Assembly (NCBI GenBank): GCA_902806065.1 | Contig: CADCVE010000060.1 | Coordinates: 1 to 64,000, forward strand | Direction of reading: 5' to 3' | From: an uncultured Rubrobacteraceae bacterium | GTDB taxonomy: Bacteria > Actinomycetota > Rubrobacteria > Rubrobacterales > Rubrobacteraceae | Length of the DNA stretch: 64,000 nt | The notes under the pieces: model-generated | Database searches by the model: none | Told to the model about the DNA's origin: nothing | What the model saw: the letters and a program-made list of their open reading frames with translations, nothing else | Shown: positions 1 to 64,000 of the stretch, piece after piece | How the letters are laid out: the number at the start of each line of letters is the position of its first letter | Position numbering within the stretch: the stretch's first letter is position 1 | Position numbers and translations under genes: made by a program

Positions 1-226
1 CGAGCTGCTTGCAGAGCATCCGCCGTTCCTCGACGCTGGAGCAAATGGACGGCGTTCGGCCGGGGGATCTTCCCGGGGCTAACCCCGCACCCTCCCTCCT
101 TCGCTTCAGATACCTCTCCAAGGTGGGCATTGAGACGCCAAAGGTCCTCACCACCTCCTTCCTGGGGATGCCGCGGTTGACGGCGTCGAGCACTTTTAGC
201 CTCAAATCGAGCGAATAGGCGTTCAT
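1..226 (-). CDS. IS630-family transposase, N-terminal part (runs off window edge)
   Basis: An open frame on the minus strand starts at ATG 226 and stays open to the window edge, giving 75 codons. It begins MNAYSLDLRLKVLDAVNRG, followed by a helix-turn-helix stretch (KEVVRTFGVSMPTLERYLKR) and a basic linker (GRSPGRTPS). This is the usual opening of IS630/Tc1-type transposases, whose N-terminal HTH binds the element ends; the DDE catalytic domain would lie beyond position 1. I cannot tell whether the element is intact. No terminal repeat could be fixed on the right side. The family call rests on the HTH and linker only. Confidence 0.7.
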   Translation of the reverse strand, partial: MNAYSLDLRLKVLDAVNRGIPRKEVVRTFGVSMPTLERYLKRRREGAGLAPGRSPGRTPSICSSVEERRMLCKQL

Positions 227-914
227 CCGTGCAGCTTCGCACGTCCATCATCTATTGTGCAAGCTGCTCTAGTATCCTGGGGAAGGGCGTAATGGTCTCA
301 GTCCTGGCTTTTCCGCTGTCGCAGACTCTATCCTCTTGGGGTTACGGCACCATTCTGGGAATTTCGTACGGTAAGATGGTGACCTCCGTAACGCAGCAAG
401 GTGGGCTGGTGGCTTCGACCGGTGGGATACGGACACGAGAAACCGAAGAGCCGGTTGCCCTCTTCCTCGTGGCTACCGCAGGTCGCCGACCAGGACGAAA
501 GGGGGGCAGAAGTGTGGGCGAACTTCTAGGACACGACAGGGGCGACATCATGTCGTGCGCCTTCTCACCGGAGAGCCGAAAAGGAATCGTGGAGCTCGAC
601 TGCCAGGGAGGTCATCCACACCTGCTGGCATGAGGACGCGCGGTACGGCCACGGCGGCGATCACTGCCTATCCCAACGACCTCCTGATCGTTCCTTTTAG
701 ACCTCGTCTCGGCCTTACCGGAGGGAGTCGGGCTCCTGTACGACGTGCATCCCGATCTTCCGAAAGAGGATCATGGCGTTGTCCATGCCGCCGGGTATGG
801 CCGGTCGATCGGACGGTGGGATCGTGCGGGTCTGAGCACGCTCTCCGATCTCCGTGATCTTCAGTCCGGAGTTACTTCAGCGAGTCTGCCTGGAGGAAGG
901 GCCTTCGGCCGGTG
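227..914. other. No supportable gene; probable decayed sequence
   Basis: This 688-base stretch has open frames on both strands but none with a convincing start, ribosome site or recognisable family. One minus-strand frame between about 700 and 870 reads smoothly for about 50 codons (including IPPSDRPAIPGGMDNAMIL) and ends at a stop. It lacks a good start and matches nothing I recognise, so it may be the tail of a lost gene. The sequence lies between a transposase and the malic enzyme, consistent with insertion-associated decay. Confidence 0.4.
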
Positions 915-2249
915 CTAAAGTCCCACCGGGGCGCGCTCGAGGTGAGCGACACCGCTCTCTATTGCCGCTTCGCGGACAGCGTTGGAGACCTGTTCGTGAA
1001 CGTTCAGGTCGAGGACTTTGGGGACGAGGTCGTTATCTACGGCGAGGTTGGCGATGGCTTCGGCGGCGGCTAGCTTCATCTGCACGTTTATCTGCCCGGC
1101 CCCGGCCAGGAGCGCCCCGCGGAAGATGCCGGGATAGCCCAGGACGTTGTTTACGCTCGTCCCGTCTGCGGCGAACGCGGCGCCGGCCGCCATTGCGTCC
1201 TCGGGCTCTATCTCCGGGTAGGGGTTGGTGAGAGCCAGGATCACCTGCCCCTTACGCACCATCTCCGGCTTTATCAGGCCGGACACGCCGGTCGTCGCTA
1301 CCACCACGTCCGCCTCCTGCATGACGGTCTGCATGTCGGTAATCTCGATGCCCTTGGCTCGCGCTCGTTCATGGCTCCCCTCATTCGGGTCCGAGGCCAG
1401 GACTTTACGAGCTTTACAGTCGAGCATAAGCGAGGCGATGCCGAAGCCCGCAGCGCCGAGCCCAATCTGGCCGACCACTTCGTCTTCCAGGGTGAGCCCT
1501 GCGTGCCTGCAGGCGACGATGGCCGCCGCGAGCGTTACCACGGCAGTGCCGTGTACGTCATCGTGCATCACCGGCTGGCGCAGAGCCTCTTTGAGCCGCG
1601 CCTCGATCTCGAAACACTCCGGCGCCGAGATGTCTTCCAGGTGTATTCCACCGAAACCGGGTGCAATGCGTATCACCGTTTCGACGAACTCATCCACGTC
1701 CCTGGTATCTATCAGTATCGGCATCGCGGAGAGGTTGGTGAGCTGACTATAAAAGACCGCCTTGCCCTCCATTACAGGCATCGACGGTACGGGACCGATG
1801 TTGCCGAGACCCAGGACGCGTGTGCCGTTCGTGCAGATGGCGACGCTACGGCCGATCATCGTGAGCTGGCTTGCGAGCGAGGGGTCTTCGGAGATCGCCA
1901 TGCACGCTCGCGCTACCCCCGGCGTGTACACGTCGCGCATGTCCTGCACAGTCTTCACCGGCTGGGTCGCCTCGATCTTGAGCTTGCCGCCCTCGTGTTT
2001 GAGCAGCGCCCGGTCCTGAAACCACAAAACCTCGACTCCTTCGAGGTTGTTCACCAGCTCCGCGACGCCTACGGCCCCGGCATGATCCGTCACTTCAAGC
2101 GTGATCTCGCGTACCGAGGAATCCCGTCCGACGTTGACGGTATTCACGTCCCCGATCAAACCGTCTCCCTCCGCTATTGCCCCGGCGACCCTGGCTAACT
2201 GGCCGGTGCGGTGCGGCATATGGATGCGGTAGGTGTAATCGAGCGCCAT
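915..2249 (-). CDS. NAD(P)-dependent malic enzyme with N-terminal ACT domain
   Basis: The 444-residue protein should oxidatively decarboxylate malate to pyruvate in the cytoplasm. Residues 1-80 look like an ACT-type ligand-binding domain (RIHMPHRTGQLARVAGAIAE), implying allosteric control by a small molecule. The malic enzyme core follows: VYTPGVARAC with the catalytic tyrosine, MEGKAVFY with the catalytic lysine, HLEDISAPECFEIE with metal-binding acids, HDDVHGTA, and the dinucleotide loop GLGAAGFGIA. The start at 2249 has an AGGAGG seven bases upstream. Length fits the short bacterial malic enzymes with an added regulatory domain. It is transcribed alone and divergently from the lipoprotein gene at 2396. 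Cofactor preference cannot be read from the sequence. Confidence 0.9.
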   Translation of the reverse strand: MALDYTYRIHMPHRTGQLARVAGAIAEGDGLIGDVNTVNVGRDSSVREITLEVTDHAGAVGVAELVNNLEGVEVLWFQDRALLKHEGGKLKIEATQPVKTVQDMRDVYTPGVARACMAISEDPSLASQLTMIGRSVAICTNGTRVLGLGNIGPVPSMPVMEGKAVFYSQLTNLSAMPILIDTRDVDEFVETVIRIAPGFGGIHLEDISAPECFEIEARLKEALRQPVMHDDVHGTAVVTLAAAIVACRHAGLTLEDEVVGQIGLGAAGFGIASLMLDCKARKVLASDPNEGSHERARAKGIEITDMQTVMQEADVVVATTGVSGLIKPEMVRKGQVILALTNPYPEIEPEDAMAAGAAFAADGTSVNNVLGYPGIFRGALLAGAGQINVQMKLAAAEAIANLAVDNDLVPKVLDLNVHEQVSNAVREAAIESGVAHLERAPVGL

Positions 2250-2395
2250 ATTCCCAACCTCCTAAAACCGGTGTCGGTGAAGTCTATAAGAGCCCGCACC
2301 CACAGGCTACGCACAAGCGCCCCGCTCGCCGCCTTGCGGAAGGAATCTCCGTACCGGATACTGGCGAGGCGCGACAAGGGTACGAGGAGGTCGGG

Positions 2396-3139
2396 ATGAG
2401 GATAGCGTCACCCTTTCACAGGTGGATAGTGTTGACGGCCCTACTATTGGCTCTCCCCGCCTGCGGCTCCTCGACCTCCAACGATAAAGCAGACACGGAG
2501 ATCAGTATCCCCGAGAACGAGTATGGTCTACAGATCGTCGAAGACGAAGACGTTTATCTCCGGACGGTCGCCGAGGATCCATCAAAGGAGCTCGTGGATC
2601 TGGAACAGGAGATCCCCGGCGTACGCCTCGACATCCGCTACGCGACGACGGACAATTTCATGCGCGAACGACTCTATCCTGTCGCTAAAGCCTACCTGCG
2701 CGCGCCCGCGGCCACGGCACTAGCCGATGCTCAGCAGGAGTTCAAAGAGCTTGGGCTGGAGCTAAAGGTCTTCGACGGCTACCGCCCATACGAGGTGACG
2801 GAGAAGATCTGGAAGCCTTACCAGAACCCCGACTTTGTCGCCGACCCTGCCAAAGGCTCCCGGCACAACCGCGGCTGCGCGGTGGATCTTACCCTCGCGG
2901 ACGAGACCGGAGAAGAACTCCGCATGCCCACCGGCTACGACGACTTCACCGAGAAGGCCGGCCACGGCTACCAGGACCTGCCGGAAGAGGAGATCCGCAA
3001 CCGCGATCTCTTGCGCGCGGTAATGGAGAGCCACGGCTTCGAGGCCCTCCAGACCGAATGGTGGCACTACGACTACGTAGGATGGGAGCGCTTCGAACTG
3101 CTGGACCTTCCACTGGACGGCATCCCGCAAGCTACGTAA
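2396..3139 (+). CDS. VanX-like D-Ala-D-Ala dipeptidase, predicted lipoprotein
   Basis: The 247-residue protein starts at ATG 2396 behind GAGGAGG. It opens with a lipoprotein signal (hydrophobic stretch then LALPAC, cysteine at about residue 21), so it should sit on the outer face of the membrane. The catalytic part matches the M15D peptidase family: SRHNRGCAVD carries a zinc-ligand His and Asp, and EWWHYDY carries the catalytic Glu and the third ligand His. The family hydrolyses D-Ala-D-Ala. In VanA clusters it gives vancomycin resistance, but here there is no ligase or VanH homologue nearby. A role in peptidoglycan dipeptide recycling or wall turnover is therefore likelier. The surface location differs from cytoplasmic VanX. 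Confidence 0.88.
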   Translation: MRIASPFHRWIVLTALLLALPACGSSTSNDKADTEISIPENEYGLQIVEDEDVYLRTVAEDPSKELVDLEQEIPGVRLDIRYATTDNFMRERLYPVAKAYLRAPAATALADAQQEFKELGLELKVFDGYRPYEVTEKIWKPYQNPDFVADPAKGSRHNRGCAVDLTLADETGEELRMPTGYDDFTEKAGHGYQDLPEEEIRNRDLLRAVMESHGFEALQTEWWHYDYVGWERFELLDLPLDGIPQAT

Positions 3140-3284
3140 AAGCCCCAAGCATAGCCATCTCCAGCGTATATCTCCGGGTGGCCTACCCGAGCATTGGGAA
3201 TCTCGGACACCGGGCCAAAGACTTTGTAGGAGCTTGTAACTAAATTGTAGGGTAGTAGTGATGTCTTGATCTAGGAGGATCATC

Positions 3285-3536
3285 TTGGATATGTTGACGC
3301 GTGAGCGGGGTGGGCGGCTTGTTTACCAGGTACACGACCGAATCTCCGTGCCGGAGGACGTACCAGTCCTGGGAGTCGAGAAGGGTGACGAGGGCATAAT
3401 CCGCGAGCTGGTTCTGCACAACGATACCGTCACGGCCTTTGTGGAAGTTTCGTATTCCACCGGCCGGACGCGAGGTTGGATCCTGATGGAGATCATGCCT
3501 GAAGAAAAGGTCTCGTCCTACACTCCGGTGAACTAA
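3285..3536 (+). CDS. Small conserved-looking hypothetical protein (83 aa)
   Basis: TTG at 3285 is favoured as the start because AGGAGG lies six bases upstream; the in-frame ATG at 3291 would be twelve bases away. The 83-residue product has alternating hydrophobic residues (VLGVEKGDEGIIRELVL, TAFVEVSYSTGRTRGWILM), suggesting a small SH3-like beta barrel of the DUF4926 kind, though I do not recognise it firmly. It has no signal peptide or membrane segment. A strong hairpin terminator follows at 3575, so it is probably a single-gene transcript. Function unknown. Confidence 0.6.
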   Translation: MDMLTRERGGRLVYQVHDRISVPEDVPVLGVEKGDEGIIRELVLHNDTVTAFVEVSYSTGRTRGWILMEIMPEEKVSSYTPVN

Positions 3537-3574
3537 CACAAGAAGCCGTGCATACCTGGCCGGCCAGCAGTTAC

Positions 3575-3606
3575 AGGAGCGCTTCTCTATTTTGAGAGGC
3601 GCTCCT
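3575..3606. terminator. Hairpin terminator after the 83-aa gene
   Basis: AGGAGCGC-TTCTC pairs with GAGAG-GCGCTCCT around a short TATTTT loop, giving about 13 base pairs. There is no long T-run, so it is a strong hairpin rather than a textbook intrinsic terminator. Confidence 0.65.
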
Positions 3607-3676
3607 TAGCACGGAAGAAGTCGCCGTCATGACGATCTCCTGTGACTTTCTTGTAATCTCCGGCGTCTAGGGTAGC

Positions 3677-3707
3677 TTGCCAGGGATTATTTCTGTTACA
3701 CTATATT
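3677..3707 (+). promoter_or_regulatory. Putative promoter of the cold-shock gene
   Basis: TTGCCA at 3677-3682 and TATATT at 3702-3707 are 19 bases apart in a locally AT-rich segment. They lie about 100 bases upstream of the cold-shock start codon. Spacing is longer than ideal, so this is a weak call. Confidence 0.4.
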
Positions 3708-3740
3708 GGCAATTGAAGGTGGGTTACAGCAGATGATGCG

Positions 3741-3766
3741 CCGCCCGATAACAGGGGCGGTTTTTG
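3741..3766 (+). terminator. Intrinsic terminator inside the cold-shock leader (possible attenuator)
   Basis: CCGCCC (3741-3746) pairs with GGGCGG (3755-3760) and is followed directly by TTTTTG. This is a classic terminator shape, but it lies about 40 bases upstream of the cold-shock start codon and downstream of the likely promoter. It may terminate the leader under some conditions. Confidence 0.6.
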
Positions 3767-3805
3767 TTTGTTGGAGCCCAGGAAAAAAGAAAGGCGGGCT
3801 CAGGA

Positions 3806-4009
3806 ATGCCCCAGGGAACGGTCAAGTGGTTCAACGACGAGAAAGGCTACGGCTTTATCTCCCCGGATGAGGGTGGCGAAGACCTCTTCGTGCATCACAC
3901 CGGAATAGCAGGCACAGGGTTCAAGTCCCTGGAAGAAGGCGCCAAGGTCTCTTACGAGGCGACCCGGGGCAAGAAGGGCATGCAGGCGGAGAACGTCTCC
4001 CCCGCCTAA
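3806..4009 (+). CDS. Cold-shock protein, CspA family
   Basis: The 67-residue protein begins [18 protein letters not shown] and contains both nucleic-acid-binding motifs, RNP1 (KGYGFI) and RNP2 (DLFVHH), of the single cold-shock domain. It should bind single-stranded RNA and melt structure as an RNA chaperone. The start at 3806 matches the normal family N-terminus, with a purine-rich AGGA just upstream; the frame is open further upstream but that is leader. The leader carries an intrinsic terminator at 3741 and the gene ends in a strong terminator at 4034, so it is monocistronic. The desaturase gene follows, a plausible cold-response neighbour. Confidence 0.95.
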
Positions 4010-4033
4010 AGATCAAAAGCTGCGGAGAGTGTG

Positions 4034-4062
4034 AAGGCCAGGGTTTATACCCTGGCCTTTGT
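4034..4062 (+). terminator. Intrinsic terminator after the cold-shock gene
   Basis: AAGGCCAGGG (4034-4043) pairs perfectly with CCCTGGCCTT around a TTTATA loop and continues into TTTGTG. Confidence 0.85.
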
Positions 4063-4206
4063 GCCGCCGGGAGCCTTTCCGTAGAAGAGGAGCGCCTCGG
4101 GGGATGGGCCTGAGGACTCCGGTAGTGGCAAGGATTAAGGCAACAAGGAAATCGTGGTCCACAAGGTACGCAGGGCGCTGTTCGGCGTGCCGCCGAGGGA
4201 GGTTTT

Positions 4207-5040
4207 GTGGTTTATGTAGTGGCCGTAGTGGTGGGACTGGTGTTGGCGGAGGTGGCCACCCTGATCACCACCATCTATTTGCACCGGGTGTTGTCGCACA
4301 AGGCGATTCGGCTTCATCCCGCAGTAACAATGTTTATGCGCCTCTCGACGTGGATGCTTACAAGCATCTCGCCGCGAGAGTGGGTGGCGGTACATCGCAA
4401 GCACCATAACTTCAGCGATGTCGAAGGAGATCCGCACAGCCCTCATATCGAGGGGTACTGGCAAATCATGATCGGCAACGTCTACTACTATCGCCGTGAG
4501 GCGGATCAGGACGATACCATGGAGAAGTACGCCTCCGACCTTCCCTTCGACCGCCTGGATAAGGTGCTACTTAGGAACGGAACGCTCGGATTCTCTCTGA
4601 CGGGTGTGATCCTGATGGTACTCTTCGGGGTCCTTGGCTCCGGTTGGTGGGGCATCGTACACGGCCTCGTGGCCCTCACGACGCTAGCAGTCGTGTATCT
4701 ACTCTTGAACGCCGCGATCAACGGCGCTGGCCACACCTTTGGTTACAAGAGTTTCGAGAACGACGCAACGAACCTCAAGCTACTGTCGCTCGTTACCTTT
4801 GGAGAGGGTCTGCACAACAACCACCACGCCCGCCCGGCCTCGGCCAAGTTCTCCGCTTTCCGCGGCGAAGTAGACATGGCGTGGCCCGTAATACGGCTCC
4901 TGGAGAAGCTCCGGCTCGCCAAGGTCCTCTCCAAGGTAGACGAAGGCTGGGAGGATCACCGCCGCCGCCTCCCCACGCCGATCACCATAAAGCCCGCCTC
5001 TGGCATCTCCGCCGTGGGCGTCTCCTCGACGAAGGATTGA
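4207..5040 (+). CDS. Membrane fatty-acid desaturase (acyl-CoA/lipid delta-9 type)
   Basis: The 277-residue membrane protein carries the three histidine boxes of the di-iron desaturase family: HRVLSH (box 1, after the first membrane segment), HRKHH (box 2) and HNNHH (box 3). These ligate the two irons that insert a cis double bond into a fatty-acyl chain. Hydrophobic segments lie at about residues 2-22 and 128-165. The GTG start at 4207 has GGGAGG just upstream. It is slightly shorter than many relatives at the N-terminus. It follows the cold-shock gene, and desaturation keeps membranes fluid at low temperature, so shared cold regulation is possible but not shown. Confidence 0.9.
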   Translation: MVYVVAVVVGLVLAEVATLITTIYLHRVLSHKAIRLHPAVTMFMRLSTWMLTSISPREWVAVHRKHHNFSDVEGDPHSPHIEGYWQIMIGNVYYYRREADQDDTMEKYASDLPFDRLDKVLLRNGTLGFSLTGVILMVLFGVLGSGWWGIVHGLVALTTLAVVYLLLNAAINGAGHTFGYKSFENDATNLKLLSLVTFGEGLHNNHHARPASAKFSAFRGEVDMAWPVIRLLEKLRLAKVLSKVDEGWEDHRRRLPTPITIKPASGISAVGVSSTKD

Positions 5041-5169
5041 CCTAGCAGCAGATAATGGAGCCGGTACGGAGGCTTGCGCGGGTTGCCCCGTTTATACGAG
5101 AGTCGTCCCAACGATAGAGGGAAAACCTCCGTCGCGGGACGAATCTCTTGGGAGAAGGTCTTTGCTAGA

Positions 5170-5763
5170 TTAGAGGTCGGCGCACTGGTCTTCTTTGTCG
5201 CCGGCCGTGTTGCCTCCGCCGGTCGGCGGCGGCTCGTCCTCCTTGCACTGCAGGTTCTCGGCGATGGTGTTGCCCGTAAGCTCCACGCCGCCCTCGTTCT
5301 GTACCGCCTGCAGGTTAGCTCCCACCGTGTTGTTGTTCGCCACCATCCGGGCGTCGTTCGACTCGAACTGTAGATCCCCGTTGATCCTGCTGAAAGAGAT
5401 CTTCGCGAGGCCGCCGCTCTGCCCATTCTTGAGCTGAACGCTTCCCACGACCCTCGAATCTTTGTTGAGGCGGATCTTCTCGAAGCCTTCACTCTGGATG
5501 TTGCCCTTGACCCTCACGCCGCTAGCAAGGAGCGTCGCGTTGTTCTCGACCTTGATGGTGCCTTCGACCCTCGTGCTGTTCAGCGTACACGTGGCGCCTG
5601 ACGGAACCCTCACATTGTCCACGGTCTTCGCTCCGATCGTGCCGCGGCACACCTTCTCCTCGGCCTGGGCGGTTGGCGCGGCCACCACAAGGGCCAGCAT
5701 GCCTACGGCCAGGGCGAAGATGCCCGCGAACGTAACCTCCCACGTCCTTCTCGATGCTTCCAC
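5170..5763 (-). CDS. Secreted polymer-forming-like beta-repeat protein
   Basis: The GTG at 5763 is preferred because GGAGG lies six bases upstream; the frame remains open to ATG 5829. The 197-residue product has a clear signal peptide (Arg-Arg, then a roughly 20-residue hydrophobic core, cleavage near APTAQA-EE). The mature part consists of short alternating segments (VEGTIKVENNATL, VKGNIQSEGFEKI, INGDLQFESNDARM, VGANLQAVQNEGGVEL) resembling a right-handed beta-helix like bactofilin-type or adhesin repeats. The acidic, Pro/Gly-rich tail is disordered. Two cysteines near the mature start and two near the end may form disulfides. It is probably cell-surface or released; function unknown. Phased TTAGA repeats lie upstream. 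Confidence 0.65.
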   Translation of the reverse strand: MEASRRTWEVTFAGIFALAVGMLALVVAAPTAQAEEKVCRGTIGAKTVDNVRVPSGATCTLNSTRVEGTIKVENNATLLASGVRVKGNIQSEGFEKIRLNKDSRVVGSVQLKNGQSGGLAKISFSRINGDLQFESNDARMVANNNTVGANLQAVQNEGGVELTGNTIAENLQCKEDEPPPTGGGNTAGDKEDQCADL

Positions 5764-5843
5764 TGTCTTCCTCCTCTTCAGTGCTCTCGCCGAACCGACC
5801 GGCGCCATCGAAGTGTATGTAACGAGCATCGTAGAGACGTTGT

Positions 5844-5871
5844 ATTAGACGTCTGTTAGAGGGAGATTAGA
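5844..5871 (-). promoter_or_regulatory. Three 11-bp-phased direct repeats (ATTAGA/GTTAGA)
   Basis: Plus-strand hexamers ATTAGA, GTTAGA and ATTAGA begin at 5844, 5855 and 5866, exactly 11 bases apart. The last forms a hairpin with TCTAATC at 5876-5882. Same-face direct repeats at one helical turn are typical of OmpR/SARP-type regulator sites. They lie upstream of the secreted protein gene. Confidence 0.5.
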
Positions 5872-5934
5872 AGACTCTAATCAACAAGTAGTTGACAGAG
5901 TACGGCTACGCTACGAAATTTACCCGGACTAGAC

Positions 5935-6894
5935 CTAACTCAGCAGCAGATACAGAAGCGCCTTCTGCGCGTGCATCCGGTTCTCTGCCTGGTCGAAGAC
6001 CCGGCTCCGGGGACCGTCTATTACTTCCGCTGTAACCTCTTCCCCACGGTGAGCCGGCAGACAGTGCAGGAAGATGGCATCGGAGGTGGCGTAGCCCATC
6101 AACTCTTCGTTTACCTGGTAGGGTGCGAACTTCCTCTTGCGCTCCTCAGCCTCGGCCTCCTGGCCCATGCTCGCCCATACGTCAGTGTAGACGGCCCGTG
6201 CTCCTGCTACCGCTTCGCGTGGGTCTTCGGTCAGGACTGGAGTAGCGCCAAGACCGGCGGCGAGTTCGATTATCTTCGGGTCGGGGCCGTGGCCTTCGGG
6301 ATGAGCGATGCTCAGTTGTGCTCCCGTCAGGGCGCAGGCTATTGCCAGGGAGTGGGCGACGTTGTTGCCATCACCGACATAGGAGACCTTGACGCCTTCC
6401 AACGCTCCTAACTCTTCCTGGATAGTGAGGAGGTCGGCGAGAGCCTGGCAGGGGTGATGGAGGTCGGAGAGGCCGTTTATTACGGGTACGTCGGCAGCTC
6501 CTGCCAACTCTGCGAGTTCCTCGTCGTCGAAGGTGCGGACCATGATGGCGTCTATGTAGCGGGCGAGCACCATGCCGGTGTCGGAGGGGGTCTCGCGCTT
6601 GCCTATCTGTAACTCCTGCGGGCTGAGGGACAATGCGTGACCGCCGAGCTGGTACATACCGACTTCAAAGGAGACGCGGGTGCGGTTGGAGGGCTTCTGG
6701 AAGACCATCGCGAGCGTCTTGCCGAAGAGCGGCCTGAAGGGGATACGGGACCTCCGCAAGGCCTTGAGCTTGACGGCCTCGTCCAGAATGCGTCGTATCT
6801 CCCCGGAGGTGAACTCGGCGAGAGTGAGACAGTCTCGGCCGGCGAGGGAGGTGGGGGGAGGAGTTAGCCCCCCGTATTGCTCCACGGCCCTCAC
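5935..6894 (-). CDS. argF: Ornithine carbamoyltransferase
   Basis: The 319-residue cytoplasmic enzyme makes citrulline from ornithine and carbamoyl phosphate. The carbamoyl phosphate loop reads KPSNRTRVSFE, a variant of the usual STRTR; HHPCQALADL provides the HPxQ motif, and FLHCLPAHRGEE carries the catalytic cysteine of ornithine-specific enzymes. The Asn-for-Thr change in the loop is seen in some bacterial members and need not impair function. It is the last gene of the leftward argJ-argB-argD-argF run, 10 bases after argD, so it is almost certainly cotranscribed and repressed by ArgR through the ARG boxes near 10.1 kb. Confidence 0.95.
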   Translation of the reverse strand: MRAVEQYGGLTPPPTSLAGRDCLTLAEFTSGEIRRILDEAVKLKALRRSRIPFRPLFGKTLAMVFQKPSNRTRVSFEVGMYQLGGHALSLSPQELQIGKRETPSDTGMVLARYIDAIMVRTFDDEELAELAGAADVPVINGLSDLHHPCQALADLLTIQEELGALEGVKVSYVGDGNNVAHSLAIACALTGAQLSIAHPEGHGPDPKIIELAAGLGATPVLTEDPREAVAGARAVYTDVWASMGQEAEAEERKRKFAPYQVNEELMGYATSDAIFLHCLPAHRGEEVTAEVIDGPRSRVFDQAENRMHAQKALLYLLLS

Positions 6895-6904
6895 GCCTTC
6901 GTCT

Positions 6905-8131
6905 CTAGGCTACCGCCGAGTGGACTTCGGCGGCCGGGACGAGTACGCCGAAAGGGACGCCCACCAACTCGTCCACGGCGGCGCGCAGGGTGTCGAGGCA
7001 GTGACGGATCTCGGTCTTGGTTACCGTAAGAGGCGGGGCGAGCCTTATGGTCGTCCCACCGATGAGGTTGACGAGCACGCCTTCTTCGAGGCACTTCTGG
7101 AAGATTGCGTTCGCGAGATCCGGGTCCTTCAGGTCGAGACCGAGCAAGAGTCCCTCTCCTCGTACTTCGGCGTTCGGGACGCGCCCGGCGATCATGCGCA
7201 ATGCGTTCGTGAGGATCGCGCCCTTGAACCGCACCTCCTCCAGGAACACGGGGTCACCCACTACCCCAAGGACCGCCTTGACCGCGGCCATTGCGAGAGG
7301 GTTTCCCCCGAAGGTCGAGCCGTGGTTGCCAGGCGCAAGCGCGGCGTACTCCTCCCTGGTCAGCATCGCTCCCACGGGCATGCCGCCACCAAGCCCCTTG
7401 GCGCTCGTGAGGACGTCCGGGACGACGCCCATACCCTGGTAGGCGTAGAGATGTCCGGTGCGGCCCGCGCCGGTCTGAACCTCGTCGAAGATGAGGAGCG
7501 CCCCGTGCTCGTCACAGAGTTCGCGCAGGCCTTGCAAAAAGCCCTCGGGGGCGATGTTGATGCCGCCCTCGCCCTGGATGGGCTCCACGAGCACGGCCGC
7601 TGTTTGCGGTCCGATAGCCGTTTTCGCGGCTTCGAGGTCGCCGAAGGGGGCGTAGACGAAGCCGGGGAGCATGGGGCCGAAGGCGTCCTGATAGGTGGCC
7701 TGACCCGTCGCGGAGAGGCTGCCGTAGGTGCGACCGTGGAAGGATTTGGTGAAGGCGAGAACCTCGTTCTTTTCGGGGCCGCGTGTGTCGTAGGCGTGCT
7801 TGCGGGCCAGCTTTATGGCCGCTTCGACCGCCTCGGTGCCGGAGTTGCAGAAGAAGACCTTATCGAAGTCGGTCGCCTCCGTGAGCATCTCCGCGACCTC
7901 TGCCTGCAAGGGGATCTCGTAAAGGTTCGAGCAGTGTATTAGCTCCCCGGCTTGCTCCCGGATCGCCTCCACCAGCGCCGGATGGCCGTGACCCAGAGAA
8001 TTGGTCGCGATACCGGCGATGAAGTCCAGGTACTGGTTGCCCGCTTCGTCGAAGAGCCAACTCCCCTTGCCCTTCGTTGGGGCTATCTTCATCCGCTTGT
8101 AAGTCTCCATAACAGCCTTCATTCCACTCAT
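6905..8131 (-). CDS. argD: Acetylornithine aminotransferase
   Basis: PLP-dependent class III aminotransferase of about 408 residues that converts N-acetylglutamate semialdehyde to N-acetylornithine. Visible motifs are the phosphate-binding FFCNSGTEAVEAAIKLAR, FHGRTYGSLSATG, the DEVQTGAGRTG stretch with the ring-contacting Asp, and the PLP lysine in TSAKGLGGGMPVGA. The start at 8131 (MSGMKAVME) overlaps the argB stop by four bases (ATGA), implying translational coupling; a longer open frame upstream lies inside argB and is rejected. ArgD enzymes often also act on succinyldiaminopimelate in lysine synthesis. Confidence 0.94.
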   Translation of the reverse strand: MSGMKAVMETYKRMKIAPTKGKGSWLFDEAGNQYLDFIAGIATNSLGHGHPALVEAIREQAGELIHCSNLYEIPLQAEVAEMLTEATDFDKVFFCNSGTEAVEAAIKLARKHAYDTRGPEKNEVLAFTKSFHGRTYGSLSATGQATYQDAFGPMLPGFVYAPFGDLEAAKTAIGPQTAAVLVEPIQGEGGINIAPEGFLQGLRELCDEHGALLIFDEVQTGAGRTGHLYAYQGMGVVPDVLTSAKGLGGGMPVGAMLTREEYAALAPGNHGSTFGGNPLAMAAVKAVLGVVGDPVFLEEVRFKGAILTNALRMIAGRVPNAEVRGEGLLLGLDLKDPDLANAIFQKCLEEGVLVNLIGGTTIRLAPPLTVTKTEIRHCLDTLRAAVDELVGVPFGVLVPAAEVHSAVA

Positions 8132-8910
8132 GCCGCGACTCCTTCCGATATTAGAGTTCCGATCCGCTCTCCTGCTATCGCTCTCGCTAGCGAACCCTGT
8201 CTGTTCCCGTTGATGATTCTCGCCTCCACCCCTGCCTTCGCGGCCACCGCCGCAGCCCGCAGCTTCGGCACCATCCCCCCAACCGCGAGTCCACTCCTTA
8301 CGTACCCTTCGCACTCCTCCGGTCCGAGAGCCGAGACCGCCTCCCCACCCTTTAACAACCCGTCCACATCCGTGAGGAAGAACAGATGCCCCGCCCCCAG
8401 ACCCACTGCGAGCGCCGCCGCCGCCGAATCGGCATTAACGTTGTACGCCCCCTCCGGCCCGAGTCCCACCGGCGCGATCACCGGTACGAACCCGCCCGTC
8501 CACAGCGTCTCGACCAAACGAGGCTCCACCTTCGCCACGCTACCCACACGCCCGAGGCCCGGCAGCGGCTCGACGTGCAAGATCGGACCATCCGTCCCGG
8601 AGATACCGGCCGCCGGAACGCCCATCGTGTATAGCTCCCGGACGAGCGCCTTGTTGACCTCGCCCGCGAAGACCATCTCCGCGACCGTCATCGTCGCCTC
8701 GTCCGTGACCCGCAAACCCTCGCGAAACTCGGTCGGGATACCTAGAGCCTCAAGCATCCGAGTGAGTTGCTGGCCGCCACCGTGCACGAGCGCTACCGGT
8801 ACGGGAGGCTCCCCGGCGAGCAGACCTGACAAATCCTCTAGAGCGCCCCCCGCAAGCGCGCCACCACCTATCTTTACAACGACCGGCCTGACCATACGCG
8901 TGTCACTCAC
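8128..8910 (-). CDS. argB: Acetylglutamate kinase
   Basis: The 260-residue amino-acid kinase phosphorylates N-acetylglutamate, the second arginine step. It shows the N-terminal VVVKIGGGAL nucleotide loop, the second glycine-rich loop VHGGGQQLTRML, the substrate region FREGLRVTDEATM, NVNADSAAAALA, and the ATP-site FLTDVDGLL. Length is slightly below the roughly 280-300 residues of arginine-sensitive enzymes, which carry an extra N-terminal helix. None is visible here, so feedback inhibition by arginine may be weak or absent; this is inference. Its ATG overlaps the argJ stop and its stop overlaps the argD start, both by four bases. Confidence 0.94.
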   Translation of the reverse strand: MSDTRMVRPVVVKIGGGALAGGALEDLSGLLAGEPPVPVALVHGGGQQLTRMLEALGIPTEFREGLRVTDEATMTVAEMVFAGEVNKALVRELYTMGVPAAGISGTDGPILHVEPLPGLGRVGSVAKVEPRLVETLWTGGFVPVIAPVGLGPEGAYNVNADSAAAALAVGLGAGHLFFLTDVDGLLKGGEAVSALGPEECEGYVRSGLAVGGMVPKLRAAAVAAKAGVEARIINGNRQGSLARAIAGERIGTLISEGVAA

Positions 8911-10130
8911 GAGCGGTAGTTCCCGTTTATCTTCACGTACTCCCCGGTGAGGTCGCAGCCCCAGGCAGTTGCGGAAGCCGCGCCCTCCGAAAGGTGCGCC
9001 GTAACCACGATCTCGTCACCGGCGAGGGCCGCGTTTGCCTCCACCGCGTCATGCTCCACTGGCTCCCCGTGAGCGAAGACCTTGATGGGGCCGAAGTAAA
9101 GGTCTACGCTCTCCGGGTCGAAAGGGACTCCCGAGTAGCCCATAGCGTTCAATACCCGACCCCAGTTGGCGTCCTGGCCGTGGACAGCGGCCTTGAATAG
9201 ACTGCTTCCGACTACCGTTTTGGCGAGTGTCGCGGCTTGTGCCTCGCTCTCCGCTCCCTCCACGACCATCTCGATAAGCTTCGTCGCCCCCTCGCCGTCA
9301 CGCGCGATCTCTTTGGCTAGCTCTCGCATCACGGCCTCCACGGCTTCCTCAAATGCCGGGACATCAGGAGAAGGTTGCGTAAGCAACTCGTTCTCGGCGG
9401 CGCCGCTCGCCATCAGGAGCACTGTGTCGTTTGGGGAGGTGTCGCCATCGACGGTGATGCGATTGAAGGACCTCTCCGTCGCCCTGCTCAGGACACCTTG
9501 CAGACACTCTTTCTCTATGGCGGCGTCGGTGGTGACGAAGGCGAGCATGGTCGCCATGTTCGGGTGGATCATCCCGCTACCCTTCGCCGCACCGCCGACC
9601 GTTACTGTCCTCCCGCCGATCTCTACCGTCGCCACAGCCTCTTTGGTACGCGTGTCGGTGGTCAAAATAGCCTCGGCGAAACCGGAGCCATCGTCACTCA
9701 AAGATGATGCCGCGTCCTTTGTGCCAGCCTCTATGCGGTCCATGGGGAGATGCTCTCCGATAACGCCGGTCGATGCGACGGCAACCTCTCCGGGCTCGAT
9801 CCCCAACTCCGCCGCCGCGAGCGCCTGCATCTTGTAGGCGTTTTCCAGGCCCTTCTTTCCCGTGGCCGCGTTGGCGACGCCGCTGTTGACGACTACCGCC
9901 CTTACGTTCCCGCTCTCGACCGCCTCCCGCGTCACGAGCAGCGGGGCCGACTTGAGCGTGTTCGTCGTGCCGACCATCGTTGCAGTACACCCGGGAGCAC
10001 CGGAGAACAGGAGGCCGAGATCCCGTCGCCCGCTATACCGTATCCCGCAAGAGACCCCGGCCGCCATAAACCCCGCCGCCGTTACCCCGTCCTTCGTTAG
10101 CTTTATTCCGATTTCTGGATTTTTATTCAT
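8907..10130 (-). CDS. argJ: Bifunctional glutamate N-acetyltransferase / ornithine acetyltransferase
   Basis: The 407-residue ArgJ transfers the acetyl group from acetylornithine to glutamate, giving the cyclic arginine route. The self-cleavage site is visible in GMIHPNMATMLAF: the precursor is cut before the threonine of ATML, which becomes the nucleophile of the beta subunit. GCTATMVGTTNT and VNSGVANAATG form the oxyanion and substrate regions. The ATG at 10130 sits within a sequence resembling an ARG box. First gene of the leftward arg operon. No argA/argE is visible in the window, consistent with the cyclic pathway. Confidence 0.95.
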   Translation of the reverse strand: MNKNPEIGIKLTKDGVTAAGFMAAGVSCGIRYSGRRDLGLLFSGAPGCTATMVGTTNTLKSAPLLVTREAVESGNVRAVVVNSGVANAATGKKGLENAYKMQALAAAELGIEPGEVAVASTGVIGEHLPMDRIEAGTKDAASSLSDDGSGFAEAILTTDTRTKEAVATVEIGGRTVTVGGAAKGSGMIHPNMATMLAFVTTDAAIEKECLQGVLSRATERSFNRITVDGDTSPNDTVLLMASGAAENELLTQPSPDVPAFEEAVEAVMRELAKEIARDGEGATKLIEMVVEGAESEAQAATLAKTVVGSSLFKAAVHGQDANWGRVLNAMGYSGVPFDPESVDLYFGPIKVFAHGEPVEHDAVEANAALAGDEIVVTAHLSEGAASATAWGCDLTGEYVKINGNYRS

Positions 10131-10133
10131 CGC
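10113..10133 (-). promoter_or_regulatory. Putative ARG box overlapping the argJ start
   Basis: On the minus strand the sequence ATGAATAAAAATCCA matches the Gram-positive ARG box (CATGAATAAAAATKCA) at nearly every position. It includes the argJ start codon. Known in other bacteria: ArgR bound at such boxes represses arginine genes when arginine is plentiful. Confidence 0.6.
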
Positions 10134-10174
10134 TGGTTGCTATTGTCGCACCCGCGCACGAGGGGGTCAACCGT

Positions 10175-10196
10175 TTTATTCAATAACTTGAATAAA
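10175..10196. promoter_or_regulatory. Palindromic ArgR operator candidate between argJ and argC
   Basis: TTTATTCAA and TTGAATAAA form a perfect 9-bp inverted repeat around TAAC. The half sites ATTCA and TGAAT are those of ARG boxes, but they face outward, as expected for the inner halves of two adjacent boxes. The site lies 19 bases upstream of argC and 45 upstream of argJ, so it can serve both operons. Confidence 0.65.
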
Positions 10197-10214
10197 TATC
10201 CGACGGGTGGTGTA

Positions 10215-11258
10215 ATGCGTGGCATGGGGCTAAACGTAGGCATTTACGGTGGGAGTGGGTACGCGGGTTCTGAGTTGGTGCGTTTGCTCTCCGGTCATCC
10301 GGAGGTGGGGGGGATGAGCGTCGCTTCGCGGGGGTATGCCGGGCAGGCTGTTGCCGAGGTTTATCCACATCTCGCGGTCGAAGAGGTTTATGTCGAGCCG
10401 GGGCGGGTGGACGCTTCTTCGCTCGACGTCGCGTTCGTTGCTTATCCGCATATGGAGAGTGCTGGTGTGGTGCGGGACTTGCTCGAGGCGGGGACGAGGC
10501 TCGTCGTGGATCTCTCGGCGGATTTCCGGCTCAAGGAAGTGGCTCTGTATAACGAGTGGTATGGGGAGCATCCCGTACCTGAGTTGTTAGAGGAGGCGCA
10601 CTACGGGTTGCCGGAGGTCTTTGGGGCTTCCGGGGGCAGGCTGGTAGCCAATCCGGGCTGTTATCCGACGGCGGCGGTGCTGGCACTCGCGCCGGTGGTG
10701 AAGAGGTTGAGGGTTTCGTCGGTCTCTATTAATGCTTTGAGCGGCGTAAGTGGAGCGGGGGCGAAACCGAGTACGAAGACGCACTTTGTCTCCGCCAACG
10801 AGAACGTCTCGCCTTACGGGTTGACGGATGGGTCGCCGCGACACAGGCACACGCCGGAGATAGAGGCTGTTCTGCGGCAGGTCGCGGGTGAAGCTCGGGT
10901 ACCGGAGGTGACTTTTATACCTCATCTGTTGCCGATCTCACGGGGAGAGTTGGAGACGATCTTCGTAGAGTTGGAAGATCCGGGGGAGTTGCCGGAGACC
11001 CGTGAAGTCCTGGACTGGTATGCGGAGGATTATGAGGGGTGGGCTTTCGTGGAAGCGCAGAGGGAGGCACCCCAGATCTCGCACGTCGTGAATACCAACC
11101 GGGCGAGGTTATCGGCTGCGGTGGATCGTAGGGCCGGGAAGCTGGTGCTCTTCGCGGCGCTGGACAACCTGCTCAAGGGAGCGTCCGGGGCGGCGGTCCA
11201 GAACATGAATCTGGCCCTTGGATATCCGGAGGATGCCGGGCTCGAGTATTTGAAGTGA
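10215..11258 (+). CDS. argC: N-acetyl-gamma-glutamyl-phosphate reductase
   Basis: NADPH-dependent reductase of the third arginine step, 347 residues from ATG 10215 (MRGMGLNVGIYGGSGYAG). The dinucleotide fold starts with GIYGGSGYAGSELVRLL, the catalytic cysteine is in VANPGCYPTAAVLAL, and GVSGAGAKPS and the C-terminal NLLKGASGAAVQNMNLALG are family signatures. An upstream continuation of the frame runs through the operator and is rejected as coding. It begins the rightward arg operon (argC, argR, GNAT, argG), divergent from argJ and presumably repressed by ArgR. Confidence 0.94.
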   Translation: MRGMGLNVGIYGGSGYAGSELVRLLSGHPEVGGMSVASRGYAGQAVAEVYPHLAVEEVYVEPGRVDASSLDVAFVAYPHMESAGVVRDLLEAGTRLVVDLSADFRLKEVALYNEWYGEHPVPELLEEAHYGLPEVFGASGGRLVANPGCYPTAAVLALAPVVKRLRVSSVSINALSGVSGAGAKPSTKTHFVSANENVSPYGLTDGSPRHRHTPEIEAVLRQVAGEARVPEVTFIPHLLPISRGELETIFVELEDPGELPETREVLDWYAEDYEGWAFVEAQREAPQISHVVNTNRARLSAAVDRRAGKLVLFAALDNLLKGASGAAVQNMNLALGYPEDAGLEYLK

Positions 11259-11276
11259 AGTAGTAGGAGGCAAAGG

Positions 11277-11756
11277 ATGGGGAAGACACTTTCGAACGTG
11301 GACAAGGGGACGCGCCAGGACCTCATAATCAGGCTCATCTCCGAGCAGCCGCTCGGGACACAGCAAGACGTGGTCGCGGCGCTCTCGGGCGTAGGGGTCG
11401 AAGTGGGGCAGGCGACGGTGAGCCGGGATCTCGCCGAGTTAGGAGTTCTAAAGGTGGGCAACCGTTATCTGGCGCTGCCGCACGAGCCGGGCGCGGCGGG
11501 GATAGAGGTCCTGCCGAGCTTCGTGCTCGGCATCACCCCGGCGCAGAACCTCGTCATGATACAGACCCGTGACGGGACCGCCGGGGCGGTAGCCAACGTC
11601 CTGGACAGGGTCAAGGGGTTGAAGATCGTCGGCACCATCGCCGGGCAGGATACGGTGATGGCCGTAGCGCCCGACAACGCCGCAGCCGAGGAGATCGCCG
11701 ACCTCGTCGCCGACGTCTGCCGGGCCAAGACCCGCCCCGCCGGTAACGTCGAGTAG
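11277..11756 (+). CDS. argR: Arginine repressor ArgR
   Basis: The 159-residue regulator has an N-terminal winged helix (residues about 10-75, with QATVSRDLAELGVLKV as the recognition region) and a C-terminal arginine-binding hexamerisation domain. The core motif reads GTIAGQDTVMAVA; most ArgR proteins have GDDT here, where the two aspartates contact arginine. The second Asp is kept and the first is Gln. The family binds ARG boxes as a hexamer with arginine as corepressor. AGGAGG precedes the ATG at 11277. It lies inside the operon it presumably controls, so autoregulation is expected. Confidence 0.93.
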   Translation: MGKTLSNVDKGTRQDLIIRLISEQPLGTQQDVVAALSGVGVEVGQATVSRDLAELGVLKVGNRYLALPHEPGAAGIEVLPSFVLGITPAQNLVMIQTRDGTAGAVANVLDRVKGLKIVGTIAGQDTVMAVAPDNAAAEEIADLVADVCRAKTRPAGNVE

Positions 11757-11763
11757 CCCGACC

Positions 11764-12300
11764 GTGGCCGCTCGGATACCGTGGCCGGTGCGGCCGGGTG
11801 AGCCGGAGGATCTCCCCTTTCTTTGGGAGATGCTTTACGAGGCCGCGCATCATCGGCCTTTGTCTGATCTCTCGATCTCGCGCTACCTCGACGGTTGGGG
11901 TAGACCGGGCGATGCTGCCGTGGTGGCTCTCGACCCCGACGGCGGCCGTAAGGTAGGAGCCGCCTGGTACCGTCTGATGCCCGCTGGCAACCCTGGCTAC
12001 GGCTTCGTGGATGTCTCGACACCCGAGCTTGCTATCGCCGTCGTTCCAGACCGTCGCGGCATCGGCGTGGGAAGAGCGTTGCTGCGCGCTCTCCTGGGTA
12101 CGGCAAGATCACGGGACTTGAAGGCGTTGAGCTTGAGCGTCCTGCGTGACAACCTGGCCGCCGTCAGGCTCTATGAGGAAAACGACTTTGTCAGGCTCTC
12201 CGACCTCGACTCAGAGTTCCCTTCCTGGGTTATGAGGGCTGGACTTTCCACTGTCGAAGCGTGGCCTGGAGCCGTGCAAACGAACGGCGCGCAAACCTAG
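11764..12300 (+). CDS. GNAT-family N-acetyltransferase in the arg operon
   Basis: The 178-residue protein has the acetyl-CoA binding motif A of the GNAT fold (AIAVVPDRRGIGVGRALLRALL) and the following NLAAVRLYEENDF motif B. GTG 11764 is seven bases past the argR stop, within the operon. The acceptor substrate cannot be read from the sequence. Its position between argR and argG raises the idea of a role in arginine metabolism, such as glutamate acetylation, but its N-terminal half (LPFLWEMLYEAAHHRPL) resembles general GNAT proteins more than known acetylglutamate synthases. ArgJ already supplies acetylglutamate. Confidence 0.85.
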   Translation: MAARIPWPVRPGEPEDLPFLWEMLYEAAHHRPLSDLSISRYLDGWGRPGDAAVVALDPDGGRKVGAAWYRLMPAGNPGYGFVDVSTPELAIAVVPDRRGIGVGRALLRALLGTARSRDLKALSLSVLRDNLAAVRLYEENDFVRLSDLDSEFPSWVMRAGLSTVEAWPGAVQTNGAQT

Positions 12301-12318
12301 TAGACATTTGGAGGAACG

Positions 12319-13545
12319 ATGACGCTAAACGGTAAAAAGGTCGTGCTTGCTTACTCGGGTGGGCTGGACACCTCGGTGTGTGTAAAGTGGCTGGAGCAGC
12401 AAGGCGCCGAGCCGTACGCGTTGTATCTGGACCTCGGCCAGGGCGAGCCCGCCGACGACGTGAGGGCGAAGGCTCTGAAGATAGGTGCCGCCGACGCGTT
12501 CGTGCGCGACGCGAGGGCTGAGTTCGTCGAGGAGTATGTCGCGCCCGCTATAAAGGCGAACGCGCTGTACGGTGGGAAGTACCCGTTGTTCACGGCTCTC
12601 GGGCGTCCCCTTATCGCGAAGAAACTGGTAGAGGTGGCGCGGGAGGTGGGGGCGAGTCACATAGCTCACGGTTCCACGGGGAAGGGCAACGATCAGGTGC
12701 GCTTCGACGTAACGACCGCCTCCATAGCCCCGGACCTGACGGTCGTAGCACCTGTGCGTGACTGGAACATGAGTCGCCCGGAGGAGATGGCCTACGCCGA
12801 GGAGCATGGCATCCCCGTCCCAGTATCCAAGAAGTCTCCCTATAGCGTGGATGAGAACCTCTTCGGCCGCTCCATCGAGGCAGGACCGCTGGAGGACCCA
12901 GACCACGAGCCGACGGAGGACGTCTTCGCCCTCACCGTCGCTCCAGAGGAGGCCCCGAACGAGGCCGAGTACGTCGAGATCGGCTTCTCCGAGGGGCTTC
13001 CGGTGAGCCTCAACGACGTGGGGCTGCCGCTCGTCGAGCTAATTACGGAGTTGAATCGTATCGCCGGGACGCATGGGGTCGGGCGTATAGACATGATCGA
13101 AGACAGGTTAGTCGGCATAAAGAGTCGTGAGATCTACGAATGTCCCGCTGCCCTCACCATCATCCAGGCTCACAAAGAACTCGAAACGATGACCCTCACC
13201 AAAGACATTCTGCGTTTCAAGGCGACCGTCGAACAGCGTTACGCCGAGCTTACCTACGACGGCCTGTGGTTCACGCCCCTGAAATCCGCCCTCGATGCTT
13301 TCGTTTCGGAGACTCAGAAGGCCGTTACGGGCTCGGTGCGGCTCAAGCTGTACAAGGGGTCCAGCACGGTTGTGGGACGTACGGCTCCGAAGGGGCTCTA
13401 CAGTAAGGAGCTAGCCACCTACGACCCGAACAGTACCTTCGACGAGGCGGCGGCAGCCGGCTTCATCGCGCTCTGGGGTCTACCGGCGCGGCAGTGGGCC
13501 GGGGTACACGGGGGGATAGAGCAAGAGAGTTCGGCCGCGAAGTAG
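12319..13545 (+). CDS. argG: Argininosuccinate synthase
   Basis: The 408-residue enzyme joins citrulline and aspartate using ATP. The ATP pyrophosphatase loop [16 protein letters not shown] is at residues 9-24; [14 protein letters not shown] and the [15 protein letters not shown] region are also typical. GGAGG precedes the ATG. It closes the rightward arg operon. The usual partner argH (argininosuccinate lyase) is absent; the next gene is an unrelated macrodomain protein, so argH must lie elsewhere. Confidence 0.96.
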
Positions 13546-13573
13546 CCGGGCCGGAAGGGAATTACTACCCAAG

Positions 13574-14119
13574 ATGCGGACTGCTGCTATCGGAGCCACG
13601 CGCCTTGAACTGGTGCGCGGCGATATTACGGATCAGGACACGGATGCGATCGTCAACGCGGCCAACCGGGGGCTCTCGGGTGGGGGCGGGGTGGATGGCG
13701 CGATCCATCGTGCTGGCGGGCCACGCATCATGCAGGAGTGCCGGAAGATAGGAGGGTGCCCAACAGGCGAAGCACGGATCACCTCGGGCGGCGACCTCGA
13801 AGCCCGCTACGTCATCCATGCCGTAGGACCAGTCTACAACGACGGTGTCTCCGGCGAAGACCGCCTTCTTGCGAGTGCCTACCGCGACAGCCTGCGCCTC
13901 GCCATGGAGAACGGCCTCCGGAGCGTAGCGTTCCCCTCGCTCTCGACCGGAGCATACCGCTACCCTCTACGCGACGCGGCGCGTGTCGCCCTGGAAACAG
14001 CCATCGAATTCGTGAAGACCGAACGGCACGATCTGGAACTGGTGCGCTTCGTCCTGTTCGACGAGCGCGGCCTCGAAGAGTTCGAGCGGGCGCTCGACCG
14101 CCTCACGACGGAGCACTAA
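13574..14119 (+). CDS. Macrodomain protein (O-acetyl-ADP-ribose deacetylase type)
   Basis: The 181-residue single macrodomain contains [26 protein letters not shown], the ADP-ribose binding Asn and glycine-rich loop, here at residues about 26-50, and [13 protein letters not shown], the second phosphate loop. Such proteins bind ADP-ribose and in YmdB-like members hydrolyse O-acetyl-ADP-ribose or remove ADP-ribose from proteins. It starts 28 bases after argG and six bases before the ArsC-like gene, so may be a late member of the arg transcript. Which ADP-ribose substrate it uses cannot be told. Confidence 0.9.
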
Positions 14120-14124
14120 AGGCC

Positions 14125-14571
14125 GTGAGCGTTCCAGGAGCCAGCGTACCTTCTCGCCCGAAAATACTATTCCTTTGCACCCACAACTCCGCGCGCTCGC
14201 AGATGGCCGAGGGGCTGCTGCGGCATCTCGCTGGAGACCGGTTCGAGGTTCACAGTGCCGGCACCGAGGCCACGTTTGTCAGGCCGGAGGCGGTTCGGGT
14301 AATGGCCGAGGTCGGGGCGGATATCTCCGGGCAGGAGTCGAAGACGTTGGATCAGTATTTGGGAGAGTCTTTCGAGTACGTGATCACCGTATGTGATGAC
14401 GCCAATGAAGCCTGTCCCGTCTTCCCTGGAGCAAGGAACCGTCTGCACTGGTCCTTCGAGGACCCATCACGGGCTACCGGCGCCGACGAGGAGCGCCTGG
14501 AGGTGTTCCGGCGGGTGCGCGATAGGATCCGTTCGCGTATCCAGAAAGAGCTGGTTGCGGTAGAGGCGTGA
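14125..14571 (+). CDS. Low-molecular-weight phosphatase / ArsC-like arsenate reductase
   Basis: The 148-residue protein has the phosphate loop LCTHNSARS (CX5R with Ser) at residues about 19-26 and the acidic HWSFEDPS motif with the general acid Asp. This fits the thioredoxin-linked arsenate reductase branch of the LMW tyrosine phosphatase fold. The downstream cysteine in VCDDANEACPVF corresponds to the redox relay. GTG 14125 is taken as start because it lies six bases after the macrodomain stop. No arsenic transporter or ArsR regulator is adjacent, so a role in arsenate detoxification is probable but not certain. Confidence 0.82.
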   Translation: MSVPGASVPSRPKILFLCTHNSARSQMAEGLLRHLAGDRFEVHSAGTEATFVRPEAVRVMAEVGADISGQESKTLDQYLGESFEYVITVCDDANEACPVFPGARNRLHWSFEDPSRATGADEERLEVFRRVRDRIRSRIQKELVAVEA

Positions 14572-14588
14572 CGGTGAACAGACCGCTC

Positions 14589-16835
14589 CTATCCGCGAAC
14601 CTTCTGAGTCTCCTTTAGCCTCTCCGCAGCGGCCAGGGCATCGGGCTCAAGGTTGCCGAACTCCTCGGCCATCTCTGCTGGGACGGCGTTGCGGAAGCGG
14701 GCGTACAGGTAGATCTCCCCGAGCCGCGCCACCCCCGGTTCTTCTAACTCCCTAGCCGCCCTCCGCGAGAATTCCTCCGGTGTCTCGTCCTTCTCGCGGA
14801 CGACGCCTGCCTCCTCGAAGGCCGAGGTGATCGCCTTGTAGCGGCTGTAGAGCCGGGCGTCGGAGACCTTGATGGAGCGCTGCGGGTTCAGCGAAGCTCT
14901 GCGGCGTATCAGCGCTAGCCGTTTGCGCCCGTAGATAAACGCGAGTGATGCTCCGCCGAGGAGGCAGGCGGCGATTATAATGCTCGCCGGGTCGAGGCTC
15001 GCGACGCCACGCATCAGGGAGCCGACGGGCTTGAGGGCGGGGCCGATCACCTCGCCGGCCTTGCCCGCTATGAAGCCGAAGGCCTGGCCGCCCTGCATGT
15101 TGCCGGTGTCCCTGTACTCCCACGGTGTCGAGTCGTAGCCCGGAGTCGGGTCGAAGGTAGACCAACCGTAACCGGGGAAGTACACCTCGACCCACGCGTG
15201 GGCAAAGGAGGCCTTGACTTCGTAGAGCCCGGTGAACGGGTTGTACTCGCCGGAGGTATAGCCGGTGGCGATGCGTGCCGGGATACCCAGAGATCTGGCC
15301 ATCACCGCGAGCGAAGAGCTGAACTGCTCGCAGTAGCCGCGCTGCTCCTCGAAGAGGAAGTACTCGACGGCGTCCATGTCCTTGCTCTGCGGCGGGATGG
15401 AGAGGTCGTAAGGGTAGCCGTTCTGCAGGTGGTCGGTAAGCGCGAGCATCGCGTCGTAGGGGTTGGAGGTGCCTTCGGTCAGCTCTTTCGCCAGAGCTCG
15501 GGTACGTTCCTGGCCCTCGGGGGGGAGCTGGAGGTACTTGTCTTTGAGGCCTTGCGCGTAATCTGTGCCAGCTCTCTGGAGCTCCTGCGGCGAGGTGTTG
15601 GGAACCTGGGAGATCACGGAATACGTGCTGCCTTCGGGGATCTCGTACGGGGCACGCAGGGAGTTGTACTGGTCGACCTTTACGCTGCTCGCCGGGAAGA
15701 AGAGTGTCTCGGGTCGGTAGGAGCCGAAGATGACGTTCGGGGAGTCTTTCTCGATGTAGAAGACCTGGGCGACCTGCCGCGACGGTCCCTGGCGAGGCTC
15801 GGAACCGCGGACGAGGTTCAGGTCGTAGCGGGGGCCGTCCGCGTCCAGCTCCTCGGCGTCGTCTTCGCTCGCGGAGATCTCCCAACCCTTCCCGTTGTAC
15901 TCGTCGAAGACGACGCCGCGGTACGGCACCGGCTCCTGGCTCTTGACCTTCATCACGACCTCGTCCGAGAGTCTCCCGCGCGACCTGAGGTCCATGTACG
16001 GGTTGAAGCCGTGGTAGGAGTCCGGCGAGATGTTCTGCGGCGGCGCGGAGAACGGGTCTCCACCCTCGGGCGGCTCGTAGTAGGGGTTCTGGACGCCCCC
16101 GGGGAAGTCGCCCTGTATCTGCTGGAAGAAGCTGGTCGGCATCATCGTCACGTTCATCCCCTGCCTCTGCGGCAAGAGGGCGAAGCACAAGAAACCGAGT
16201 GCGAGCACCGCCAGAGCACTGGGGACGACGACGCCTTTTACGAGCCCCCGGCTCCCCGTCGTACTCTCGCCCGCTCTCTCGCGGGCCTGGGAGAGGTGCA
16301 TTTGGGTCATGGCGCCCGAGGCGCAGAACAGGAAGGCGAGGACGAAGAGGCCGTACCACAGGTTCGTGGACAGGACGGCGCCGACGGCCAGTAGGATCAG
16401 ACCGCTCAGCAACGAGTACGTGAGGTCTTTTCGAGCGGGCAGGTCGAAGGCATGTATGACCTGCACCCACAGAAAGAGCCTCGCGAGCGGCACCCGCGTG
16501 TCGTAGAGCGAGGAGAGAGCCTCCCGGAAAAAGACCGCCAGCAACGCCAGCGCGAAGAACGCGAGCATCACCTTGATCAAGTAGTTCTTCTCCCGGCGCC
16601 GGTTGTAGCTCACCGCGAATGCGACCACCGTAAGGAACGGCACGAGGAGGCCGGTCAGGACGTCGAAGTAGCCGCTCGTCAGCACCGCGACCTCGCCGAC
16701 GAGAACCGCCGCGAGCACCCACGCTCGCACTGCCACCGAGTCCTCCGGCGGCCGTTTACGTGCCCTGGGGAGTCCCGAGGTGAGGCTCGCGGGCAACTCG
16801 AGCTTCGGTATCCGCAACCTCATGCGATCCTCCAC
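14589..16835 (-). CDS. TgpA-type membrane transglutaminase-like protein
   Basis: The 748-residue protein has about six N-terminal membrane helices (roughly residues 30-230), an extracytoplasmic transglutaminase core and a C-terminal helix followed by a DUF4129-type tail. The papain-like triad is visible: Cys in RGYCEQFSSSLAVMARSLG, His in SFAHAWVEVYFPGYG, Asp in FDPTPG. It is the last gene of a MoxR / DUF58 / transglutaminase cluster, an arrangement very common in actinobacteria. It overlaps the DUF58 gene by 16 bases. The biochemical substrate is unknown; a surface protein- or peptide-modifying role is inferred from topology. Confidence 0.9.
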   Translation of the reverse strand: MEDRMRLRIPKLELPASLTSGLPRARKRPPEDSVAVRAWVLAAVLVGEVAVLTSGYFDVLTGLLVPFLTVVAFAVSYNRRREKNYLIKVMLAFFALALLAVFFREALSSLYDTRVPLARLFLWVQVIHAFDLPARKDLTYSLLSGLILLAVGAVLSTNLWYGLFVLAFLFCASGAMTQMHLSQARERAGESTTGSRGLVKGVVVPSALAVLALGFLCFALLPQRQGMNVTMMPTSFFQQIQGDFPGGVQNPYYEPPEGGDPFSAPPQNISPDSYHGFNPYMDLRSRGRLSDEVVMKVKSQEPVPYRGVVFDEYNGKGWEISASEDDAEELDADGPRYDLNLVRGSEPRQGPSRQVAQVFYIEKDSPNVIFGSYRPETLFFPASSVKVDQYNSLRAPYEIPEGSTYSVISQVPNTSPQELQRAGTDYAQGLKDKYLQLPPEGQERTRALAKELTEGTSNPYDAMLALTDHLQNGYPYDLSIPPQSKDMDAVEYFLFEEQRGYCEQFSSSLAVMARSLGIPARIATGYTSGEYNPFTGLYEVKASFAHAWVEVYFPGYGWSTFDPTPGYDSTPWEYRDTGNMQGGQAFGFIAGKAGEVIGPALKPVGSLMRGVASLDPASIIIAACLLGGASLAFIYGRKRLALIRRRASLNPQRSIKVSDARLYSRYKAITSAFEEAGVVREKDETPEEFSRRAARELEEPGVARLGEIYLYARFRNAVPAEMAEEFGNLEPDALAAAERLKETQKVRG

Positions 16836-17989
16836 GGCTCTTCAACCTCGGGACCAAGCACTGCCACCCAGCGGCCGTTCGTCTCGGTCTTGCTTACAAA
16901 CTCTCTCTCTTCTTGTGGCGACATCCAGCGTCCCGACGGCCCGGCGAACCCATGACACGAGACCAACACCACCGCCTGAGCCTCCGAAGCCTCGGGGGGA
17001 CCGGAGGGTTGCGACTTTCTCGTGGTATCAACCTTTTTGATGGACGGCCGTATATCCACGCTCGCGCCTTCCGGGTCCGGCGGCCTGCTGGCTTGCAGTC
17101 CCGCGCACCACGTGAGGATGCTGTCCGGAGTCACTTCCTCGGGGAAGGACATTCGTTGAGGACCGGCCTCCGCTCTGACCTCCCGGCCCTCGCGCAGGCC
17201 GTAGAGGAGCAGCGAGGCTCCGGCGGAGACGACCATCTCCCGGACTTCTTGCGGGGCGCGGGGGTCGAGGTTTAGCGCGAGTACGAACGGCGGGTGTGTC
17301 TCCTGGGCTAGCTCCACGACCGCGAGCCTCCCGGACGGCAACCCCCGGGCGCTCCGCTTCCAGGCGATCAGACGCGCCGGATCTCCGGCGCGGTATTCTC
17401 TGACCCCCCAGAACTCTCCTCCGTGTCCTCTATGTAGTGTCGAGGACTCGGACCTGTCCCCACGCTCGGCGTCCACGACGGCCGACGGTGGCAGTCCCGC
17501 CACCTCGAAGGTCCTCGGATATACAACCAGCTCCGACGCGACGAGCGCCGTCCTGCGCCTGTAGAACAAACCGAACGGCGCTCCCGATTCCAGCATCAGG
17601 TCTCCTGCCGTGTACACGCCCCGGCACGGGTTCTCGATCGTGTACCCCGCGACCTCGGGCTTGCCGCCTCCTGCAACACGCACCACGACCGCCCGTCCCA
17701 CGTCCCCGGCGAAGCGGTCCTCTATCTCCAACAGATGGCGCGCGAGCCGCCCGGTGTTCTTTATCTCCAACGCGCACTCGAAGGGGTTGCCTGCGGTGGC
17801 GAGAACCGGGGCGCGTCTCGTGGCCTCTATGCCACGCACGTTCCACCACGGCGCGAGCGCCGAGATGGCGACCACGGCTCCTATGATCGCTGACACCACG
17901 TACAGCCAACCGGCGCCGGCGTTTGTGGCGATCAAGTACAGGACCACCCCGAGACAGATAACCAGGGCTGGTTTCCTGACCCTCTTCAA
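16820..17989 (-). CDS. DUF58 domain protein
   Basis: The 389-residue protein has two N-terminal membrane helices (about residues 7-45), a beta-rich middle and the DUF58 signature GVREYRAGDPARLIAWKRSA, followed by a von Willebrand A-like region. It lies between moxR (four-base overlap) and the transglutaminase gene. In such clusters DUF58 proteins are thought to be the partner acted on by the MoxR ATPase. Exact function is unknown. The C-terminal end is rich in Pro/Glu and the final segment (EEPWRIA) overlaps the next gene. Confidence 0.88.
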   Translation of the reverse strand: MKRVRKPALVICLGVVLYLIATNAGAGWLYVVSAIIGAVVAISALAPWWNVRGIEATRRAPVLATAGNPFECALEIKNTGRLARHLLEIEDRFAGDVGRAVVVRVAGGGKPEVAGYTIENPCRGVYTAGDLMLESGAPFGLFYRRRTALVASELVVYPRTFEVAGLPPSAVVDAERGDRSESSTLHRGHGGEFWGVREYRAGDPARLIAWKRSARGLPSGRLAVVELAQETHPPFVLALNLDPRAPQEVREMVVSAGASLLLYGLREGREVRAEAGPQRMSFPEEVTPDSILTWCAGLQASRPPDPEGASVDIRPSIKKVDTTRKSQPSGPPEASEAQAVVLVSCHGFAGPSGRWMSPQEEREFVSKTETNGRWVAVLGPEVEEPWRIA

Positions 17990-19047
17990 GCTGGCGCTGG
18001 TACGGACTTGAGCACCTCTTCTACAACGGACTTCGCGGTCGCTCCGGAGGTGCCGCCGCGCGCGGAGAGCCTGTGCGGCAGGATGTCGGGTGCCAACTCC
18101 TTGACGTCCTCCGGTCCCACGAAGTCCCGCCCGTGCGTAGCGGCCCGCGCCTGGGCCGCCCGTACCAACGCGATGGACCCGCGTGGTGAGACCCCCAAAG
18201 AGACCGCCGGGTGGTTGCGCGTCGCTTCGGAGAGGGCTACAGCGTAGGAGAGGACCTCCTCGTGTACCTGCACATGCCTCACCATCTCCCGGGCCATGGC
18301 CACCTCCCGGATCTCCACGACCGGCTCTATCTCTTCTAGAGGGCGTCGCTCGACCTGCGCTCTCACTATTCCGAGCTCCGCCTGTCTGTCCGGGTATCCC
18401 ATCGTCGTTGCCACCATGAAGCGGTCTAGCTGGCCTTCGGGTAGAGGGTAGGTGCCGTGGAACTGGTGCGGGTTCTGGGTCGCCACGACGAAGAACGGCT
18501 CCGGCAATGCACGCGTCTCGTTCTCCACCGTCACCTGGTTCTCCGCCATCGCCTCCAGCAGCGCACTCTGGGTGCGGGGGGTGGCGCGGTTGATCTCATC
18601 GGCCAGCAACACCGGCGCGAAGACCGGCCCCGGCAACCACTTGAAGCTCGCCTCACGCGGGTCATAGATGCTCGTACCCGTAATGTCCGACGGCAACAGG
18701 TCCGGCGTAAACTGGATGCGCGAGAACTCCGCCGCGATGGAAGACGATATCGCTTTGGCAAGCGTTGTCTTGCCCACCCCCGGAATATCCGTCAGCAAGA
18801 CGTGACCACCGGCGAAGAGCGAGATCAGACAAAGCTCCACTACCCTATCTTTGCCTACGATCACCCGTCGTATGGATTCTCGCAGCCGCCCATAGACCTC
18901 CCGAACCTCCTCCAAACTCCCAATCCGACTACCCCACACAGATTCCTCCAAAGACGAAATGAGCCATCCCGCGTCTCTCGACGTCCGTCCAGACGCGCGC
19001 GCCGCTACGTCAAACCAGTTGTACAGCGCCCTACTCCTACTCCACAT
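17986..19047 (-). CDS. MoxR-family AAA+ ATPase
   Basis: AAA+ chaperone-like ATPase of about 353 residues. Walker A is GVGKTTLAKAI, Walker B LLADEINRA, sensor 1 VVATQNP, and the family-typical QSALLEAMAE and FHGTYPLPEGQLDRFM follow. MoxR proteins remodel or activate VWA/DUF58 partners, and the next two genes encode such partners. The start is uncertain: ATG 19047 is chosen, but a GTG at 19083 would leave only 23 bases to the divergent tadA start. The first 50 residues before GSLEEVREVYGRLRES are not conserved-looking, so translation may begin even later. Confidence 0.9.
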   Translation of the reverse strand: MWSRSRALYNWFDVAARASGRTSRDAGWLISSLEESVWGSRIGSLEEVREVYGRLRESIRRVIVGKDRVVELCLISLFAGGHVLLTDIPGVGKTTLAKAISSSIAAEFSRIQFTPDLLPSDITGTSIYDPREASFKWLPGPVFAPVLLADEINRATPRTQSALLEAMAENQVTVENETRALPEPFFVVATQNPHQFHGTYPLPEGQLDRFMVATTMGYPDRQAELGIVRAQVERRPLEEIEPVVEIREVAMAREMVRHVQVHEEVLSYAVALSEATRNHPAVSLGVSPRGSIALVRAAQARAATHGRDFVGPEDVKELAPDILPHRLSARGGTSGATAKSVVEEVLKSVPAPA

Positions 19048-19106
19048 TACTTCACATTGGCGCCGCTCTCGCCCCAGGCTCACGACGTATTGCTATTATC
19101 GGCACC

Positions 19107-19643
19107 GTGACCAAAAAACTTAAATCAGAAGACCCTAGAGAGTCAGCCCTCAAAGAAAGAGACCTCGCAATGATGCGCCTCGCCCTTGAAGAAGCCGCGC
19201 AGGCCGCCGAACAGGGCGAAGTTCCCATAGGAGCGATAGTCGCCAGAGGAGAGGAGGTCATAGCAACCGCCCACAACGAGCGCGAAGCCACGCGAGACCC
19301 GACCGCCCACGCCGAACTCCTCGCCCTCCGCCGCGCCTCCAGAAAGCTCAAGACGTGGCGCCTTACCGACTGCACCCTCTACGCCACCCTGGAGCCCTGC
19401 CCCATGTGCGCTGGCGCCCTCCACGCTTCCCGCATAAGCCGCCTCGTCTACGCCGCCCCGGACCCTAAAGCCGGCGCCGCCGGCACCCTCTACGACCTCC
19501 CCGCCGACCCTCGTTTAAACCACACCTACCCCTACACCCCCGGAGTCCTGCAAGACGAGTCCGCCTCCCTCCTCCGTGCCTTCTTCGAACAACGCCGCCG
19601 CAAATCAAAGTCCCCCCGCGACTATCCACCCAAAGAGACTTGA
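19107..19643 (+). CDS. tadA: tRNA-specific adenosine deaminase
   Basis: The 178-residue zinc deaminase converts adenosine to inosine at the wobble position of tRNA-Arg(ACG). The catalytic site is complete: HAE (in DPTAHAELLAL) and PCPMC (in LEPCPMCAGAL) supply the His, Glu and two Cys. It has an N-terminal extension of about 20 charged residues and a basic tail. The GTG start at 19107 is the first in a frame that fits the family. It is divergent from moxR. A free cytosine deaminase or related nucleoside deaminase is the alternative, but size and motifs favour TadA. Confidence 0.93.
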   Translation: MTKKLKSEDPRESALKERDLAMMRLALEEAAQAAEQGEVPIGAIVARGEEVIATAHNEREATRDPTAHAELLALRRASRKLKTWRLTDCTLYATLEPCPMCAGALHASRISRLVYAAPDPKAGAAGTLYDLPADPRLNHTYPYTPGVLQDESASLLRAFFEQRRRKSKSPRDYPPKET

Positions 19644-19978
19644 AGAACTGCTACACGCTGTACCTTGACTTCAGGTATAGCTAAATATAAATACTATTGC
19701 TAGTGTAAAGTGTAAGTTAAATGTTGTGATTGGACCTGAAGGTAAAGGTGCGCGATTTGCTGCGAATTCGCTGAAGAACCGCTTTCGTGAAAAAATTTCT
19801 GAAAAACTTTGTGGGAGGAGACTAGGAGGCTTAATCCGCTTGGGAATGGGGTCTAAGAGGTGTGAAGGTTATATTAACCTCTTGTTAAGGTTAATGTAGC
19901 TGCTATTGCGATAAGAAAATGTGGTGTGCTAGTTTGCCGCAGTACCAGATGTAGTATTGGAGCAACGGGGGTTACGAG
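19644..19978. other. AT-rich regulatory region upstream of nrdR
   Basis: This 335-base gap is much more AT-rich than its surroundings and has no gene. It contains the NrdR-box candidate at 19691, a second weaker match at 19714-19729, and repeats of TTAACCT/AGGTTAA type near 19870-19895 that can form a hairpin. It presumably holds the promoter of the nrdR-nrdJ pair and a long leader. Confidence 0.5.
19691..19706 (+). promoter_or_regulatory. Putative NrdR box
   Basis: ATACTATTGCTAGTGT matches the NrdR consensus ACACWATATMTWGTGT at 13 of 16 positions by my count. NrdR boxes normally occur in pairs; the nearest second candidate (19714-19729) is a 10/16 match at unusual spacing. Confidence 0.5.
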
Positions 19979-20443
19979 GTGCAGTGTCCCTACTGTGATC
20001 ATGAGGATACGAGGGTAATAGACAGTCGTTTATCGGAGGGTAAGGACGCCATCCGAAGACGGCGAGAGTGTCTCACGCCTGAGTGTGGGAAGCGGTTTAC
20101 GACGTATGAGCGTCGGGAGCCGTTGAGGTTAATGGTGTTAAAGAAGGACGGCGCGCGGGAGGCGTTTGACCGGGCCAAGTTGCATGCGGGGTTGATGAAG
20201 GCGTGCGCCAAGCGGCGGGTGCCGGAGGAAGAGATCGAGTTCATGGTCGATGAGATCGAGGCCGAGCTGCGCGACCGGCGGCGGCACGAGGTTACGTCGC
20301 GGCGCCTCGGTGATATGGCGCTCTTGAGGTTGAGGAAGCTAGATATGGTTGCGTACCTGAGGTTCGCCTCGGTGTACAGACAGTACACGGACGTGGACCA
20401 GTTCCGCTCCGAGCTCGTGAGGCTCGCGGGTTCGGGCAGGTAG
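19979..20443 (+). CDS. nrdR: Transcriptional repressor NrdR
   Basis: The 154-residue repressor has an N-terminal zinc ribbon (CPYC near residue 3, then a second pair at CLTPECG), followed by an ATP-cone domain (residues about 49-135, beginning [18 protein letters not shown]). NrdR senses ATP/dATP levels and represses ribonucleotide reductase genes. GTG 19979 gives the usual MQCPYC N-terminus. It sits directly upstream of the B12-dependent reductase gene, the normal actinobacterial arrangement, and a candidate NrdR box lies upstream, so it probably controls itself as well. Confidence 0.96.
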
Positions 20444-20564
20444 CCGCAAGCTCAACGGGGGGTATGAACTGAGGGATGGCTGCTACTCAGGGCCAAAATA
20501 TTTGGTTGGTATTCGATGTGCCGCCGATAGAATTATGGGGGATCAAAGGAGGAATACTAGGAGT

Positions 20565-22880
20565 ATGGAGATCGGGCGAGACAGGGATATTAGGATGGAT
20601 ACAACGGAGCTTTCGGAGAACGCGGTCGCGGTCCTCAAAAAGCGCTACCTGAAGAAGAACGAGCGCGGCGAGGCGATAGAGGAGCCCCTGGAGATGTTCA
20701 GCCGCGTGGCGGCGAACATCGCCGAGGGCGAGTTCCGTATGGGAGGAAGCGAAGCTGGCGAAGGCAACGAAGAAGCTCAGCGGCGCTACGAGGAGTCCAG
20801 GGAGAAGTTCCTCCGGCTCATGCTCTCCCGCAAGTTCCTGCCGAACTCGCCAACCCTGATGAACGCGGGGCGGGAGATGCAGCAGCTCTCCGCGTGCTTC
20901 GTCTTACCGGTCGAGGATTCGATAGACGGCATCTACGATACCTTGAAGCACCAGGCGATTATTCACAAGAGCGGTGGCGGCACGGGGTTTGGGTTCTCGC
21001 GGCTGCGTCCGAAGAATGATCTGGTGAAGAGCACGATGGGCGTCTCTTCAGGGCCGGTCTCGTTCATGGCCATTTACGACGCTTCGACCGACAAGATCAA
21101 GCAAGGCGGTACGAGGCGCGGGGCGAACATGGGTATCTTGCGGGTGGACCATCCGGACATCGAGGAGTTCATCTCCTGCAAGAAAGAGAACGATCAGATC
21201 AACAACTTCAATATCTCCGTCGCCATCACCGACGCCTTCATGGAGGCCGTCGAGAGAGACACGGACTTTGACCTTCGCAACCCGCGGAGTGGTGAGGTGG
21301 TCAAGACCATCCGGGCCCGCGACCTCTTCGAGGAGATAGTCGAGGGGGCGTGGCTGAACGGTGAGCCCGGTGTAGTGTTTATAGACAGGATCAACGCCGA
21401 CAACCCAACCCCGCAGTTCCCGATAGAGTCCACGAATCCTTGTAGCGAAGCGCATCTGCCGCCTTACGACTCATGCAACCTCGGCTCCATCAACCTTGAA
21501 CGCTTCTTTGTCGAGGGGAGGACCCCGGGCGAGGGCAGTGTTGACTGGAACGAGCTGCGCGAGACGATCCACACGGCGGTCCGGTTCCTCGACAATGTGA
21601 TCGAGATGAACAGTTACCCGCTGCTGCAGATAGACGAGATGAGCCGAGGCAATCGCCGCATCGGCCTGGGTGTCATGGGCTTCGCCGACCTCCTCATAAA
21701 GCTTGGCATCACCTACGACTCCGAGGAGGGCCTCACCTTCGCCGAGAGGATGATGAAGTTCGTGGACGACGAGGCATGGGAGGCGAGCCGCTCCCTCGCC
21801 GAGGAGCGGGGCGTGATGCCGCACTACGAGGGCTCCCGGCATGAGGTCCGGGGCGACCGGGTGCGCAACGCTACCGTCACCACCATCGCTCCGACCGGCA
21901 CCATCTCCATAATCGCCGGCTGCTCCGGCGGCATCGAGCCGCTCTTCGCCGTGGCCTTTATGCGCCGCCAGGCCGACATGGAGCTCCCCGACGTCAACCC
22001 TGAGTTCGTCAAGCTGGCGAAGGCGCGCGGCTTCTACTCCGAGGACCTGATGAAGAAGGTCGCCGAGCACGGCAGCGTCCGCGATATCCCCGAAGTCCCG
22101 GAGGACGTCCGCAACGTATGGGTGACCTCACACGACATAAGCTCCGAGTGGCACGTGCGGATGCAGGCCGCCTTCCAGAAGTACACCTCGATGGGGATCT
22201 CCAAGACTATCAACCTCCCGAACGAGGCAACCACGCGGGACGTGGAGGATGCCTACCGGCAGGCCTACTCTTCGGGCTGCAAAGGCATAGCGGTCTACCG
22301 CGACGGCTCGCGCGACGCGCAGGTTCTCAGCACCGGTAAGACCGGAGGGAGCACCACCCAGGCCCCGCAGACGCTGCCGCCGAACCCCGGCGAGGTCGAG
22401 GTGATCAAGCACGTCTCCCTGGCCGAGGCACGTAACGGCCGTCCGCGCACCCTCACCGGGGTGACCAAGAAGATGCAGACCGGCCACGGCCCGATGTACG
22501 TGACCATGAACGACGACGAGTTCGGCCCGCGCGAGTGCTTTATCGTGCTCGGCAAGCCCGGAGGCACGGCCGCCGCCTTCTCCGACGCGCTGGGGCGTAT
22601 GATCTCCCTGGCCATGACCCACGGCGCCCAACCCGCCGAGATATGCCATCAGCTCCGCGGCATCCAGGACGGTCACCCGTCAGGCGTAGGCCCGAACGCC
22701 GTCCTCTCCGTCCCCGACGGCGTCGCCCGCTCCATGGCCGAACACTACCTCGTCGAAGACAACCCCGCCGAAGCGAAGAGCCTACCCGTGATCGGAGCCT
22801 GCCCCGAATGCTCCGGCGGCCTCACCAAACAAGAAGGTTGCGTAGTATGCCACTCTTGTGGCTACTCCAAGTGTAACTAA
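20565..22880 (+). CDS. nrdJ: Vitamin B12-dependent (class II) ribonucleotide reductase
   Basis: An enzyme of about 771 residues that reduces ribonucleotides using adenosylcobalamin. Visible motifs: SPTLMNAGREMQQLSACFVL with the first redox Cys, HKSGGGTGFGFSRLRP, NPCSEAHLPPYDSCNLGSIN with the active-site Cys region, APTGTISIIAGCSGGIEPLF, and a C-terminal zinc-finger-like tail CPECSG...CVVCHSCGYSKC. The start is not certain: ATG 20565 has GGAGG 12 bases upstream, ATG 20595 (MDTTELSEN) is an alternative. The class II enzyme works with or without oxygen but needs cobalamin; no cobalamin riboswitch is visible upstream. A terminator follows at 22901. Confidence 0.95.
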   Translation: MEIGRDRDIRMDTTELSENAVAVLKKRYLKKNERGEAIEEPLEMFSRVAANIAEGEFRMGGSEAGEGNEEAQRRYEESREKFLRLMLSRKFLPNSPTLMNAGREMQQLSACFVLPVEDSIDGIYDTLKHQAIIHKSGGGTGFGFSRLRPKNDLVKSTMGVSSGPVSFMAIYDASTDKIKQGGTRRGANMGILRVDHPDIEEFISCKKENDQINNFNISVAITDAFMEAVERDTDFDLRNPRSGEVVKTIRARDLFEEIVEGAWLNGEPGVVFIDRINADNPTPQFPIESTNPCSEAHLPPYDSCNLGSINLERFFVEGRTPGEGSVDWNELRETIHTAVRFLDNVIEMNSYPLLQIDEMSRGNRRIGLGVMGFADLLIKLGITYDSEEGLTFAERMMKFVDDEAWEASRSLAEERGVMPHYEGSRHEVRGDRVRNATVTTIAPTGTISIIAGCSGGIEPLFAVAFMRRQADMELPDVNPEFVKLAKARGFYSEDLMKKVAEHGSVRDIPEVPEDVRNVWVTSHDISSEWHVRMQAAFQKYTSMGISKTINLPNEATTRDVEDAYRQAYSSGCKGIAVYRDGSRDAQVLSTGKTGGSTTQAPQTLPPNPGEVEVIKHVSLAEARNGRPRTLTGVTKKMQTGHGPMYVTMNDDEFGPRECFIVLGKPGGTAAAFSDALGRMISLAMTHGAQPAEICHQLRGIQDGHPSGVGPNAVLSVPDGVARSMAEHYLVEDNPAEAKSLPVIGACPECSGGLTKQEGCVVCHSCGYSKCN

Positions 22881-22900
22881 CCCTATAGTTAAACTTCATA

Positions 22901-22936
22901 GAAGGGCGAGCCGCGAAGCTCGCCCTTCTTCTTGTT
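22901..22936 (+). terminator. Intrinsic terminator after nrdJ
   Basis: GAAGGGCGAGC (22901-22911) pairs perfectly with GCTCGCCCTTC (22918-22928) around CGCGAA, followed by TTCTTGTT. Confidence 0.88.
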
Positions 22937-23168
22937 CCGGTTCAATCTCGGACCGTAGCTTACGAAGAAGACCCGCAAAACGCAGGGTTTTTACAGGTAC
23001 ATTGCCAAGGTTCGGCACCGTCTTCCTATACCAGAGACAACCCTATACTATGAGTATAATGTGCCGGAAGCTGAGGGGTTAGTTTATTGCAAGGGTGTGG
23101 AGCGCGGGTTGGAGGAGGTTCGCGGTGGCGTTTGGAGGGGGAAGGGGAGAGGCGGTATACTGCTTTGC

Positions 23169-23258
23169 GGAGAGGTGGCAGAGCGGTTGAATGCGGCGGT
23201 CTCGAAAACCGTTATGCCGGTAACCCCGGCATCGGGGGTTCGAATCCCCCCCTCTCCG
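23169..23258 (+). tRNA. tRNA-Ser (anticodon CGA)
   Basis: A class II tRNA of 90 bases. Acceptor GGAGAGG (23169-23175) pairs with CCTCTCC (23251-23257), discriminator G. The anticodon stem CGGT/ACCG closes the loop CTCGAAA, giving anticodon CGA for UCG codons. A long variable arm and a T-arm with GGTTCGAATCC are present. The 3' CCA is not encoded. The 288 bases between nrdJ and this gene hold only the terminator and a small palindrome (TATACT-ATG-AGTATA at 23044-23058) that may be promoter sequence. Confidence 0.95.
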
Positions 23259-23379
23259 CTGGTGAGCGTTACCTTCTGTTCTCGTTTTGTGACGAAAGAT
23301 GTTTACCAGAGTGGATGAAGCAGGGCTACGCTTAGGTCCAGCGCAGGACGGCCGGTTCCTGTATTGAGAAGAGCTAGGT

Positions 23380-24406
23380 GTGTGCAAAGGCGGCTGGGGT
23401 CGAACGGTCTGGAATGCGCTCTTGGTCGCGTCTATGCTCGGGGTTCTGGTGTTGGTGTTCGGAATGTATGCGCGCCTCGGTTTCGAGACCTTGGCAGGGA
23501 TCGCAAGTGATTCGTGATTCTATGCGGGTGCATGTTGATTTCGATATCTGGTGACGTTCGGCTACGGCGCTTCTCGATGGAGAGGATATCTACCGAGACA
23601 CTGGGGCTCCGGCAAGCTCGCTGAACCTCCCTTGCTGGTCCGTACTGATCTCGCCGTTTACCTTTTTCGACTCCTTGACCGCCTACCGTCTGTTCGTCCT
23701 CGCCTCGGTAGCTACGGTCGCCGGATACCTGGCATGGACTGCGGATGAGTTAGGTTTGAACGTGAGGCAGGCGGTCTTAGGGGGGCGGCGCTCTTGCTCT
23801 CGGCGCCCTTGTTGTCGACGCTCATACTCTGACAGGTATACCCTTTCCTGACCCTCGCGCTTGTGGCGGCGTGGGTGCTCGGCCGCAGGGACCGGTGGAT
23901 GGCTGCGGGAGTAGCCCTAGGGCTTGCGCCTGGCGAGGCTTTTTACTGATGCCGAGTTCTCTACTGATGCCGAGTTCTCCAATACGATCGTCTACCCTCC
24001 CTGGATGGTTCCCACTGCGCTGATCTTTGGTGGGGGACTTGTGCTGCTCACGGCCTATGCCGTGCGCCGCGACGAAAGCGAGATAGGTCTTTGGACGTTG
24101 GTCGCAGCTTCTCTCTTAGCCTCTCCGGTTGCCTGGCACCACTATCTGGTGTTACTCGGACCGGGCATCCTGCTGCTCTTAGCGCGGGGACGGACGGCGC
24201 TGGCCCTGCTGCTTCTGGCCCTGCAATTTATCCCAACGCAGTGGGTTGGACTTTGGGCAAACGACGGTACTGTTACAGTGACCCTCATGCTCACACTCTA
24301 CCTCTACTCCTTGGTCGCGCACTGGATCGCTTTCCTCACCCACAACGAGAAGCCTGCCAAGGAGACCGCCGCGCCTTGCACTGACCAGAGCGTCTCGGCG
24401 GAGTAA
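23380..24406 (+). pseudogene. Decayed GT87-type polyprenol-phosphate mannosyltransferase
   Basis: Fragments of one multi-membrane-span glycosyltransferase can be read in order but in different frames. Frame one, from GTG 23380, gives a first membrane helix (LLVASMLGVLVLVFGMYARL) and stops at 23515. A second piece near 23575-23770 carries LDGEDIYRDTGAPASSLNL and FDSLTAYRLFVLAS, matching the luminal loop and helix of DUF2029 proteins. A third near 23790-23935 reads QVYPFLTLALVAAWVLGRRD preceded by an in-frame TGA. The last open part from 23924 includes LLASPVAWHHYLVLLGPGI, a hallmark of GT87. Stops and shifts make it inactive. It lies just upstream of a glycosyltransferase operon, so it was probably part of the same glycan pathway. 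Confidence 0.8.
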
Positions 24407-24523
24407 GGGAAGCTCCGGCCGGGCAAAAACCCACCGGACTATAGCGAGGCGAACACGCCTCGACGCGAGCGCTTCCGCCGGTTTGCGAACGAGGCGAGTA
24501 CATTAGAGAGAAAGGACGTTGTC

Positions 24524-24832
24524 GTGGTCATAGCCGAGGTCAGTATCTTTCCGCTCGGGACGGGGACGCCGAGCGTCAGTGAGTACGTATCGGCGGCGGT
24601 CAAGGAGTTGGAGGCGTCCGGGCTGAAATGTACTCTGGGGCCGATGGGAACAACAGTGGAGGCTGAGACCACTGAGGAGGCCTACGCGGCTATCGCCCGG
24701 GCGCAGGCGGCCGTCTTCGAGCTTGGCGCCGGGCGAGCGTACACAGTGATCAAGATGGACGAACGACGCGACGTGGAAGGCCGATCTACGGAGGACATGA
24801 TCGACTCCATTCGCGCCCACGACGCTGAGTGA
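24524..24832 (+). CDS. MTH1187/YkoF-type thiamine-binding domain protein
   Basis: The 102-residue protein reads IAEVSIFPLGTGTPSVSEYV and GLKCTLGPMGTTVE, signatures of the small DUF77/MTH1187 family with a ferredoxin-like fold. Members bind thiamine or its pyrimidine moiety; the physiological role is unsettled. GTG 24524 has AAAGGA a few bases upstream. No thiamine biosynthesis or transport genes are nearby. It precedes the glycosyltransferase cluster with a 160-base gap and is probably transcribed separately. Confidence 0.85.
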   Translation: MVIAEVSIFPLGTGTPSVSEYVSAAVKELEASGLKCTLGPMGTTVEAETTEEAYAAIARAQAAVFELGAGRAYTVIKMDERRDVEGRSTEDMIDSIRAHDAE

Positions 24833-24992
24833 ACGAGAGAAAAGAGGCTTCGGTCTTCGGCTACCCCAAGCAGGCCGGACGCTGACGCGGCGCAGAACCT
24901 GTCATTCGGGTCGCCTTTGGCCAAGAGGCTTAGGAATTAGACCGCGACGGGTACCATCGGCTCGATCAGGCAACGCGGCGTTGGAGGCATGG

Positions 24993-26183
24993 ATGAGTGA
25001 AGACGGACCCGGCGTGGTGCCTGAAGACAAGAGCTTCGGCTCCAATAACAGCGTGCGCCAGTCCACAGGGCACCGAGAGTTCAGGGCGAAGAGGGACGGT
25101 AAGAGTACACGGATACGCAGGCTCCTGTTTGTGGAGTTGCTGGGCGGACTTGGGGATGTGCTGATCTCACTGCAGGCCATCCAGGCCCTTGCCCGCTCTC
25201 ATCCGGAGGCGCGTCTCACCGTTCTTACCTTCCCACCCGGCGGCGAGCTTCTGGAGCGTGATCCGCTGATACATGATGTAGTGCAGGCCCCCAGTCCCGG
25301 CCCGGACCATCCGCACCGCGCCCGGGAGGCTGTCGAGGAGATGCTCGTGCGGGGAGAATGGGACCTCGTAGTCTCGGATACCTCCTACGACGGCATCAAC
25401 GGGCTCATTCGTGCCAGCGGTGTGCCCCGAGTAGTCTCCAACCTGTGGCAGGGTCCGCCCCCTGACGAGCGCGTCGGCGAGCGCTTTCTGCGCATCCTGC
25501 TCTCCGAAGGTTTGATCTCACCACGGGAGATTTCCCCGCCCCGGCTCCACCTCGCCACCGAAGAACGCTCCGCCGCCGCTAGCAAACTCCCTGACCAGCG
25601 CGCTCGCCGCCCGCTCGCCTTCCTCCTCCCGGATGCGGGGATGGAGGTAAAGCGCTGGCCGGAGGAGAACTGGGGTGCTCTAGGCCGCGCCCTCACCGAC
25701 CACTACGGCGCGAACGTAATAGTACCGGCCGGCTCCGACCTCGAGCAGGCGTCGCGGGTGGCCCGGCTGATAGGAGAGCGTGCACGCGTATGGCCCAGAG
25801 GAACGCTCCGCGAGCTCGCCGCCGCTCTCTCGCACGCCGACCTCGCCGTAGGCGCGGACACGGGACCGGCGCGCATCGCCGGTACTCTAGGTGTGCCCAC
25901 GGTCATGCTCTTCGGCCCCTCCTGGCACGGCCGCTACGGCCAGCCGCCGCCGCACGCAAACCTTCAGGGCCACCACGGCTGCCCCCAGCGCATCGTCTCC
26001 GACTTCACCCAACAGCCCTGCTGGTACGCCGGGACGTGTACGCTGGAAGACCCTCCCTGGCGCACCTGCATGGAGGACATCTCCGTGGAGGATGCGTTGA
26101 CCGCCGCCGCGCCCTTTCTAGAGGCACGGGGAGATCCGTACGACGCAGACCGTAGAGCGTACCTTCACGGAGGCACGCCGTGA
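24993..26183 (+). CDS. Glycosyltransferase family 9 (heptosyltransferase-like), first copy
   Basis: A protein of about 396 residues from ATG 24993, chosen because GGAGG lies five bases upstream. The first 40 residues are polar, then the GT9 fold starts: FVELLGGLGDVLISLQAIQAL with the catalytic Asp of GLGD. The C-terminal donor site reads GADTGPARIAGTLGVPTVMLFGPS; most GT9 enzymes have a His where this one has Arg (TGPxH), so activity or donor may differ. It ends with CPQRI and several Cys. It overlaps the next GT9 gene by four bases. In a monoderm these enzymes probably build a surface glycan rather than LPS core. Confidence 0.88.
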   Translation: MSEDGPGVVPEDKSFGSNNSVRQSTGHREFRAKRDGKSTRIRRLLFVELLGGLGDVLISLQAIQALARSHPEARLTVLTFPPGGELLERDPLIHDVVQAPSPGPDHPHRAREAVEEMLVRGEWDLVVSDTSYDGINGLIRASGVPRVVSNLWQGPPPDERVGERFLRILLSEGLISPREISPPRLHLATEERSAAASKLPDQRARRPLAFLLPDAGMEVKRWPEENWGALGRALTDHYGANVIVPAGSDLEQASRVARLIGERARVWPRGTLRELAAALSHADLAVGADTGPARIAGTLGVPTVMLFGPSWHGRYGQPPPHANLQGHHGCPQRIVSDFTQQPCWYAGTCTLEDPPWRTCMEDISVEDALTAAAPFLEARGDPYDADRRAYLHGGTP

Positions 26184-27310
26184 ACGATTCGCTGGCCAAG
26201 CCTTTGGCGAAGCCCTGGGCGGAGGCGCGGCGTCTACTGGTGATGCGGCTCGACAACATCGGGGACGTGGTGATGACCGCACCCGTACTGCGCGCGCTCA
26301 AGGAGAACTTGCCTGAAGCGAGTATCACGTTGATGGCGAGCCCCGGAGGAAGCAAGGCCACGACGCTCCTGCCGTGGGTGGACGAGGTGCTGACCTGGCG
26401 CGTTCTCTGGCAGGACCTGGGAAGCCTCCCCTTCGACCCGGCGCGGGAGTGGGAGCTGGTCGACACTCTAAGAGCGGGCTCCTACGACGCCGCGGTCATA
26501 CTTACCTCCTTCAAGCAGACTCCGCACGCGGCCGCATACGCCTGCTACCTGGCGGGCATCCCCCTGAGACTGGGAGAGTCCAAGGAATGGGGCGGTGGTG
26601 TACTTACACACGAAGCGCCGCCCTCACCCGAGGAGCTTCACCAGGTAGAGCGGAACCTGCACCTGATCGAAGCCGTAGGCTTTCACATCACCGACCGTAG
26701 CCTGAGCATCCGCGTGCCGCATCAAGCGCGCGAGTCCACCGCCGGCCTGCTCGAAGCACGCGGCGTACCCGCGAACACGCCCTACCTCCTGCTAAACCCC
26801 TGGGCGAGCGCCCAGGCTCGTACCTACCCGGTTGATCGCTTTGCCCGCGCCGCGCATGGCCTCTCGATAGAAACGGGCTGGCCGGTAGTCGTAACAGGCA
26901 CCGAAGCGGACCGGGAGCGCGGCGGCGGTCTTCTAACCATTTTGGGGAACAGGGCTGTAGACCTCGTGGGCGCGACTAGCTTGCCGGAGCTAGCGGTGCT
27001 CGTCGAGGGCGCACGGCTGGTGTTGACGAACAACACCTCCACCATGCACCTGCTCGACGCCCTGCGTACCCCGGGCGTGGTGCTCTTCTCGGGTACCGAG
27101 CTAGAGGAGCAGTGGCGTCCACGTCACACCCCGCACCGGCTGCTCCGCCGCGAGACGTGCTGCAGCCCATGCTACGCCTTCACCTGCCCATACAACCTCG
27201 AATGTCTCGACATACCGCCCGAAGAGGTAATACAGGCCGGTCTCTCGCTACTCTCGGAGGTCGACGGCCAGTATGCGGCTGCCACACGAGAGGAGGAGTC
27301 ACAGGCATGA
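26180..27310 (+). CDS. Glycosyltransferase family 9 (heptosyltransferase-like), second copy
   Basis: The 376-residue protein starts at GTG 26180, overlapping the first GT9 gene. The N-terminal domain reads VMRLDNIGDVVMTAPVLRAL with the catalytic Asp. The C-terminal site is LTNNTSTMHLLDALRTPGVVLFSG, keeping the usual His that the first copy lacks. A Cys-rich tail (ETCCSPCYAFTCPYNLEC) may bind metal or form disulfides. The four-base overlaps on both sides imply translational coupling of all three glycosyltransferases. Donor and acceptor are unknown. Confidence 0.88.
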   Translation: MNDSLAKPLAKPWAEARRLLVMRLDNIGDVVMTAPVLRALKENLPEASITLMASPGGSKATTLLPWVDEVLTWRVLWQDLGSLPFDPAREWELVDTLRAGSYDAAVILTSFKQTPHAAAYACYLAGIPLRLGESKEWGGGVLTHEAPPSPEELHQVERNLHLIEAVGFHITDRSLSIRVPHQARESTAGLLEARGVPANTPYLLLNPWASAQARTYPVDRFARAAHGLSIETGWPVVVTGTEADRERGGGLLTILGNRAVDLVGATSLPELAVLVEGARLVLTNNTSTMHLLDALRTPGVVLFSGTELEEQWRPRHTPHRLLRRETCCSPCYAFTCPYNLECLDIPPEEVIQAGLSLLSEVDGQYAAATREEESQA

Positions 27311-28572
27311 GGCGCGTAGCGATGGTAGCGGGGACTTATAGTCCGGAGCGATGTGGTGTAGCCCACTACACTGCACGCCTGCGCGGCGCTCTCGACGAGC
27401 GCGGCGTCTCCTCCGTCGTGCTCACTACCAGGGATGCGGCACGGGGCTTGGAAGACCCGAGGGTAAAGGGGGTGGTGGGAGGTTGGGGGATGCGGGATCT
27501 CCCGGCGCTCGTCCGGACCGTGCGTCGGGAGCGGCCCGATGTGATCCACGTTCAGCACGCCGCAGGCACTTACGGCTTCAAACGTGCCGTCTTCTTCCTG
27601 CCACCGCTCTTGCGCGCCGCCGGTTGCCGCGCCCCTCTGGTGACGACGGTTCATGAGTACGGCTGGTGGGAGTGGGAGCCGCGCGGCGTGCCGCCGGGAG
27701 CCGTCGAAGCGCTCAAGACCTGGGGCCAGCGCCGCGGTGTGTGGGACCGCGAGGACGGATTCCTGCTAACCGGGAGCGACGCCCTACTTACTACGAACAC
27801 TCACGCCGAAGCCGCCATCGCCGACCGGCTACCGTGGCTGATTTCCCGCCTGCGCCGCGTCCCGCTCGTCGCTAACGTAGATATAGTCCCCGTGTCGCCT
27901 GAAGCGGCCAGGGATGAGGCTCGCTCCCGGTACGGCTGGCCGCTCGACGCGGAGGTGATCTCCTACTTCGGCTTCCTCCACCCGGTCAAGGGCATCGAGA
28001 CGCTGCTGGAGGCACACAGGAGAGTGCTCCAGAGCCAGCCCCGGGCGCGCCTGCTCCTGATCGGCGGCGTCGAGAGCCTGGCTTTGGGGGACGAGGCCAC
28101 CTGGTATTGGAACAAGCTCCACGCTCTCATCAAGAAGCTCGGGCTCGACGGAACCGTGGCAATGACCGGATACGTGCCGGAAGAAGACGCATCCCTGCTG
28201 CTCTCGGGCACCGACATAGGGGTATTGCCATTCAATGAGGGCGTTACCCTCAAGAGCGGTACTCTGCTCACGATGCTCACGCACGGTCTGCCTGTGGTCG
28301 CCACGCGCCCTGATCCGCTGGAACCGGATCTCGTGGACGGACGAATCGTGCGGCTCGTGGAGCGGCGGGACGCTGCCGGGCTCGCCTCCACCTTCTCCGA
28401 GCTACTCGCTGACGCTCGCCAGCGCAAGAGGCTGGGGGAGGCGGGGCGAGTCTATACTCGGGACCTCTCCTGGCCTGCTATCGCCCAGCGCCACCAGGAG
28501 GTCTACGAGGCGGTGATGCAGGAGCGGCGGAGCGCCCACGATACGAGCCCCGCGAAATGGGCTGGTGCCTGA
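27307..28572 (+). CDS. Glycosyltransferase family 4 (GT-B fold)
   Basis: A protein of about 421 residues from ATG 27307, overlapping the preceding stop. The N-terminal Rossmann-like domain shows YSPERCGVAHYTARLRGAL and HVQHAAGTYGF. The C-terminal donor domain has YFGFLHPVKGIETLLEAHR, TGYVPEEDASLLLSGTDIGVLPF and GTLLTMLTHGLPVVATRP, where the usual E-x7-E is altered. No signal or membrane helix is seen, so it is cytoplasmic. With the two GT9 genes it forms a three-gene glycan operon; the decayed GT87 gene upstream may have been the membrane-side partner. Confidence 0.9.
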   Translation: MRRVAMVAGTYSPERCGVAHYTARLRGALDERGVSSVVLTTRDAARGLEDPRVKGVVGGWGMRDLPALVRTVRRERPDVIHVQHAAGTYGFKRAVFFLPPLLRAAGCRAPLVTTVHEYGWWEWEPRGVPPGAVEALKTWGQRRGVWDREDGFLLTGSDALLTTNTHAEAAIADRLPWLISRLRRVPLVANVDIVPVSPEAARDEARSRYGWPLDAEVISYFGFLHPVKGIETLLEAHRRVLQSQPRARLLLIGGVESLALGDEATWYWNKLHALIKKLGLDGTVAMTGYVPEEDASLLLSGTDIGVLPFNEGVTLKSGTLLTMLTHGLPVVATRPDPLEPDLVDGRIVRLVERRDAAGLASTFSELLADARQRKRLGEAGRVYTRDLSWPAIAQRHQEVYEAVMQERRSAHDTSPAKWAGA

Positions 28573-28698
28573 CTCTCGACTAGAGCGTTCCGTCCTTCGA
28601 TGCCCGCCTGGTCCTTGAGATGCAGAATCGTGGGTTGGATTCTCTCGAACGGGGAAGCTTCGACGTTAGTAGGTCGGGCTTGTGTCTCCAGCCAGGCA

Positions 28699-31600
28699 TT
28701 ATTCCGAGAGGCTCCCGACTTTGCTTTCGAGGCCGGCTGTCAACATCGCCGACATTTCCTGGCTCGGTAGCGGCTTCGAGAAGTAATAGCCCTGCACCTG
28801 GTCGCATCTCAGTTCGCGTAACCGCCGGAGTTGATCGGCGGTCTCCAGACCTTCGGCGATCGCTTTCAGGCCGAAGTCGTGGGATAGGGTAATCGCAGTC
28901 GAGACGAGCGCTGTGTCCTTGTGGCTCTTTCCGAGCTTCTCGACAAACGTTTTGTCTATCTTCAGGTTGTCTACCGGAAAGCGATCCAGGTAGGAGAGTG
29001 ACGAGTAGCCGGTTCCGAAGTCGTCGATGGAGAGTTGTACCCCTAAATCCTTCAAAGCCTGAAGCGTGCCAACGGTACGCTCCGTGTCCTCCATCAGCAA
29101 ACTCTCCGTGATCTCGAGGTCTAGGCTACTGGGGCTCAGCCCTGTCTCATCCAATATCTCGACTACGGCCTGGGCCAGATCGGGCTGCTGAAACTCCCTC
29201 GCGGAGAGGTTCACGCTCATCGTCAGGGGCGGGTCAGAAGGGTAGAACTCTTGCCACTGTCGTGCCTGACGGCAGGCTTCTCTCAACACCCACCGGCCCA
29301 TGGGGACGATCAATCCGGTCTCTTCAGCGATCGGGATGAATTGAGGAGGCGCCACGAGCCCGAGTTCCGGGTGCTCCCAGCGTACCAGCGCCTCCATTCC
29401 AATGATCCGTGGATTTGGCAAGGTCACCGGAACGTCTACGGACCGGCCGTTCGCTGATTCGACGCTTCTTTGCAACCCAATGTTCCGCTCTACCAGCTGT
29501 AACTTTGGCTGGTAGTAGACCCTCAGCTCGTTTCTTTCGAGGGCCCGCCTGAGTTCGTTCTCCAGCCTCATCCGTTGTAACGCGCGTTCGTTCATGCCCA
29601 AATCGAACACTTCGTAGCGGTTTTTTCCTTTGGCCTTGGCCCGGTACATGGCCAGGTCCGCGCTCCGCAGGAAGCCTCCCGGCTCGTTTTGGACAAGGTC
29701 GTCTAAGGCGATACCAACGCTGGCGGTGACAAAAACCTCTTGTCCTCTCAGGACGAACGGGTTTTGTAGCGCTTGCGCGACCCTCTCTGCGACGTTGGTC
29801 GCTTGGGTCGTGCCTCCAAGGTCCTCGATCAAGATCGTGAACTCGTCCCCGCCCAGGCGTGCGAGGGTGTCTTCTGTTCGCAGGCATTCTTGCAGACGTA
29901 CTGCCACAGCAATGAGCAGTTCGTCTCCCGCATCGTGGCCGAGACTGTCGTTGATGACCTTGAAGTTGTCGAGGTCTATGAACAGCACCGCAACGGATTC
30001 TTGGCGACGATCGCTGCGGGACAAGGCGTGTTCGAGGCGGTCCAAGAACAGGGCCCGGTTCGGCAGACCGGTCAGGGCGTCGTGGAAGGCCTGATGCTCC
30101 AGCCTTCTCTCCAGGGCTTTGCGCTCGGTTACGTCCCGCACGATGCTCAAGACCTCTCCCGGCCCGCTAACGACTAGACGGGTTTCGAAATCCAGCATGC
30201 CGTCTGCTACTGGGAGCTGGTAATCGAAGGTCTGCATCTCGCCGGTGTCGAGCGTTTTGGCGACCTGATGGAGCATCGGGCTGGCCAGATCCGGCGGCAT
30301 CGTCTCGCGCAGCGTCTTCCCGACTATCTCCTCACGGGGGATGAATAGCTTGCTGTCGTATTTGGCTCGAAAGTCCAGGTATTCGCCGTCGCGGCTGACG
30401 CGGAACATCAGGTCGGGGGTAGCTTCTAGTATCGCCCTATTCCTGGCTTCGCTCAGGCGTAGCTCTTCCTCCGCCTTCTTGCGCTCGGTTACGTCGTGGG
30501 CGACGACGCTCAAAGCGCTGCAACCACCGTACGAGATCAGGCTCGCGGTGACCTCGACCTGTATCAGCGAGCCGTCCTTGCGACGGTGTTGCCTCTCACC
30601 GACCACGTGGTTCCCTTCGTCTACTATCCGTTGGACGTAGAAGTCGATGCTCTCCCGGTCGTGCGCGACCACGTCGTAGAGCGTCAGCCCAAGCATCTCT
30701 TCGGCGTCGTATCCCAGTAGTGCTTGATATGCACTATTGGCATCGAGGATGCGCTTTGTGCTCAGGTCGACCAGGAACATACCTTCTGCCGACTGTTGAA
30801 CCACCGCCCGGTAGCGTTCCTCGCTCTCCCTAATCGCATCCTCGGCTCGCTTGCGCTTGGTGACATCACGTGACACGGCAAGCATGAGTCGTTCCTTGCC
30901 AGTTTCGAAGAGACCGAGGCGAATCTCAACCGGAAACGTTGTCCCGTCTTTGCGCCGGTTAACCCCGTCGATCATCACGGACCCGCTCGAAACTACTTGC
31001 TGCCAAAGCTCTTCAAGGCCCTGGGAGTCGAAGTTTTCCTCGATGTCCGATACTGACATGCTCAGCAGCTCTTCTTGCGTGTACCCCAGACTTTCGCACG
31101 CTTGCTTGTTTACCTCCACGAACCTGCCACTGAGATCATGGACAAAGAGAGGGTCTGCAGCTTGCTCCACCAGGCGGCGGAATCGCTCTTCGCTCCGGCG
31201 GAGCTCTTCCTCCGCCTGCTTACGCTCGGTTACATCTTGAGATGTCCCCACTATCCTGACTGAACGTTTCGACTCGTCTCGAACGATCTTGTACTGACTG
31301 TGTAGGAAGCGTACCGTGCCGTCCGGCCGGACCAACCGATAGTCGAGGCTGTGCCAGTCTCTGTCTTCATAGAAGGCTGCGCGAACGGCTTTGCGGACGA
31401 GATCTTTGTCGTCGGGATGGACCAGGTTTAGAAACGTCTTGTACGTTACGGGGAACTCTTGCGGGGTGAAGCCGAAGGTACGGTACATCTCGTCGGACCA
31501 GTAACCTTCGTTCCTGGTTATGTCGAAGCTCCAATTCCCAACGTGAGCTATCCTCTGCGCTTCGGTAAGCTCGCTCTCCCTGCGCCGCAACTCCTCCTCG

Positions 31601-34134
31601 GCGCGCTTGCGCTCGGTGACGTCCGTCGAAACTCCGACTATCCCGGCTGCCTGCCCTTGCGCGTCATGGATCACGGTATTAGTTACGTGCGCAAAGAACG
31701 TAGAGCCGTCTCTACGCCGGAGCATGTGCTCGCCCTTCGACGTCCCACTGGTTCGGAGTTTCTCCATGATCTCTTCGGTTCGCCCGGCTTCTGTGAGACC
31801 ATACATTATCTCCACGATGTTGCGGCCCAGCGTCTCCTCGGTAGGCCAACCGTATAGCCTCTCGGCGTGCTCGTTCCAATGCGTCACCGTACCCCGTAGA
31901 TCAGTAGCGATGACCGCGGCCTGGACCTGTCCGAGAAGGTGTGCCTGAAAACGCACCTGTTCCTCTGCCTGCTTGCGTTCGGTGATGTCCTGGATCGCCC
32001 CGAACATCCTGATCAGCCCGCCCGTCTCATCGAGTTCCGCGCCACGCTGGCTCTGTACCGAGCGTACCTCGCCGTTCACTCTTACTATGCGGTACTCGAT
32101 GCCGCCGTCTCGAAGCTGCTCGCCGCGGAGGAGGTTCGCCATGTCCTCCTGGATAAGCACCCTGTCGTCGGGGTGAACCGCGTTCAAAAAGTCTTCGAAC
32201 GTCGGTACGAACTGCTGAGGAGTAAAGCCGAGGATGCGGAACGTCTCGTCGGACCAGTAAACCCGGCTATTTTTCGGCTCGTGCTCCCAGCTTCCCAGGT
32301 GGGCTATCTGCTGCGCTTCGGTGAGGTTTGCCTCGCTCTCTTGTAGCTTCTTCTCCGCCCGCTTGCGCTCGGTAATGTCCCGGGCAATGCCTTCGATGGC
32401 TACGATCTCACCCGCCCCGTCGTAGATCGGGATGTTACGCTGCTCGGCCCAGATCACGTCGCCGTCCTTGCGTATCCAGCGCAGGGCAATCGGCGATCCC
32501 GACATGGAGCGCAACGTCTCGTCGAGCTTATGGCGGTCTTCGGGATGAACGAGCCCAAGACCTAGATGGTAGTCGGCATAGAACTCTTCGGGCTCGTAGC
32601 CGCTAATAGCCGTGACCGAAGGACTTATGTACTCAACCCGAGGTGTAGGTTGCAACGTAGAACGGAAGATTACGTCCTGGGCGTTATCTGCCAAGAGCCG
32701 GAACTTTTCTTCGCTTTTGCGTAGCGTTTCCTCAGCCTGCCTGCGCTCGGTGACATCCCGGGAGTTGACGACCAGCCCGCCTACTGTCGGATCGTGGAGC
32801 AGGTTGGTAAAGCTCGACTCGAGGTGCCGCCACGAGCCATCAACGTGCTGGAGCCGCAACTCGAATGTGGAGGCAACGCCTGGCCTGCTCGCAACCTCGG
32901 CAAAGAGGTTCTGCACGTGTATCACGTCATCAGGGTGCACGGAGACGAAGCTATCGGTGCCGACTATGTCCTCGGGTTTGTAGCCCAACACCCGCTCGAC
33001 CGCGGGGCTGATATAGCTGACGCTCCCGTCGGCGTCCATGATCATTATGATGTCGGAGGCGTTCTGAATTAGAGAGCGGAAGCGCTCCTCGCTCTTGCGC
33101 CGGTGGGCTTCCTCGGCTAGTGCGCTGCTCTCCAGTGCCAACGAGACTTGGGAGGTGAGGGCGACCAACCCTTCCTTGCTCTCTTTGGAGAGGGCCGAGG
33201 CGCTGGTCACACCGATTATGCCCCTGAAGGCGTCCCCGATGAACAACGGGGCCATAAAGAAGGGCCTGATCCTGGAGGAGAGCCCCAAGGCCTCACGCAC
33301 GTCGGAGGATTCCGGACGCTCCACTTCGACCGGCTGCTTTTCGAGAAGGCAATCGCGGAGTAGTGGGGGAAGGGAATGTATGTTGAAACAATGGCCTCTG
33401 ATCTCCGCCGCGCGGTACCCTGCCGAGGCTACTACCGTCATTGCCTCTTCGGACCCTGTCGCGAGACCTACCCGGGCCTCGGGAGTGTCTTCTACGAGCT
33501 TGAGGGCCGCGTCGAAGGTTGCCTGGTAGATACTCTCGCGGTCTGGAGCTGCCACGAGCTTGAAACCTGTCTCTCTGAAGATTTCCTCGCGAAATGTAGC
33601 TCGCTCGTATCGCGCAACACTAGCAGCTACAAGGTACAGGAGAGCCGCCATTAGAGGCAGCCCGGGCAACTGAGTCAAAACGGTTGCCAAAGGTAGTTCT
33701 ACGTTCGTAAACGATATTGAAATTACTACCGCACCGCAGAAAGCTCCCAGGTAAACTACCAGCGTCGCCACTACGCTACGGCGCGTGCCGTAGAGCGAGC
33801 GGAACATGAGGCCAGTGTAGACCAGGCCTTCAGCATATAGTGGATTACCGACAGCTACAGCGACTGCACAAATTGCTAAGCCTTCGGGGACGTACAAGAT
33901 AGGTGGAAAGCTTGCGTGCTTGTATCCACGTATATACCACCAGCAGAGCCACAAGAGGCCCGCGATCGCTAGCGTTTGTAGCGGACGTCCGACGGCGTTG
34001 CGGCTCAAGATCATCGGTACCAAGAATGCGACAAATACGAGAGTGGAGGACAGGAAGATCAGGCGCACCCGCCCGAGCAGGTGCCCGGGCAGCTTCAAGA
34101 ACGCCTTTAGACGGGCTATGCTCTTTCTACCCAT
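28699..34134 (-). CDS. Giant membrane sensor: GAF, eight PAS modules, GGDEF and EAL
   Basis: At 1811 residues this is the largest gene here. Residues about 25-165 form an integral membrane sensor; a GAF-like domain covers about 190-340. Eight PAS/PAC modules follow, each ending in a (D/N)xTERK-type linker near residues 466, 588, 718, 841, 970, 1091, 1216 and 1334. The diguanylate cyclase domain has intact GGDEF near 1428 and an RxxD product-inhibition site (RTED) just before it. The EAL domain has EAL in MEALVRW near 1579, EITES, DDFGTGYSSL, LKIDK and AIAEGLE, so both activities may be functional. An insert of about 26 residues lies between YYQPK and MEAL. GGAGG lies ten bases before the ATG. 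Likely role: integrate signals into cyclic-di-GMP turnover. It is monocistronic. Confidence 0.95.
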   Translation of the reverse strand: MGRKSIARLKAFLKLPGHLLGRVRLIFLSSTLVFVAFLVPMILSRNAVGRPLQTLAIAGLLWLCWWYIRGYKHASFPPILYVPEGLAICAVAVAVGNPLYAEGLVYTGLMFRSLYGTRRSVVATLVVYLGAFCGAVVISISFTNVELPLATVLTQLPGLPLMAALLYLVAASVARYERATFREEIFRETGFKLVAAPDRESIYQATFDAALKLVEDTPEARVGLATGSEEAMTVVASAGYRAAEIRGHCFNIHSLPPLLRDCLLEKQPVEVERPESSDVREALGLSSRIRPFFMAPLFIGDAFRGIIGVTSASALSKESKEGLVALTSQVSLALESSALAEEAHRRKSEERFRSLIQNASDIIMIMDADGSVSYISPAVERVLGYKPEDIVGTDSFVSVHPDDVIHVQNLFAEVASRPGVASTFELRLQHVDGSWRHLESSFTNLLHDPTVGGLVVNSRDVTERRQAEETLRKSEEKFRLLADNAQDVIFRSTLQPTPRVEYISPSVTAISGYEPEEFYADYHLGLGLVHPEDRHKLDETLRSMSGSPIALRWIRKDGDVIWAEQRNIPIYDGAGEIVAIEGIARDITERKRAEKKLQESEANLTEAQQIAHLGSWEHEPKNSRVYWSDETFRILGFTPQQFVPTFEDFLNAVHPDDRVLIQEDMANLLRGEQLRDGGIEYRIVRVNGEVRSVQSQRGAELDETGGLIRMFGAIQDITERKQAEEQVRFQAHLLGQVQAAVIATDLRGTVTHWNEHAERLYGWPTEETLGRNIVEIMYGLTEAGRTEEIMEKLRTSGTSKGEHMLRRRDGSTFFAHVTNTVIHDAQGQAAGIVGVSTDVTERKRAEEELRRRESELTEAQRIAHVGNWSFDITRNEGYWSDEMYRTFGFTPQEFPVTYKTFLNLVHPDDKDLVRKAVRAAFYEDRDWHSLDYRLVRPDGTVRFLHSQYKIVRDESKRSVRIVGTSQDVTERKQAEEELRRSEERFRRLVEQAADPLFVHDLSGRFVEVNKQACESLGYTQEELLSMSVSDIEENFDSQGLEELWQQVVSSGSVMIDGVNRRKDGTTFPVEIRLGLFETGKERLMLAVSRDVTKRKRAEDAIRESEERYRAVVQQSAEGMFLVDLSTKRILDANSAYQALLGYDAEEMLGLTLYDVVAHDRESIDFYVQRIVDEGNHVVGERQHRRKDGSLIQVEVTASLISYGGCSALSVVAHDVTERKKAEEELRLSEARNRAILEATPDLMFRVSRDGEYLDFRAKYDSKLFIPREEIVGKTLRETMPPDLASPMLHQVAKTLDTGEMQTFDYQLPVADGMLDFETRLVVSGPGEVLSIVRDVTERKALERRLEHQAFHDALTGLPNRALFLDRLEHALSRSDRRQESVAVLFIDLDNFKVINDSLGHDAGDELLIAVAVRLQECLRTEDTLARLGGDEFTILIEDLGGTTQATNVAERVAQALQNPFVLRGQEVFVTASVGIALDDLVQNEPGGFLRSADLAMYRAKAKGKNRYEVFDLGMNERALQRMRLENELRRALERNELRVYYQPKLQLVERNIGLQRSVESANGRSVDVPVTLPNPRIIGMEALVRWEHPELGLVAPPQFIPIAEETGLIVPMGRWVLREACRQARQWQEFYPSDPPLTMSVNLSAREFQQPDLAQAVVEILDETGLSPSSLDLEITESLLMEDTERTVGTLQALKDLGVQLSIDDFGTGYSSLSYLDRFPVDNLKIDKTFVEKLGKSHKDTALVSTAITLSHDFGLKAIAEGLETADQLRRLRELRCDQVQGYYFSKPLPSQEMSAMLTAGLESKVGSLSE

Positions 34135-34635
34135 TGATCTTTGTCCTCCAGCGTCTCCAAGAGTCTCCTCTGCTCGTAGACTGGATCCACCCTCTTGTCC
34201 TGAACGTTGCTCGATCCGACCGAACTCTCTACCTACTTATCGATCCTTCGTACGGAAACCTTTAATACCTTCTCTACACTACTCTCATACAAAGCCTCGC
34301 GAAATGAATCAACGTACTTATCGGAAGCCCTGCTGTGAAATAGCGCTCCAGGCGGTCGATCACCTGAAGTTCGCACCTCGTAGACTTCGTGTTTAGAAGG
34401 CATACGAGGCTAGTGTGCAAGACTGGTGCGATTGTAGAAAGAACAAAACACACCACGGTATCTCCTCTGTTAAAGCTGTGTTAATCCTATTCACGGTAAC
34501 ACTGTGGCAAGTCCGGGAAGGCAGGTCTGATCAGCCAGGGGGTTCGGCCAACGTACCGTTCCGGTGTCGGTTTACGTTTTTGGTTTGATCCAGGCCCAAA
34601 AAGCCAGTGGCCGGTCTGCTTCACTTCGCTACGAG
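34135..34635. other. 500-base intergenic region, no gene seen
   Basis: Lies between the start of the giant PAS protein and the end of the TPR gene. It holds the upstream region of the sensor gene. I see no convincing coding frame, RNA gene or terminator. Confidence 0.5.
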
Positions 34636-35256
34636 CTAGACGCCCTTCTCCAACGTCTTTAGAGCCTCTTCGGCGGCGCGGCGCAGGCGGCGGTTGGAGT
34701 CGGACCTGAAGACGGCCTGCAGGTCCTCGCGAGCCCGGGTGTACTCTCCCACGGCTACGAGTACCGAGGCGCGGTTGTACAGGGCGATGCCGAGCTTCGG
34801 GTCTAGCTTTATGGCCGTATCGGTTGCCTCCAGCGCCGCGTGGAGGTCACCGCCGGAGGCGTCGAGGCTCGCGCCCAGGGCCGAGTAGTAGCGGGGGAGG
34901 GGGTTGCGGGCGATAAGTTGTTCGTAGATGGCGGCTGCACCCTCGTACTCTTCTTGGCGGAAGAGGACTCCGGCCCGGCGTTCTTCGGGGGCGGCCAGAC
35001 GAGCCATGAGGACCGTCAGGATGGCGGCGCCCGCGAGGTAGATGAGGAGTACTGGCCCGGTACTTTCAAAGGGCGCCAGGCCCACGACGAACGGCAGCCC
35101 GAGGATGAAGACGCCGGTAGAGAGGAGTGGCAGGAGCCGCACGACAAACTCTCCGTAGGCCCGAACGCGCAAGAGGTCGCGGTTCTGTCGGCCGACGATA
35201 AACAGGAAAACGGCGAGGATCGCCAGCGCCGCGAGTGTTGGGTAGAAGAAGCTCAT
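34636..35256 (-). CDS. Membrane-anchored TPR protein (second of a pair)
   Basis: The 206-residue protein has three N-terminal hydrophobic helices (about residues 5-20, 45-63, 68-85) and a cytoplasmic region with TPR-like repeats: AAIYEQLIARNPLPRYYSALGAS, ATDTAIKLDPKLGIALYNRAS, and a third repeat. It shares domain order and sequence with its upstream neighbour (NRDL near residue 26, RARxxGE, GxALYNRA versus GLAYYNRA), so the two arose by tandem duplication. The gap between them is four bases. Function unknown; TPRs suggest protein-protein scaffolding at the membrane. Confidence 0.8.
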   Translation of the reverse strand: MSFFYPTLAALAILAVFLFIVGRQNRDLLRVRAYGEFVVRLLPLLSTGVFILGLPFVVGLAPFESTGPVLLIYLAGAAILTVLMARLAAPEERRAGVLFRQEEYEGAAAIYEQLIARNPLPRYYSALGASLDASGGDLHAALEATDTAIKLDPKLGIALYNRASVLVAVGEYTRAREDLQAVFRSDSNRRLRRAAEEALKTLEKGV

Positions 35257-35260
35257 CCCC

Positions 35261-35860
35261 TCAGGACTCCTCCAGCATTCGACCGGCCGCGGTCCTGAAG
35301 CGGCGGGGGAGGTCGGCTTCGAGGGCTCGCTTCAGATCCTTCGAGGCCCGGCTCTTGCGGCCCATTTGGGTCAGGATCAGGGCGCGGTTATAGTAAGCGA
35401 GGCCGTACTTCGGGTCGATCTCCACCGCTCTCGTCGAGGCATCCACACCCTCCTGGTGCCGCTCCCCAGCTCCTAGAGCAGCCCCGAGAAATGCCCAGTA
35501 ACGCGCCAGAGGCCGCCGTTCGACGAGCTTCTGGTAAAGGGTTGCGGCTTCCGCGAAATCTCTCTTGCGAAAAGCCCTGCTCGCCCGCCTCTCGTTCATG
35601 GGCACGGAGAAGAGGTTCGCGGCCATCAGGACGACGCCGAACGTACCTGCCCATACGTAAGGCGCCCAGACCTCCTGCCGGTACTGCACGAGCGGCAGGG
35701 TGGCTGCCATGCCAAAGATCGCCGCGAACGGGAGCAACCGGCGCCCCAACTCACCCCAGGCCCTGGCCCGCACCAGGTCCCGGTTGCTCGAAAAGACCAC
35801 CTGCCAGGTAAAGAACACCAGCAGGAAGGTCAGGATGACGGGTATTGCGGCCGAGCCCAA
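35261..35860 (-). CDS. Membrane-anchored TPR protein (first of a pair)
   Basis: The 199-residue protein begins with a hydrophobic helix (IPVILTFLLVFFTWQVVF), then NRDLVRARAWGELGRRLLPF, two more helices, and TPR-like repeats (AATLYQKLVERRPLARYWAFLGAA, STRAVEIDPKYGLAYYNRALIL, SKDLKRALEADLPRR). It is the paralogue of the downstream gene. It starts six bases after the DUF1802 stop, so DUF1802, this gene and its paralogue form a three-gene operon. Function unknown. Confidence 0.8.
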   Translation of the reverse strand: MGSAAIPVILTFLLVFFTWQVVFSSNRDLVRARAWGELGRRLLPFAAIFGMAATLPLVQYRQEVWAPYVWAGTFGVVLMAANLFSVPMNERRASRAFRKRDFAEAATLYQKLVERRPLARYWAFLGAALGAGERHQEGVDASTRAVEIDPKYGLAYYNRALILTQMGRKSRASKDLKRALEADLPRRFRTAAGRMLEES

Positions 35861-35866
35861 GGAAGA

Positions 35867-36481
35867 CTACCCGGCCTGTCCCACCGGCGCGGCCGAGAGG
35901 TCCTCCAGCACCCCGACCACGGGCCGCACAAGCTCCTCGAAAGCCGCGTCATCGAGGGCAGGGCGGGAGTTAGCGGTCGAGACGCTCTGCGCTAGCTGGA
36001 TCCAGCTCTTACACCCCCCATACTCCGCCCGGTACTCGAACTCCACCGGCTCCTCCAACAGGTACGTCCGCAAGACCAACACCGTCAACGGCTTTTTAGG
36101 ACGCCACTTCAAACGGCTCTCCGCATACTCATGCTCCCACACGTGGTACGGGTCGAGCGCCTCCAACTCCTCGGCCTCCGAGACCTCGTAGGCCCCGCGT
36201 ACCTCCGCGAAAGAGGTAAAGACCACCGGCCCATCGTCCCGCCTCTCGGGGATGGACCGCAAGAGGTCATGATAGGCGGGCTTCAACTGCTCCCGCTTCT
36301 GATGCTCGTAGCTCTTGAAGAACAAAAAGCGTGCCTCGGGGACGGCGAACGCCTTCTCCCGAATGCCGCCCTTGCGCACCACGAGCGCCGTGTCACCCCT
36401 CTCCAGCGCCCTCACCGCGACCGCCCACTCCTTCAGCGCGTGCTCCAGCGAATGCTCTGGTAAATGCTGTAGAGAATCCAA
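35867..36481 (-). CDS. DUF1802 family protein
   Basis: A protein of about 204 residues from TTG 36481, chosen because GAGGG lies shortly upstream and the DUF1802 region (LKEWAVAVRALERGDTALVV, RKGGIREKAF, FLFFKSYEHQKREQLKP) begins soon after. The frame is open far upstream, but that part lies antisense inside fumC and is rejected. DUF1802 proteins are short, soluble and of unknown function. The gene is divergent from fumC with about 80 bases between starts, and heads an operon with two TPR proteins. Confidence 0.85.
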   Translation of the reverse strand: MDSLQHLPEHSLEHALKEWAVAVRALERGDTALVVRKGGIREKAFAVPEARFLFFKSYEHQKREQLKPAYHDLLRSIPERRDDGPVVFTSFAEVRGAYEVSEAEELEALDPYHVWEHEYAESRLKWRPKKPLTVLVLRTYLLEEPVEFEYRAEYGGCKSWIQLAQSVSTANSRPALDDAAFEELVRPVVGVLEDLSAAPVGQAG

Positions 36482-36560
36482 AGATTTCCCTCTCGTATAA
36501 TGCTGTTCGTTTTGGGGGATTATATGACGCAAGTACACCCGCTTCGATAGGAGGCTCAAA

Positions 36561-37958
36561 ATGACCCAGCAAGAGACCCCGCATCGCACGGAACGTGACT
36601 CCATGGGTGAGGTCGAGGTTCCCCGCGACGCGCTCTTCGGCGCCCAGACGCGCCGCGCCCTCGATAACTTCCCCATTAGCGACCTGCGCAAGCCGCGCCG
36701 CTTCGTGCAGGCCGTCGGAGCTATAAAGCTGGAAGCCGCCAACGCGAACCATGAGCTAGGCCTCCTCGACGAGGAGGTAAAGAACGCGATAGTGCAGGCC
36801 GCCGAAGAGGTAGTGGACGGCACTCTAGACAAACACTTCGTTCTCGACGTCTTCCAGACCGGCAGCGGCACCTCGACGAACATGAACGCCAACGAGGTGA
36901 TCTCCAACAGGGCCATCCAGATAACGGGCGGCGAGCTAGGCTCCAAGAGCCCCGTTCACCCCAACGACCACGTCAACATGGGACAGTCCTCCAACGACGT
37001 CATCCCGACCGCCATCCACGTCGCCGCCCTGATCTCCATCAAAGAAGACCTCCTCCCCGCGCTGGAGAAGCTCCAGAAGGCACTGGAAGACAAGGCCCAA
37101 GAGTTCGACGGCGTCGTCAAGACCGGCCGGACGCACCTCCAGGACGCCACCCCGATCCGGCTCGGCCAGGAGTTCAAAGGCTACGCCGGCCAGATACAGC
37201 GCGGCATACAGCGCGTGAAGAAGGCCCAGGAGGATCTCAGCGAGGTCGCCCTCGGCGGCACCGCCGTCGGCACCGGGGTCAACACCCACCCCGAGTTCGC
37301 TGGCAAGGTCTGCGAGAAGCTCTCCGAACGCTTCGGCGTCGAGGTCCGGGAGACCGAGAACCACTTCCAGGCCCAGAGCGCGATGGACGGCGCCGTCTTC
37401 ACGAGTGGCGCCCTGAAGACCGTCGCGGTCAGCCTGATGAAGATAGCCAACGACATCCGCTGGCTCGGGGCCGGACCGCGGGCAAACCTCGCCGAGATAG
37501 CGCTCCCCGAGGTCCAGCCCGGCTCATCCATCATGCCCGGTAAGGTCAACCCCGTTATCGCCGAGAGCGCCATGATGGTCGCCGCCCAGGTCATCGGCAA
37601 CGACACCACCGTAGCCCTCGCCGGCCAGGGCGGCAACTTCGAGCTCAACACCATGCTCCCACTTATCGCCTACAACCTCTTGCAGTCCATCGAGATCCTT
37701 GGCAACGCCGCCGCCAACCTCGCCGACCAGACCGTCATCGGCCTGGAAGCCACCGAGCGCGGCCCTGAGCTAGTCGAAAACGGCCTCATGCTCGCCACCG
37801 CCCTCGCCCCCGAAGCCGGCTACGACAAGGCAGCCGAGATCGCCAAACAAGCCTTCAAGACCGGCAAGACCATCCGCGAGGTAGCCCGTGAAGAGACCGA
37901 TCTCTCCGAAGAAGAACTCGACGAGGCACTGGATGCCAAGAAGATGACGGGAAGGTAG
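36561..37958 (+). CDS. fumC: Fumarate hydratase, class II
   Basis: The 465-residue iron-independent fumarase interconverts fumarate and malate in the TCA cycle. It shows the fumarase/aspartase superfamily elements: GSGTSTNMNANEV, HPNDHVNMGQSSNDVIPTA, GRTHLQDATPIRLGQE, and the mobile signature loop GSSIMPGKVNPV with the catalytic Ser. AGGAGG lies eight bases before the ATG. Full family length. Argininosuccinate lyase and aspartase share the fold, but HPNDHVN and length fit FumC. Its C-terminal tail is duplicated as a decayed fragment about 700 bases downstream. Confidence 0.95.
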   Translation: MTQQETPHRTERDSMGEVEVPRDALFGAQTRRALDNFPISDLRKPRRFVQAVGAIKLEAANANHELGLLDEEVKNAIVQAAEEVVDGTLDKHFVLDVFQTGSGTSTNMNANEVISNRAIQITGGELGSKSPVHPNDHVNMGQSSNDVIPTAIHVAALISIKEDLLPALEKLQKALEDKAQEFDGVVKTGRTHLQDATPIRLGQEFKGYAGQIQRGIQRVKKAQEDLSEVALGGTAVGTGVNTHPEFAGKVCEKLSERFGVEVRETENHFQAQSAMDGAVFTSGALKTVAVSLMKIANDIRWLGAGPRANLAEIALPEVQPGSSIMPGKVNPVIAESAMMVAAQVIGNDTTVALAGQGGNFELNTMLPLIAYNLLQSIEILGNAAANLADQTVIGLEATERGPELVENGLMLATALAPEAGYDKAAEIAKQAFKTGKTIREVAREETDLSEEELDEALDAKKMTGR

Positions 37959-38051
37959 GAGGTAGAAACGGCCCTCCGGAGGGCGCGGGTATAAGAGGCA
38001 CCGATGCTACAATGTCCGGAAGGCCGATGTGCCGCTGAGGGTGAGGTGTTT

Positions 38052-38603
38052 ATGGACGTTGTTCGTCAACAGGTTACCGCCGAAGAGTTGCTTCGCACGC
38101 CCGACGACGGATTCCGGTATGAGCTCGTCGGGGGAGAGTTGCGCAAAATGACGCCAGCGGGCAACGTACACGGGCGCATAGCGATGCGCGTTGCCTGGCC
38201 TCTGGCCCGGCATGTAGAAGAGAACCAGCTTGGCGTCGTGTATGCTGCCGAGACCGGCTTCAAACTTGCCCGCGACCCGGACACCGTACGCGCTCCAGAC
38301 GTAGCTTTCGTAAGTCGTGCGCGTATCGAGGCGGTCGGCGAGGTAGAAGGGTATTGGCCGGGTGCGCCGGACCTGGCAGTCGAGGTGATCTCACCCGGCG
38401 ACAGCTACGTCGAAGTCGAGGAGAAGGTCTTCGACTGGCTGGAAGCCGGTACGAAGATGGTAGTCACCGTCAATCCCCGCAAACGCTCGGCAACCGTGTA
38501 CCGGTCGCTAACTGATATCACCGTTCTGACCGCCTCAGACGTCCTAGACGGCGGCGACATCGTGCCCGATTTTCGGCTCGCGGTCCAGGAGATATTCGAG
38601 TAG
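38052..38603 (+). CDS. Uma2-type (DUF820) putative endonuclease
   Basis: The 183-residue protein starts at ATG 38052 and has the DUF820/Uma2 layout: VTAEELLRTPDDGFRYELVGGEL at the N-terminus, RAPDVAFVS, PDLAVEVISPGDSYVEVEEKV and WLEAGTKMVVTVNP. The Asp, Glu-x-Ile and following Glu/Lys form a PD-(D/E)XK nuclease site. These proteins are abundant in multicellular and stress-tolerant bacteria, often as mobile paralogues; substrates are not established. It follows fumC by 93 bases and may be cotranscribed. It lies at the edge of the accessory zone. Confidence 0.85.
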   Translation: MDVVRQQVTAEELLRTPDDGFRYELVGGELRKMTPAGNVHGRIAMRVAWPLARHVEENQLGVVYAAETGFKLARDPDTVRAPDVAFVSRARIEAVGEVEGYWPGAPDLAVEVISPGDSYVEVEEKVFDWLEAGTKMVVTVNPRKRSATVYRSLTDITVLTASDVLDGGDIVPDFRLAVQEIFE

Positions 38604-38659
38604 CTTATCTGGAGGCTAACACGTCTACGCTCCACGGTTGCCACCGAGATAACGGAAGA

Positions 38660-38788
38660 AGGCTTAAAATCGACAAGACCATCCGTGAAGTAGCCCGCGA
38701 GCAGACCGACCTCTCCAAAGAAGAACTCGACAGGCTACTGGGATATCCACAATATGGTGGAGGTATGAGATACGATTACTTTACCTAG
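38660..38788 (+). pseudogene. Duplicated tail fragment of a fumC-like gene
   Basis: The frame ending at the TAG at 38786 reads DKTIREVAREQTDLSKEELD, against GKTIREVAREETDLSEEELD at the end of fumC. Over 69 aligned bases I count 13 differences, mostly synonymous, then the sequence diverges (LLGYPQYGGGMRYDYFT). No start or catalytic region is present, so it is a remnant of a second fumC copy or a partial duplication, not a gene. Confidence 0.8.
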
Positions 38789-38815
38789 TACTGACGACTA
38801 TGTGGAGAATGCAGA

Positions 38816-38906
38816 ATGCACCTTGCCGAATTCTTGGCGAATGTTCCACCGGGGGTAGAAGAGCAGATAGAAGGATTGTTCAAAAGGCGTGAACTGGGTT
38901 TGGGTT
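38816..38906 (+). other. Short open frame broken by the IS3 element
   Basis: ATG 38816 opens a frame (MHLAEFLANVPPGVEEQIEG, then LFKRREL) that runs into the left end of the insertion sequence. It may be the start of a gene interrupted by the element, but I see no matching continuation on the right side. Confidence 0.3.
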
Positions 38907-38926
38907 TGCCCCGTTTGCACGGACTG
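38902..38926. repeat. Left terminal inverted repeat of the IS3 element
   Basis: This 25-base segment matches the reverse complement of 40173-40197 at 20 of 25 positions. The IS3-type TG end would be at 38907. Confidence 0.75.
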
Positions 38927-38933
38927 TTTGCCT

Positions 38934-39821
38934 TTAAGCCACGGCACCTCCTCTCAGTCTAACCTCTTCGTACTCCGAGGGGCTGAGATGTCCCAGTGCG
39001 GAATGCCTCCTCCTGGTGTTGTAGAAGGTTTCGATGTACTCGAAGATCGCCGTCCTGGCTATCTGGCGGTTCGGCCATGAATGACGGTGGATCAGCTCTC
39101 TCTTCAAGGTCGAGATGAAGCTCTCGGCCATCGAGTTGTCATAGGCATCAGCCACAGATCCCATCGAAGGCAGAAGACCCTCTTCTCTAAGCCTGCCGCC
39201 GAACTCAACCGAAGTGTACTGACTACCCCGGTCCGAGTGGTGGTGGATCAGCCCAGGAGATGGCCGGCGAGTATAGATAGCCATGTTCAGGGCGTCCAGA
39301 ACCAGATCGGTCTTCAGGTGGTTCGCCATGGACCAGCCGACGATCCTTCTGGAGTATGTGTCCAGGACGAACGAGAGGTAGAGCCAGCCTTCCCAGGTTC
39401 TCACATACGTGATGTCCGCAACCCACAGCCGGTCCGGAGCTTCTGGAGTGAAGTTGCGCTTCACCAGGTCTGGAGCAGGAGGGGTGTGCTCGGTGCGTGA
39501 GCGGAGAGTGGTGCGAACCTTCTTCCTGCGACCACCACATCCGAACAGCCCGGATCGCCGCATCAGCCTCGCCACCCTCTTCCTGGCGCACCTTACTCCG
39601 AGCGTCCTAAGCTCAAAGTGGACCCTCGGCGCTCCGTAGGTCTGGCGACTGTCCGTGTGGATACGAGTGATCTTCTCCGAAAGCACGGCGTCAGCCTGTG
39701 CCCGAGCCGAAGGTGGTCGGTCTTTCCACCCGTAGAAACCACTCTTTGAGACCTTCAAGATCCTGCACATCGCACTTATCCGGTAGTGTGCCTTCTGCGC
39801 CTCCATGAATGTGTAGATCAC
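38934..39821 (-). CDS. IS3-family transposase OrfB (DDE integrase domain)
   Basis: The 295-residue product has an HTH_21-like N-terminus ([15 protein letters not shown]) and an rve integrase core with the DDE triad: Asp in [11 protein letters not shown], Asp in [15 protein letters not shown], Glu in [16 protein letters not shown]. It begins at GTG 39821, overlapping the orfA stop as GTGA. In IS3 elements the active transposase is usually the OrfAB fusion made by -1 frameshifting; the orfB frame stays open upstream to the slippery site at 39869-39875, so that fusion is possible here. Confidence 0.93.
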
Positions 39822-40129
39822 CTGTGGCGGAGATGGAGGTTCTCCTCCCTGGCGAAGAAGGCTGCCGCTTTTTTTAGTATCTCACGCTCTTCTCTGAGAA
39901 CCTTCACCTCACGACGAAGACGTCGCAACTCCTCTTTCTCTTCGGTGGTGAGTCCATCCCGCTCTCCAGCATCGACCTCGGCTTGGTTAACCCACTTGCG
40001 CAGCGTCTCGGTGGATATATCCAGATCGCGAGCTATCTTCGAGACGGGATACTTCTCCTCGGAGGACCGAACTAGCTGAACGGCTTCGTCCTTGAACTCA
40101 GGCGGATACAGCCTGCCTCTCTTGCCCAT
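39818..40129 (-). CDS. IS3-family transposase OrfA (HTH protein)
   Basis: The 103-residue protein has the HTH of the IS3/IS911 family ([18 protein letters not shown], then [15 protein letters not shown]) and a leucine-zipper coiled coil ([20 protein letters not shown]) used for multimerisation. Near its end it reads LKKAAAF at a run of seven adenines on the coding strand (39875-39869), giving the slippery heptamer A_AAA_AAA in frame. It binds the element ends and, when fused to OrfB by frameshifting, forms the transposase. Confidence 0.92.
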
Positions 40130-40172
40130 CTTCTTCGACCCCTTTCACAGAACCTGATCGCTTAACTCTGAT

Positions 40173-40197
40173 CGGTCCGCGAAAGCGGGTCAAACCC
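40173..40197. repeat. Right terminal inverted repeat of the IS3 element
   Basis: Reverse complement matches the left repeat at 38902-38926 in 20 of 25 positions; the IS3-type CA end would be at 40192. Confidence 0.75.
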
Positions 40198-40473
40198 ACT
40201 CTCACGGCCTCATGAAGGATGGAGGCAGATGAGCTCTCGACCAGCTCGGCGTCGCTAACGTGGTACAGAACATTTCCGAGGTGCATACTGCGTACTGGCT
40301 TGAGTGCCAGCGTGTCGCCGGCGCCCGAGGAGCACACGCTGGTGAGGTTCTTATTTACAGTCCCAGTTTATGCAGCCTCACCTTGGCCCGGTCGAGGGAA
40401 TGCGGTGAGGAATAACTTCCGGCGACTATCCGCTTCATGCTAGACTTCAAGGGCTTGTAGATAGGGAGACATC
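40198..40473. other. Flank of the IS element, possible gene remnant
   Basis: On the minus strand a frame reads LALKPVRSMHLGNVLYHVSD before entering the element. It has no good ribosome site and I do not recognise it. It could be part of a gene disrupted by the insertion. Confidence 0.3.
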
Positions 40474-40698
40474 GTGACCAAGTTGGCAGATCGCATCACG
40501 GCAGATTCTGAGCAATGCGGAGGGCGTCCCTGCATCCGTGGCATGCGGATTCGAGTCAGCGACGTTCTGGATCTTCTGGCAAACGGTCTCTCTCCTGAAC
40601 AGATCCTCGAGGAGATGCCTGATCTCGAACTCGAAGATATTCGTGCGAGCTTGAGGTTTGCGAGCCGTCGGCTCGACCATCCTATCGTAGCTGCTTGA
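40474..40698 (+). CDS. DUF433 family protein (putative antitoxin)
   Basis: The 74-residue protein reads GGRPCIRGMRIRVSDVLDLLANG and EEMPDLELEDIRASLRFA, the winged-helix DUF433 signature. GTG 40474 has GGGAG upstream. It overlaps the next gene by four bases (TTGA), and DUF433/DUF5615 pairs are widely predicted as toxin-antitoxin modules in which this protein would bind DNA and neutralise the partner. It lies next to an IS element, typical of mobile modules. Confidence 0.88.
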   Translation: MTKLADRITADSEQCGGRPCIRGMRIRVSDVLDLLANGLSPEQILEEMPDLELEDIRASLRFASRRLDHPIVAA

Positions 40699-41036
40699 TT
40701 GTTTGGATAGACGCGCAACTCTCTCCTTATCTGGCGCAGTGGATTTCGTCGGAGTTTGACGTCGAGGCGCTACCGGTTCGAGACCTTGGTTTGCGTGACG
40801 CCAAAGACCGCGAAATCTTTCCCGCCGCACGGGAAGCGGGCGCGGTTGTACTGACCAAGGACAGCGATTTTGTCCTTTTGCTAGAGCAGCTTGGTTCTCC
40901 TCCACAGATCCTATGGCTAACTATCGGCAACACCTCGAACGCGCATCTGAAGGAAGTCTTGTCGAGAAGTTTCGCCTCGGCGAAAGAACTCCTTCTACGT
41001 GGTGAGGCTTTAGTTGAAATCACGGAGCAAAGATAA
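40695..41036 (+). CDS. DUF5615 PIN-like protein (putative toxin)
   Basis: The 113-residue protein starts at TTG 40695 inside the DUF433 stop. The PIN-like core is visible: WIDAQLSPYLAQWI with the first Asp, RDAKDREIFPAAREAG, VVLTKDSDFVLLLEQLG with the Asp pair, and ILWLTIGNTSNAHL. These acids would coordinate Mg for ribonuclease activity, as in VapC toxins, though activity of DUF5615 proteins is less well established. Paired with the DUF433 gene. Confidence 0.88.
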   Translation: MIVWIDAQLSPYLAQWISSEFDVEALPVRDLGLRDAKDREIFPAAREAGAVVLTKDSDFVLLLEQLGSPPQILWLTIGNTSNAHLKEVLSRSFASAKELLLRGEALVEITEQR

Positions 41037-41116
41037 TCTGCATTGGAACTGGTCACTGTACGGAACGTGTTTGTACAATGAACCAGACGTACATTATGTG
41101 AAGGATAGATATAAAA

Positions 41117-41500
41117 GTGGTCCTCTCGTTCTCTCGCACGTTGCTGGGGTTGCTCTTCGTCGTGGCCGGTACGCTGCATTTCCGTGTCCCCGAGGTCTAC
41201 GAGCAGATCATGCCCCCTTATCTGCCGCTTCATCGAGAGTTGGTGTATCTGAGCGGTGCTTCAGAGATCGCGGGTGGTCTGGGGCTGCTCCCCAGGCGTA
41301 CACGCCGCATCGCGGGGGGCGGCCTTATCTTGGTACTCATAGCAGTCTGGCCAGCCAACCTGCAGATGTTGCTCGACGCGCGCGCCGCCCAGCAACCCCT
41401 ATGGTGGGTGGCCCTTCTATGGGCACGACTGCCGCTGCAGGTCGTACTCATCGCGTGGGTGTGGCGTGCCTCTAACTCGTCGAGTGAGCGCGAGCGTTAG
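41117..41500 (+). CDS. DoxX-like small membrane protein
   Basis: The 127-residue protein has four predicted membrane helices and the DoxX-like pattern (SFSRTLLGLLFVVAGTLHF, ASEIAGGLGLLPRRTRRIAG, LILVLIAVWPANLQM). Members of this group are integral membrane proteins linked to quinone or thiol redox processes in some species; the function here is unknown. GTG 41117 has GAAGGA about ten bases upstream. No cotranscribed partner. Confidence 0.8.
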   Translation: MVLSFSRTLLGLLFVVAGTLHFRVPEVYEQIMPPYLPLHRELVYLSGASEIAGGLGLLPRRTRRIAGGGLILVLIAVWPANLQMLLDARAAQQPLWWVALLWARLPLQVVLIAWVWRASNSSSERER

Positions 41501-41542
41501 CCGGATGGGCTATCGGGATCACTGACGTTCGCCCGGGATGGA

Positions 41543-42121
41543 TCAAGCTTCGTCTCTGGTCTTCCGGGCCAGGTGTTCGAGGAGAGTCTTGCGATTCTTG
41601 TGCTCCTGTTCGTAGGATCGGAGCCTCTGTAGGTCTCTCTCGGAGAGGCCCTCTAGCGCGTCCTTTACCTCCTCGACGCTCATGTCATCGTAGCCCTCGA
41701 TGGGCTGACCGCCCCCCGACGTCTCCTTACGAGCCGCTTTGGCGGCGTCCGTGTTCTCGACGTACTGTTCGCCCTCCTTCGAGCCCTCGCGCTTCTTTTG
41801 CTCCGTCGCCTCCCTCTCTTCGGGGCTCAGTCTCTCCCAGGCTTCCTTTGGCAGATAACGCTTCGTCTCGCCGCCCTCGCGGGCCCGTGATTCGCCTTCC
41901 CGGGTCTGCCACTCTTCTTCGGTCCACTGCTCCAAATGCTTCTGGTCTTCATCCTTCTCGCCCTTATAGCCCCCACCCGCCTTCTCGTATTCGTTGACCA
42001 GGAGCTGTGACTTGCGGGCCGACCACTGTCCGGGCTTACCGCCTTTATCGGAGGCCTTTATGTCTTCCTTGATCCTCTCCCGAAGCTCGGGGTCCGTGTA
42101 CTTCTCTTCCTTTTTCGCCAC
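41543..42121 (-). CDS. DUF5872-type charged protein
   Basis: GTG 42121 is chosen as start because GGAG lies about seven bases upstream; the frame is open to 42295 but the extra part contains a repeat shared with 43850-43895 and is probably not translated. The 192-residue product starts AKKEEKYTDPELRERIKEDI and continues KASDKGGKPGQWSARKSQLL, typical of the small DUF5872 family. The middle is highly charged and the C-terminus (MSVEEVKDALEGLSERDLQR) forms a separate helical module followed by HKNRKTLLEHL. Predicted soluble, probably stress-related or DNA-associated; function unknown. Confidence 0.72.
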   Translation of the reverse strand: MAKKEEKYTDPELRERIKEDIKASDKGGKPGQWSARKSQLLVNEYEKAGGGYKGEKDEDQKHLEQWTEEEWQTREGESRAREGGETKRYLPKEAWERLSPEEREATEQKKREGSKEGEQYVENTDAAKAARKETSGGGQPIEGYDDMSVEEVKDALEGLSERDLQRLRSYEQEHKNRKTLLEHLARKTRDEA

Positions 42122-42152
42122 TTGAAGCTCCTCTCGTAGTTTCGGTTCCGGC

Positions 42153-42198
42153 ACGCTCGCCGAAGATAGCCGGAAGGTCGAGATGTCGCTGTCGTAGC
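42153..42198. repeat. 46-base dispersed repeat, copy A
   Basis: Matches 43850-43895 with four differences in 46 bases. It sits just upstream of the DUF5872 gene start. Confidence 0.8.
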
Positions 42199-42380
42199 CT
42201 TTACGAACCGGACTCGGATGTAACGTACCTATGATCTGCGCTTCTCCGGCACGCCAGGTCAGGAGCCGGAGATACAACCGGCGCTGGGCCAACACTCGGC
42301 CGCTCGCGCCCTGCTCACTGAACTACGTGCAAATATCGTGCCTCGTAACCCGGGCCTCAAGCGTATAGGGTCTGGAAAAC

Positions 42381-42860
42381 TTAGAGAGCCGCCTGTTGCT
42401 TCTCTTTACGTACCACCAGAACCGGGCAGTGAGCGTGCCGGATGACGCTGTCGGAGACGCTGCCCATTAGTGCCCTTCTTACCCCGCCCATTCCCCGGCT
42501 GCCCATGACGATGAGGCCCGCTCCTATCTCTTCAGCGACCCGAATGATCTCCTGGTCTTTTCGCCCTCTTCTAAGATGGGCTTGTTGCACAGTCCCCCCG
42601 CCGTCCTCGATCTTCCTCACCTGGTTGTCGAGTATCTCCTGAGCTTCTTTCCTGATCGCCTCGCTTGCTTGTTCATAGGTCTCCCAATGGAAGCTGGCTT
42701 CGTGCAACGCGTAGGCCGGGTCGGGGTTCCACGGGCCGACGGTGACGACGTGTAACTGGGAGCTAGTGGCGTTGGCCAGGTCGATAGCTGTACTAAGGGC
42801 TAGTTCCGCCTCCTCGGAACTGTCGGTGGCTAATAGGATCCTCGTTGGGAAGATGCTCAT
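42381..42860 (-). CDS. Universal stress protein (UspA family)
   Basis: The 159-residue protein has the UspA fold with the ATP-binding motif GSRGMGGVRRALMGSVSDSV (G-x2-G-x9-G-S), the N-terminal ILLATDSSEEAELAL and the C-terminal CPVLVVRK. It should bind ATP and act in stress survival; the precise role varies. Start at ATG 42860 behind GGAGG; the longer frame to 42890 is less likely. It lies next to the DUF5872 gene on the same strand with about 260 bases between, so probably separate transcripts. Confidence 0.92.
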   Translation of the reverse strand: MSIFPTRILLATDSSEEAELALSTAIDLANATSSQLHVVTVGPWNPDPAYALHEASFHWETYEQASEAIRKEAQEILDNQVRKIEDGGGTVQQAHLRRGRKDQEIIRVAEEIGAGLIVMGSRGMGGVRRALMGSVSDSVIRHAHCPVLVVRKEKQQAAL

Positions 42861-42996
42861 CCGCGCCTCCTTTCCGGGATTGGTGTTCAAGCATTGGTAA
42901 CTCAGGCGAAGACCCTGAACTACCAGCTGGGGTACTACCTCTGTCTATCCACCGAACTACCGGTAAGGTTGAACTTCTCGAAAACCTTCTACCCTA

Positions 42997-43230
42997 CTAT
43001 CTTGTTTGCGGTTCTAGTTCCTCAAATTTGTGTCGCGCCCCCTCTAGAGCAGATTCCGATCTAGTAAGGGCGTAGTAGATCTGTGCGCTAATGTCCTGAT
43101 AGCCGCAACAGACATCTAGTGAAGAGCTTGCCAGCGCTTCCTGGGCTTCTCTTATACTTGTGCTGGCTGCCTCCATCTTTCCAATAAATACGAGCAGGGC
43201 GTCCTGATGTTCGATGTGCGAGTGGTCCAC
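42997..43230 (-). CDS. Hypothetical small protein (77 aa), helical
   Basis: GTG 43230 is chosen because GGGAG lies about seven bases upstream; the frame stays open to 43251. The product (starting VDHSHIEHQDALLVFIGKME) is predicted to be mostly alpha-helical with a Cys pair (DVCCGY). Base composition is lower in GC than neighbouring genes, suggesting transfer or poor constraint. No family recognised. Confidence 0.45.
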   Translation of the reverse strand: MDHSHIEHQDALLVFIGKMEAASTSIREAQEALASSSLDVCCGYQDISAQIYYALTRSESALEGARHKFEELEPQTR

Positions 43231-43610
43231 AACTACACTCCCTTTTTCCACCTGCGTGAATAATAGTGAAAAGGCACAAAAATGTCAATGTCGCTCGGCC
43301 TCGAATAAGTTGTCCAAAACAAGTTGTCCAATTCACGCTCGTCCTCATTTGGGGGACGGGTTGCCTCTATACACGACCCAGCGTAACGTTCCGCTCCATC
43401 TGGGATTTCTCGCGTCCAACGGTGCCTGCGGGTCGGGAGACATCGCAACATTTTTGTGAGTTATATGGTGTTGCATTAGAGGTAGAGAATTCTGGAAGGC
43501 GCAGGCGGCTAACACTTTCTCATATTCGTTCCAGATGTAACGTATCTCTAAGCTTGGTTTCGCTGCTGTGCAAGGCGAGGATCTGGAGGTCGACTCAACG
43601 TTGTCATCTC

Positions 43611-43802
43611 TCACGTAGGTTCCTTGCTCTCACCGATCACGGCGTAGAGTAGGTCGGAGAAGATGCGGCGTGGGCCGCGGTCCAGGCTGCGGACATTCTC
43701 GAAGCTCCCGGCCTCCCGCAGGTAGTCCTCCACGAGGCGTATGTGGCCCTGGTCGTCGAGTTGGCGCCAGATGGCGACCGCCTTCGTGGGGAAGCAGCGG
43801 TT
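43611..43802 (-). pseudogene. C-terminal fragment of a SAM methyltransferase
   Basis: Sixty-three codons on the minus strand read NRCFPTKAVAIWRQLDDQGH and end FSDLLYAVIGESKEPT before TGA 43611. They align with the last 63 residues of the intact methyltransferase at 50612-51244 (NRCFPDKAVAIWHQLDDQGH, FSDPLYAVVGESTGPV). A stop precedes the fragment, so the rest of the gene is gone. Confidence 0.88.
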
Positions 43803-43849
43803 TCAATGCTTCCTCATCCGACAACCGTCCCAGGCTGACGTTCCAAGTG

Positions 43850-43895
43850 ACGCTCGCCGAAGATAGCCGAGAGGTCGAGTTGTTGCTGTCGTAGC
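43850..43895. repeat. 46-base dispersed repeat, copy B
   Basis: Forty-two of 46 bases match 42153-42198. It directly abuts the stop codon of the second methyltransferase fragment. Confidence 0.8.
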
Positions 43896-43952
43896 TCACA
43901 TGGGATCCACGCTCTCTCCGACCACGGCATAAAGGGGATCGGATAACATTCC
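43896..43952 (-). pseudogene. Second, shorter methyltransferase C-terminal fragment
   Basis: Minus-strand codons GMLSDPLYAVVGESVDPM then TGA, matching the final RMFSDPLYAVVGESTGPV of the intact gene at 50612-51244. Only the last 18 residues survive. Confidence 0.8.
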
Positions 43953-44300
43953 ACCCTTTCAGGAGGGCGCTCTAGGCGTCTCAGAAGTATCTCGCAGTTC
44001 TCCAAGGTGACTCTGCCGAACCCTCACCATCCACAGGAGCGATGGTGGTCTCAAACTCGGAAGAATAGCGCAACGCGGAACTGCAGCCGAAGCTGGTAGA
44101 AAGGGCCTGCTTACGAAGTGCGCGACACCCTCTTGTGCTAAAAACGTCAGGAACGCATCTACCTCCCCGCTCCGGAGGGTCAACGCTGCGAGGTCTCCTG
44201 AGATGCTACCCGCGTCGTTCCTGCCGTCCTCGGCTGCGGTCGTACGTCACGCTATCTGTGTCCCGGTTTGCCTTTCTGTCCCTCAAGCGACGGGGTCGGT

Positions 44301-45656
44301 TCACTCTTGCTCCCAGTACGTGACGCGGCCACCTTTCTGGCACACCCAGCGCACGCCCCCGTCCTGAGAGATCACGACCGCCACCGAGCCGGGCAGTGCA
44401 CCGGCCAGCCGATAGGCCGAGCGGTGGCGAGCGCCCACGTTTGCGGTCCCCTCTTCGACGACCTGCTCGCCTTCTAGGTCCAGCGCCCTCCACACGCTCT
44501 TGAGGTCAGGGAGCCCGCCGGAGATCATGCCGCCGAAACCCAGGAGCTCGTTGGGCTTGCTCATGATCACCGCGCCGTCGGCCGCCGCTAGGCCGGCGAT
44601 CAGGTGGGCCGTTTCGAAGAGCGCTTCGTCTAGTGCCTCTATCTGGGCGTCGGTCGTCGCCTCGAACTCTTCCCAGCCTACGGCTCCCGGCTCCTGCTCA
44701 TGATCGGCGGCACCGTAAAGCTGGGCCAGGCGGTTGAGGATGTCTACTATGAGGTCGGGGAAACTAAGTCGGGCCGGCCCATCCGCGAACGGGTACCTGA
44801 GGTCGATGTAAGTGGGGTGCTCGCGGGGGGGGTCTCCGGCGTTTTCTGGGGGGACGAAGATCACCGTACCGCCGTGGCGTGCGTCGCGCAGCACGCTTAC
44901 GACGCGCTTCATCATGCGCCTCGCAATCCTGTGCGGAAGCGTCGTCTCCAGCGGCGCCCACCTCTCCCCCGAGAGTTCGCGTGCGCTGTTGCGAGCGGCC
45001 TCGTGCCGCTCCACTAGCTCCTCCAGGAACCCGGAGAATTGGCCTGGCAGCCATTCCGACTCGAATGGGTCCACCCGCGACCCGGAGAGCCTTCCTCCCT
45101 GGAGCTTGCCGACGAGCTCGTGGCCCTTGTACGCCTCTATGCTCGCCGGCGCGTTGACGTGGACGACCGGCGTCGGGGGAAGCGGCGCTCCGGCCCGCCT
45201 GCCGCCCTGGACGTCCCTCAACCAGCGGGTACCCGAGTTGATCAGACCCCATATCCGCAAGCCTCCCTCCTCGTCCCGCTGTACACCTATGAGCGTCCGC
45301 TGCGGGTCGGCAACTACCGAGAGCCGCCTGAGTTCCCTCTCATCGAAGGGGAGCGAGCGGGGAAACGCGAGCCGCTGCAGGCCCTCGGGCGGCCTCCTCT
45401 CGGGGTCGAAGAGCGCGGGCTCGGCGAGGATGGCGCGGAAGACGACCGGGCGCTCCTCCTCGCGCAGCATGCTCGCCTGATAGCAGGCGGCGAAGAAGCC
45501 CTCCAGCGCCGCGGTGTCGAGCAACGGGTCGCCGCCGCCGGGGGGCTCGGGCACGTCTCTCCATCGGTCCCGCACGAACCGGGCCAGATCCCCCGGGTAT
45601 GAGTACTCAGGGGCCGCATGGCCGGGTCCTGTATGAGTCGGTTTTTCATCGAGCAT
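44301..45656 (-). CDS. DAC-domain protein (DACNV-type, putative diadenylate cyclase)
   Basis: The 451-residue soluble protein carries a C-terminal DisA_N/DAC-like domain with both catalytic motifs: DGA at residues 360-362 (ADGAVIMSKPNELLGFGGMI) and RHR at 410-412 (TANVGARHRSAYRLAG). In diadenylate cyclases these bind two ATP and make cyclic-di-AMP. The N-terminal 300 residues (with VVADPQRTLIGVQRDEEGGL) look like the DACNV sensor region reported for such proteins; I rely on memory for that name. It is not DisA, which has DAC at the N-terminus and a helix-hairpin-helix end. Single gene; neighbours give no operon. Start at 45656 is the first in frame. Confidence 0.78.
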   Translation of the reverse strand: MLDEKPTHTGPGHAAPEYSYPGDLARFVRDRWRDVPEPPGGGDPLLDTAALEGFFAACYQASMLREEERPVVFRAILAEPALFDPERRPPEGLQRLAFPRSLPFDERELRRLSVVADPQRTLIGVQRDEEGGLRIWGLINSGTRWLRDVQGGRRAGAPLPPTPVVHVNAPASIEAYKGHELVGKLQGGRLSGSRVDPFESEWLPGQFSGFLEELVERHEAARNSARELSGERWAPLETTLPHRIARRMMKRVVSVLRDARHGGTVIFVPPENAGDPPREHPTYIDLRYPFADGPARLSFPDLIVDILNRLAQLYGAADHEQEPGAVGWEEFEATTDAQIEALDEALFETAHLIAGLAAADGAVIMSKPNELLGFGGMISGGLPDLKSVWRALDLEGEQVVEEGTANVGARHRSAYRLAGALPGSVAVVISQDGGVRWVCQKGGRVTYWEQE

Positions 45657-45699
45657 CTTCGCTCCCTCGGGCCGGCGCTACGTCAGTGGAGCGATCGGC

Positions 45700-46650
45700 T
45701 CACAGGCCGGCGCTTACCATGGCGGCTTCCCGCAGCCGTTCTACGTCACGTGCCGGCGGCGCACCGAAGAGCCTCTTGTACTCGCGGGTGAAGTGCGAGG
45801 CGTCGCCGTAGCCCACGCGGTAGCCGGCGCTCGCGGCGTCGAGATCCTCGCCGAGCATGAGGCGGCGGGCCTCCTGGAGCCGCAGTTGCTTCTGGAACTG
45901 CAAGGGACTCATCGCGGTGACCGCCTTGAAGTGGTAGTGGAAGCCCGAGACGCTCATCCCGAACTCCCTGGCGATGTCCTCGACTCGAAGCGGCCGGTCG
46001 AAGTCTTTGCGGAGCCGCTCCAGGGCCCTGGCGATGCGGTGGCTGTGGCCACCCAGGGCCGCGATGTGATAGAGCCTGCCGCCTTGCTCCCCTTTGAGGA
46101 GCCGAAAGACGATCTCCCGGGTGACGAGCGGCCGGAGGAAGCGGGCCTCTTCGGCGGGCGAGTCCTGGAGCCTGACGAGCCGCACCACGGCGTCCAGCAG
46201 GCCCGCGTCCAGCGGGCTCACGTCGAAGGCCCTCACGGTGGCATGGTCCCGCGGCGCAGGGTAGCCGGCCTCGACCATGACCGAGCCGACGAGGGTGGGA
46301 TCGAGCCTGAGGACGACGCCCAGATACGGCCGCTCCTCCGACGCCTCGGTGACCCGGCTCGCGATGGGCAGCGCGGCGGTGGTGATGAGGTAATGAGCGG
46401 GATCGTACTGGTAGCGGCCGTCGCCCAGCAGAACCTCCTTGGAGCCCTGCGCGACCATGCACAAAGCGGGGAAGGACACGCCGTGCCCCAACTCCGTGGG
46501 CGAGGAGGCACGGCGCAGCCGGAGCCCTTCCGGCGTCTCGATAGTCCCGTCCTCGCGGACGGCCCGCGCGATACGCTCGACCAGCTCGGCGCGGCCAGCT
46601 TGTGCCCTGTGTCCCTCGCGCTCTGAGGCCGGGCGGTTAATCAAATCCAT
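45700..46650 (-). CDS. AraC-family transcriptional regulator
   Basis: A regulator of about 316 residues. The N-terminal part (TPTELGHGVSFPALCMVAQG-like region, EVLLGDGRYQYDPAHYLITT) is the AraC_N cupin-like sensing domain; the C-terminal 100 residues hold two HTHs (VEDIAREFGMSVSGFHYHFK and VGYGDASHFTREYKRLFG). ATG 46650 is chosen with GAGG-like sequence upstream. It is divergent from the cupin/alcohol dehydrogenase/aldo-keto reductase genes, a common arrangement, so it very likely controls them in response to an aldehyde or other small molecule. Confidence 0.92.
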   Translation of the reverse strand: MDLINRPASEREGHRAQAGRAELVERIARAVREDGTIETPEGLRLRRASSPTELGHGVSFPALCMVAQGSKEVLLGDGRYQYDPAHYLITTAALPIASRVTEASEERPYLGVVLRLDPTLVGSVMVEAGYPAPRDHATVRAFDVSPLDAGLLDAVVRLVRLQDSPAEEARFLRPLVTREIVFRLLKGEQGGRLYHIAALGGHSHRIARALERLRKDFDRPLRVEDIAREFGMSVSGFHYHFKAVTAMSPLQFQKQLRLQEARRLMLGEDLDAASAGYRVGYGDASHFTREYKRLFGAPPARDVERLREAAMVSAGL

Positions 46651-46797
46651 GGCAGCCTCTTCTCTCGTCCCCACATCACCCACCTCCAATATTTGCAGGA
46701 TAGTACAACGATCCTCGACAATAGTTATACCGCCCTGCGCTCCAGAGCTCCTCCAATCGGCCTCGGACAGCGGAGGTTAATCAGGAAGGAGCGCTGC

Positions 46798-46986
46798 ATG
46801 AAGGCTGTCGTCTACCAGGAGCCGTACAAAGTCACGGTCGAGGAGATGCATCTGGATTTTCGTCCAAGAGGAGATCCGGCTTCGGGAGGGCGCGAGGCTC
46901 TGAAGCTGCTGGGTCTGGCCGGCGGCGCGGTGGCCGCGCCGGGACTGTTTATCGGGTGTGGAAACGAGACCAACGGAAGGACAGCC
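46798..46986 (+). pseudogene. Chimeric remnant: dehydrogenase start joined to a Tat-type signal
   Basis: From ATG 46798, behind AGGAAGGA, the frame reads MKAVVYQEPYKVTVEEM, the usual first residues of a zinc alcohol dehydrogenase. It then changes to GREALKLLGLAGGAVAAPGL and FIGCG, which resembles the hydrophobic part of a twin-arginine lipoprotein signal. It continues open into the cupin gene. It looks like the scar of successive deletions. A 201-residue fused product could be translated. Confidence 0.55.
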
Positions 46987-47403
46987 ATGCAGATCACTAG
47001 AAACAGCAGCACCGAGACCGCGGCCGGGCCGAGCGAGTGGTTCACCGGTGCCGTCTACGTCGACACCCTGGCCGCACCCTCGGGACCCTCCCGCCTGGGG
47101 GCCGCGAGCGCCCACTTCGCCCCGAGCGCACGCACCGCCTGGCACACCTATCCCTTCGGTCAGACCATCTACGTCACCGAGGGTGTCGGCCTCTGCCAGC
47201 GCCACGGCGGCCCCGTCGAGGCGATCCGCCCGGGCGACCGCGTCTTCTTCGAGCCGGGCGAGGACCACTGGCACGGCGCCGCCCGAAACCGCTTCGTGAC
47301 CCACATAGCGATGCAGGAGGCCGACGACTCGGGCAGCCCAGTGAGCTGGGGCGAGCACGTCACCGACGAGGAGCACGGCGAGGCCCCGCCCATCAATAGC
47401 TGA
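46987..47403 (+). CDS. Cupin-domain protein
   Basis: The 138-residue protein starts at ATG 46987 with GGAAGGA five bases upstream. Single cupin fold: motif 1 (SARTAWHTYPFGQTIYVTEG, carrying His and an altered second ligand) and motif 2 (PGDRVFFEPGEDHWHGAAPN-like, with GEDHWHG). Related proteins beside AraC regulators and alcohol dehydrogenases act as small metal-dependent enzymes or sensors. The frame is continuous with the upstream chimeric remnant, so an N-terminally extended form is possible. Precedes the alcohol dehydrogenase by 53 bases, probably cotranscribed. Confidence 0.85.
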   Translation: MQITRNSSTETAAGPSEWFTGAVYVDTLAAPSGPSRLGAASAHFAPSARTAWHTYPFGQTIYVTEGVGLCQRHGGPVEAIRPGDRVFFEPGEDHWHGAARNRFVTHIAMQEADDSGSPVSWGEHVTDEEHGEAPPINS

Positions 47404-47456
47404 GCTGCCTCGGTCGTCCACAAACCGCAACCAAGTCGATAAATAGGAGGAAACAC

Positions 47457-48497
47457 ATGAAAGCAACCGTTATGTTCGGCGCCGGCGACGTCCGCATCGA
47501 GGACGTCTCGGACGCCATGATCGTTGAGCCGACCGACGCGCTGATCCGCGTCACCCGCGCCTGCATCTGCGGCAGCGACCTCCATCCGTACCACCAGTTG
47601 GAGCGCAGCGAGACCGGAACCCGCATGGGCCACGAGGCCATAGGCGTCGTCGAGGATGTTGGATCAAAGGTCACGAAGATCAAGAAGGACGACCTGGTCG
47701 TTATGCCGTTCGCCTACTCCGACGGCACGTGCGAGTTCTGCCAGAAAGGGCTGAACACGGCGTGCGTGCACGTCGGGTTCTTCGGGAGCGGTATGGAGGG
47801 TGTCGGCGGGGCGCAGGCCGAGGCGGTACGCGTCCCGCAGGCCGACGGGACGCTCTTCAAGCTGCCGGTCGGCGAGGACGACGCGCTCATGCCGTCGCTC
47901 CTTACCCTCTCGGACGTGATGGGGACAGGCCACCACGCGGCCGTGGTCGCCGGGGTCGGCCCAGGCAAGAGCGTGGCGGTCGTCGGCGACGGAGCCGTCG
48001 GCCTGTGCGGCGTGATAGCCGCCAAGCGCCTCGGGGCGGAGCAGATCATCATCATGGGCCGCCACGACGACCGGATCGCGCTGGCGAAGGAGTTTGGCGC
48101 GACGGACGTGGTAAGCGAGCGGGGCGAGGAGGCGGTCGAGCGTGTGCGCGGGCTCACCGGCGGCTTCGGCGCCCACTCGGTCCTCGAGTGCGTCGGCTAC
48201 GCCCAGGCGATGGAGACGGCCATCGGCATTGCGCGTCCGGGCGGCGCGGTCGGCCGCGTCGGCGTGCCCCAGGACGAGACGATCCCCGCCTCGCTGCCGG
48301 CGTTCTTCGGCAACGTCACGGTGGGCGGCGGCCCCGCCCCGGTCCGGGCGTACATCGAGGAGCTCCTGCCGGACGTCCTCGAAGGGAGGATCGAGCCCGG
48401 CCGCGTCCTCGACCGGACCGTGGGCCTCGACGGCGTGCCCGACGGCTACCGGGCGATGGACGACCGCGAGGCGATCAAGGTCATGGTGCGGCCGTGA
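47457..48497 (+). CDS. Zinc-dependent alcohol dehydrogenase family protein
   Basis: The 346-residue MDR enzyme has the catalytic zinc site CICGSDLHPYHQ and GHEAIG, and an NAD(P) fold with SVAVVGDGAVGLCGVIAAKR. The structural zinc loop is incomplete (DGTCEFCQKGLNTAC): three of four cysteines are present, with Asp at the first position, as seen in some members. AGGAGG precedes the ATG at 47457. With the cupin upstream and aldo-keto reductases downstream it forms a probable AraC-controlled oxidoreductase operon for aldehydes or alcohols; the substrate is unknown. Confidence 0.9.
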   Translation: MKATVMFGAGDVRIEDVSDAMIVEPTDALIRVTRACICGSDLHPYHQLERSETGTRMGHEAIGVVEDVGSKVTKIKKDDLVVMPFAYSDGTCEFCQKGLNTACVHVGFFGSGMEGVGGAQAEAVRVPQADGTLFKLPVGEDDALMPSLLTLSDVMGTGHHAAVVAGVGPGKSVAVVGDGAVGLCGVIAAKRLGAEQIIIMGRHDDRIALAKEFGATDVVSERGEEAVERVRGLTGGFGAHSVLECVGYAQAMETAIGIARPGGAVGRVGVPQDETIPASLPAFFGNVTVGGGPAPVRAYIEELLPDVLEGRIEPGRVLDRTVGLDGVPDGYRAMDDREAIKVMVRP

Positions 48498-48598
48498 GGC
48501 GCTACTGATGCGATGGGCAGGCCGACCGTCGATGGCGGCATGATCCGGTCCATCCGGGCAAAACTCAGAAACAGTAAGGAAACAGCAAGGAGATTGTC

Positions 48599-50569
<1,971 letters not shown>

Positions 50570-50611
50570 TTAGGGGCTGGACGAATGGCCACTGGCGGGA
50601 TCTGCTGTAGC

Positions 50612-51244
50612 TCACACGGGTCCAGTGCTCTCCCCGACCACGGCGTAGAGGGGGTCGGAGAACATCCTGCGTGGGCTGCGGTCGAGGCCACGCACGTTCT
50701 CGAAGTTGCTGGCCTCTCGCAGATACTCTTCGACGAGGTGTACGTGGCCTTGATCGTCGAGTTGGTGCCAGATGGCGACCGCCTTATCTGGAAAGCAGCG
50801 GTTGGAGAAGGTGATCACGACCGGGGAGCCGGCCTTCAACACGCGCCCGACCTCGCGCAGCACCGCAACCGGGTCCGTCAGATAGTCTATGGAGACGCAT
50901 ATTCCAACCCCGTCGAACACCGCGTCCGTGAACGGCAACCCGGGGTTACGGTTGAGGTTCTGAACCACATACTCGTCGAGCCGCGGGTTCTTGATTAGCT
51001 CCACCTCGTTCATGCCCAGCCCCACGACACGCTCGTAGCGTGCCTCCGGCGGTAGGTGGCTGACCCAACTGCTCATGAGGTCCAGAATGATCCCGTCCGG
51101 CGGGAAATATTCTCTATAAAGCTGTGTAACCGCCGCTATTGCCCGGTCGTCTATGTGGGTAACCAGCCGGGGCACGCCGTAGAACTCCTCGTCCGGTGTC
51201 TCATCGGAGCGCCTGAAAGCCTCTTCTGGTATACGTGACGTCAT
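50612..51244 (-). CDS. SAM-dependent methyltransferase (class I fold)
   Basis: The 210-residue protein has a class I methyltransferase core: GIILDLMSSWVSHLP (motif I, degenerate glycines), VVGLGMNEVEL, FDGVGICVSIDYLTDPVAVL and REVGRVLKAGSPVVITFSNR. Substrate is unknown. GAGG lies a few bases before the ATG at 51244. It is the only intact copy; two C-terminal fragments of related genes are present at 43611-43802 and 43896-43952. It is divergent from the Nudix gene. Confidence 0.85.
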   Translation of the reverse strand: MTSRIPEEAFRRSDETPDEEFYGVPRLVTHIDDRAIAAVTQLYREYFPPDGIILDLMSSWVSHLPPEARYERVVGLGMNEVELIKNPRLDEYVVQNLNRNPGLPFTDAVFDGVGICVSIDYLTDPVAVLREVGRVLKAGSPVVITFSNRCFPDKAVAIWHQLDDQGHVHLVEEYLREASNFENVRGLDRSPRRMFSDPLYAVVGESTGPV

Positions 51245-51349
51245 CGGATCTCCTCTCTACCGCCCAACCCGTCTCCCTGATATTACTCACACAGCAGACG
51301 TATTCTGTGATGCAGTACTCAGCGAGGCGACTGGTGTACCCTAACGCTC

Positions 51350-51799
51350 GTGAGCGAGACTTCAGGAAGGCATTTCACAGTCGCCATATTCGTGGTGTGG
51401 GAGGAGAAAGTCCTCTTGCACCTGCACCGCAAGCTCGGCATGTGGCTCCCGCCAGGCGGACACATAGAGCGAGACGAACTCCCGGATGATGCTGCTGTCC
51501 GCGAGGTCCTCGAAGAGACCGGCCTGCAAGTGCGGCTCGTTGGTGAAAGGCGCGAAGACGTCGAAGACCCCGTGCAGCTCCACCGGCCAGCGGGGGTACA
51601 GCTCGAGAACATCGGCCCCGGTCACCAACACATAGACTTGATCTACTTCGCCGTACCCGCTGGTCCCACGAGGATCCAAGCGAGCTTCAACGAAGACAAG
51701 GTCGGCTGGTACAGCCGCGAAGAATGGAACGAAATGCCCCTCAACCCCGAAGTCCGCGGCTGGTGCGAGAGAGCCCTCGCCACTCTAGCTAGCAACTAA
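51350..51799 (+). CDS. Nudix hydrolase
   Basis: The 149-residue protein has a complete Nudix box: GGHIERDELPDDAAVREVLE followed by ETGL, matching GX5EX7REUXEEXGU. It hydrolyses a nucleoside diphosphate linked to another moiety, using Mg. The substrate cannot be deduced. GTG 51350 is the likely start. The C-terminal end (VGWYSREEWNEMPLNPEVRG) is typical of small MutT-like proteins. Confidence 0.92.
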   Translation: MSETSGRHFTVAIFVVWEEKVLLHLHRKLGMWLPPGGHIERDELPDDAAVREVLEETGLQVRLVGERREDVEDPVQLHRPAGVQLENIGPGHQHIDLIYFAVPAGPTRIQASFNEDKVGWYSREEWNEMPLNPEVRGWCERALATLASN

Positions 51800-51809
51800 A
51801 GACTGGCGT

Positions 51810-52019
51810 TTACGGGTCGGAGCAGTCGCGGCGGTAGCCACAGTTGGGGCAGACGAGCTTACAGTGCAGGCCGAACATCTCCGCCCCGCAAAGCTCGCAC
51901 TCCTCCTCTAAGCTCGCTGCTGTCTCCGTAAGCTGCATCTCTCTGTTCTCTGCCGCCTCTGCCATGCGATAAGTATAAGGGTGCTCCGGGTCGTGGACAT
52001 CAGGCAAATCGAAGCTCAT
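51810..52019 (-). CDS. Small zinc-ribbon protein (69 aa)
   Basis: The 69-residue protein ends with two CxxC pairs, CELCGAEMFGLHC and CPNCGYRRDC, a likely zinc ribbon. Its ATG shares one base with the TGA of the upstream gene (TGATG), so translation is coupled. No family recognised beyond the ribbon. With its partner it forms a two-gene unit. Confidence 0.75.
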   Translation of the reverse strand: MSFDLPDVHDPEHPYTYRMAEAAENREMQLTETAASLEEECELCGAEMFGLHCKLVCPNCGYRRDCSDP

Positions 52020-52447
52020 CAGGGCTGCGGGCTCTGGTCCTGCCCGGGCTCCGGGGTACGGCTATCCTCTTCAGCGTAGTTCTGGAAGGTTCCGGAGGGA
52101 GTAGACCGGATGCCGCTGGCGGATAAGACGTTTTGGGCTTGGCGCAGCGAGGTTCCGAGGGCGTTGGTGAGGATGCCAAGGGTAGCGAGATTCTGCTGAA
52201 GCTCGGAGATACGCACCGGCAGGGCCTGCGCACGGGCATTGAGGGTGGCGAGATTCTCTTCGAGTTCGGTGGCGCGGCCGGCGAGATCGGCGACGTCGGA
52301 GAACAGACGCGACTGCAACACGGCGCGAGTGCGGCGCAGCCTCAGGCCCGCCCGGAGGGCGGAGATCCCCGCTAGGAGCGCCAGAAACGCGCTCGCAAAC
52401 ACTATAATGACCAGTATCGCTATCATATTCTCGCGCCACCGTAACAC
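52019..52447 (-). CDS. Single-pass membrane coiled-coil protein
   Basis: A protein of about 142 residues. GTG 52447 is preferred because AGGAGG lies eight bases upstream; the longer frame would run into the tRNA-fMet gene. One membrane helix (MIAILVIIVFASAFLALLAG) is followed by an arginine-rich stretch and a long alpha-helical coiled coil (LQSRLFSDVADLAGRATELE, LPVRISELQQNLATLGILTN), ending in a disordered Pro/Ser tail. It resembles small cell-envelope or division-associated coiled-coil proteins, but no family is recognised. Overlaps the zinc-ribbon gene by one base. Confidence 0.75.
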   Translation of the reverse strand: MLRWRENMIAILVIIVFASAFLALLAGISALRAGLRLRRTRAVLQSRLFSDVADLAGRATELEENLATLNARAQALPVRISELQQNLATLGILTNALGTSLRQAQNVLSASGIRSTPSGTFQNYAEEDSRTPEPGQDQSPQP

Positions 52448-52460
52448 GCTCACAGCCTCC

Positions 52461-52488
52461 TTTACAAACCCGTGAGCCGTGCTATAAA
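52461..52488 (+). promoter_or_regulatory. Promoter of initiator tRNA-Met
   Basis: TTTACA (52461-52466), 16 bases, TATAAA (52483-52488); transcription would begin just upstream of the tRNA at 52501. Confidence 0.7.
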
Positions 52489-52500
52489 TACAGACTGCGG

Positions 52501-52574
<74 letters not shown>

Positions 52575-52578
52575 CTAC

Positions 52579-52609
52579 TAGAGAGCCTCGCACCCGCGGG
52601 GCTCTCTCT
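52579..52609 (+). terminator. Hairpin terminator after tRNA-fMet
   Basis: AGAGAGCC pairs with GGGCTCTCT around CTCGCACCCGC, followed by CTCGTTGG. Confidence 0.6.
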
Positions 52610-52668
52610 CGTTGGCACACAAATACTGCTCCTCCAGCCAAATTTGGTTCCGCGACTACGCCGCGCAC

Positions 52669-52697
52669 TTGACACGTGAACATAGATGCGGTAAGAA
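52669..52697 (+). promoter_or_regulatory. Strong promoter upstream of the structured leader
   Basis: TTGACA (52669-52674), 17 bases, TAAGAA (52692-52697). This is a near-consensus housekeeping promoter. The next good start codon on this strand is at 53159. Confidence 0.7.
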
Positions 52698-52703
52698 TAT
52701 AGC

Positions 52704-53158
52704 TATTACCCTGGTGCTCTACTCCTCCTTTCCCTTTCCCCACTTATGGACGGGCACCAGGCTCTTTACTTTGGGAGGTGCGACGATTCCAGCCGCGGAA
52801 ATGAATCGGGCTGGGCTTTCGTAAGGAGGGGGTTAATTAATCCCAGCCCGATCTAGTTGGTAAGACGCGCTCGGATTCCGAATCGTTACGCCCTGGTATG
52901 GGGGAGCATGGAAAGTTGTGTGGCTGGAGCTACGGAGAGCCGGAAGATCGCGAGACCAGGTGTTATTTACTGCGTCGAAGGGCCAAGATCCGACCTACAG
53001 GACCTTGTGAGAGGGTGGCACTGTGTATCTCTTTGGCAGGGTTCATTGCCTACAACCAGGACATTCTGTATATTCTATGCTGCCCGAGACGGGCGGTAGA
53101 CAACACATTGAGAAGACAAACCAACCGAACCTTGTGAGGGGGGGAGGAAGGAAAGTCG
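52704..53158 (+). ncRNA. Long structured leader or unrecognised RNA (about 450 nt)
   Basis: No convincing gene lies between the promoter at 52669 and the ATG at 53159. The sequence is rich in inverted repeats: 52710-52717 with 52754-52761 (8 bp), 52805-52815 with 52842-52852 (11 bp, loop of 26 bases containing AAGGAGG), 52892-52897 with 52955-52960, and a CCCGAGACGGG hairpin near 53083. A pyrimidine-rich segment (CTCCTCCTTTCCC at about 52722-52734) could pair with that AAGGAGG. I compared it mentally with tmRNA, RNase P, SRP RNA, cobalamin, TPP and ydaO riboswitches and found no firm match. It may be a riboswitch or an independent RNA. Confidence 0.45.
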
Positions 53159-54052
53159 ATGCAGGGAGAGCCCGGACGCAATACCTACGTGCTCAGGAGG
53201 GTTATAGCTGCCCTCGTTGTCCTGCTCCTGCTCGCCTTTCTAGTCCCCCAAGCCTGCCAGGCGCTGCTAGGTTCCGGGGGAGACAGCTCCTCGAATACCG
53301 CCGACGTGGATAGCTCCAGCGAGGATAGTTCCGTTAATGACTCCGCGGATGAGTCCGCCGAGAGTTCGGGAGACGAGGAGGCCGCTTCGGAGAAGGAGAC
53401 CGCGGAGAGCGAGGAAGGCTCTAGCAGCGAAACCTCCGACAATGAGGATGTTGACCCGGCGAGTAGCGACAGCGAGACCTCCGAGGGCGCGGAGTCCGAA
53501 GAGGAGGACGAGAGTAGCGAGGGGGAGCAGGACGCTGAAATTGGCGCGGTGGAGTTCGATGCAGCGAACACGTACCTTGAAGGGACGCCTGTAGGTGGGG
53601 GCGAGGTCGCTCAGGTTGGGCCGTTCCCGCTCCTCGATGCCATTGCCCAGCAGCCGCTGGCACTTAGTGAGCCGGTCTTCGTCCCGGAGCCGGTAGAGGC
53701 TCCCATAGAACCCGTCCCCGCCCAGGCCCCTGTAGTTCCGGTGGAGCCCGCTGTCGTCGAGGCGCCGATCATCGCCGAGGAGCCAATTTTCTTCGAGGAT
53801 CCGGTGTTTTATGAGGAGCCGATTTTCTTCGAGGAGCCTGTGTTTTATGAGGAGCCGATTTTCTTCGAGGACCCGGTGTTTTATGAGGAGCCGGTGTTCT
53901 ATGAGGATCCGGCCTTTTTCGGGGAGCCGGTGTTCTATGAGGAGCCGGTCGCTCCAAGTGGTAGTGACGGCGGTGGCGCGGCTGTTGCCGTTAGCAGTGT
54001 CACGGTCGACAACGAGCGTGGTGGTGGTGGACGCGTGCGGGTATCGTCGTGA
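53159..54052 (+). CDS. Membrane-anchored acidic protein with EPxFxE hexapeptide repeats
   Basis: The 297-residue protein has an N-terminal membrane helix or signal anchor (VIAALVVLLLLAFLVPQAC), possibly a lipoprotein-like Cys. A long Ser/Glu/Asp-rich disordered stretch (residues about 40-125) follows. Residues about 207-263 consist of near-perfect repeats of the type E-E/D-P-I/V-F-F/Y. The C-terminus is Gly/Val-rich. GGAAGG lies about seven bases before the ATG. No family recognised. It is probably a surface or wall-spanning protein. It follows a long structured leader. Confidence 0.7.
   Translation: MQGEPGRNTYVLRRVIAALVVLLLLAFLVPQACQALLGSGGDSSSNTADVDSSSEDSSVNDSADESAESSGDEEAASEKETAESEEGSSSETSDNEDVDPASSDSETSEGAESEEEDESSEGEQDAEIGAVEFDAANTYLEGTPVGGGEVAQVGPFPLLDAIAQQPLALSEPVFVPEPVEAPIEPVPAQAPVVPVEPAVVEAPIIAEEPIFFEDPVFYEEPIFFEEPVFYEEPIFFEDPVFYEEPVFYEDPAFFGEPVFYEEPVAPSGSDGGGAAVAVSSVTVDNERGGGGRVRVSS
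53777..53948 (+). repeat. Tandem 18/36-bp repeats encoding EEPxF(F/Y)
   Basis: About nine successive 18-base units, many paired into near-identical 36-base blocks, encode EEPIFFEDPVFY-like repeats. Synonymous differences are few, so the array is recent or homogenised. Confidence 0.9.
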
Positions 54053-54287
54053 TCTCGGCGACCTCGGGGCTGAAAAGGTAGCCGGGCGCCGCAGACAGGG
54101 GCGACCACCGGGACAGGTAGCAACGGCGCCGCCGCGGAAGCGGGCGTTGCAAGCCGCGCTACGTTCGTTGGCGGGAGGCGCAAGGAAAAGCTCTCACGCC
54201 CGCGGCAGATAGCGTCAAACGGGACTCGTGTCGCCGAACGTCATGTTGCCGGCTACTTGCCTGCAGGTAGTCTCTTACAATACGTTT

Positions 54288-55634
54288 ATGGAGCCTAACC
54301 AGTTTCCCACGGCGGTCGGTGAGACCCTCAGCCGTTTGGGTCTAGAGTGGAGACACTCTCTCGCGATGGTCTCGGGCGGGCCTGATTCGGTAGCGATGTT
54401 GCGAGTTCTCGTGGGCCTTGGTGCGAGGCCGCTGGTACTGCATATAGACCATGGGTTGCGTGGTGAGGAGTCGCGGGAGGACGCGGAGTTCGTGCGGGAG
54501 CTGTGCGAGAGACTGGGAGTGTTCTGCGAGGTGCGTCGCATTGCGCTCGACCCCGGTGGGGGCAACCTTCAGGAGAAGGCCCGTGAGGAGCGTTACCGGG
54601 TCGCCCACCAGCTCGCGGATGAGCGTGGGCTCTCTGTGATCTTTTTGGGGCACACGGCCGACGACGTGGCCGAGACGGTACTCATGAACCTGGCGCGCGG
54701 GGCGGGCCTCCGGGGGCTTTCGGGGATACCGCCGGTTCGCGGACGGATAGCGCGGCCCCTGATCGAACGCCACAGGATAGAGATTCTGGGGTACCTGAAG
54801 AGCCTGGACCAACCCTATCGCACAGACCCGACGAACCTCACACTCAAGTACGCTCGCAACCGGGTCCGCCAACAAGTCCTGCCAGTTCTGGAGGACCTCT
54901 ACCCCGGTGCGGCTGGCAATATCGCCAGGAACGCCACGCTACTGCGTGAGGACCTGGAGGCCCTGGAAGGCTTGGCACAGCAGGCGGTCTCCGTGCGCGG
55001 TGAAGAAGTCGTCATACCACTCGACGAGTTCGACAAAATGCCTATCGCCGTGGCGCGATACGCGCTGCGTATCGCCTACTCGAGAGTAGTCCCCGACGCC
55101 CTACCCCTGAACTCCGCCGCCGTCGAAGCCATCCTCAGTATGAGCCGGAAAGCGGGGAGGACGCGGTTGCATCGCCCCTCGCGCGATGTCGAGGTTGCCG
55201 TCCGTTCAGGAAGCGAGGTCTCCTTCTATCGTAAGGGTCGCGGGGCGGAACCTCCCACCGGCGAAGAAGAGGTCCGCGAAGGTGAGGCTTGCTTTGACGG
55301 GTGGCTCGTGACGACGCGGGAGGTTTCGCGGCTGGATCTATTTGATGCCGTGCGGCCGGAGGTGGCTTATCTCGATGCCTCGAAGGGACCTTTCCGGGTG
55401 CGGATGGCGCGGGAGGGGGATAGTATTCGTCCGCTGGGTCTCGGGGGCGAGAAGAAGGTTCTGAGGGCGATGATGGACCGGAAGGTGCCGAAGGACCTGC
55501 GACGGCGGACGCCGGTGATCTTGGATGCGCGGGGTAGAGTGGCCTGGGTGTTTCTGGGAGAGTTGGGTGAGGAGTTCAAGGTAACGCCGGAGACGGAGAG
55601 AGTCTTGCGAATAGAGGTGGAGAAAAACTCGTGA
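54288..55634 (+). CDS. tilS: tRNA(Ile)-lysidine synthetase
   Basis: An enzyme of about 448 residues that modifies the wobble C of tRNA-Ile(CAU) to lysidine. The ATP pyrophosphatase loop is MVSGGPDSVAML, then VLHIDHGLRGEES, LGHTADDVAETVLMNLARG and the C-terminal TilS domain (RMAREGDSIRPLGLGGEKKV). ATG 54288 gives the best N-terminus; TACAAT lies six bases upstream, so the mRNA may be leaderless. Its stop overlaps the hpt start (GTGA), so the pair is coupled, as in many bacteria. Confidence 0.94.
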   Translation: MEPNQFPTAVGETLSRLGLEWRHSLAMVSGGPDSVAMLRVLVGLGARPLVLHIDHGLRGEESREDAEFVRELCERLGVFCEVRRIALDPGGGNLQEKAREERYRVAHQLADERGLSVIFLGHTADDVAETVLMNLARGAGLRGLSGIPPVRGRIARPLIERHRIEILGYLKSLDQPYRTDPTNLTLKYARNRVRQQVLPVLEDLYPGAAGNIARNATLLREDLEALEGLAQQAVSVRGEEVVIPLDEFDKMPIAVARYALRIAYSRVVPDALPLNSAAVEAILSMSRKAGRTRLHRPSRDVEVAVRSGSEVSFYRKGRGAEPPTGEEEVREGEACFDGWLVTTREVSRLDLFDAVRPEVAYLDASKGPFRVRMAREGDSIRPLGLGGEKKVLRAMMDRKVPKDLRRRTPVILDARGRVAWVFLGELGEEFKVTPETERVLRIEVEKNS

Positions 55635-56191
55635 AGATGTCCAGTATGATGCCTGACGTGAGAGAAGTACTCATATCAAACCAGGAGATCCAGGCCAAAG
55701 TGCGCTCGCTGGGGGAGCGCATCACCGAGGACTACGCGGGAGAGAGAATCCTTCTCGTCGGCGTCCTGCGCGGGGCGGTCGTGGTAATGGGAGACCTCAT
55801 GCGCTGCATAGATCTACCGTGCGAGATCGACTTCATGGATATAAGCTCTTACGGGTCCGGGACGAGCAGCAGCGGGGTCGTACGCATCCTCAAGGACCTC
55901 GACGAGGACATCACCGGCAGACACGTCCTTATAGTCGAAGACATCGTGGACACTGGGCTTACGCTCTCCTACCTAAAACGCTCGCTCCTGGCCCGCAAGC
56001 CGGCGTCGCTGGAGATCTGCGCCTTACTCACCAAGCCGTCCCGGCGTAGGGTGCAGTTCGACATCAAGTATCTGGGCTTCGAGGTGCCCGACGAGTTCGT
56101 CGTAGGCTACGGTCTGGACTACGCCGGCGTCTATCGCAACCTCCCGGACATCTGCATCCTCAAAGAAGAGGTCTTCAAAACCGGTTCCTGA
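55631..56191 (+). CDS. hpt: Hypoxanthine phosphoribosyltransferase
   Basis: A 186-residue purine salvage enzyme that makes IMP or GMP from the free base and PRPP. The PRPP-binding motif is VLIVEDIVDTGLTLSYL; VGVLRGAVVVMGDL and the C-terminal LGFEVPDEFVVGYGLDY are also typical. GTG 55631 overlaps the tilS stop by four bases. The tilS-hpt-ftsH order is conserved in Gram-positive bacteria. Confidence 0.95.
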   Translation: MKMSSMMPDVREVLISNQEIQAKVRSLGERITEDYAGERILLVGVLRGAVVVMGDLMRCIDLPCEIDFMDISSYGSGTSSSGVVRILKDLDEDITGRHVLIVEDIVDTGLTLSYLKRSLLARKPASLEICALLTKPSRRRVQFDIKYLGFEVPDEFVVGYGLDYAGVYRNLPDICILKEEVFKTGS

Positions 56192-56301
56192 AGGCTCTCG
56201 AAAGGTGCTGAACGAGCGGATGTCTGTGTGGACACTTCGCGCGGCGGGGCAGGTAGTATACTTTGTTCGTTCCTTAAAGTATCTCAGGAGAGGTAAAACA
56301 G

Positions 56302-58209
56302 TTGGGCAGATTCTTAAGAGGCGGCGCCCTGTACGTCATCTTTCTGGTGATATTCGCTGTCATAATAGTCAACTTTATCCGTGCGGGAAACCCGAACGTC
56401 ACCGAACTCGACTCCCAGGAGTTCCAGCAGGCGATTAACGACCAGGCTTTCGTCATCTCGGAAGACGAGAGCGACAACAACAGGCTTCTGGTAAAGGACG
56501 AGGATCAGACAGTCACTGGACAGTTGCAGCAGTCGGGTGAGGACCCGGAGAACTTCGAGTATCCCTACCCCCAGGAGTACGACATAGCTAGCGACTTTAA
56601 CGAGGCCGACATACCCTTCTATACCGACCCGCAGAACACCGGGTTCTGGCTCGGGCTGCTCGGCACGCTCGGTCCGCTCTTGATCTTCCTCCTGCTCTTC
56701 CTCTTTTTGATGAGCAGCATGCAGGGCAGCGGCAACCGGGTGATGAGCTTCGGTAAGAGCAAGGCTCGCCGCATGACCAAGGACGCCCCCAAGGTTACCT
56801 TCGCCGACGTCGCCGGCGCCAACGAAGCCGTTCAGGAACTCACCGAGATCAAAGAGTTCCTGGAGTCCCCCCAGAAGTTCCAGCGCCTCGGCGCTCGTAT
56901 TCCTAAGGGTGCGCTGTTGGTAGGCCCTCCGGGTACGGGTAAGACGCTGCTTGCTCGCGCGGTGGCCGGTGAGGCGGGGGTGCCGTTCTTCAGCATCTCG
57001 GGCTCGGACTTCGTGGAGATGTTCGTTGGCGTGGGCGCCAGCCGCGTGCGCGACCTCTTCGAGCAGGCCAAGCAAAACTCCCCGTGCATCATCTTCATGG
57101 ACGAGATCGACGCGGTTGGACGGCAGCGTGGGGCTGGTCTCGGTGGTGGACACGACGAGCGGGAGCAGACGCTCAACCAACTCCTCGTGGAGATGGACGG
57201 TTTTGACGTGAAGGGTGGGATCATCATGATCGCCGCTACCAACCGCCCGGACATCCTCGACCCGGCACTCCTGAGGCCCGGACGTTTCGACAGGCAAATC
57301 GTGGTGGACCGGCCCGACCTTCCGGGTCGGGAGAAGATCCTGGAGGTCCACACGAGGGGCAAGCCGCTTGGCAAAGACGTAAACGTAGCGACCCTCGCTC
57401 GTTCCACGCCTGGCTTCACCGGTGCGGATCTCGCGAACCTCGTCAACGAGGCGGCGCTGCTCGCGGCGCGGCACAACAAGGATCAGGTAGACCAGTCCGA
57501 GATGGAAGAGGCCATAGACCGGGTCATCGCCGGTCCCGAGCGCAAGACGCGCCTCATCTCCGTCAAGGAGAAGGAGATCACCGCCTTCCACGAGGCCGGT
57601 CACGCCATCGTCGGTGCCCTCCTGGCCGACGCGGACCCGATACACAAGATCTCCATAATCCCACGTGGCCAGGCTCTCGGAGTCACGATGAGCCTGCCGA
57701 CCGAGGACCGGTTTATGATGAGCCGCGGAGAGCTTATGGCGCAGCTCGCGATGATGCTAGGCGGGCGCGCTGCGGAGCGTGTGATCTTCGACGAGATCAC
57801 CACCGGGGCCTCTAACGACCTCGAACGTGTTACGCAGACCGCCAAGCAGATGGTCACGAGGTACGGGATGAGCGAGAAGCTCGGCCCGATGGCGCTCGGA
57901 CACTCCAACGGGCAGGTCTTCATGGGCCGCGACTTCAACGCCCAGCCGGACTACTCCGACGAGATCGCGTTCCAGATCGACAAGGAGATAAGGCGCATCG
58001 TGGACGAGTCCTACGACACCGCCGAAGACTTGCTCATTCGTAACCGGCGGCTGGTGGACAAGCTGGCCAGCGACCTGATCGAATACGAAACCGTCGACTC
58101 CAAGCACCTCGCCCGCCTTGTCGACGAATACGCTGTGGACAGAGTCTCACCCGAGAGAGCGCTCCCCAACCAGGACGGCCACCCTCGCGGTAACGAGTAC
58201 CTGGACTAA
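56302..58209 (+). CDS. ftsH: ATP-dependent zinc metalloprotease FtsH
   Basis: The 635-residue membrane protease has two membrane helices (about residues 8-27 and 112-140) flanking an extracytoplasmic domain, an AAA+ ATPase domain (Walker [17 protein letters not shown], Walker [36 protein letters not shown]) and the zinc protease domain with [10 protein letters not shown] and the third ligand Asp in [12 protein letters not shown]. It degrades unfolded and unstable membrane or cytoplasmic proteins. TTG 56302 has AGGAGAGG upstream. Its stop is directly followed by the folP start. Confidence 0.97.
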
Positions 58210-59076
58210 ATGAACCACGGACCCACAGCGGTCCACGGAGATACAGGGGTCGGGCGCCTTACAGGCCCCGGCCCCGTTCTCATGGGTATCCTGAACGTAA
58301 CTCCCGACTCCTTCTCCGACGGCGGAGACTTCCTTGCCGTGGACACGGCCATAGCCCAGGCCGGGAAGATGCTGGACGAGGGAGCACAGGTAATAGACGT
58401 CGGCGGTGAATCCACGCGGCCTGGCTCGGACCCGGTCAGTCCCGAAGAGGAGTTGCGCCGGGTGATACCAGTAGTACGAGGCATCCTGGAGGCCCGCCCT
58501 GAAGCCATCGTCTCGATAGACACCTACCGGGCCTCGACCGCGGAAGCTGCCCTCGACGCCGGGGCACTTGTCGTCAACGACGTCACCGCGCTCCGCGGCG
58601 ACCTGAGAATGGCTGATCTGATAGCTGATAGGGGATGCCGGATCGTCCTCATGCACATGCTCGGTGAGCCGAAGACCATGCAGCAAGACCCGCGTTACGA
58701 AGACGTAGTACGCGAAGTCCGGGACTTCCTCGCGAGCAGGGCGGAGCGCGCGATACGGGCCGGAGTACAAGAGGAGAATATCATCCTCGACCCCGGCATT
58801 GGTTTTGGTAAGACCCTTCAACATAACTTACAGCTCCTGAACGGCCTCGGTGATCTTGTCAAACTTGGTTTCCCCGTGCTCGTTGGGGCCTCACGTAAGG
58901 GTTTCCTTGGCAAGCTCACCGGCACCAAGGGCTCCAACGGCACCAGAGATCGTCTTTTCGGGACGGTGGCGACGAGCGTCATAGCCTATGAGCGGGGGGC
59001 GAGGCTCTTTCGCGTACACGACGTCCGGGCCAACAAGGAGGCACTCGAGGTGGCGGCGGCCGTTCAGCGAGCTTAG
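58210..59076 (+). CDS. folP: Dihydropteroate synthase
   Basis: The 288-residue enzyme condenses dihydropterin pyrophosphate with p-aminobenzoate, the sulfonamide target. Motifs: MGILNVTPDSFSDGG, VIDVGGESTRPGSDPVS, VSIDTYRA, NDVTAL, DPGIGFGKTLQHNL and VGASRKGFLG. The start ATG follows the ftsH stop without a gap, so translation is coupled. FolE, usually upstream in actinobacteria, is not here. The fused ClpN-FolB gene follows after 71 bases. Confidence 0.95.
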   Translation: MNHGPTAVHGDTGVGRLTGPGPVLMGILNVTPDSFSDGGDFLAVDTAIAQAGKMLDEGAQVIDVGGESTRPGSDPVSPEEELRRVIPVVRGILEARPEAIVSIDTYRASTAEAALDAGALVVNDVTALRGDLRMADLIADRGCRIVLMHMLGEPKTMQQDPRYEDVVREVRDFLASRAERAIRAGVQEENIILDPGIGFGKTLQHNLQLLNGLGDLVKLGFPVLVGASRKGFLGKLTGTKGSNGTRDRLFGTVATSVIAYERGARLFRVHDVRANKEALEVAAAVQRA

Positions 59077-59147
59077 TAAGCTTCTTCTCTTAGTTGTTTG
59101 CGAGAATGCTGCAAGCTCAAGGGCTGCCAGAGAGGAGGTCTCGTCGA

Positions 59148-59975
59148 ATGTTCGAACGGTTTACCGAACGGGCCCGTAAAGCGATAGTGCTGGCCCAGGA
59201 AGAAGCTCGGCGCCTCAACCACGGCTATGTTGGTACCGAGCACCTGCTTCTCGGTCTTCTCCGCCAGGAAGAGGGCGTGGCTGCTCGCACTCTGAACTCC
59301 CTCGGTGTCACTCTAAAAGAGGCGCGCGAGCAGATAGAGAGCATGGTCGGGCGTGGTGAGGAGGGGACGGCAGACCAGCCGCCGTTCACCCCCCGCTCGA
59401 AGAAAGTTCTCGAGTTCGCTCTGAGGGAAGCGGTGCAGTTCGAGGACGCCTACGCCGGTGCCGGACACATCCTGCTTTCGCTGGTCAAGGAGACGAACGG
59501 CACTGCAGCTATCGCACTGTCACATCTCGGCGTCACTCCCGAAGAGGCGAGTGTGGAGATTACACAGAGGCTCACTGTTGCTGACCCCGAGGATTCGGCG
59601 TACGCACGAAGCTTACGAGCGAGCGTGGTCAGGGCGCGCGTGGAGGGACTGCTGGTCCATACACGCTGCGGTGTTACGGACGAGGAACGAGCCTTGCCCC
59701 AGGCTCTGCGTGTGGATCTGGAGTATATGTACCGGGCTGGAGAAGGAGATGAGATCGAGGAGACCGTGGACTACGGAGCTGTTCTCCAGAACGTAGCCGG
59801 GCTGCTGGAGCGAGAGGAGTTCCGTCTGCTGGAGACGGGGATGCGGAGGGTGGGAGGGCACGTTTTGGAGGGTTTCCCCGCGATATTGGAGGCTACCGTG
59901 CGTGTCACCAAGCTAAACGTTCCGGTAGCCCGAGTGGTCTCCGGGGTCTCGGTCGAGGCGACCTTCCGCCGGTGA
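59148..59975 (+). CDS. folB: Clp N-domain fused to dihydroneopterin aldolase (FolB)
   Basis: Start at ATG 59148, with AGAGGAGG about eight bases upstream; it gives the ClpC-like N-terminus MFERFTERARKAIVLAQEEA. Residues 1-145 are a complete double Clp_N domain (repeat 1 about 5-68, repeat 2 about 80-143: FTPRSKKVLEFALREAVQFE). Residues 161-275 are FolB: GVTDEERALPQALRVDLEYM, ETVDYGAVLQNVAGLLEREE, FRLLETG and VTKLNVPVARV with the conserved catalytic Tyr209, Glu229 and Lys255. FolB cleaves dihydroneopterin to hydroxymethyl-dihydropterin. No AAA+ module follows. Over 86 residues I count 67 identities to the start of clpC at 63741. It overlaps folK by four bases, so the FolB part is in its normal operon position. 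Confidence 0.95.
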   Translation: MFERFTERARKAIVLAQEEARRLNHGYVGTEHLLLGLLRQEEGVAARTLNSLGVTLKEAREQIESMVGRGEEGTADQPPFTPRSKKVLEFALREAVQFEDAYAGAGHILLSLVKETNGTAAIALSHLGVTPEEASVEITQRLTVADPEDSAYARSLRASVVRARVEGLLVHTRCGVTDEERALPQALRVDLEYMYRAGEGDEIEETVDYGAVLQNVAGLLEREEFRLLETGMRRVGGHVLEGFPAILEATVRVTKLNVPVARVVSGVSVEATFRR

Positions 59976-60469
59976 AGCGGGTTTTCCTGAGCCTGGGTGG
60001 CAACCTTGGAGACCGGCTGGGATATCTGCGGGCGGCAGCCGGGGCGCTCGGGCGGGGACCGGCTTTGGTAGTGCGTGGGGTCTCCAAGGTTTATGAGACG
60101 GCGCCGGTGGAGGTGGAGGGGGAGCAGCCGGATTATCTGAACTGTGTCGTAGAGGTGGAGTGTGGCCTCTCGGCAGTCGAGCTTCTACGTTACTGTCAGG
60201 GTGTGGAGGTGGTGCTTGGGCGTGTTGGGAAGGGGGAGAGTCTCCCGAGGACGGTGGACGTTGACGTGTTGCTCTTCGGGCAAGAGGTTATCGACTCGCT
60301 GGACCTCGTGGTACCGCATCCGGGGGTGTTGCGGGCGTTCAACCTCAGGGGCATCGCGGATCTTGGCCCGGAGGTGTATATTCCCGGGCTTGGAGTAGCC
60401 GGTGAGCTATTGATGGAGGCCGATTTGGACGGGGTCTGGGAGTTTGGGGAGGTTGGAGAGATTTGCTGA
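59972..60469 (+). CDS. folK: Hydroxymethyl-dihydropterin pyrophosphokinase (divergent)
   Basis: The 165-residue protein starts at GTG 59972, overlapping the folB stop. FolK family features: FLSLGGNLGDRLGYLRAAAG, VSKVYETAPVEVEGEQPDYLN and PRTVDVDVLLFGQEV, the metal-binding DxD. The substrate loop is atypical: HPGVLRAFNLRG in place of HPRxxERAFVL, and the usual GPR before TLDID is reduced to LPR. Position between folB and coaX supports the assignment. Activity may be altered but the ATP/metal site is kept. Confidence 0.88.
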   Translation: MKRVFLSLGGNLGDRLGYLRAAAGALGRGPALVVRGVSKVYETAPVEVEGEQPDYLNCVVEVECGLSAVELLRYCQGVEVVLGRVGKGESLPRTVDVDVLLFGQEVIDSLDLVVPHPGVLRAFNLRGIADLGPEVYIPGLGVAGELLMEADLDGVWEFGEVGEIC

Positions 60470-61245
60470 TGGCGGCGGACGTTGGGAACACGCAGACTGT
60501 CGTCGGGCTCTTCGACGGGGAGGAGTTGCGGGGGCGGTGGAGGCTGGCGACTGAGGCGCATCGTACCGCTGACGAGTTGGCGGTGGTCTTTACGGGGATG
60601 TTGAACTTGCGCGGGTTCGGGTTGGGCGAGGTGGAGGCTTTGATCTCGTCGAGCGTGGTGCCGGGGCTTACCCGTTCGTACAAGAACCTGGCCGAGGAGA
60701 TCCTCGGGGTCCCGTTCTACACGGTGACGTCGCGGATGAAGACCGGCATCGACAACCGCTACGATGATCCTGAGTCCGTTGGTGCTGACCGCATCGTCAA
60801 CGCCGTTGCGACAGGGCACTATTACGGGTTCCCGGCGATTATCGTGGATATTGGGACGGCGACCACGGTCGAGGCCGTGAACGCCGAGGGACGTTACCTC
60901 GGAGGCGCTATCCTCACGGGTCTCAACGTCGCGCTGGACGCCCTGGTCTCTCACACCGCCAAGCTGCCTAGCGTTGACCTTGAAGATGCCCCGCCCAGAG
61001 CCATTGCCACCAACACTCCCGACTCCATCCGCAGCGGCTTCATCTATGGCTACGCTGGAGCGATAGACGCTCTGATCCGGCGCTTCAGAGCCGAACTGGG
61101 AGAGGTGGGACCCACCTCGGACCTCCGCGTGGTCGCCACCGGCGGTCCGGCTCCCACCATAGTCCGACACTGTAGAGAGATAGAAGACCTCGACCTGGAC
61201 CTCACGCTCAAGGGTCTGTGCGTCCTCTACGAAATGAACGTGTAA
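60469..61245 (+). CDS. coaX: Type III pantothenate kinase
   Basis: The 258-residue ASKHA-fold kinase phosphorylates pantothenate, the first CoA step. Motifs: MAADVGNTQTVVGLFDG (phosphate 1), VGADRIVNAVA with the catalytic Asp, VDIGTATTVEAVN and GGAILTGLNVALDAL. ATG 60469 overlaps the folK stop (TGATG); an upstream TTG in frame is less likely. It closes the ftsH-folP-folB-folK-coaX run; 187 bases follow before greA. Confidence 0.94.
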   Translation: MAADVGNTQTVVGLFDGEELRGRWRLATEAHRTADELAVVFTGMLNLRGFGLGEVEALISSSVVPGLTRSYKNLAEEILGVPFYTVTSRMKTGIDNRYDDPESVGADRIVNAVATGHYYGFPAIIVDIGTATTVEAVNAEGRYLGGAILTGLNVALDALVSHTAKLPSVDLEDAPPRAIATNTPDSIRSGFIYGYAGAIDALIRRFRAELGEVGPTSDLRVVATGGPAPTIVRHCREIEDLDLDLTLKGLCVLYEMNV

Positions 61246-61392
61246 GTTGGCATCACTGCAGCGTCTAGCTGAATGCCAATCGCTAAAATGCGAGAGTCTG
61301 CACTCGATAAAGCACTACCAATTCAGCCGTGTTGCTCCCACGCCGCAGGCGTTCCCGGCCAGAGAGATGCTGAGTGCTGATAGCTCCTCTCG

Positions 61393-61421
61393 TTGACACC
61401 TTTGTAGCCCGCCCTTATACT
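61393..61421 (+). promoter_or_regulatory. Consensus promoter of greA, implying a near-leaderless mRNA
   Basis: TTGACA (61393-61398), 17 bases, TATACT (61416-61421). The greA ATG starts at 61432, ten bases after the -10 element, so the transcript would have at most a few untranslated bases. Confidence 0.85.
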
Positions 61422-61431
61422 CTTCCGGCTT

Positions 61432-61917
61432 ATGACAGACAAGAATCAGGAGCTCGTTACCCAGGAGGGTTTGGAGAAGCTCCAAGAAGAATTTAGGCAT
61501 CTTACGGAGGACCGGCGGCGAGAGATCGCCGACCGCATCCGCCAGGCCAGGGAGTTCGGGGACATCTCCGAAAACTCCGAGTACGACGACGCCAAGAATG
61601 AGCAGTACCTTTTAGAGCGCCGGATCAGCGAGATCCAGCGCCGTCTGAGGAACTCGAAGGTCGTAACCCCGGCTATTACGGAGACCGGCGCGGTGGACCT
61701 TGGTACCCGCGTGACTCTCAGGGTGGTCGGCAAGGACGAGGAGCGGACCTTCCAGATCGTCGGCGCGAACGAATCGGACCCCGGTAGCGGTAAGCTCTCT
61801 CACGCCTCGCCCGTGGGCCGCGCCATTCTCAAGCGCCGGGTTGGAGAGAAGGTTATGGTCTCCACGCCCCGCGGCGCGACCGAGTACGAGATCATCAACA
61901 TAGAAGCCGCGAGCTAG
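61432..61917 (+). CDS. greA: Transcription elongation factor GreA
   Basis: The 161-residue factor rescues backtracked RNA polymerase by stimulating cleavage. The N-terminal coiled coil carries GDISENSEYDDAKNEQ with the tip acids, and the C-terminal FKBP-like domain has SHASPVGRAILKRRVGEKVM and TPRGATEYEIINIE. ATG 61432 is the only sensible start. No ribosome site is possible if transcription begins at the consensus promoter, suggesting leaderless translation, which is common in actinobacteria. Precedes lysS by 65 bases. Confidence 0.96.
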   Translation: MTDKNQELVTQEGLEKLQEEFRHLTEDRRREIADRIRQAREFGDISENSEYDDAKNEQYLLERRISEIQRRLRNSKVVTPAITETGAVDLGTRVTLRVVGKDEERTFQIVGANESDPGSGKLSHASPVGRAILKRRVGEKVMVSTPRGATEYEIINIEAAS

Positions 61918-61982
61918 CAGCAGGGGCGGAGTTGTCCCCTAGTTAGCTCGTGTATCATCGTTCGCGATTTATGGAGTAGCGT

Positions 61983-63479
61983 GTGAGTAGCAACCTTTTT
62001 ATTCCCCCCTGGGCCGAGCAGGTCGCGGAGCAACTCGGCACGGGGCCTCACGTGGTGGTCACCGGGATCAGTCCCTCCGGCAATATCCACGCTGGTAACC
62101 TGCGCGAAGTCCTGGTAGCTGAAGCAGTTGCAAATGCCCTCAAGGCCCGTGGCCTGGAAGTGCGCTTCGTCTTCCACGCAGACACCATAGACCCGCTGCG
62201 GAAGATAGCACCAGGCATCCCGGCAGATTACAAGAGCTATATAGGCCATAGCCTCTCTCGTGTCCCGGACCCTGAGGGCTGTCACGACTCCTATGCCGAG
62301 CACTTCCTGAGTCCGTTCGAAGAGACCTTGAAACGGATGGAGATGCACGTCGAAGTACTGCGCTCGCACGAGCTTTACGAGGATGGCTTCTACACAGAGG
62401 TAACGCGGGAGGCCATCGAGCACACCGAAGCCCTCCGGCGAATCCTGCAGGAGGTCAGCGGGCGGGAGATGCCCAAGCACTGGTCGCCGTACCTGCCGCG
62501 GGCGGGTTCGGGGCAGGTCGTGGGAGCGAGGGTACTCGAGCACCTGCCCGGGGAGAACAAGGTCGTCTTCGCTGATGAGGATGGGTGGGAGGAGGTCGCC
62601 GACTACGGGCGCGGCGAGGGGAAGCTGGGTTGGCGGGTGGAGCTTGCGGCGCGATGGAAGGCTCTGGGTGCGACGTTCGAGCCGTTCGGCAAGGATCACA
62701 CGAGTCGTGGCGGCTCGACCGACACGGCCGACCGGATGGCTGAGGAAGTCTTTCGTTATCCGGTCCCCGGACGCTATGAGTATGAGTGGATCCAGATAAA
62801 AGGCAAGGGCGCGATGAGTAGCTCCAAGGGAATAGTCCTCCTGCCCCAGGAGATGTTGGAGATCATGCCGCCCGACGCCCTGCGGCGGCTCATCCTCGGT
62901 CGCGACCCCGCCCGTGCCCTCGACCTGGACCTCGGCGCGGGATTTCCCCGCTTCATGGACGAGTACAGAGCGGAAGTGGAACCCTATCCTGTGCCCTTCG
63001 CTCACCTCGTCACCGTGGCCCAGACCGTAGGCGGCGAGCCGGAGAAGGCCGCCGTGATGCTCCGCCGTGGCGGATACGAGGAGGCTGCGAGTGACCTTGC
63101 GGAGCTCCGCCGGGACCTGGCCTATGCCCGCAACTGGGCCGAAAAGTGGGCCCCGGAGTCTTACCGCTTCGGGGTGCGCGAAGAAGTGCCGCTGGAGGTA
63201 GCGAACCTGGACGCGGAGCAGCGGACATATCTCGCCGCAGTCGCTGGTAGGCTGGAAGATGGGATGGATGGGGAAGCCACACAGGATCTTCTGTACTCGA
63301 CGGCCGTCGAACTCGGGCTGAAGCCGAAGACTGCCTTTGGCGCTTTATACACGACCCTTCTCGGCAAGAAGAGCGGTCCGAAAGCTGGTTCCTTTGTCGC
63401 TGGTCTGGACACGGATTTCGTGCGGGAGCGCTTCCGCCATGTGTCAGGGCTCACGACCGCTGGCGAGGTCGAGGACTAA
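61983..63479 (+). CDS. lysS: Class I lysyl-tRNA synthetase
   Basis: The 498-residue enzyme charges tRNA-Lys. It is the class I form: HIGH-like SGNIHAGN in the Rossmann fold (about residues 31-40) and KMSKS-like GAMSSSKG (about 277-284), with class I LysRS sequence GKDHTSRGGSTDTADRMAEE. Most bacteria use the unrelated class II enzyme; class I LysRS is typical of archaea and a few bacterial groups, so it is a taxonomic marker. GTG 61983 has GGAG about seven bases upstream. It may be cotranscribed with greA. Confidence 0.95.
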   Translation: MSSNLFIPPWAEQVAEQLGTGPHVVVTGISPSGNIHAGNLREVLVAEAVANALKARGLEVRFVFHADTIDPLRKIAPGIPADYKSYIGHSLSRVPDPEGCHDSYAEHFLSPFEETLKRMEMHVEVLRSHELYEDGFYTEVTREAIEHTEALRRILQEVSGREMPKHWSPYLPRAGSGQVVGARVLEHLPGENKVVFADEDGWEEVADYGRGEGKLGWRVELAARWKALGATFEPFGKDHTSRGGSTDTADRMAEEVFRYPVPGRYEYEWIQIKGKGAMSSSKGIVLLPQEMLEIMPPDALRRLILGRDPARALDLDLGAGFPRFMDEYRAEVEPYPVPFAHLVTVAQTVGGEPEKAAVMLRRGGYEEAASDLAELRRDLAYARNWAEKWAPESYRFGVREEVPLEVANLDAEQRTYLAAVAGRLEDGMDGEATQDLLYSTAVELGLKPKTAFGALYTTLLGKKSGPKAGSFVAGLDTDFVRERFRHVSGLTTAGEVED

Positions 63480-63606
63480 GATACTGCTTGGGTCTCTGCG
63501 TGGTGTCTAGATATAGTGGTAGAGCCACGGCGTTGCGCTAAACGCGTACTTTTATGGGCAGAACCTTTGTATACTCACGGTAGGCAGCACTCGGGAGAAG
63601 GTATCT

Positions 63607-63741
63607 ATGGAAATGAAATTTATGAGAGATAGAGCGAGGTATAATCCGCTTATTGCTGGCGGACGTAGTCATTTACGAAAGACCAATACGGTTATAAGAG
63701 AAGCCGTAGAGGACCCTCGGAACGGAGGAGGCTCCAGCTAA
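63607..63741 (+). CDS. Small ORF (44 aa) overlapping the clpC start
   Basis: ATG 63607 has GGGAGAAGG about five bases upstream and opens a 44-codon frame (MEMKFMRDRARYNPLIAGGR) ending at TAA 63739-63741, which shares its last base with the clpC ATG (TAATG). The protein is basic with no membrane segment. Such an overlap suggests translational coupling; the ORF may be a leader peptide or a true small protein. Not recognised. The AGGAGG used for clpC lies inside its end. Confidence 0.5.
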   Translation: MEMKFMRDRARYNPLIAGGRSHLRKTNTVIREAVEDPRNGGGSS

Positions 63742-64000
63742 TGTTCGAACGATTCACCGAACGGGCTCGCAAGGTGGTGGTCCTTGCACAAGAAGAGGCC
63801 CGTCACTTCAACCACAACTACATAGGCACGGAACACCTGCTCCTTGGCCTCTTGCGCGAGGATGAAGGTGTCGCCGCCCGTGCCCTTGGCTCCCTGAACG
63901 TCACCCTCGACGAGGTGCGCGAGCAGGTCGAGAGCATCGTCGGTTACGGCGAGGAAGGGACGGGCGGCCAGGCGCCGTTCACCCCGCGCTCGAAGAAAGT
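63741..64000 (+). CDS. clpC: ATP-dependent Clp protease ATPase subunit ClpC (runs off window)
   Basis: The first 86 residues of ClpC (MFERFTERARKVVVLAQEEA) give the first Clp_N repeat and the start of the second (FTPRSKK). The two AAA+ modules would follow outside the window, so full identity as ClpC is inferred. GGAGGAGG lies about ten bases upstream of ATG 63741. ClpC unfolds substrates for ClpP; its N-domain binds adaptors. The same N-domain is fused to FolB at 59148. Confidence 0.85.
   Translation, partial: MFERFTERARKVVVLAQEEARHFNHNYIGTEHLLLGLLREDEGVAARALGSLNVTLDEVREQVESIVGYGEEGTGGQAPFTPRSKK

Follow-up and report, generated by a model that had tools for sequence, protein, structure and literature searches.

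A ClpC-type N-domain fused to dihydroneopterin aldolase in the folate operon of Rubrobacteraceae: a possible decoy for ClpC ligands

In the folate operon of an uncultured Rubrobacteraceae bacterium, a single open frame joins a ClpC-type N-domain (here ClpN) to dihydroneopterin aldolase (FolB), and other soil bacteria of the family carry the same fusion at the same site. We tentatively read its product as a working FolB that also serves as a decoy or sponge made of the N-terminal domain (NTD) of ClpC, in the manner of mycobacterial ClpC2 but on a different oligomerising partner; this is the interpretation we favour, at a little under an even chance. The gene lies in a window of 64,000 nucleotides, the whole stretch of DNA analysed, and 39 genomes of the same GTDB family were searched and their loci read. 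G000 denotes the window genome; the comparison genomes, numbered likewise, are mostly drafts, and some of their frame breaks possibly result from faulty assembly. The features of the window on which the argument draws are:

59148 to 59975, + strand: the clpN-folB fusion gene, 275 amino acids (P0001), an open frame with orthologues in relatives
59131 to 59139, + strand: the Shine-Dalgarno sequence AGAGGAGGT, read directly, 8 nt 5' of the ATG, with a calculated duplex of -12.7 kcal/mol
59148 to 59573, + strand: the ClpC-type N-domain, residues 1-142, two Clp_N repeats, from Pfam and alignment to solved NTDs
59574 to 59615, + strand: the linker, about residues 143-156, weakly conserved (windowed identity between G000 and G001 of 28-33%)
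59616 to 59972, + strand: the FolB domain, residues 157-275, from Pfam and residue alignment
58210 to 59076, + strand: folP, 5' of the fusion; in many family members without the fusion, folK lies directly 3' of folP
59972 to 60469, + strand: folK, whose start overlaps the stop of the fusion by 4 nt
63741 to 64000, + strand: the first 86 codons of clpC, the putative source of the fused N-domain; the rest of the gene lies beyond the window

Both halves of the protein lie far above the Pfam gathering thresholds: Clp_N is found twice (whole-protein E-value 1.4e-29, 102.5 bits against a threshold of 20.7) and FolB (PF02152) once, at residues 164-271 (E-value 1.6e-23, 83.8 bits against 31.8). The FolB half passes the NCBIfam domain model TIGR00526 (57.2 versus 45.05 bits) and narrowly misses the equivalog cut-off of TIGR00525 (69.1 versus 72.15 bits). 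In FolB enzymes Glu22, Tyr54 and Lys100 act in catalysis and Glu74 anchors the pterin; upon alignment, E180, Y209, E229 and K255 of the window protein correspond to E22, Y54, E74 and K100 of S. aureus FolB, all four being present. Clp_N and FolB were the sole domains found, AAA+ modules and the M-domain being absent from the 275 residues: judged by Pfam and the catalytic residues the protein is a FolB, and, having no AAA+ module, it is not a ClpC. An AlphaFold2 monomer model from a four-row alignment reached a mean pLDDT of 46.8 and is interpretable only as an order of helices and strands. The anti-Shine-Dalgarno pairing of the ATG at 59148 is the strongest among the seven gene starts compared, and the overlap between the fusion stop and the folK start makes translational coupling possible. 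An earlier note on this DNA had described a double Clp_N joined in frame to a FolB with its catalytic residues, a good ribosome site and a location within a folP-folK operon, and each of these descriptions agrees with what we found. Elsewhere in the window, an open frame of 297 aa (53159-54052) possibly encodes a low-complexity protein that is secreted or displayed on the surface: an N-terminal segment is hydrophobic, a Ser/Glu stretch is acidic, and F-[FY]-E-[ED]-P repeats are numerous.

A search for other Clp_N-FolB architectures, as the note had proposed, returned about ten other Rubrobacteraceae genomes with the fusion at folP/folK. Among the 39 family genomes, it occupies this site in G000, G001, G004, G018, G020 (with a run of N), G052, G048, G053 and G021 (with a frame shift); G014 and G043 have it 5' of folK at a contig start, in G047 the contig ends within it, and in G005 the locus has several frame breaks. 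In G003, ClpN contains a TAG and a frame change while the FolB frame is intact, and G002 and G009 carry FolB alone at the folP/folK site, ClpN being absent. In G010, G011, G012, G016, G019, G022, G023, G024, G041, G045, G050, G051 and G054, folK comes immediately after folP. Among 396 genomes of the phylum, matches covering both halves at E <= 1e-38 were confined to Rubrobacteraceae, in a search that very divergent fusions could escape, and a scan of named organisms gave one match, the uncultured Rubrobacteraceae MAG AVDCRST_MAG37. We found no paper that combines a Clp_N domain with dihydroneopterin aldolase, and a literature search for Rubrobacter together with ClpC returned nothing relevant.

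The independent occurrences rule out misassembly or a frameshift as the origin of the fusion: the same in-frame junction is present in G001, G004 and G018, whose fusions are 71%, 53% and 51% identical to that of the window, and in the two-contig genome G053. They also show that the local duplication proposed in the note cannot be a recent event confined to the window genome, since the fusion is family-wide and old: it is present in G018, one of the deepest-branching members, and the FolB at this site forms a single clade. Horizontal arrival of folB need not be invoked either. In other families of the phylum, an unfused folB occupies the position between folP and folK within the same operon, which also contains clpC, and this site is therefore ancestral. 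A tree built from operon proteins by a quick method, with SH-aLRT as its sole support measure, leaves the deepest split of the family, which includes G018 with its active fusion, unresolved. As judged from these comparisons, the simplest history would be a single ancient fusion that was later lost repeatedly.

FolB of this family falls into two lineages: type A, at the fusion site, is one clade (support 100/99), and type B, encoded by a second, unlinked folB, is another (98/99). In the loci read, type B folB neighbours RibD-like, alcohol-dehydrogenase-like and QueD/6-PTPS-like (hereafter QueD-like) genes, and this cluster probably belongs to another pterin pathway. Acyltransferase-like genes are also seen in the cluster in G018 (C39), G053 (C1, near 1159 kb), G001 (C327) and G004 (C503). 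PF02152 finds no second FolB in the window genome (95% complete); type B was likewise not found in G002, G003, G004 and G009, and in all five genomes type A is intact. G000, G002 and G003 also lack the QueD-like gene that marks the type B cluster, and G004 has the cluster with folB alone missing between its neighbours, next to an intact fused FolB. In G001 and G018 both types are intact. Type A of G014, G052, G043, G048 and G053 has lost Tyr54 and Lys100, and in the alignment its Glu22 loop is lost or badly disrupted, the placement of Glu22 being unsure in G048 and G053; G021 displays the same pattern of catalytic loss. All six of these genomes with a dead FolB carry type B and have kept ClpN.

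The dead FolB is still recognisable in a profile comparison with canonical FolB (E-value 3.9e-6), and Glu74 is invariant across all type A sequences, dead ones included, which hints that the pocket of the dead FolB may still bind a ligand. Taken together, the gene contents suggest a reciprocal pattern: where the second folB is present, the fused FolB is usually dead and ClpN is kept; where it is absent, FolB is intact, and ClpN has been lost or broken in several such lineages. The association is strong, though it comes from related and partly incomplete genomes and does not amount to an independent statistical test. Since FolB is retained in G002 and G009 without ClpN and in G003 with a broken one, ClpN is not needed for FolB, and because the gene is, in addition, missing at the locus in many family members, any role of ClpN is accessory. 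The same three genomes bear on the note's suggestion that the N-domain places FolB under Clp control, for which we obtained no positive evidence.

ClpN is 68% identical to the NTD of ClpC encoded 4.6 kb downstream in the same genome (96 of 142 residues, and 67 of the first 86, exactly as the note had counted), and derivation of the fused N-domain from a Rubrobacteraceae ClpC is supported by comparison of the sequences. The modules are not monophyletic: most of them are nested among the ClpC NTDs of Rubrobacteraceae (96/92), that of G001 groups with the ClpC of its genus (96/84), and in the second module of G048 a tract of 32 codons shares 95-97% of its nucleotides and 100% of its third positions with the clpC of that genome. 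The nesting and the G048 tract together indicate that the fusion keeps exchanging sequence with clpC, and the ClpN/clpC similarity noticed earlier is in part due to such gene conversion. In G001 (C220, 3744-4613) a frame break separates the two repeats of the clpC N-domain; it may be an assembly fault provoked by the similar fusion copy nearby. G048 and G053 each possess a single frame of 446-453 residues (C48, 6312-7697, and C1, 2898001-2899365, respectively) consisting of two ClpN double-modules, with four Clp_N stretches, and a dead FolB. Values of dN/dS, calculated according to Nei and Gojobori with dS being high, are 0.17-0.43 in ClpN against 0.01-0.05 in the NTD of ClpC itself, and 0.20-0.36 in active against 0.33-0.79 in dead FolB. 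They suggest that ClpN is under purifying selection, constrained much less than in ClpC, and that dead FolB is relaxed, with the caveat that conversion from the slowly evolving clpC could alone lower the value for ClpN.

The ClpN half is closest to the solved NTDs of ClpC and ClpC1. In ClpC of B. subtilis and S. aureus, E32 and E106 define two phosphoarginine pockets and K85 is an anchoring point (PMC12583610); the residues of the M. tuberculosis protein that touch cyclomarin A are F2, F80 and E89 (PMC10030653). The window copy keeps the equivalent of E32 (pArg2) as E31 as well as the groove equivalents of F2, F80, K85 and E89, and has a glycine in place of E106 (pArg1). Across 11 intact modules, the equivalent of E32 is kept in 11, E106 in 10 (the exception being the window copy), F80 in 10, F2 in 9, and K85 and E89 in 8 each, K85 being replaced in G004, G018 and one module of G053; of the 142 positions just 25 are invariant, T6 and E31 among them. 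With regard to partners, the window genome contains three matches to ClpS (C110:3661, C104:44606 and C77:56396), and a search of it for the arginine kinase McsB gave no match, the control in that search being silent too. Many Rubrobacteraceae have open frames of about 190-260 aa for stand-alone ClpC2-like Clp_N proteins (G001:C261, G002:C1 near 1934 kb, G007:C37, G013:C333, G019:C5, G022:C3, G050:C24 and C34), none of which was seen in the window genome. In another family of the phylum, G034 (C10, 6514-7648) has two adjacent Clp_N frames, apparently without AAA+ domains.

According to the interpretation we favour, the FolB half would be the dihydroneopterin aldolase of the organism, an activity that we infer because its residues are intact and the copy is the sole one found. 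The N-half would be a ClpC N-domain cut off from its ATPase and still capable of binding ClpC ligands, with ClpS-type adaptors, ClpC substrates and NTD-directed peptide antibiotics as candidates; ligands bound in this way would not be handed to degradation, so that the protein would act as a decoy or sponge as ClpC2 does. FolB enzymes are commonly octameric, and if the FolB half assembles in the usual way, several copies of ClpN would be displayed, which makes a ClpC2-like trick with more copies plausible. FolB also tolerates extra domains, for instance in FolB-FolK fusions, although there the partner is another folate enzyme and not a proteostasis domain. With canonical FolB the fusion shares E22, Y54, E74 and K100 and the folP/folK position known from related families; it differs by the attached NTD and by the loss of catalytic residues in sister lineages. 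With the NTD of ClpC or ClpC1 it shares, beyond sequence, a two-repeat fold predicted by homology, whereas the AAA+ modules and the M-domain, the glutamate at position 106 in the window copy and the strong constraint are lacking.

The closest parallel is mycobacterial ClpC2, in which a dimerising domain is joined to a homologue of the ClpC1 NTD that sequesters cyclomarin A (PMC10030653); ClpC2 and ClpC3 are reported to dampen ClpC1-directed degraders (PMC10914731). For the mechanism, the note's statement that no such system was known was consequently too strong, since ClpC2 already pairs an oligomerising domain with a ClpC-NTD sponge. The two proteins have in common a ClpC-NTD homologue without AAA+ modules, placed on a domain that oligomerises in ClpC2 and would do so in the fusion, and the cyclomarin-contact residues F2, F80 and E89 are conserved in the window protein, which may bind such compounds. 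ClpC2, however, has an N-terminal four-helix dimerisation domain, carries its NTD at the C-terminus, binds DNA and regulates itself, whereas the fusion opens with its NTD at residue 1, has FolB as its C-terminal partner and is encoded in a folate operon. The ClpC2 operator CGTCAAC-N5-GTTGACG occurs at chance level only, with no match near the fusion gene. Given the differences in partner, domain order and operon and the missing operator, the fusion is not an orthologue of ClpC2; it may work like it.

The main rival holds that ClpN is a passenger with little or no function, captured once in ancient times and owing its conserved look to conversion by clpC; it would have been kept open because a stop would harm expression of the essential folB downstream in the same frame or of folK. 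The conversion tract in G048 and the grouping of the G001 module with its genus' ClpC fit this explanation, as do the constraint relaxed relative to ClpC and the absence or breakage of ClpN in three genomes that did not lose FolB, and the window genome itself is well explained. Protection of folB, however, cannot account for a conserved ClpN in six genomes whose fused FolB is dead, two of them with ClpN doubled, nor does a passenger sit well with the invariance of the pocket residues T6 and E31 among the 11 modules. As it explains poorly the persistence and doubling of ClpN where FolB is dead, we regard it as possible, yet on the unlikely side. The decoy proposed in the note is the reading that best fits ClpN kept and doubled on dead FolB, although the decoy role itself is inferred. 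Also counted in its favour are the sole FolB found in the genome with its catalytic residues, the absence of the QueD-like marker, the signs of selection, the pocket residues and the three ClpS matches. Against it we count that ClpN evolves far faster than the ClpC NTD, that the window copy has lost one phosphoarginine glutamate, that ClpN is absent or broken in G002, G009 and G003 and the whole gene missing at the locus in many relatives, that conversion alone could lower its dN/dS and that the ClpC2 operator is absent.

Two further explanations appear to us very improbable. The fused NTD could act on ClpC in trans, competing for sites on the M-domain and AAA1 and thereby tuning ClpC or bringing FolB to it: NTD anchoring points on these two domains hold ClpC in an inactive resting state (PMC12583610), the equivalent of T7 is invariant, and K85 is kept in most modules, but its replacement in the remaining three argues against such an interaction, which is itself a prediction. 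Equally doubtful is the production of FolB mainly from an internal start, leaving the N-domain as a leader or a separate protein. An in-frame GTG at 59553 does have a Shine-Dalgarno-like GAAGAGGCG (-5.8 kcal/mol, versus -5.9 for folK), and in G003 FolB has its own frame 3' of the broken ClpN; nevertheless, the site of the ATG at 59148 is far stronger than any other, and the remaining fusions that could be read through in full retain the junction in frame.

A wider version of the decoy idea, which we consider unlikely, is that a FolB-scaffolded array of ClpC N-domains buffers or tunes ClpC across the family and that in the pseudoenzyme lineages it is possibly gated by pterin, linking folate state to ClpC proteolysis. 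If ClpN were instead a passenger, the gene would clearly exemplify a fusion that survives through gene conversion. The family offers a natural experiment, in that a single gene has lost its enzyme half in some species and its putative decoy half in others. Should ClpN bind drugs directed at the ClpC1 NTD, it would represent another intrinsic sponge for a drug-target domain, and if the decoy reading is true, the idea embodied in ClpC2 would reach another deep actinobacterial lineage on an unrelated scaffold.
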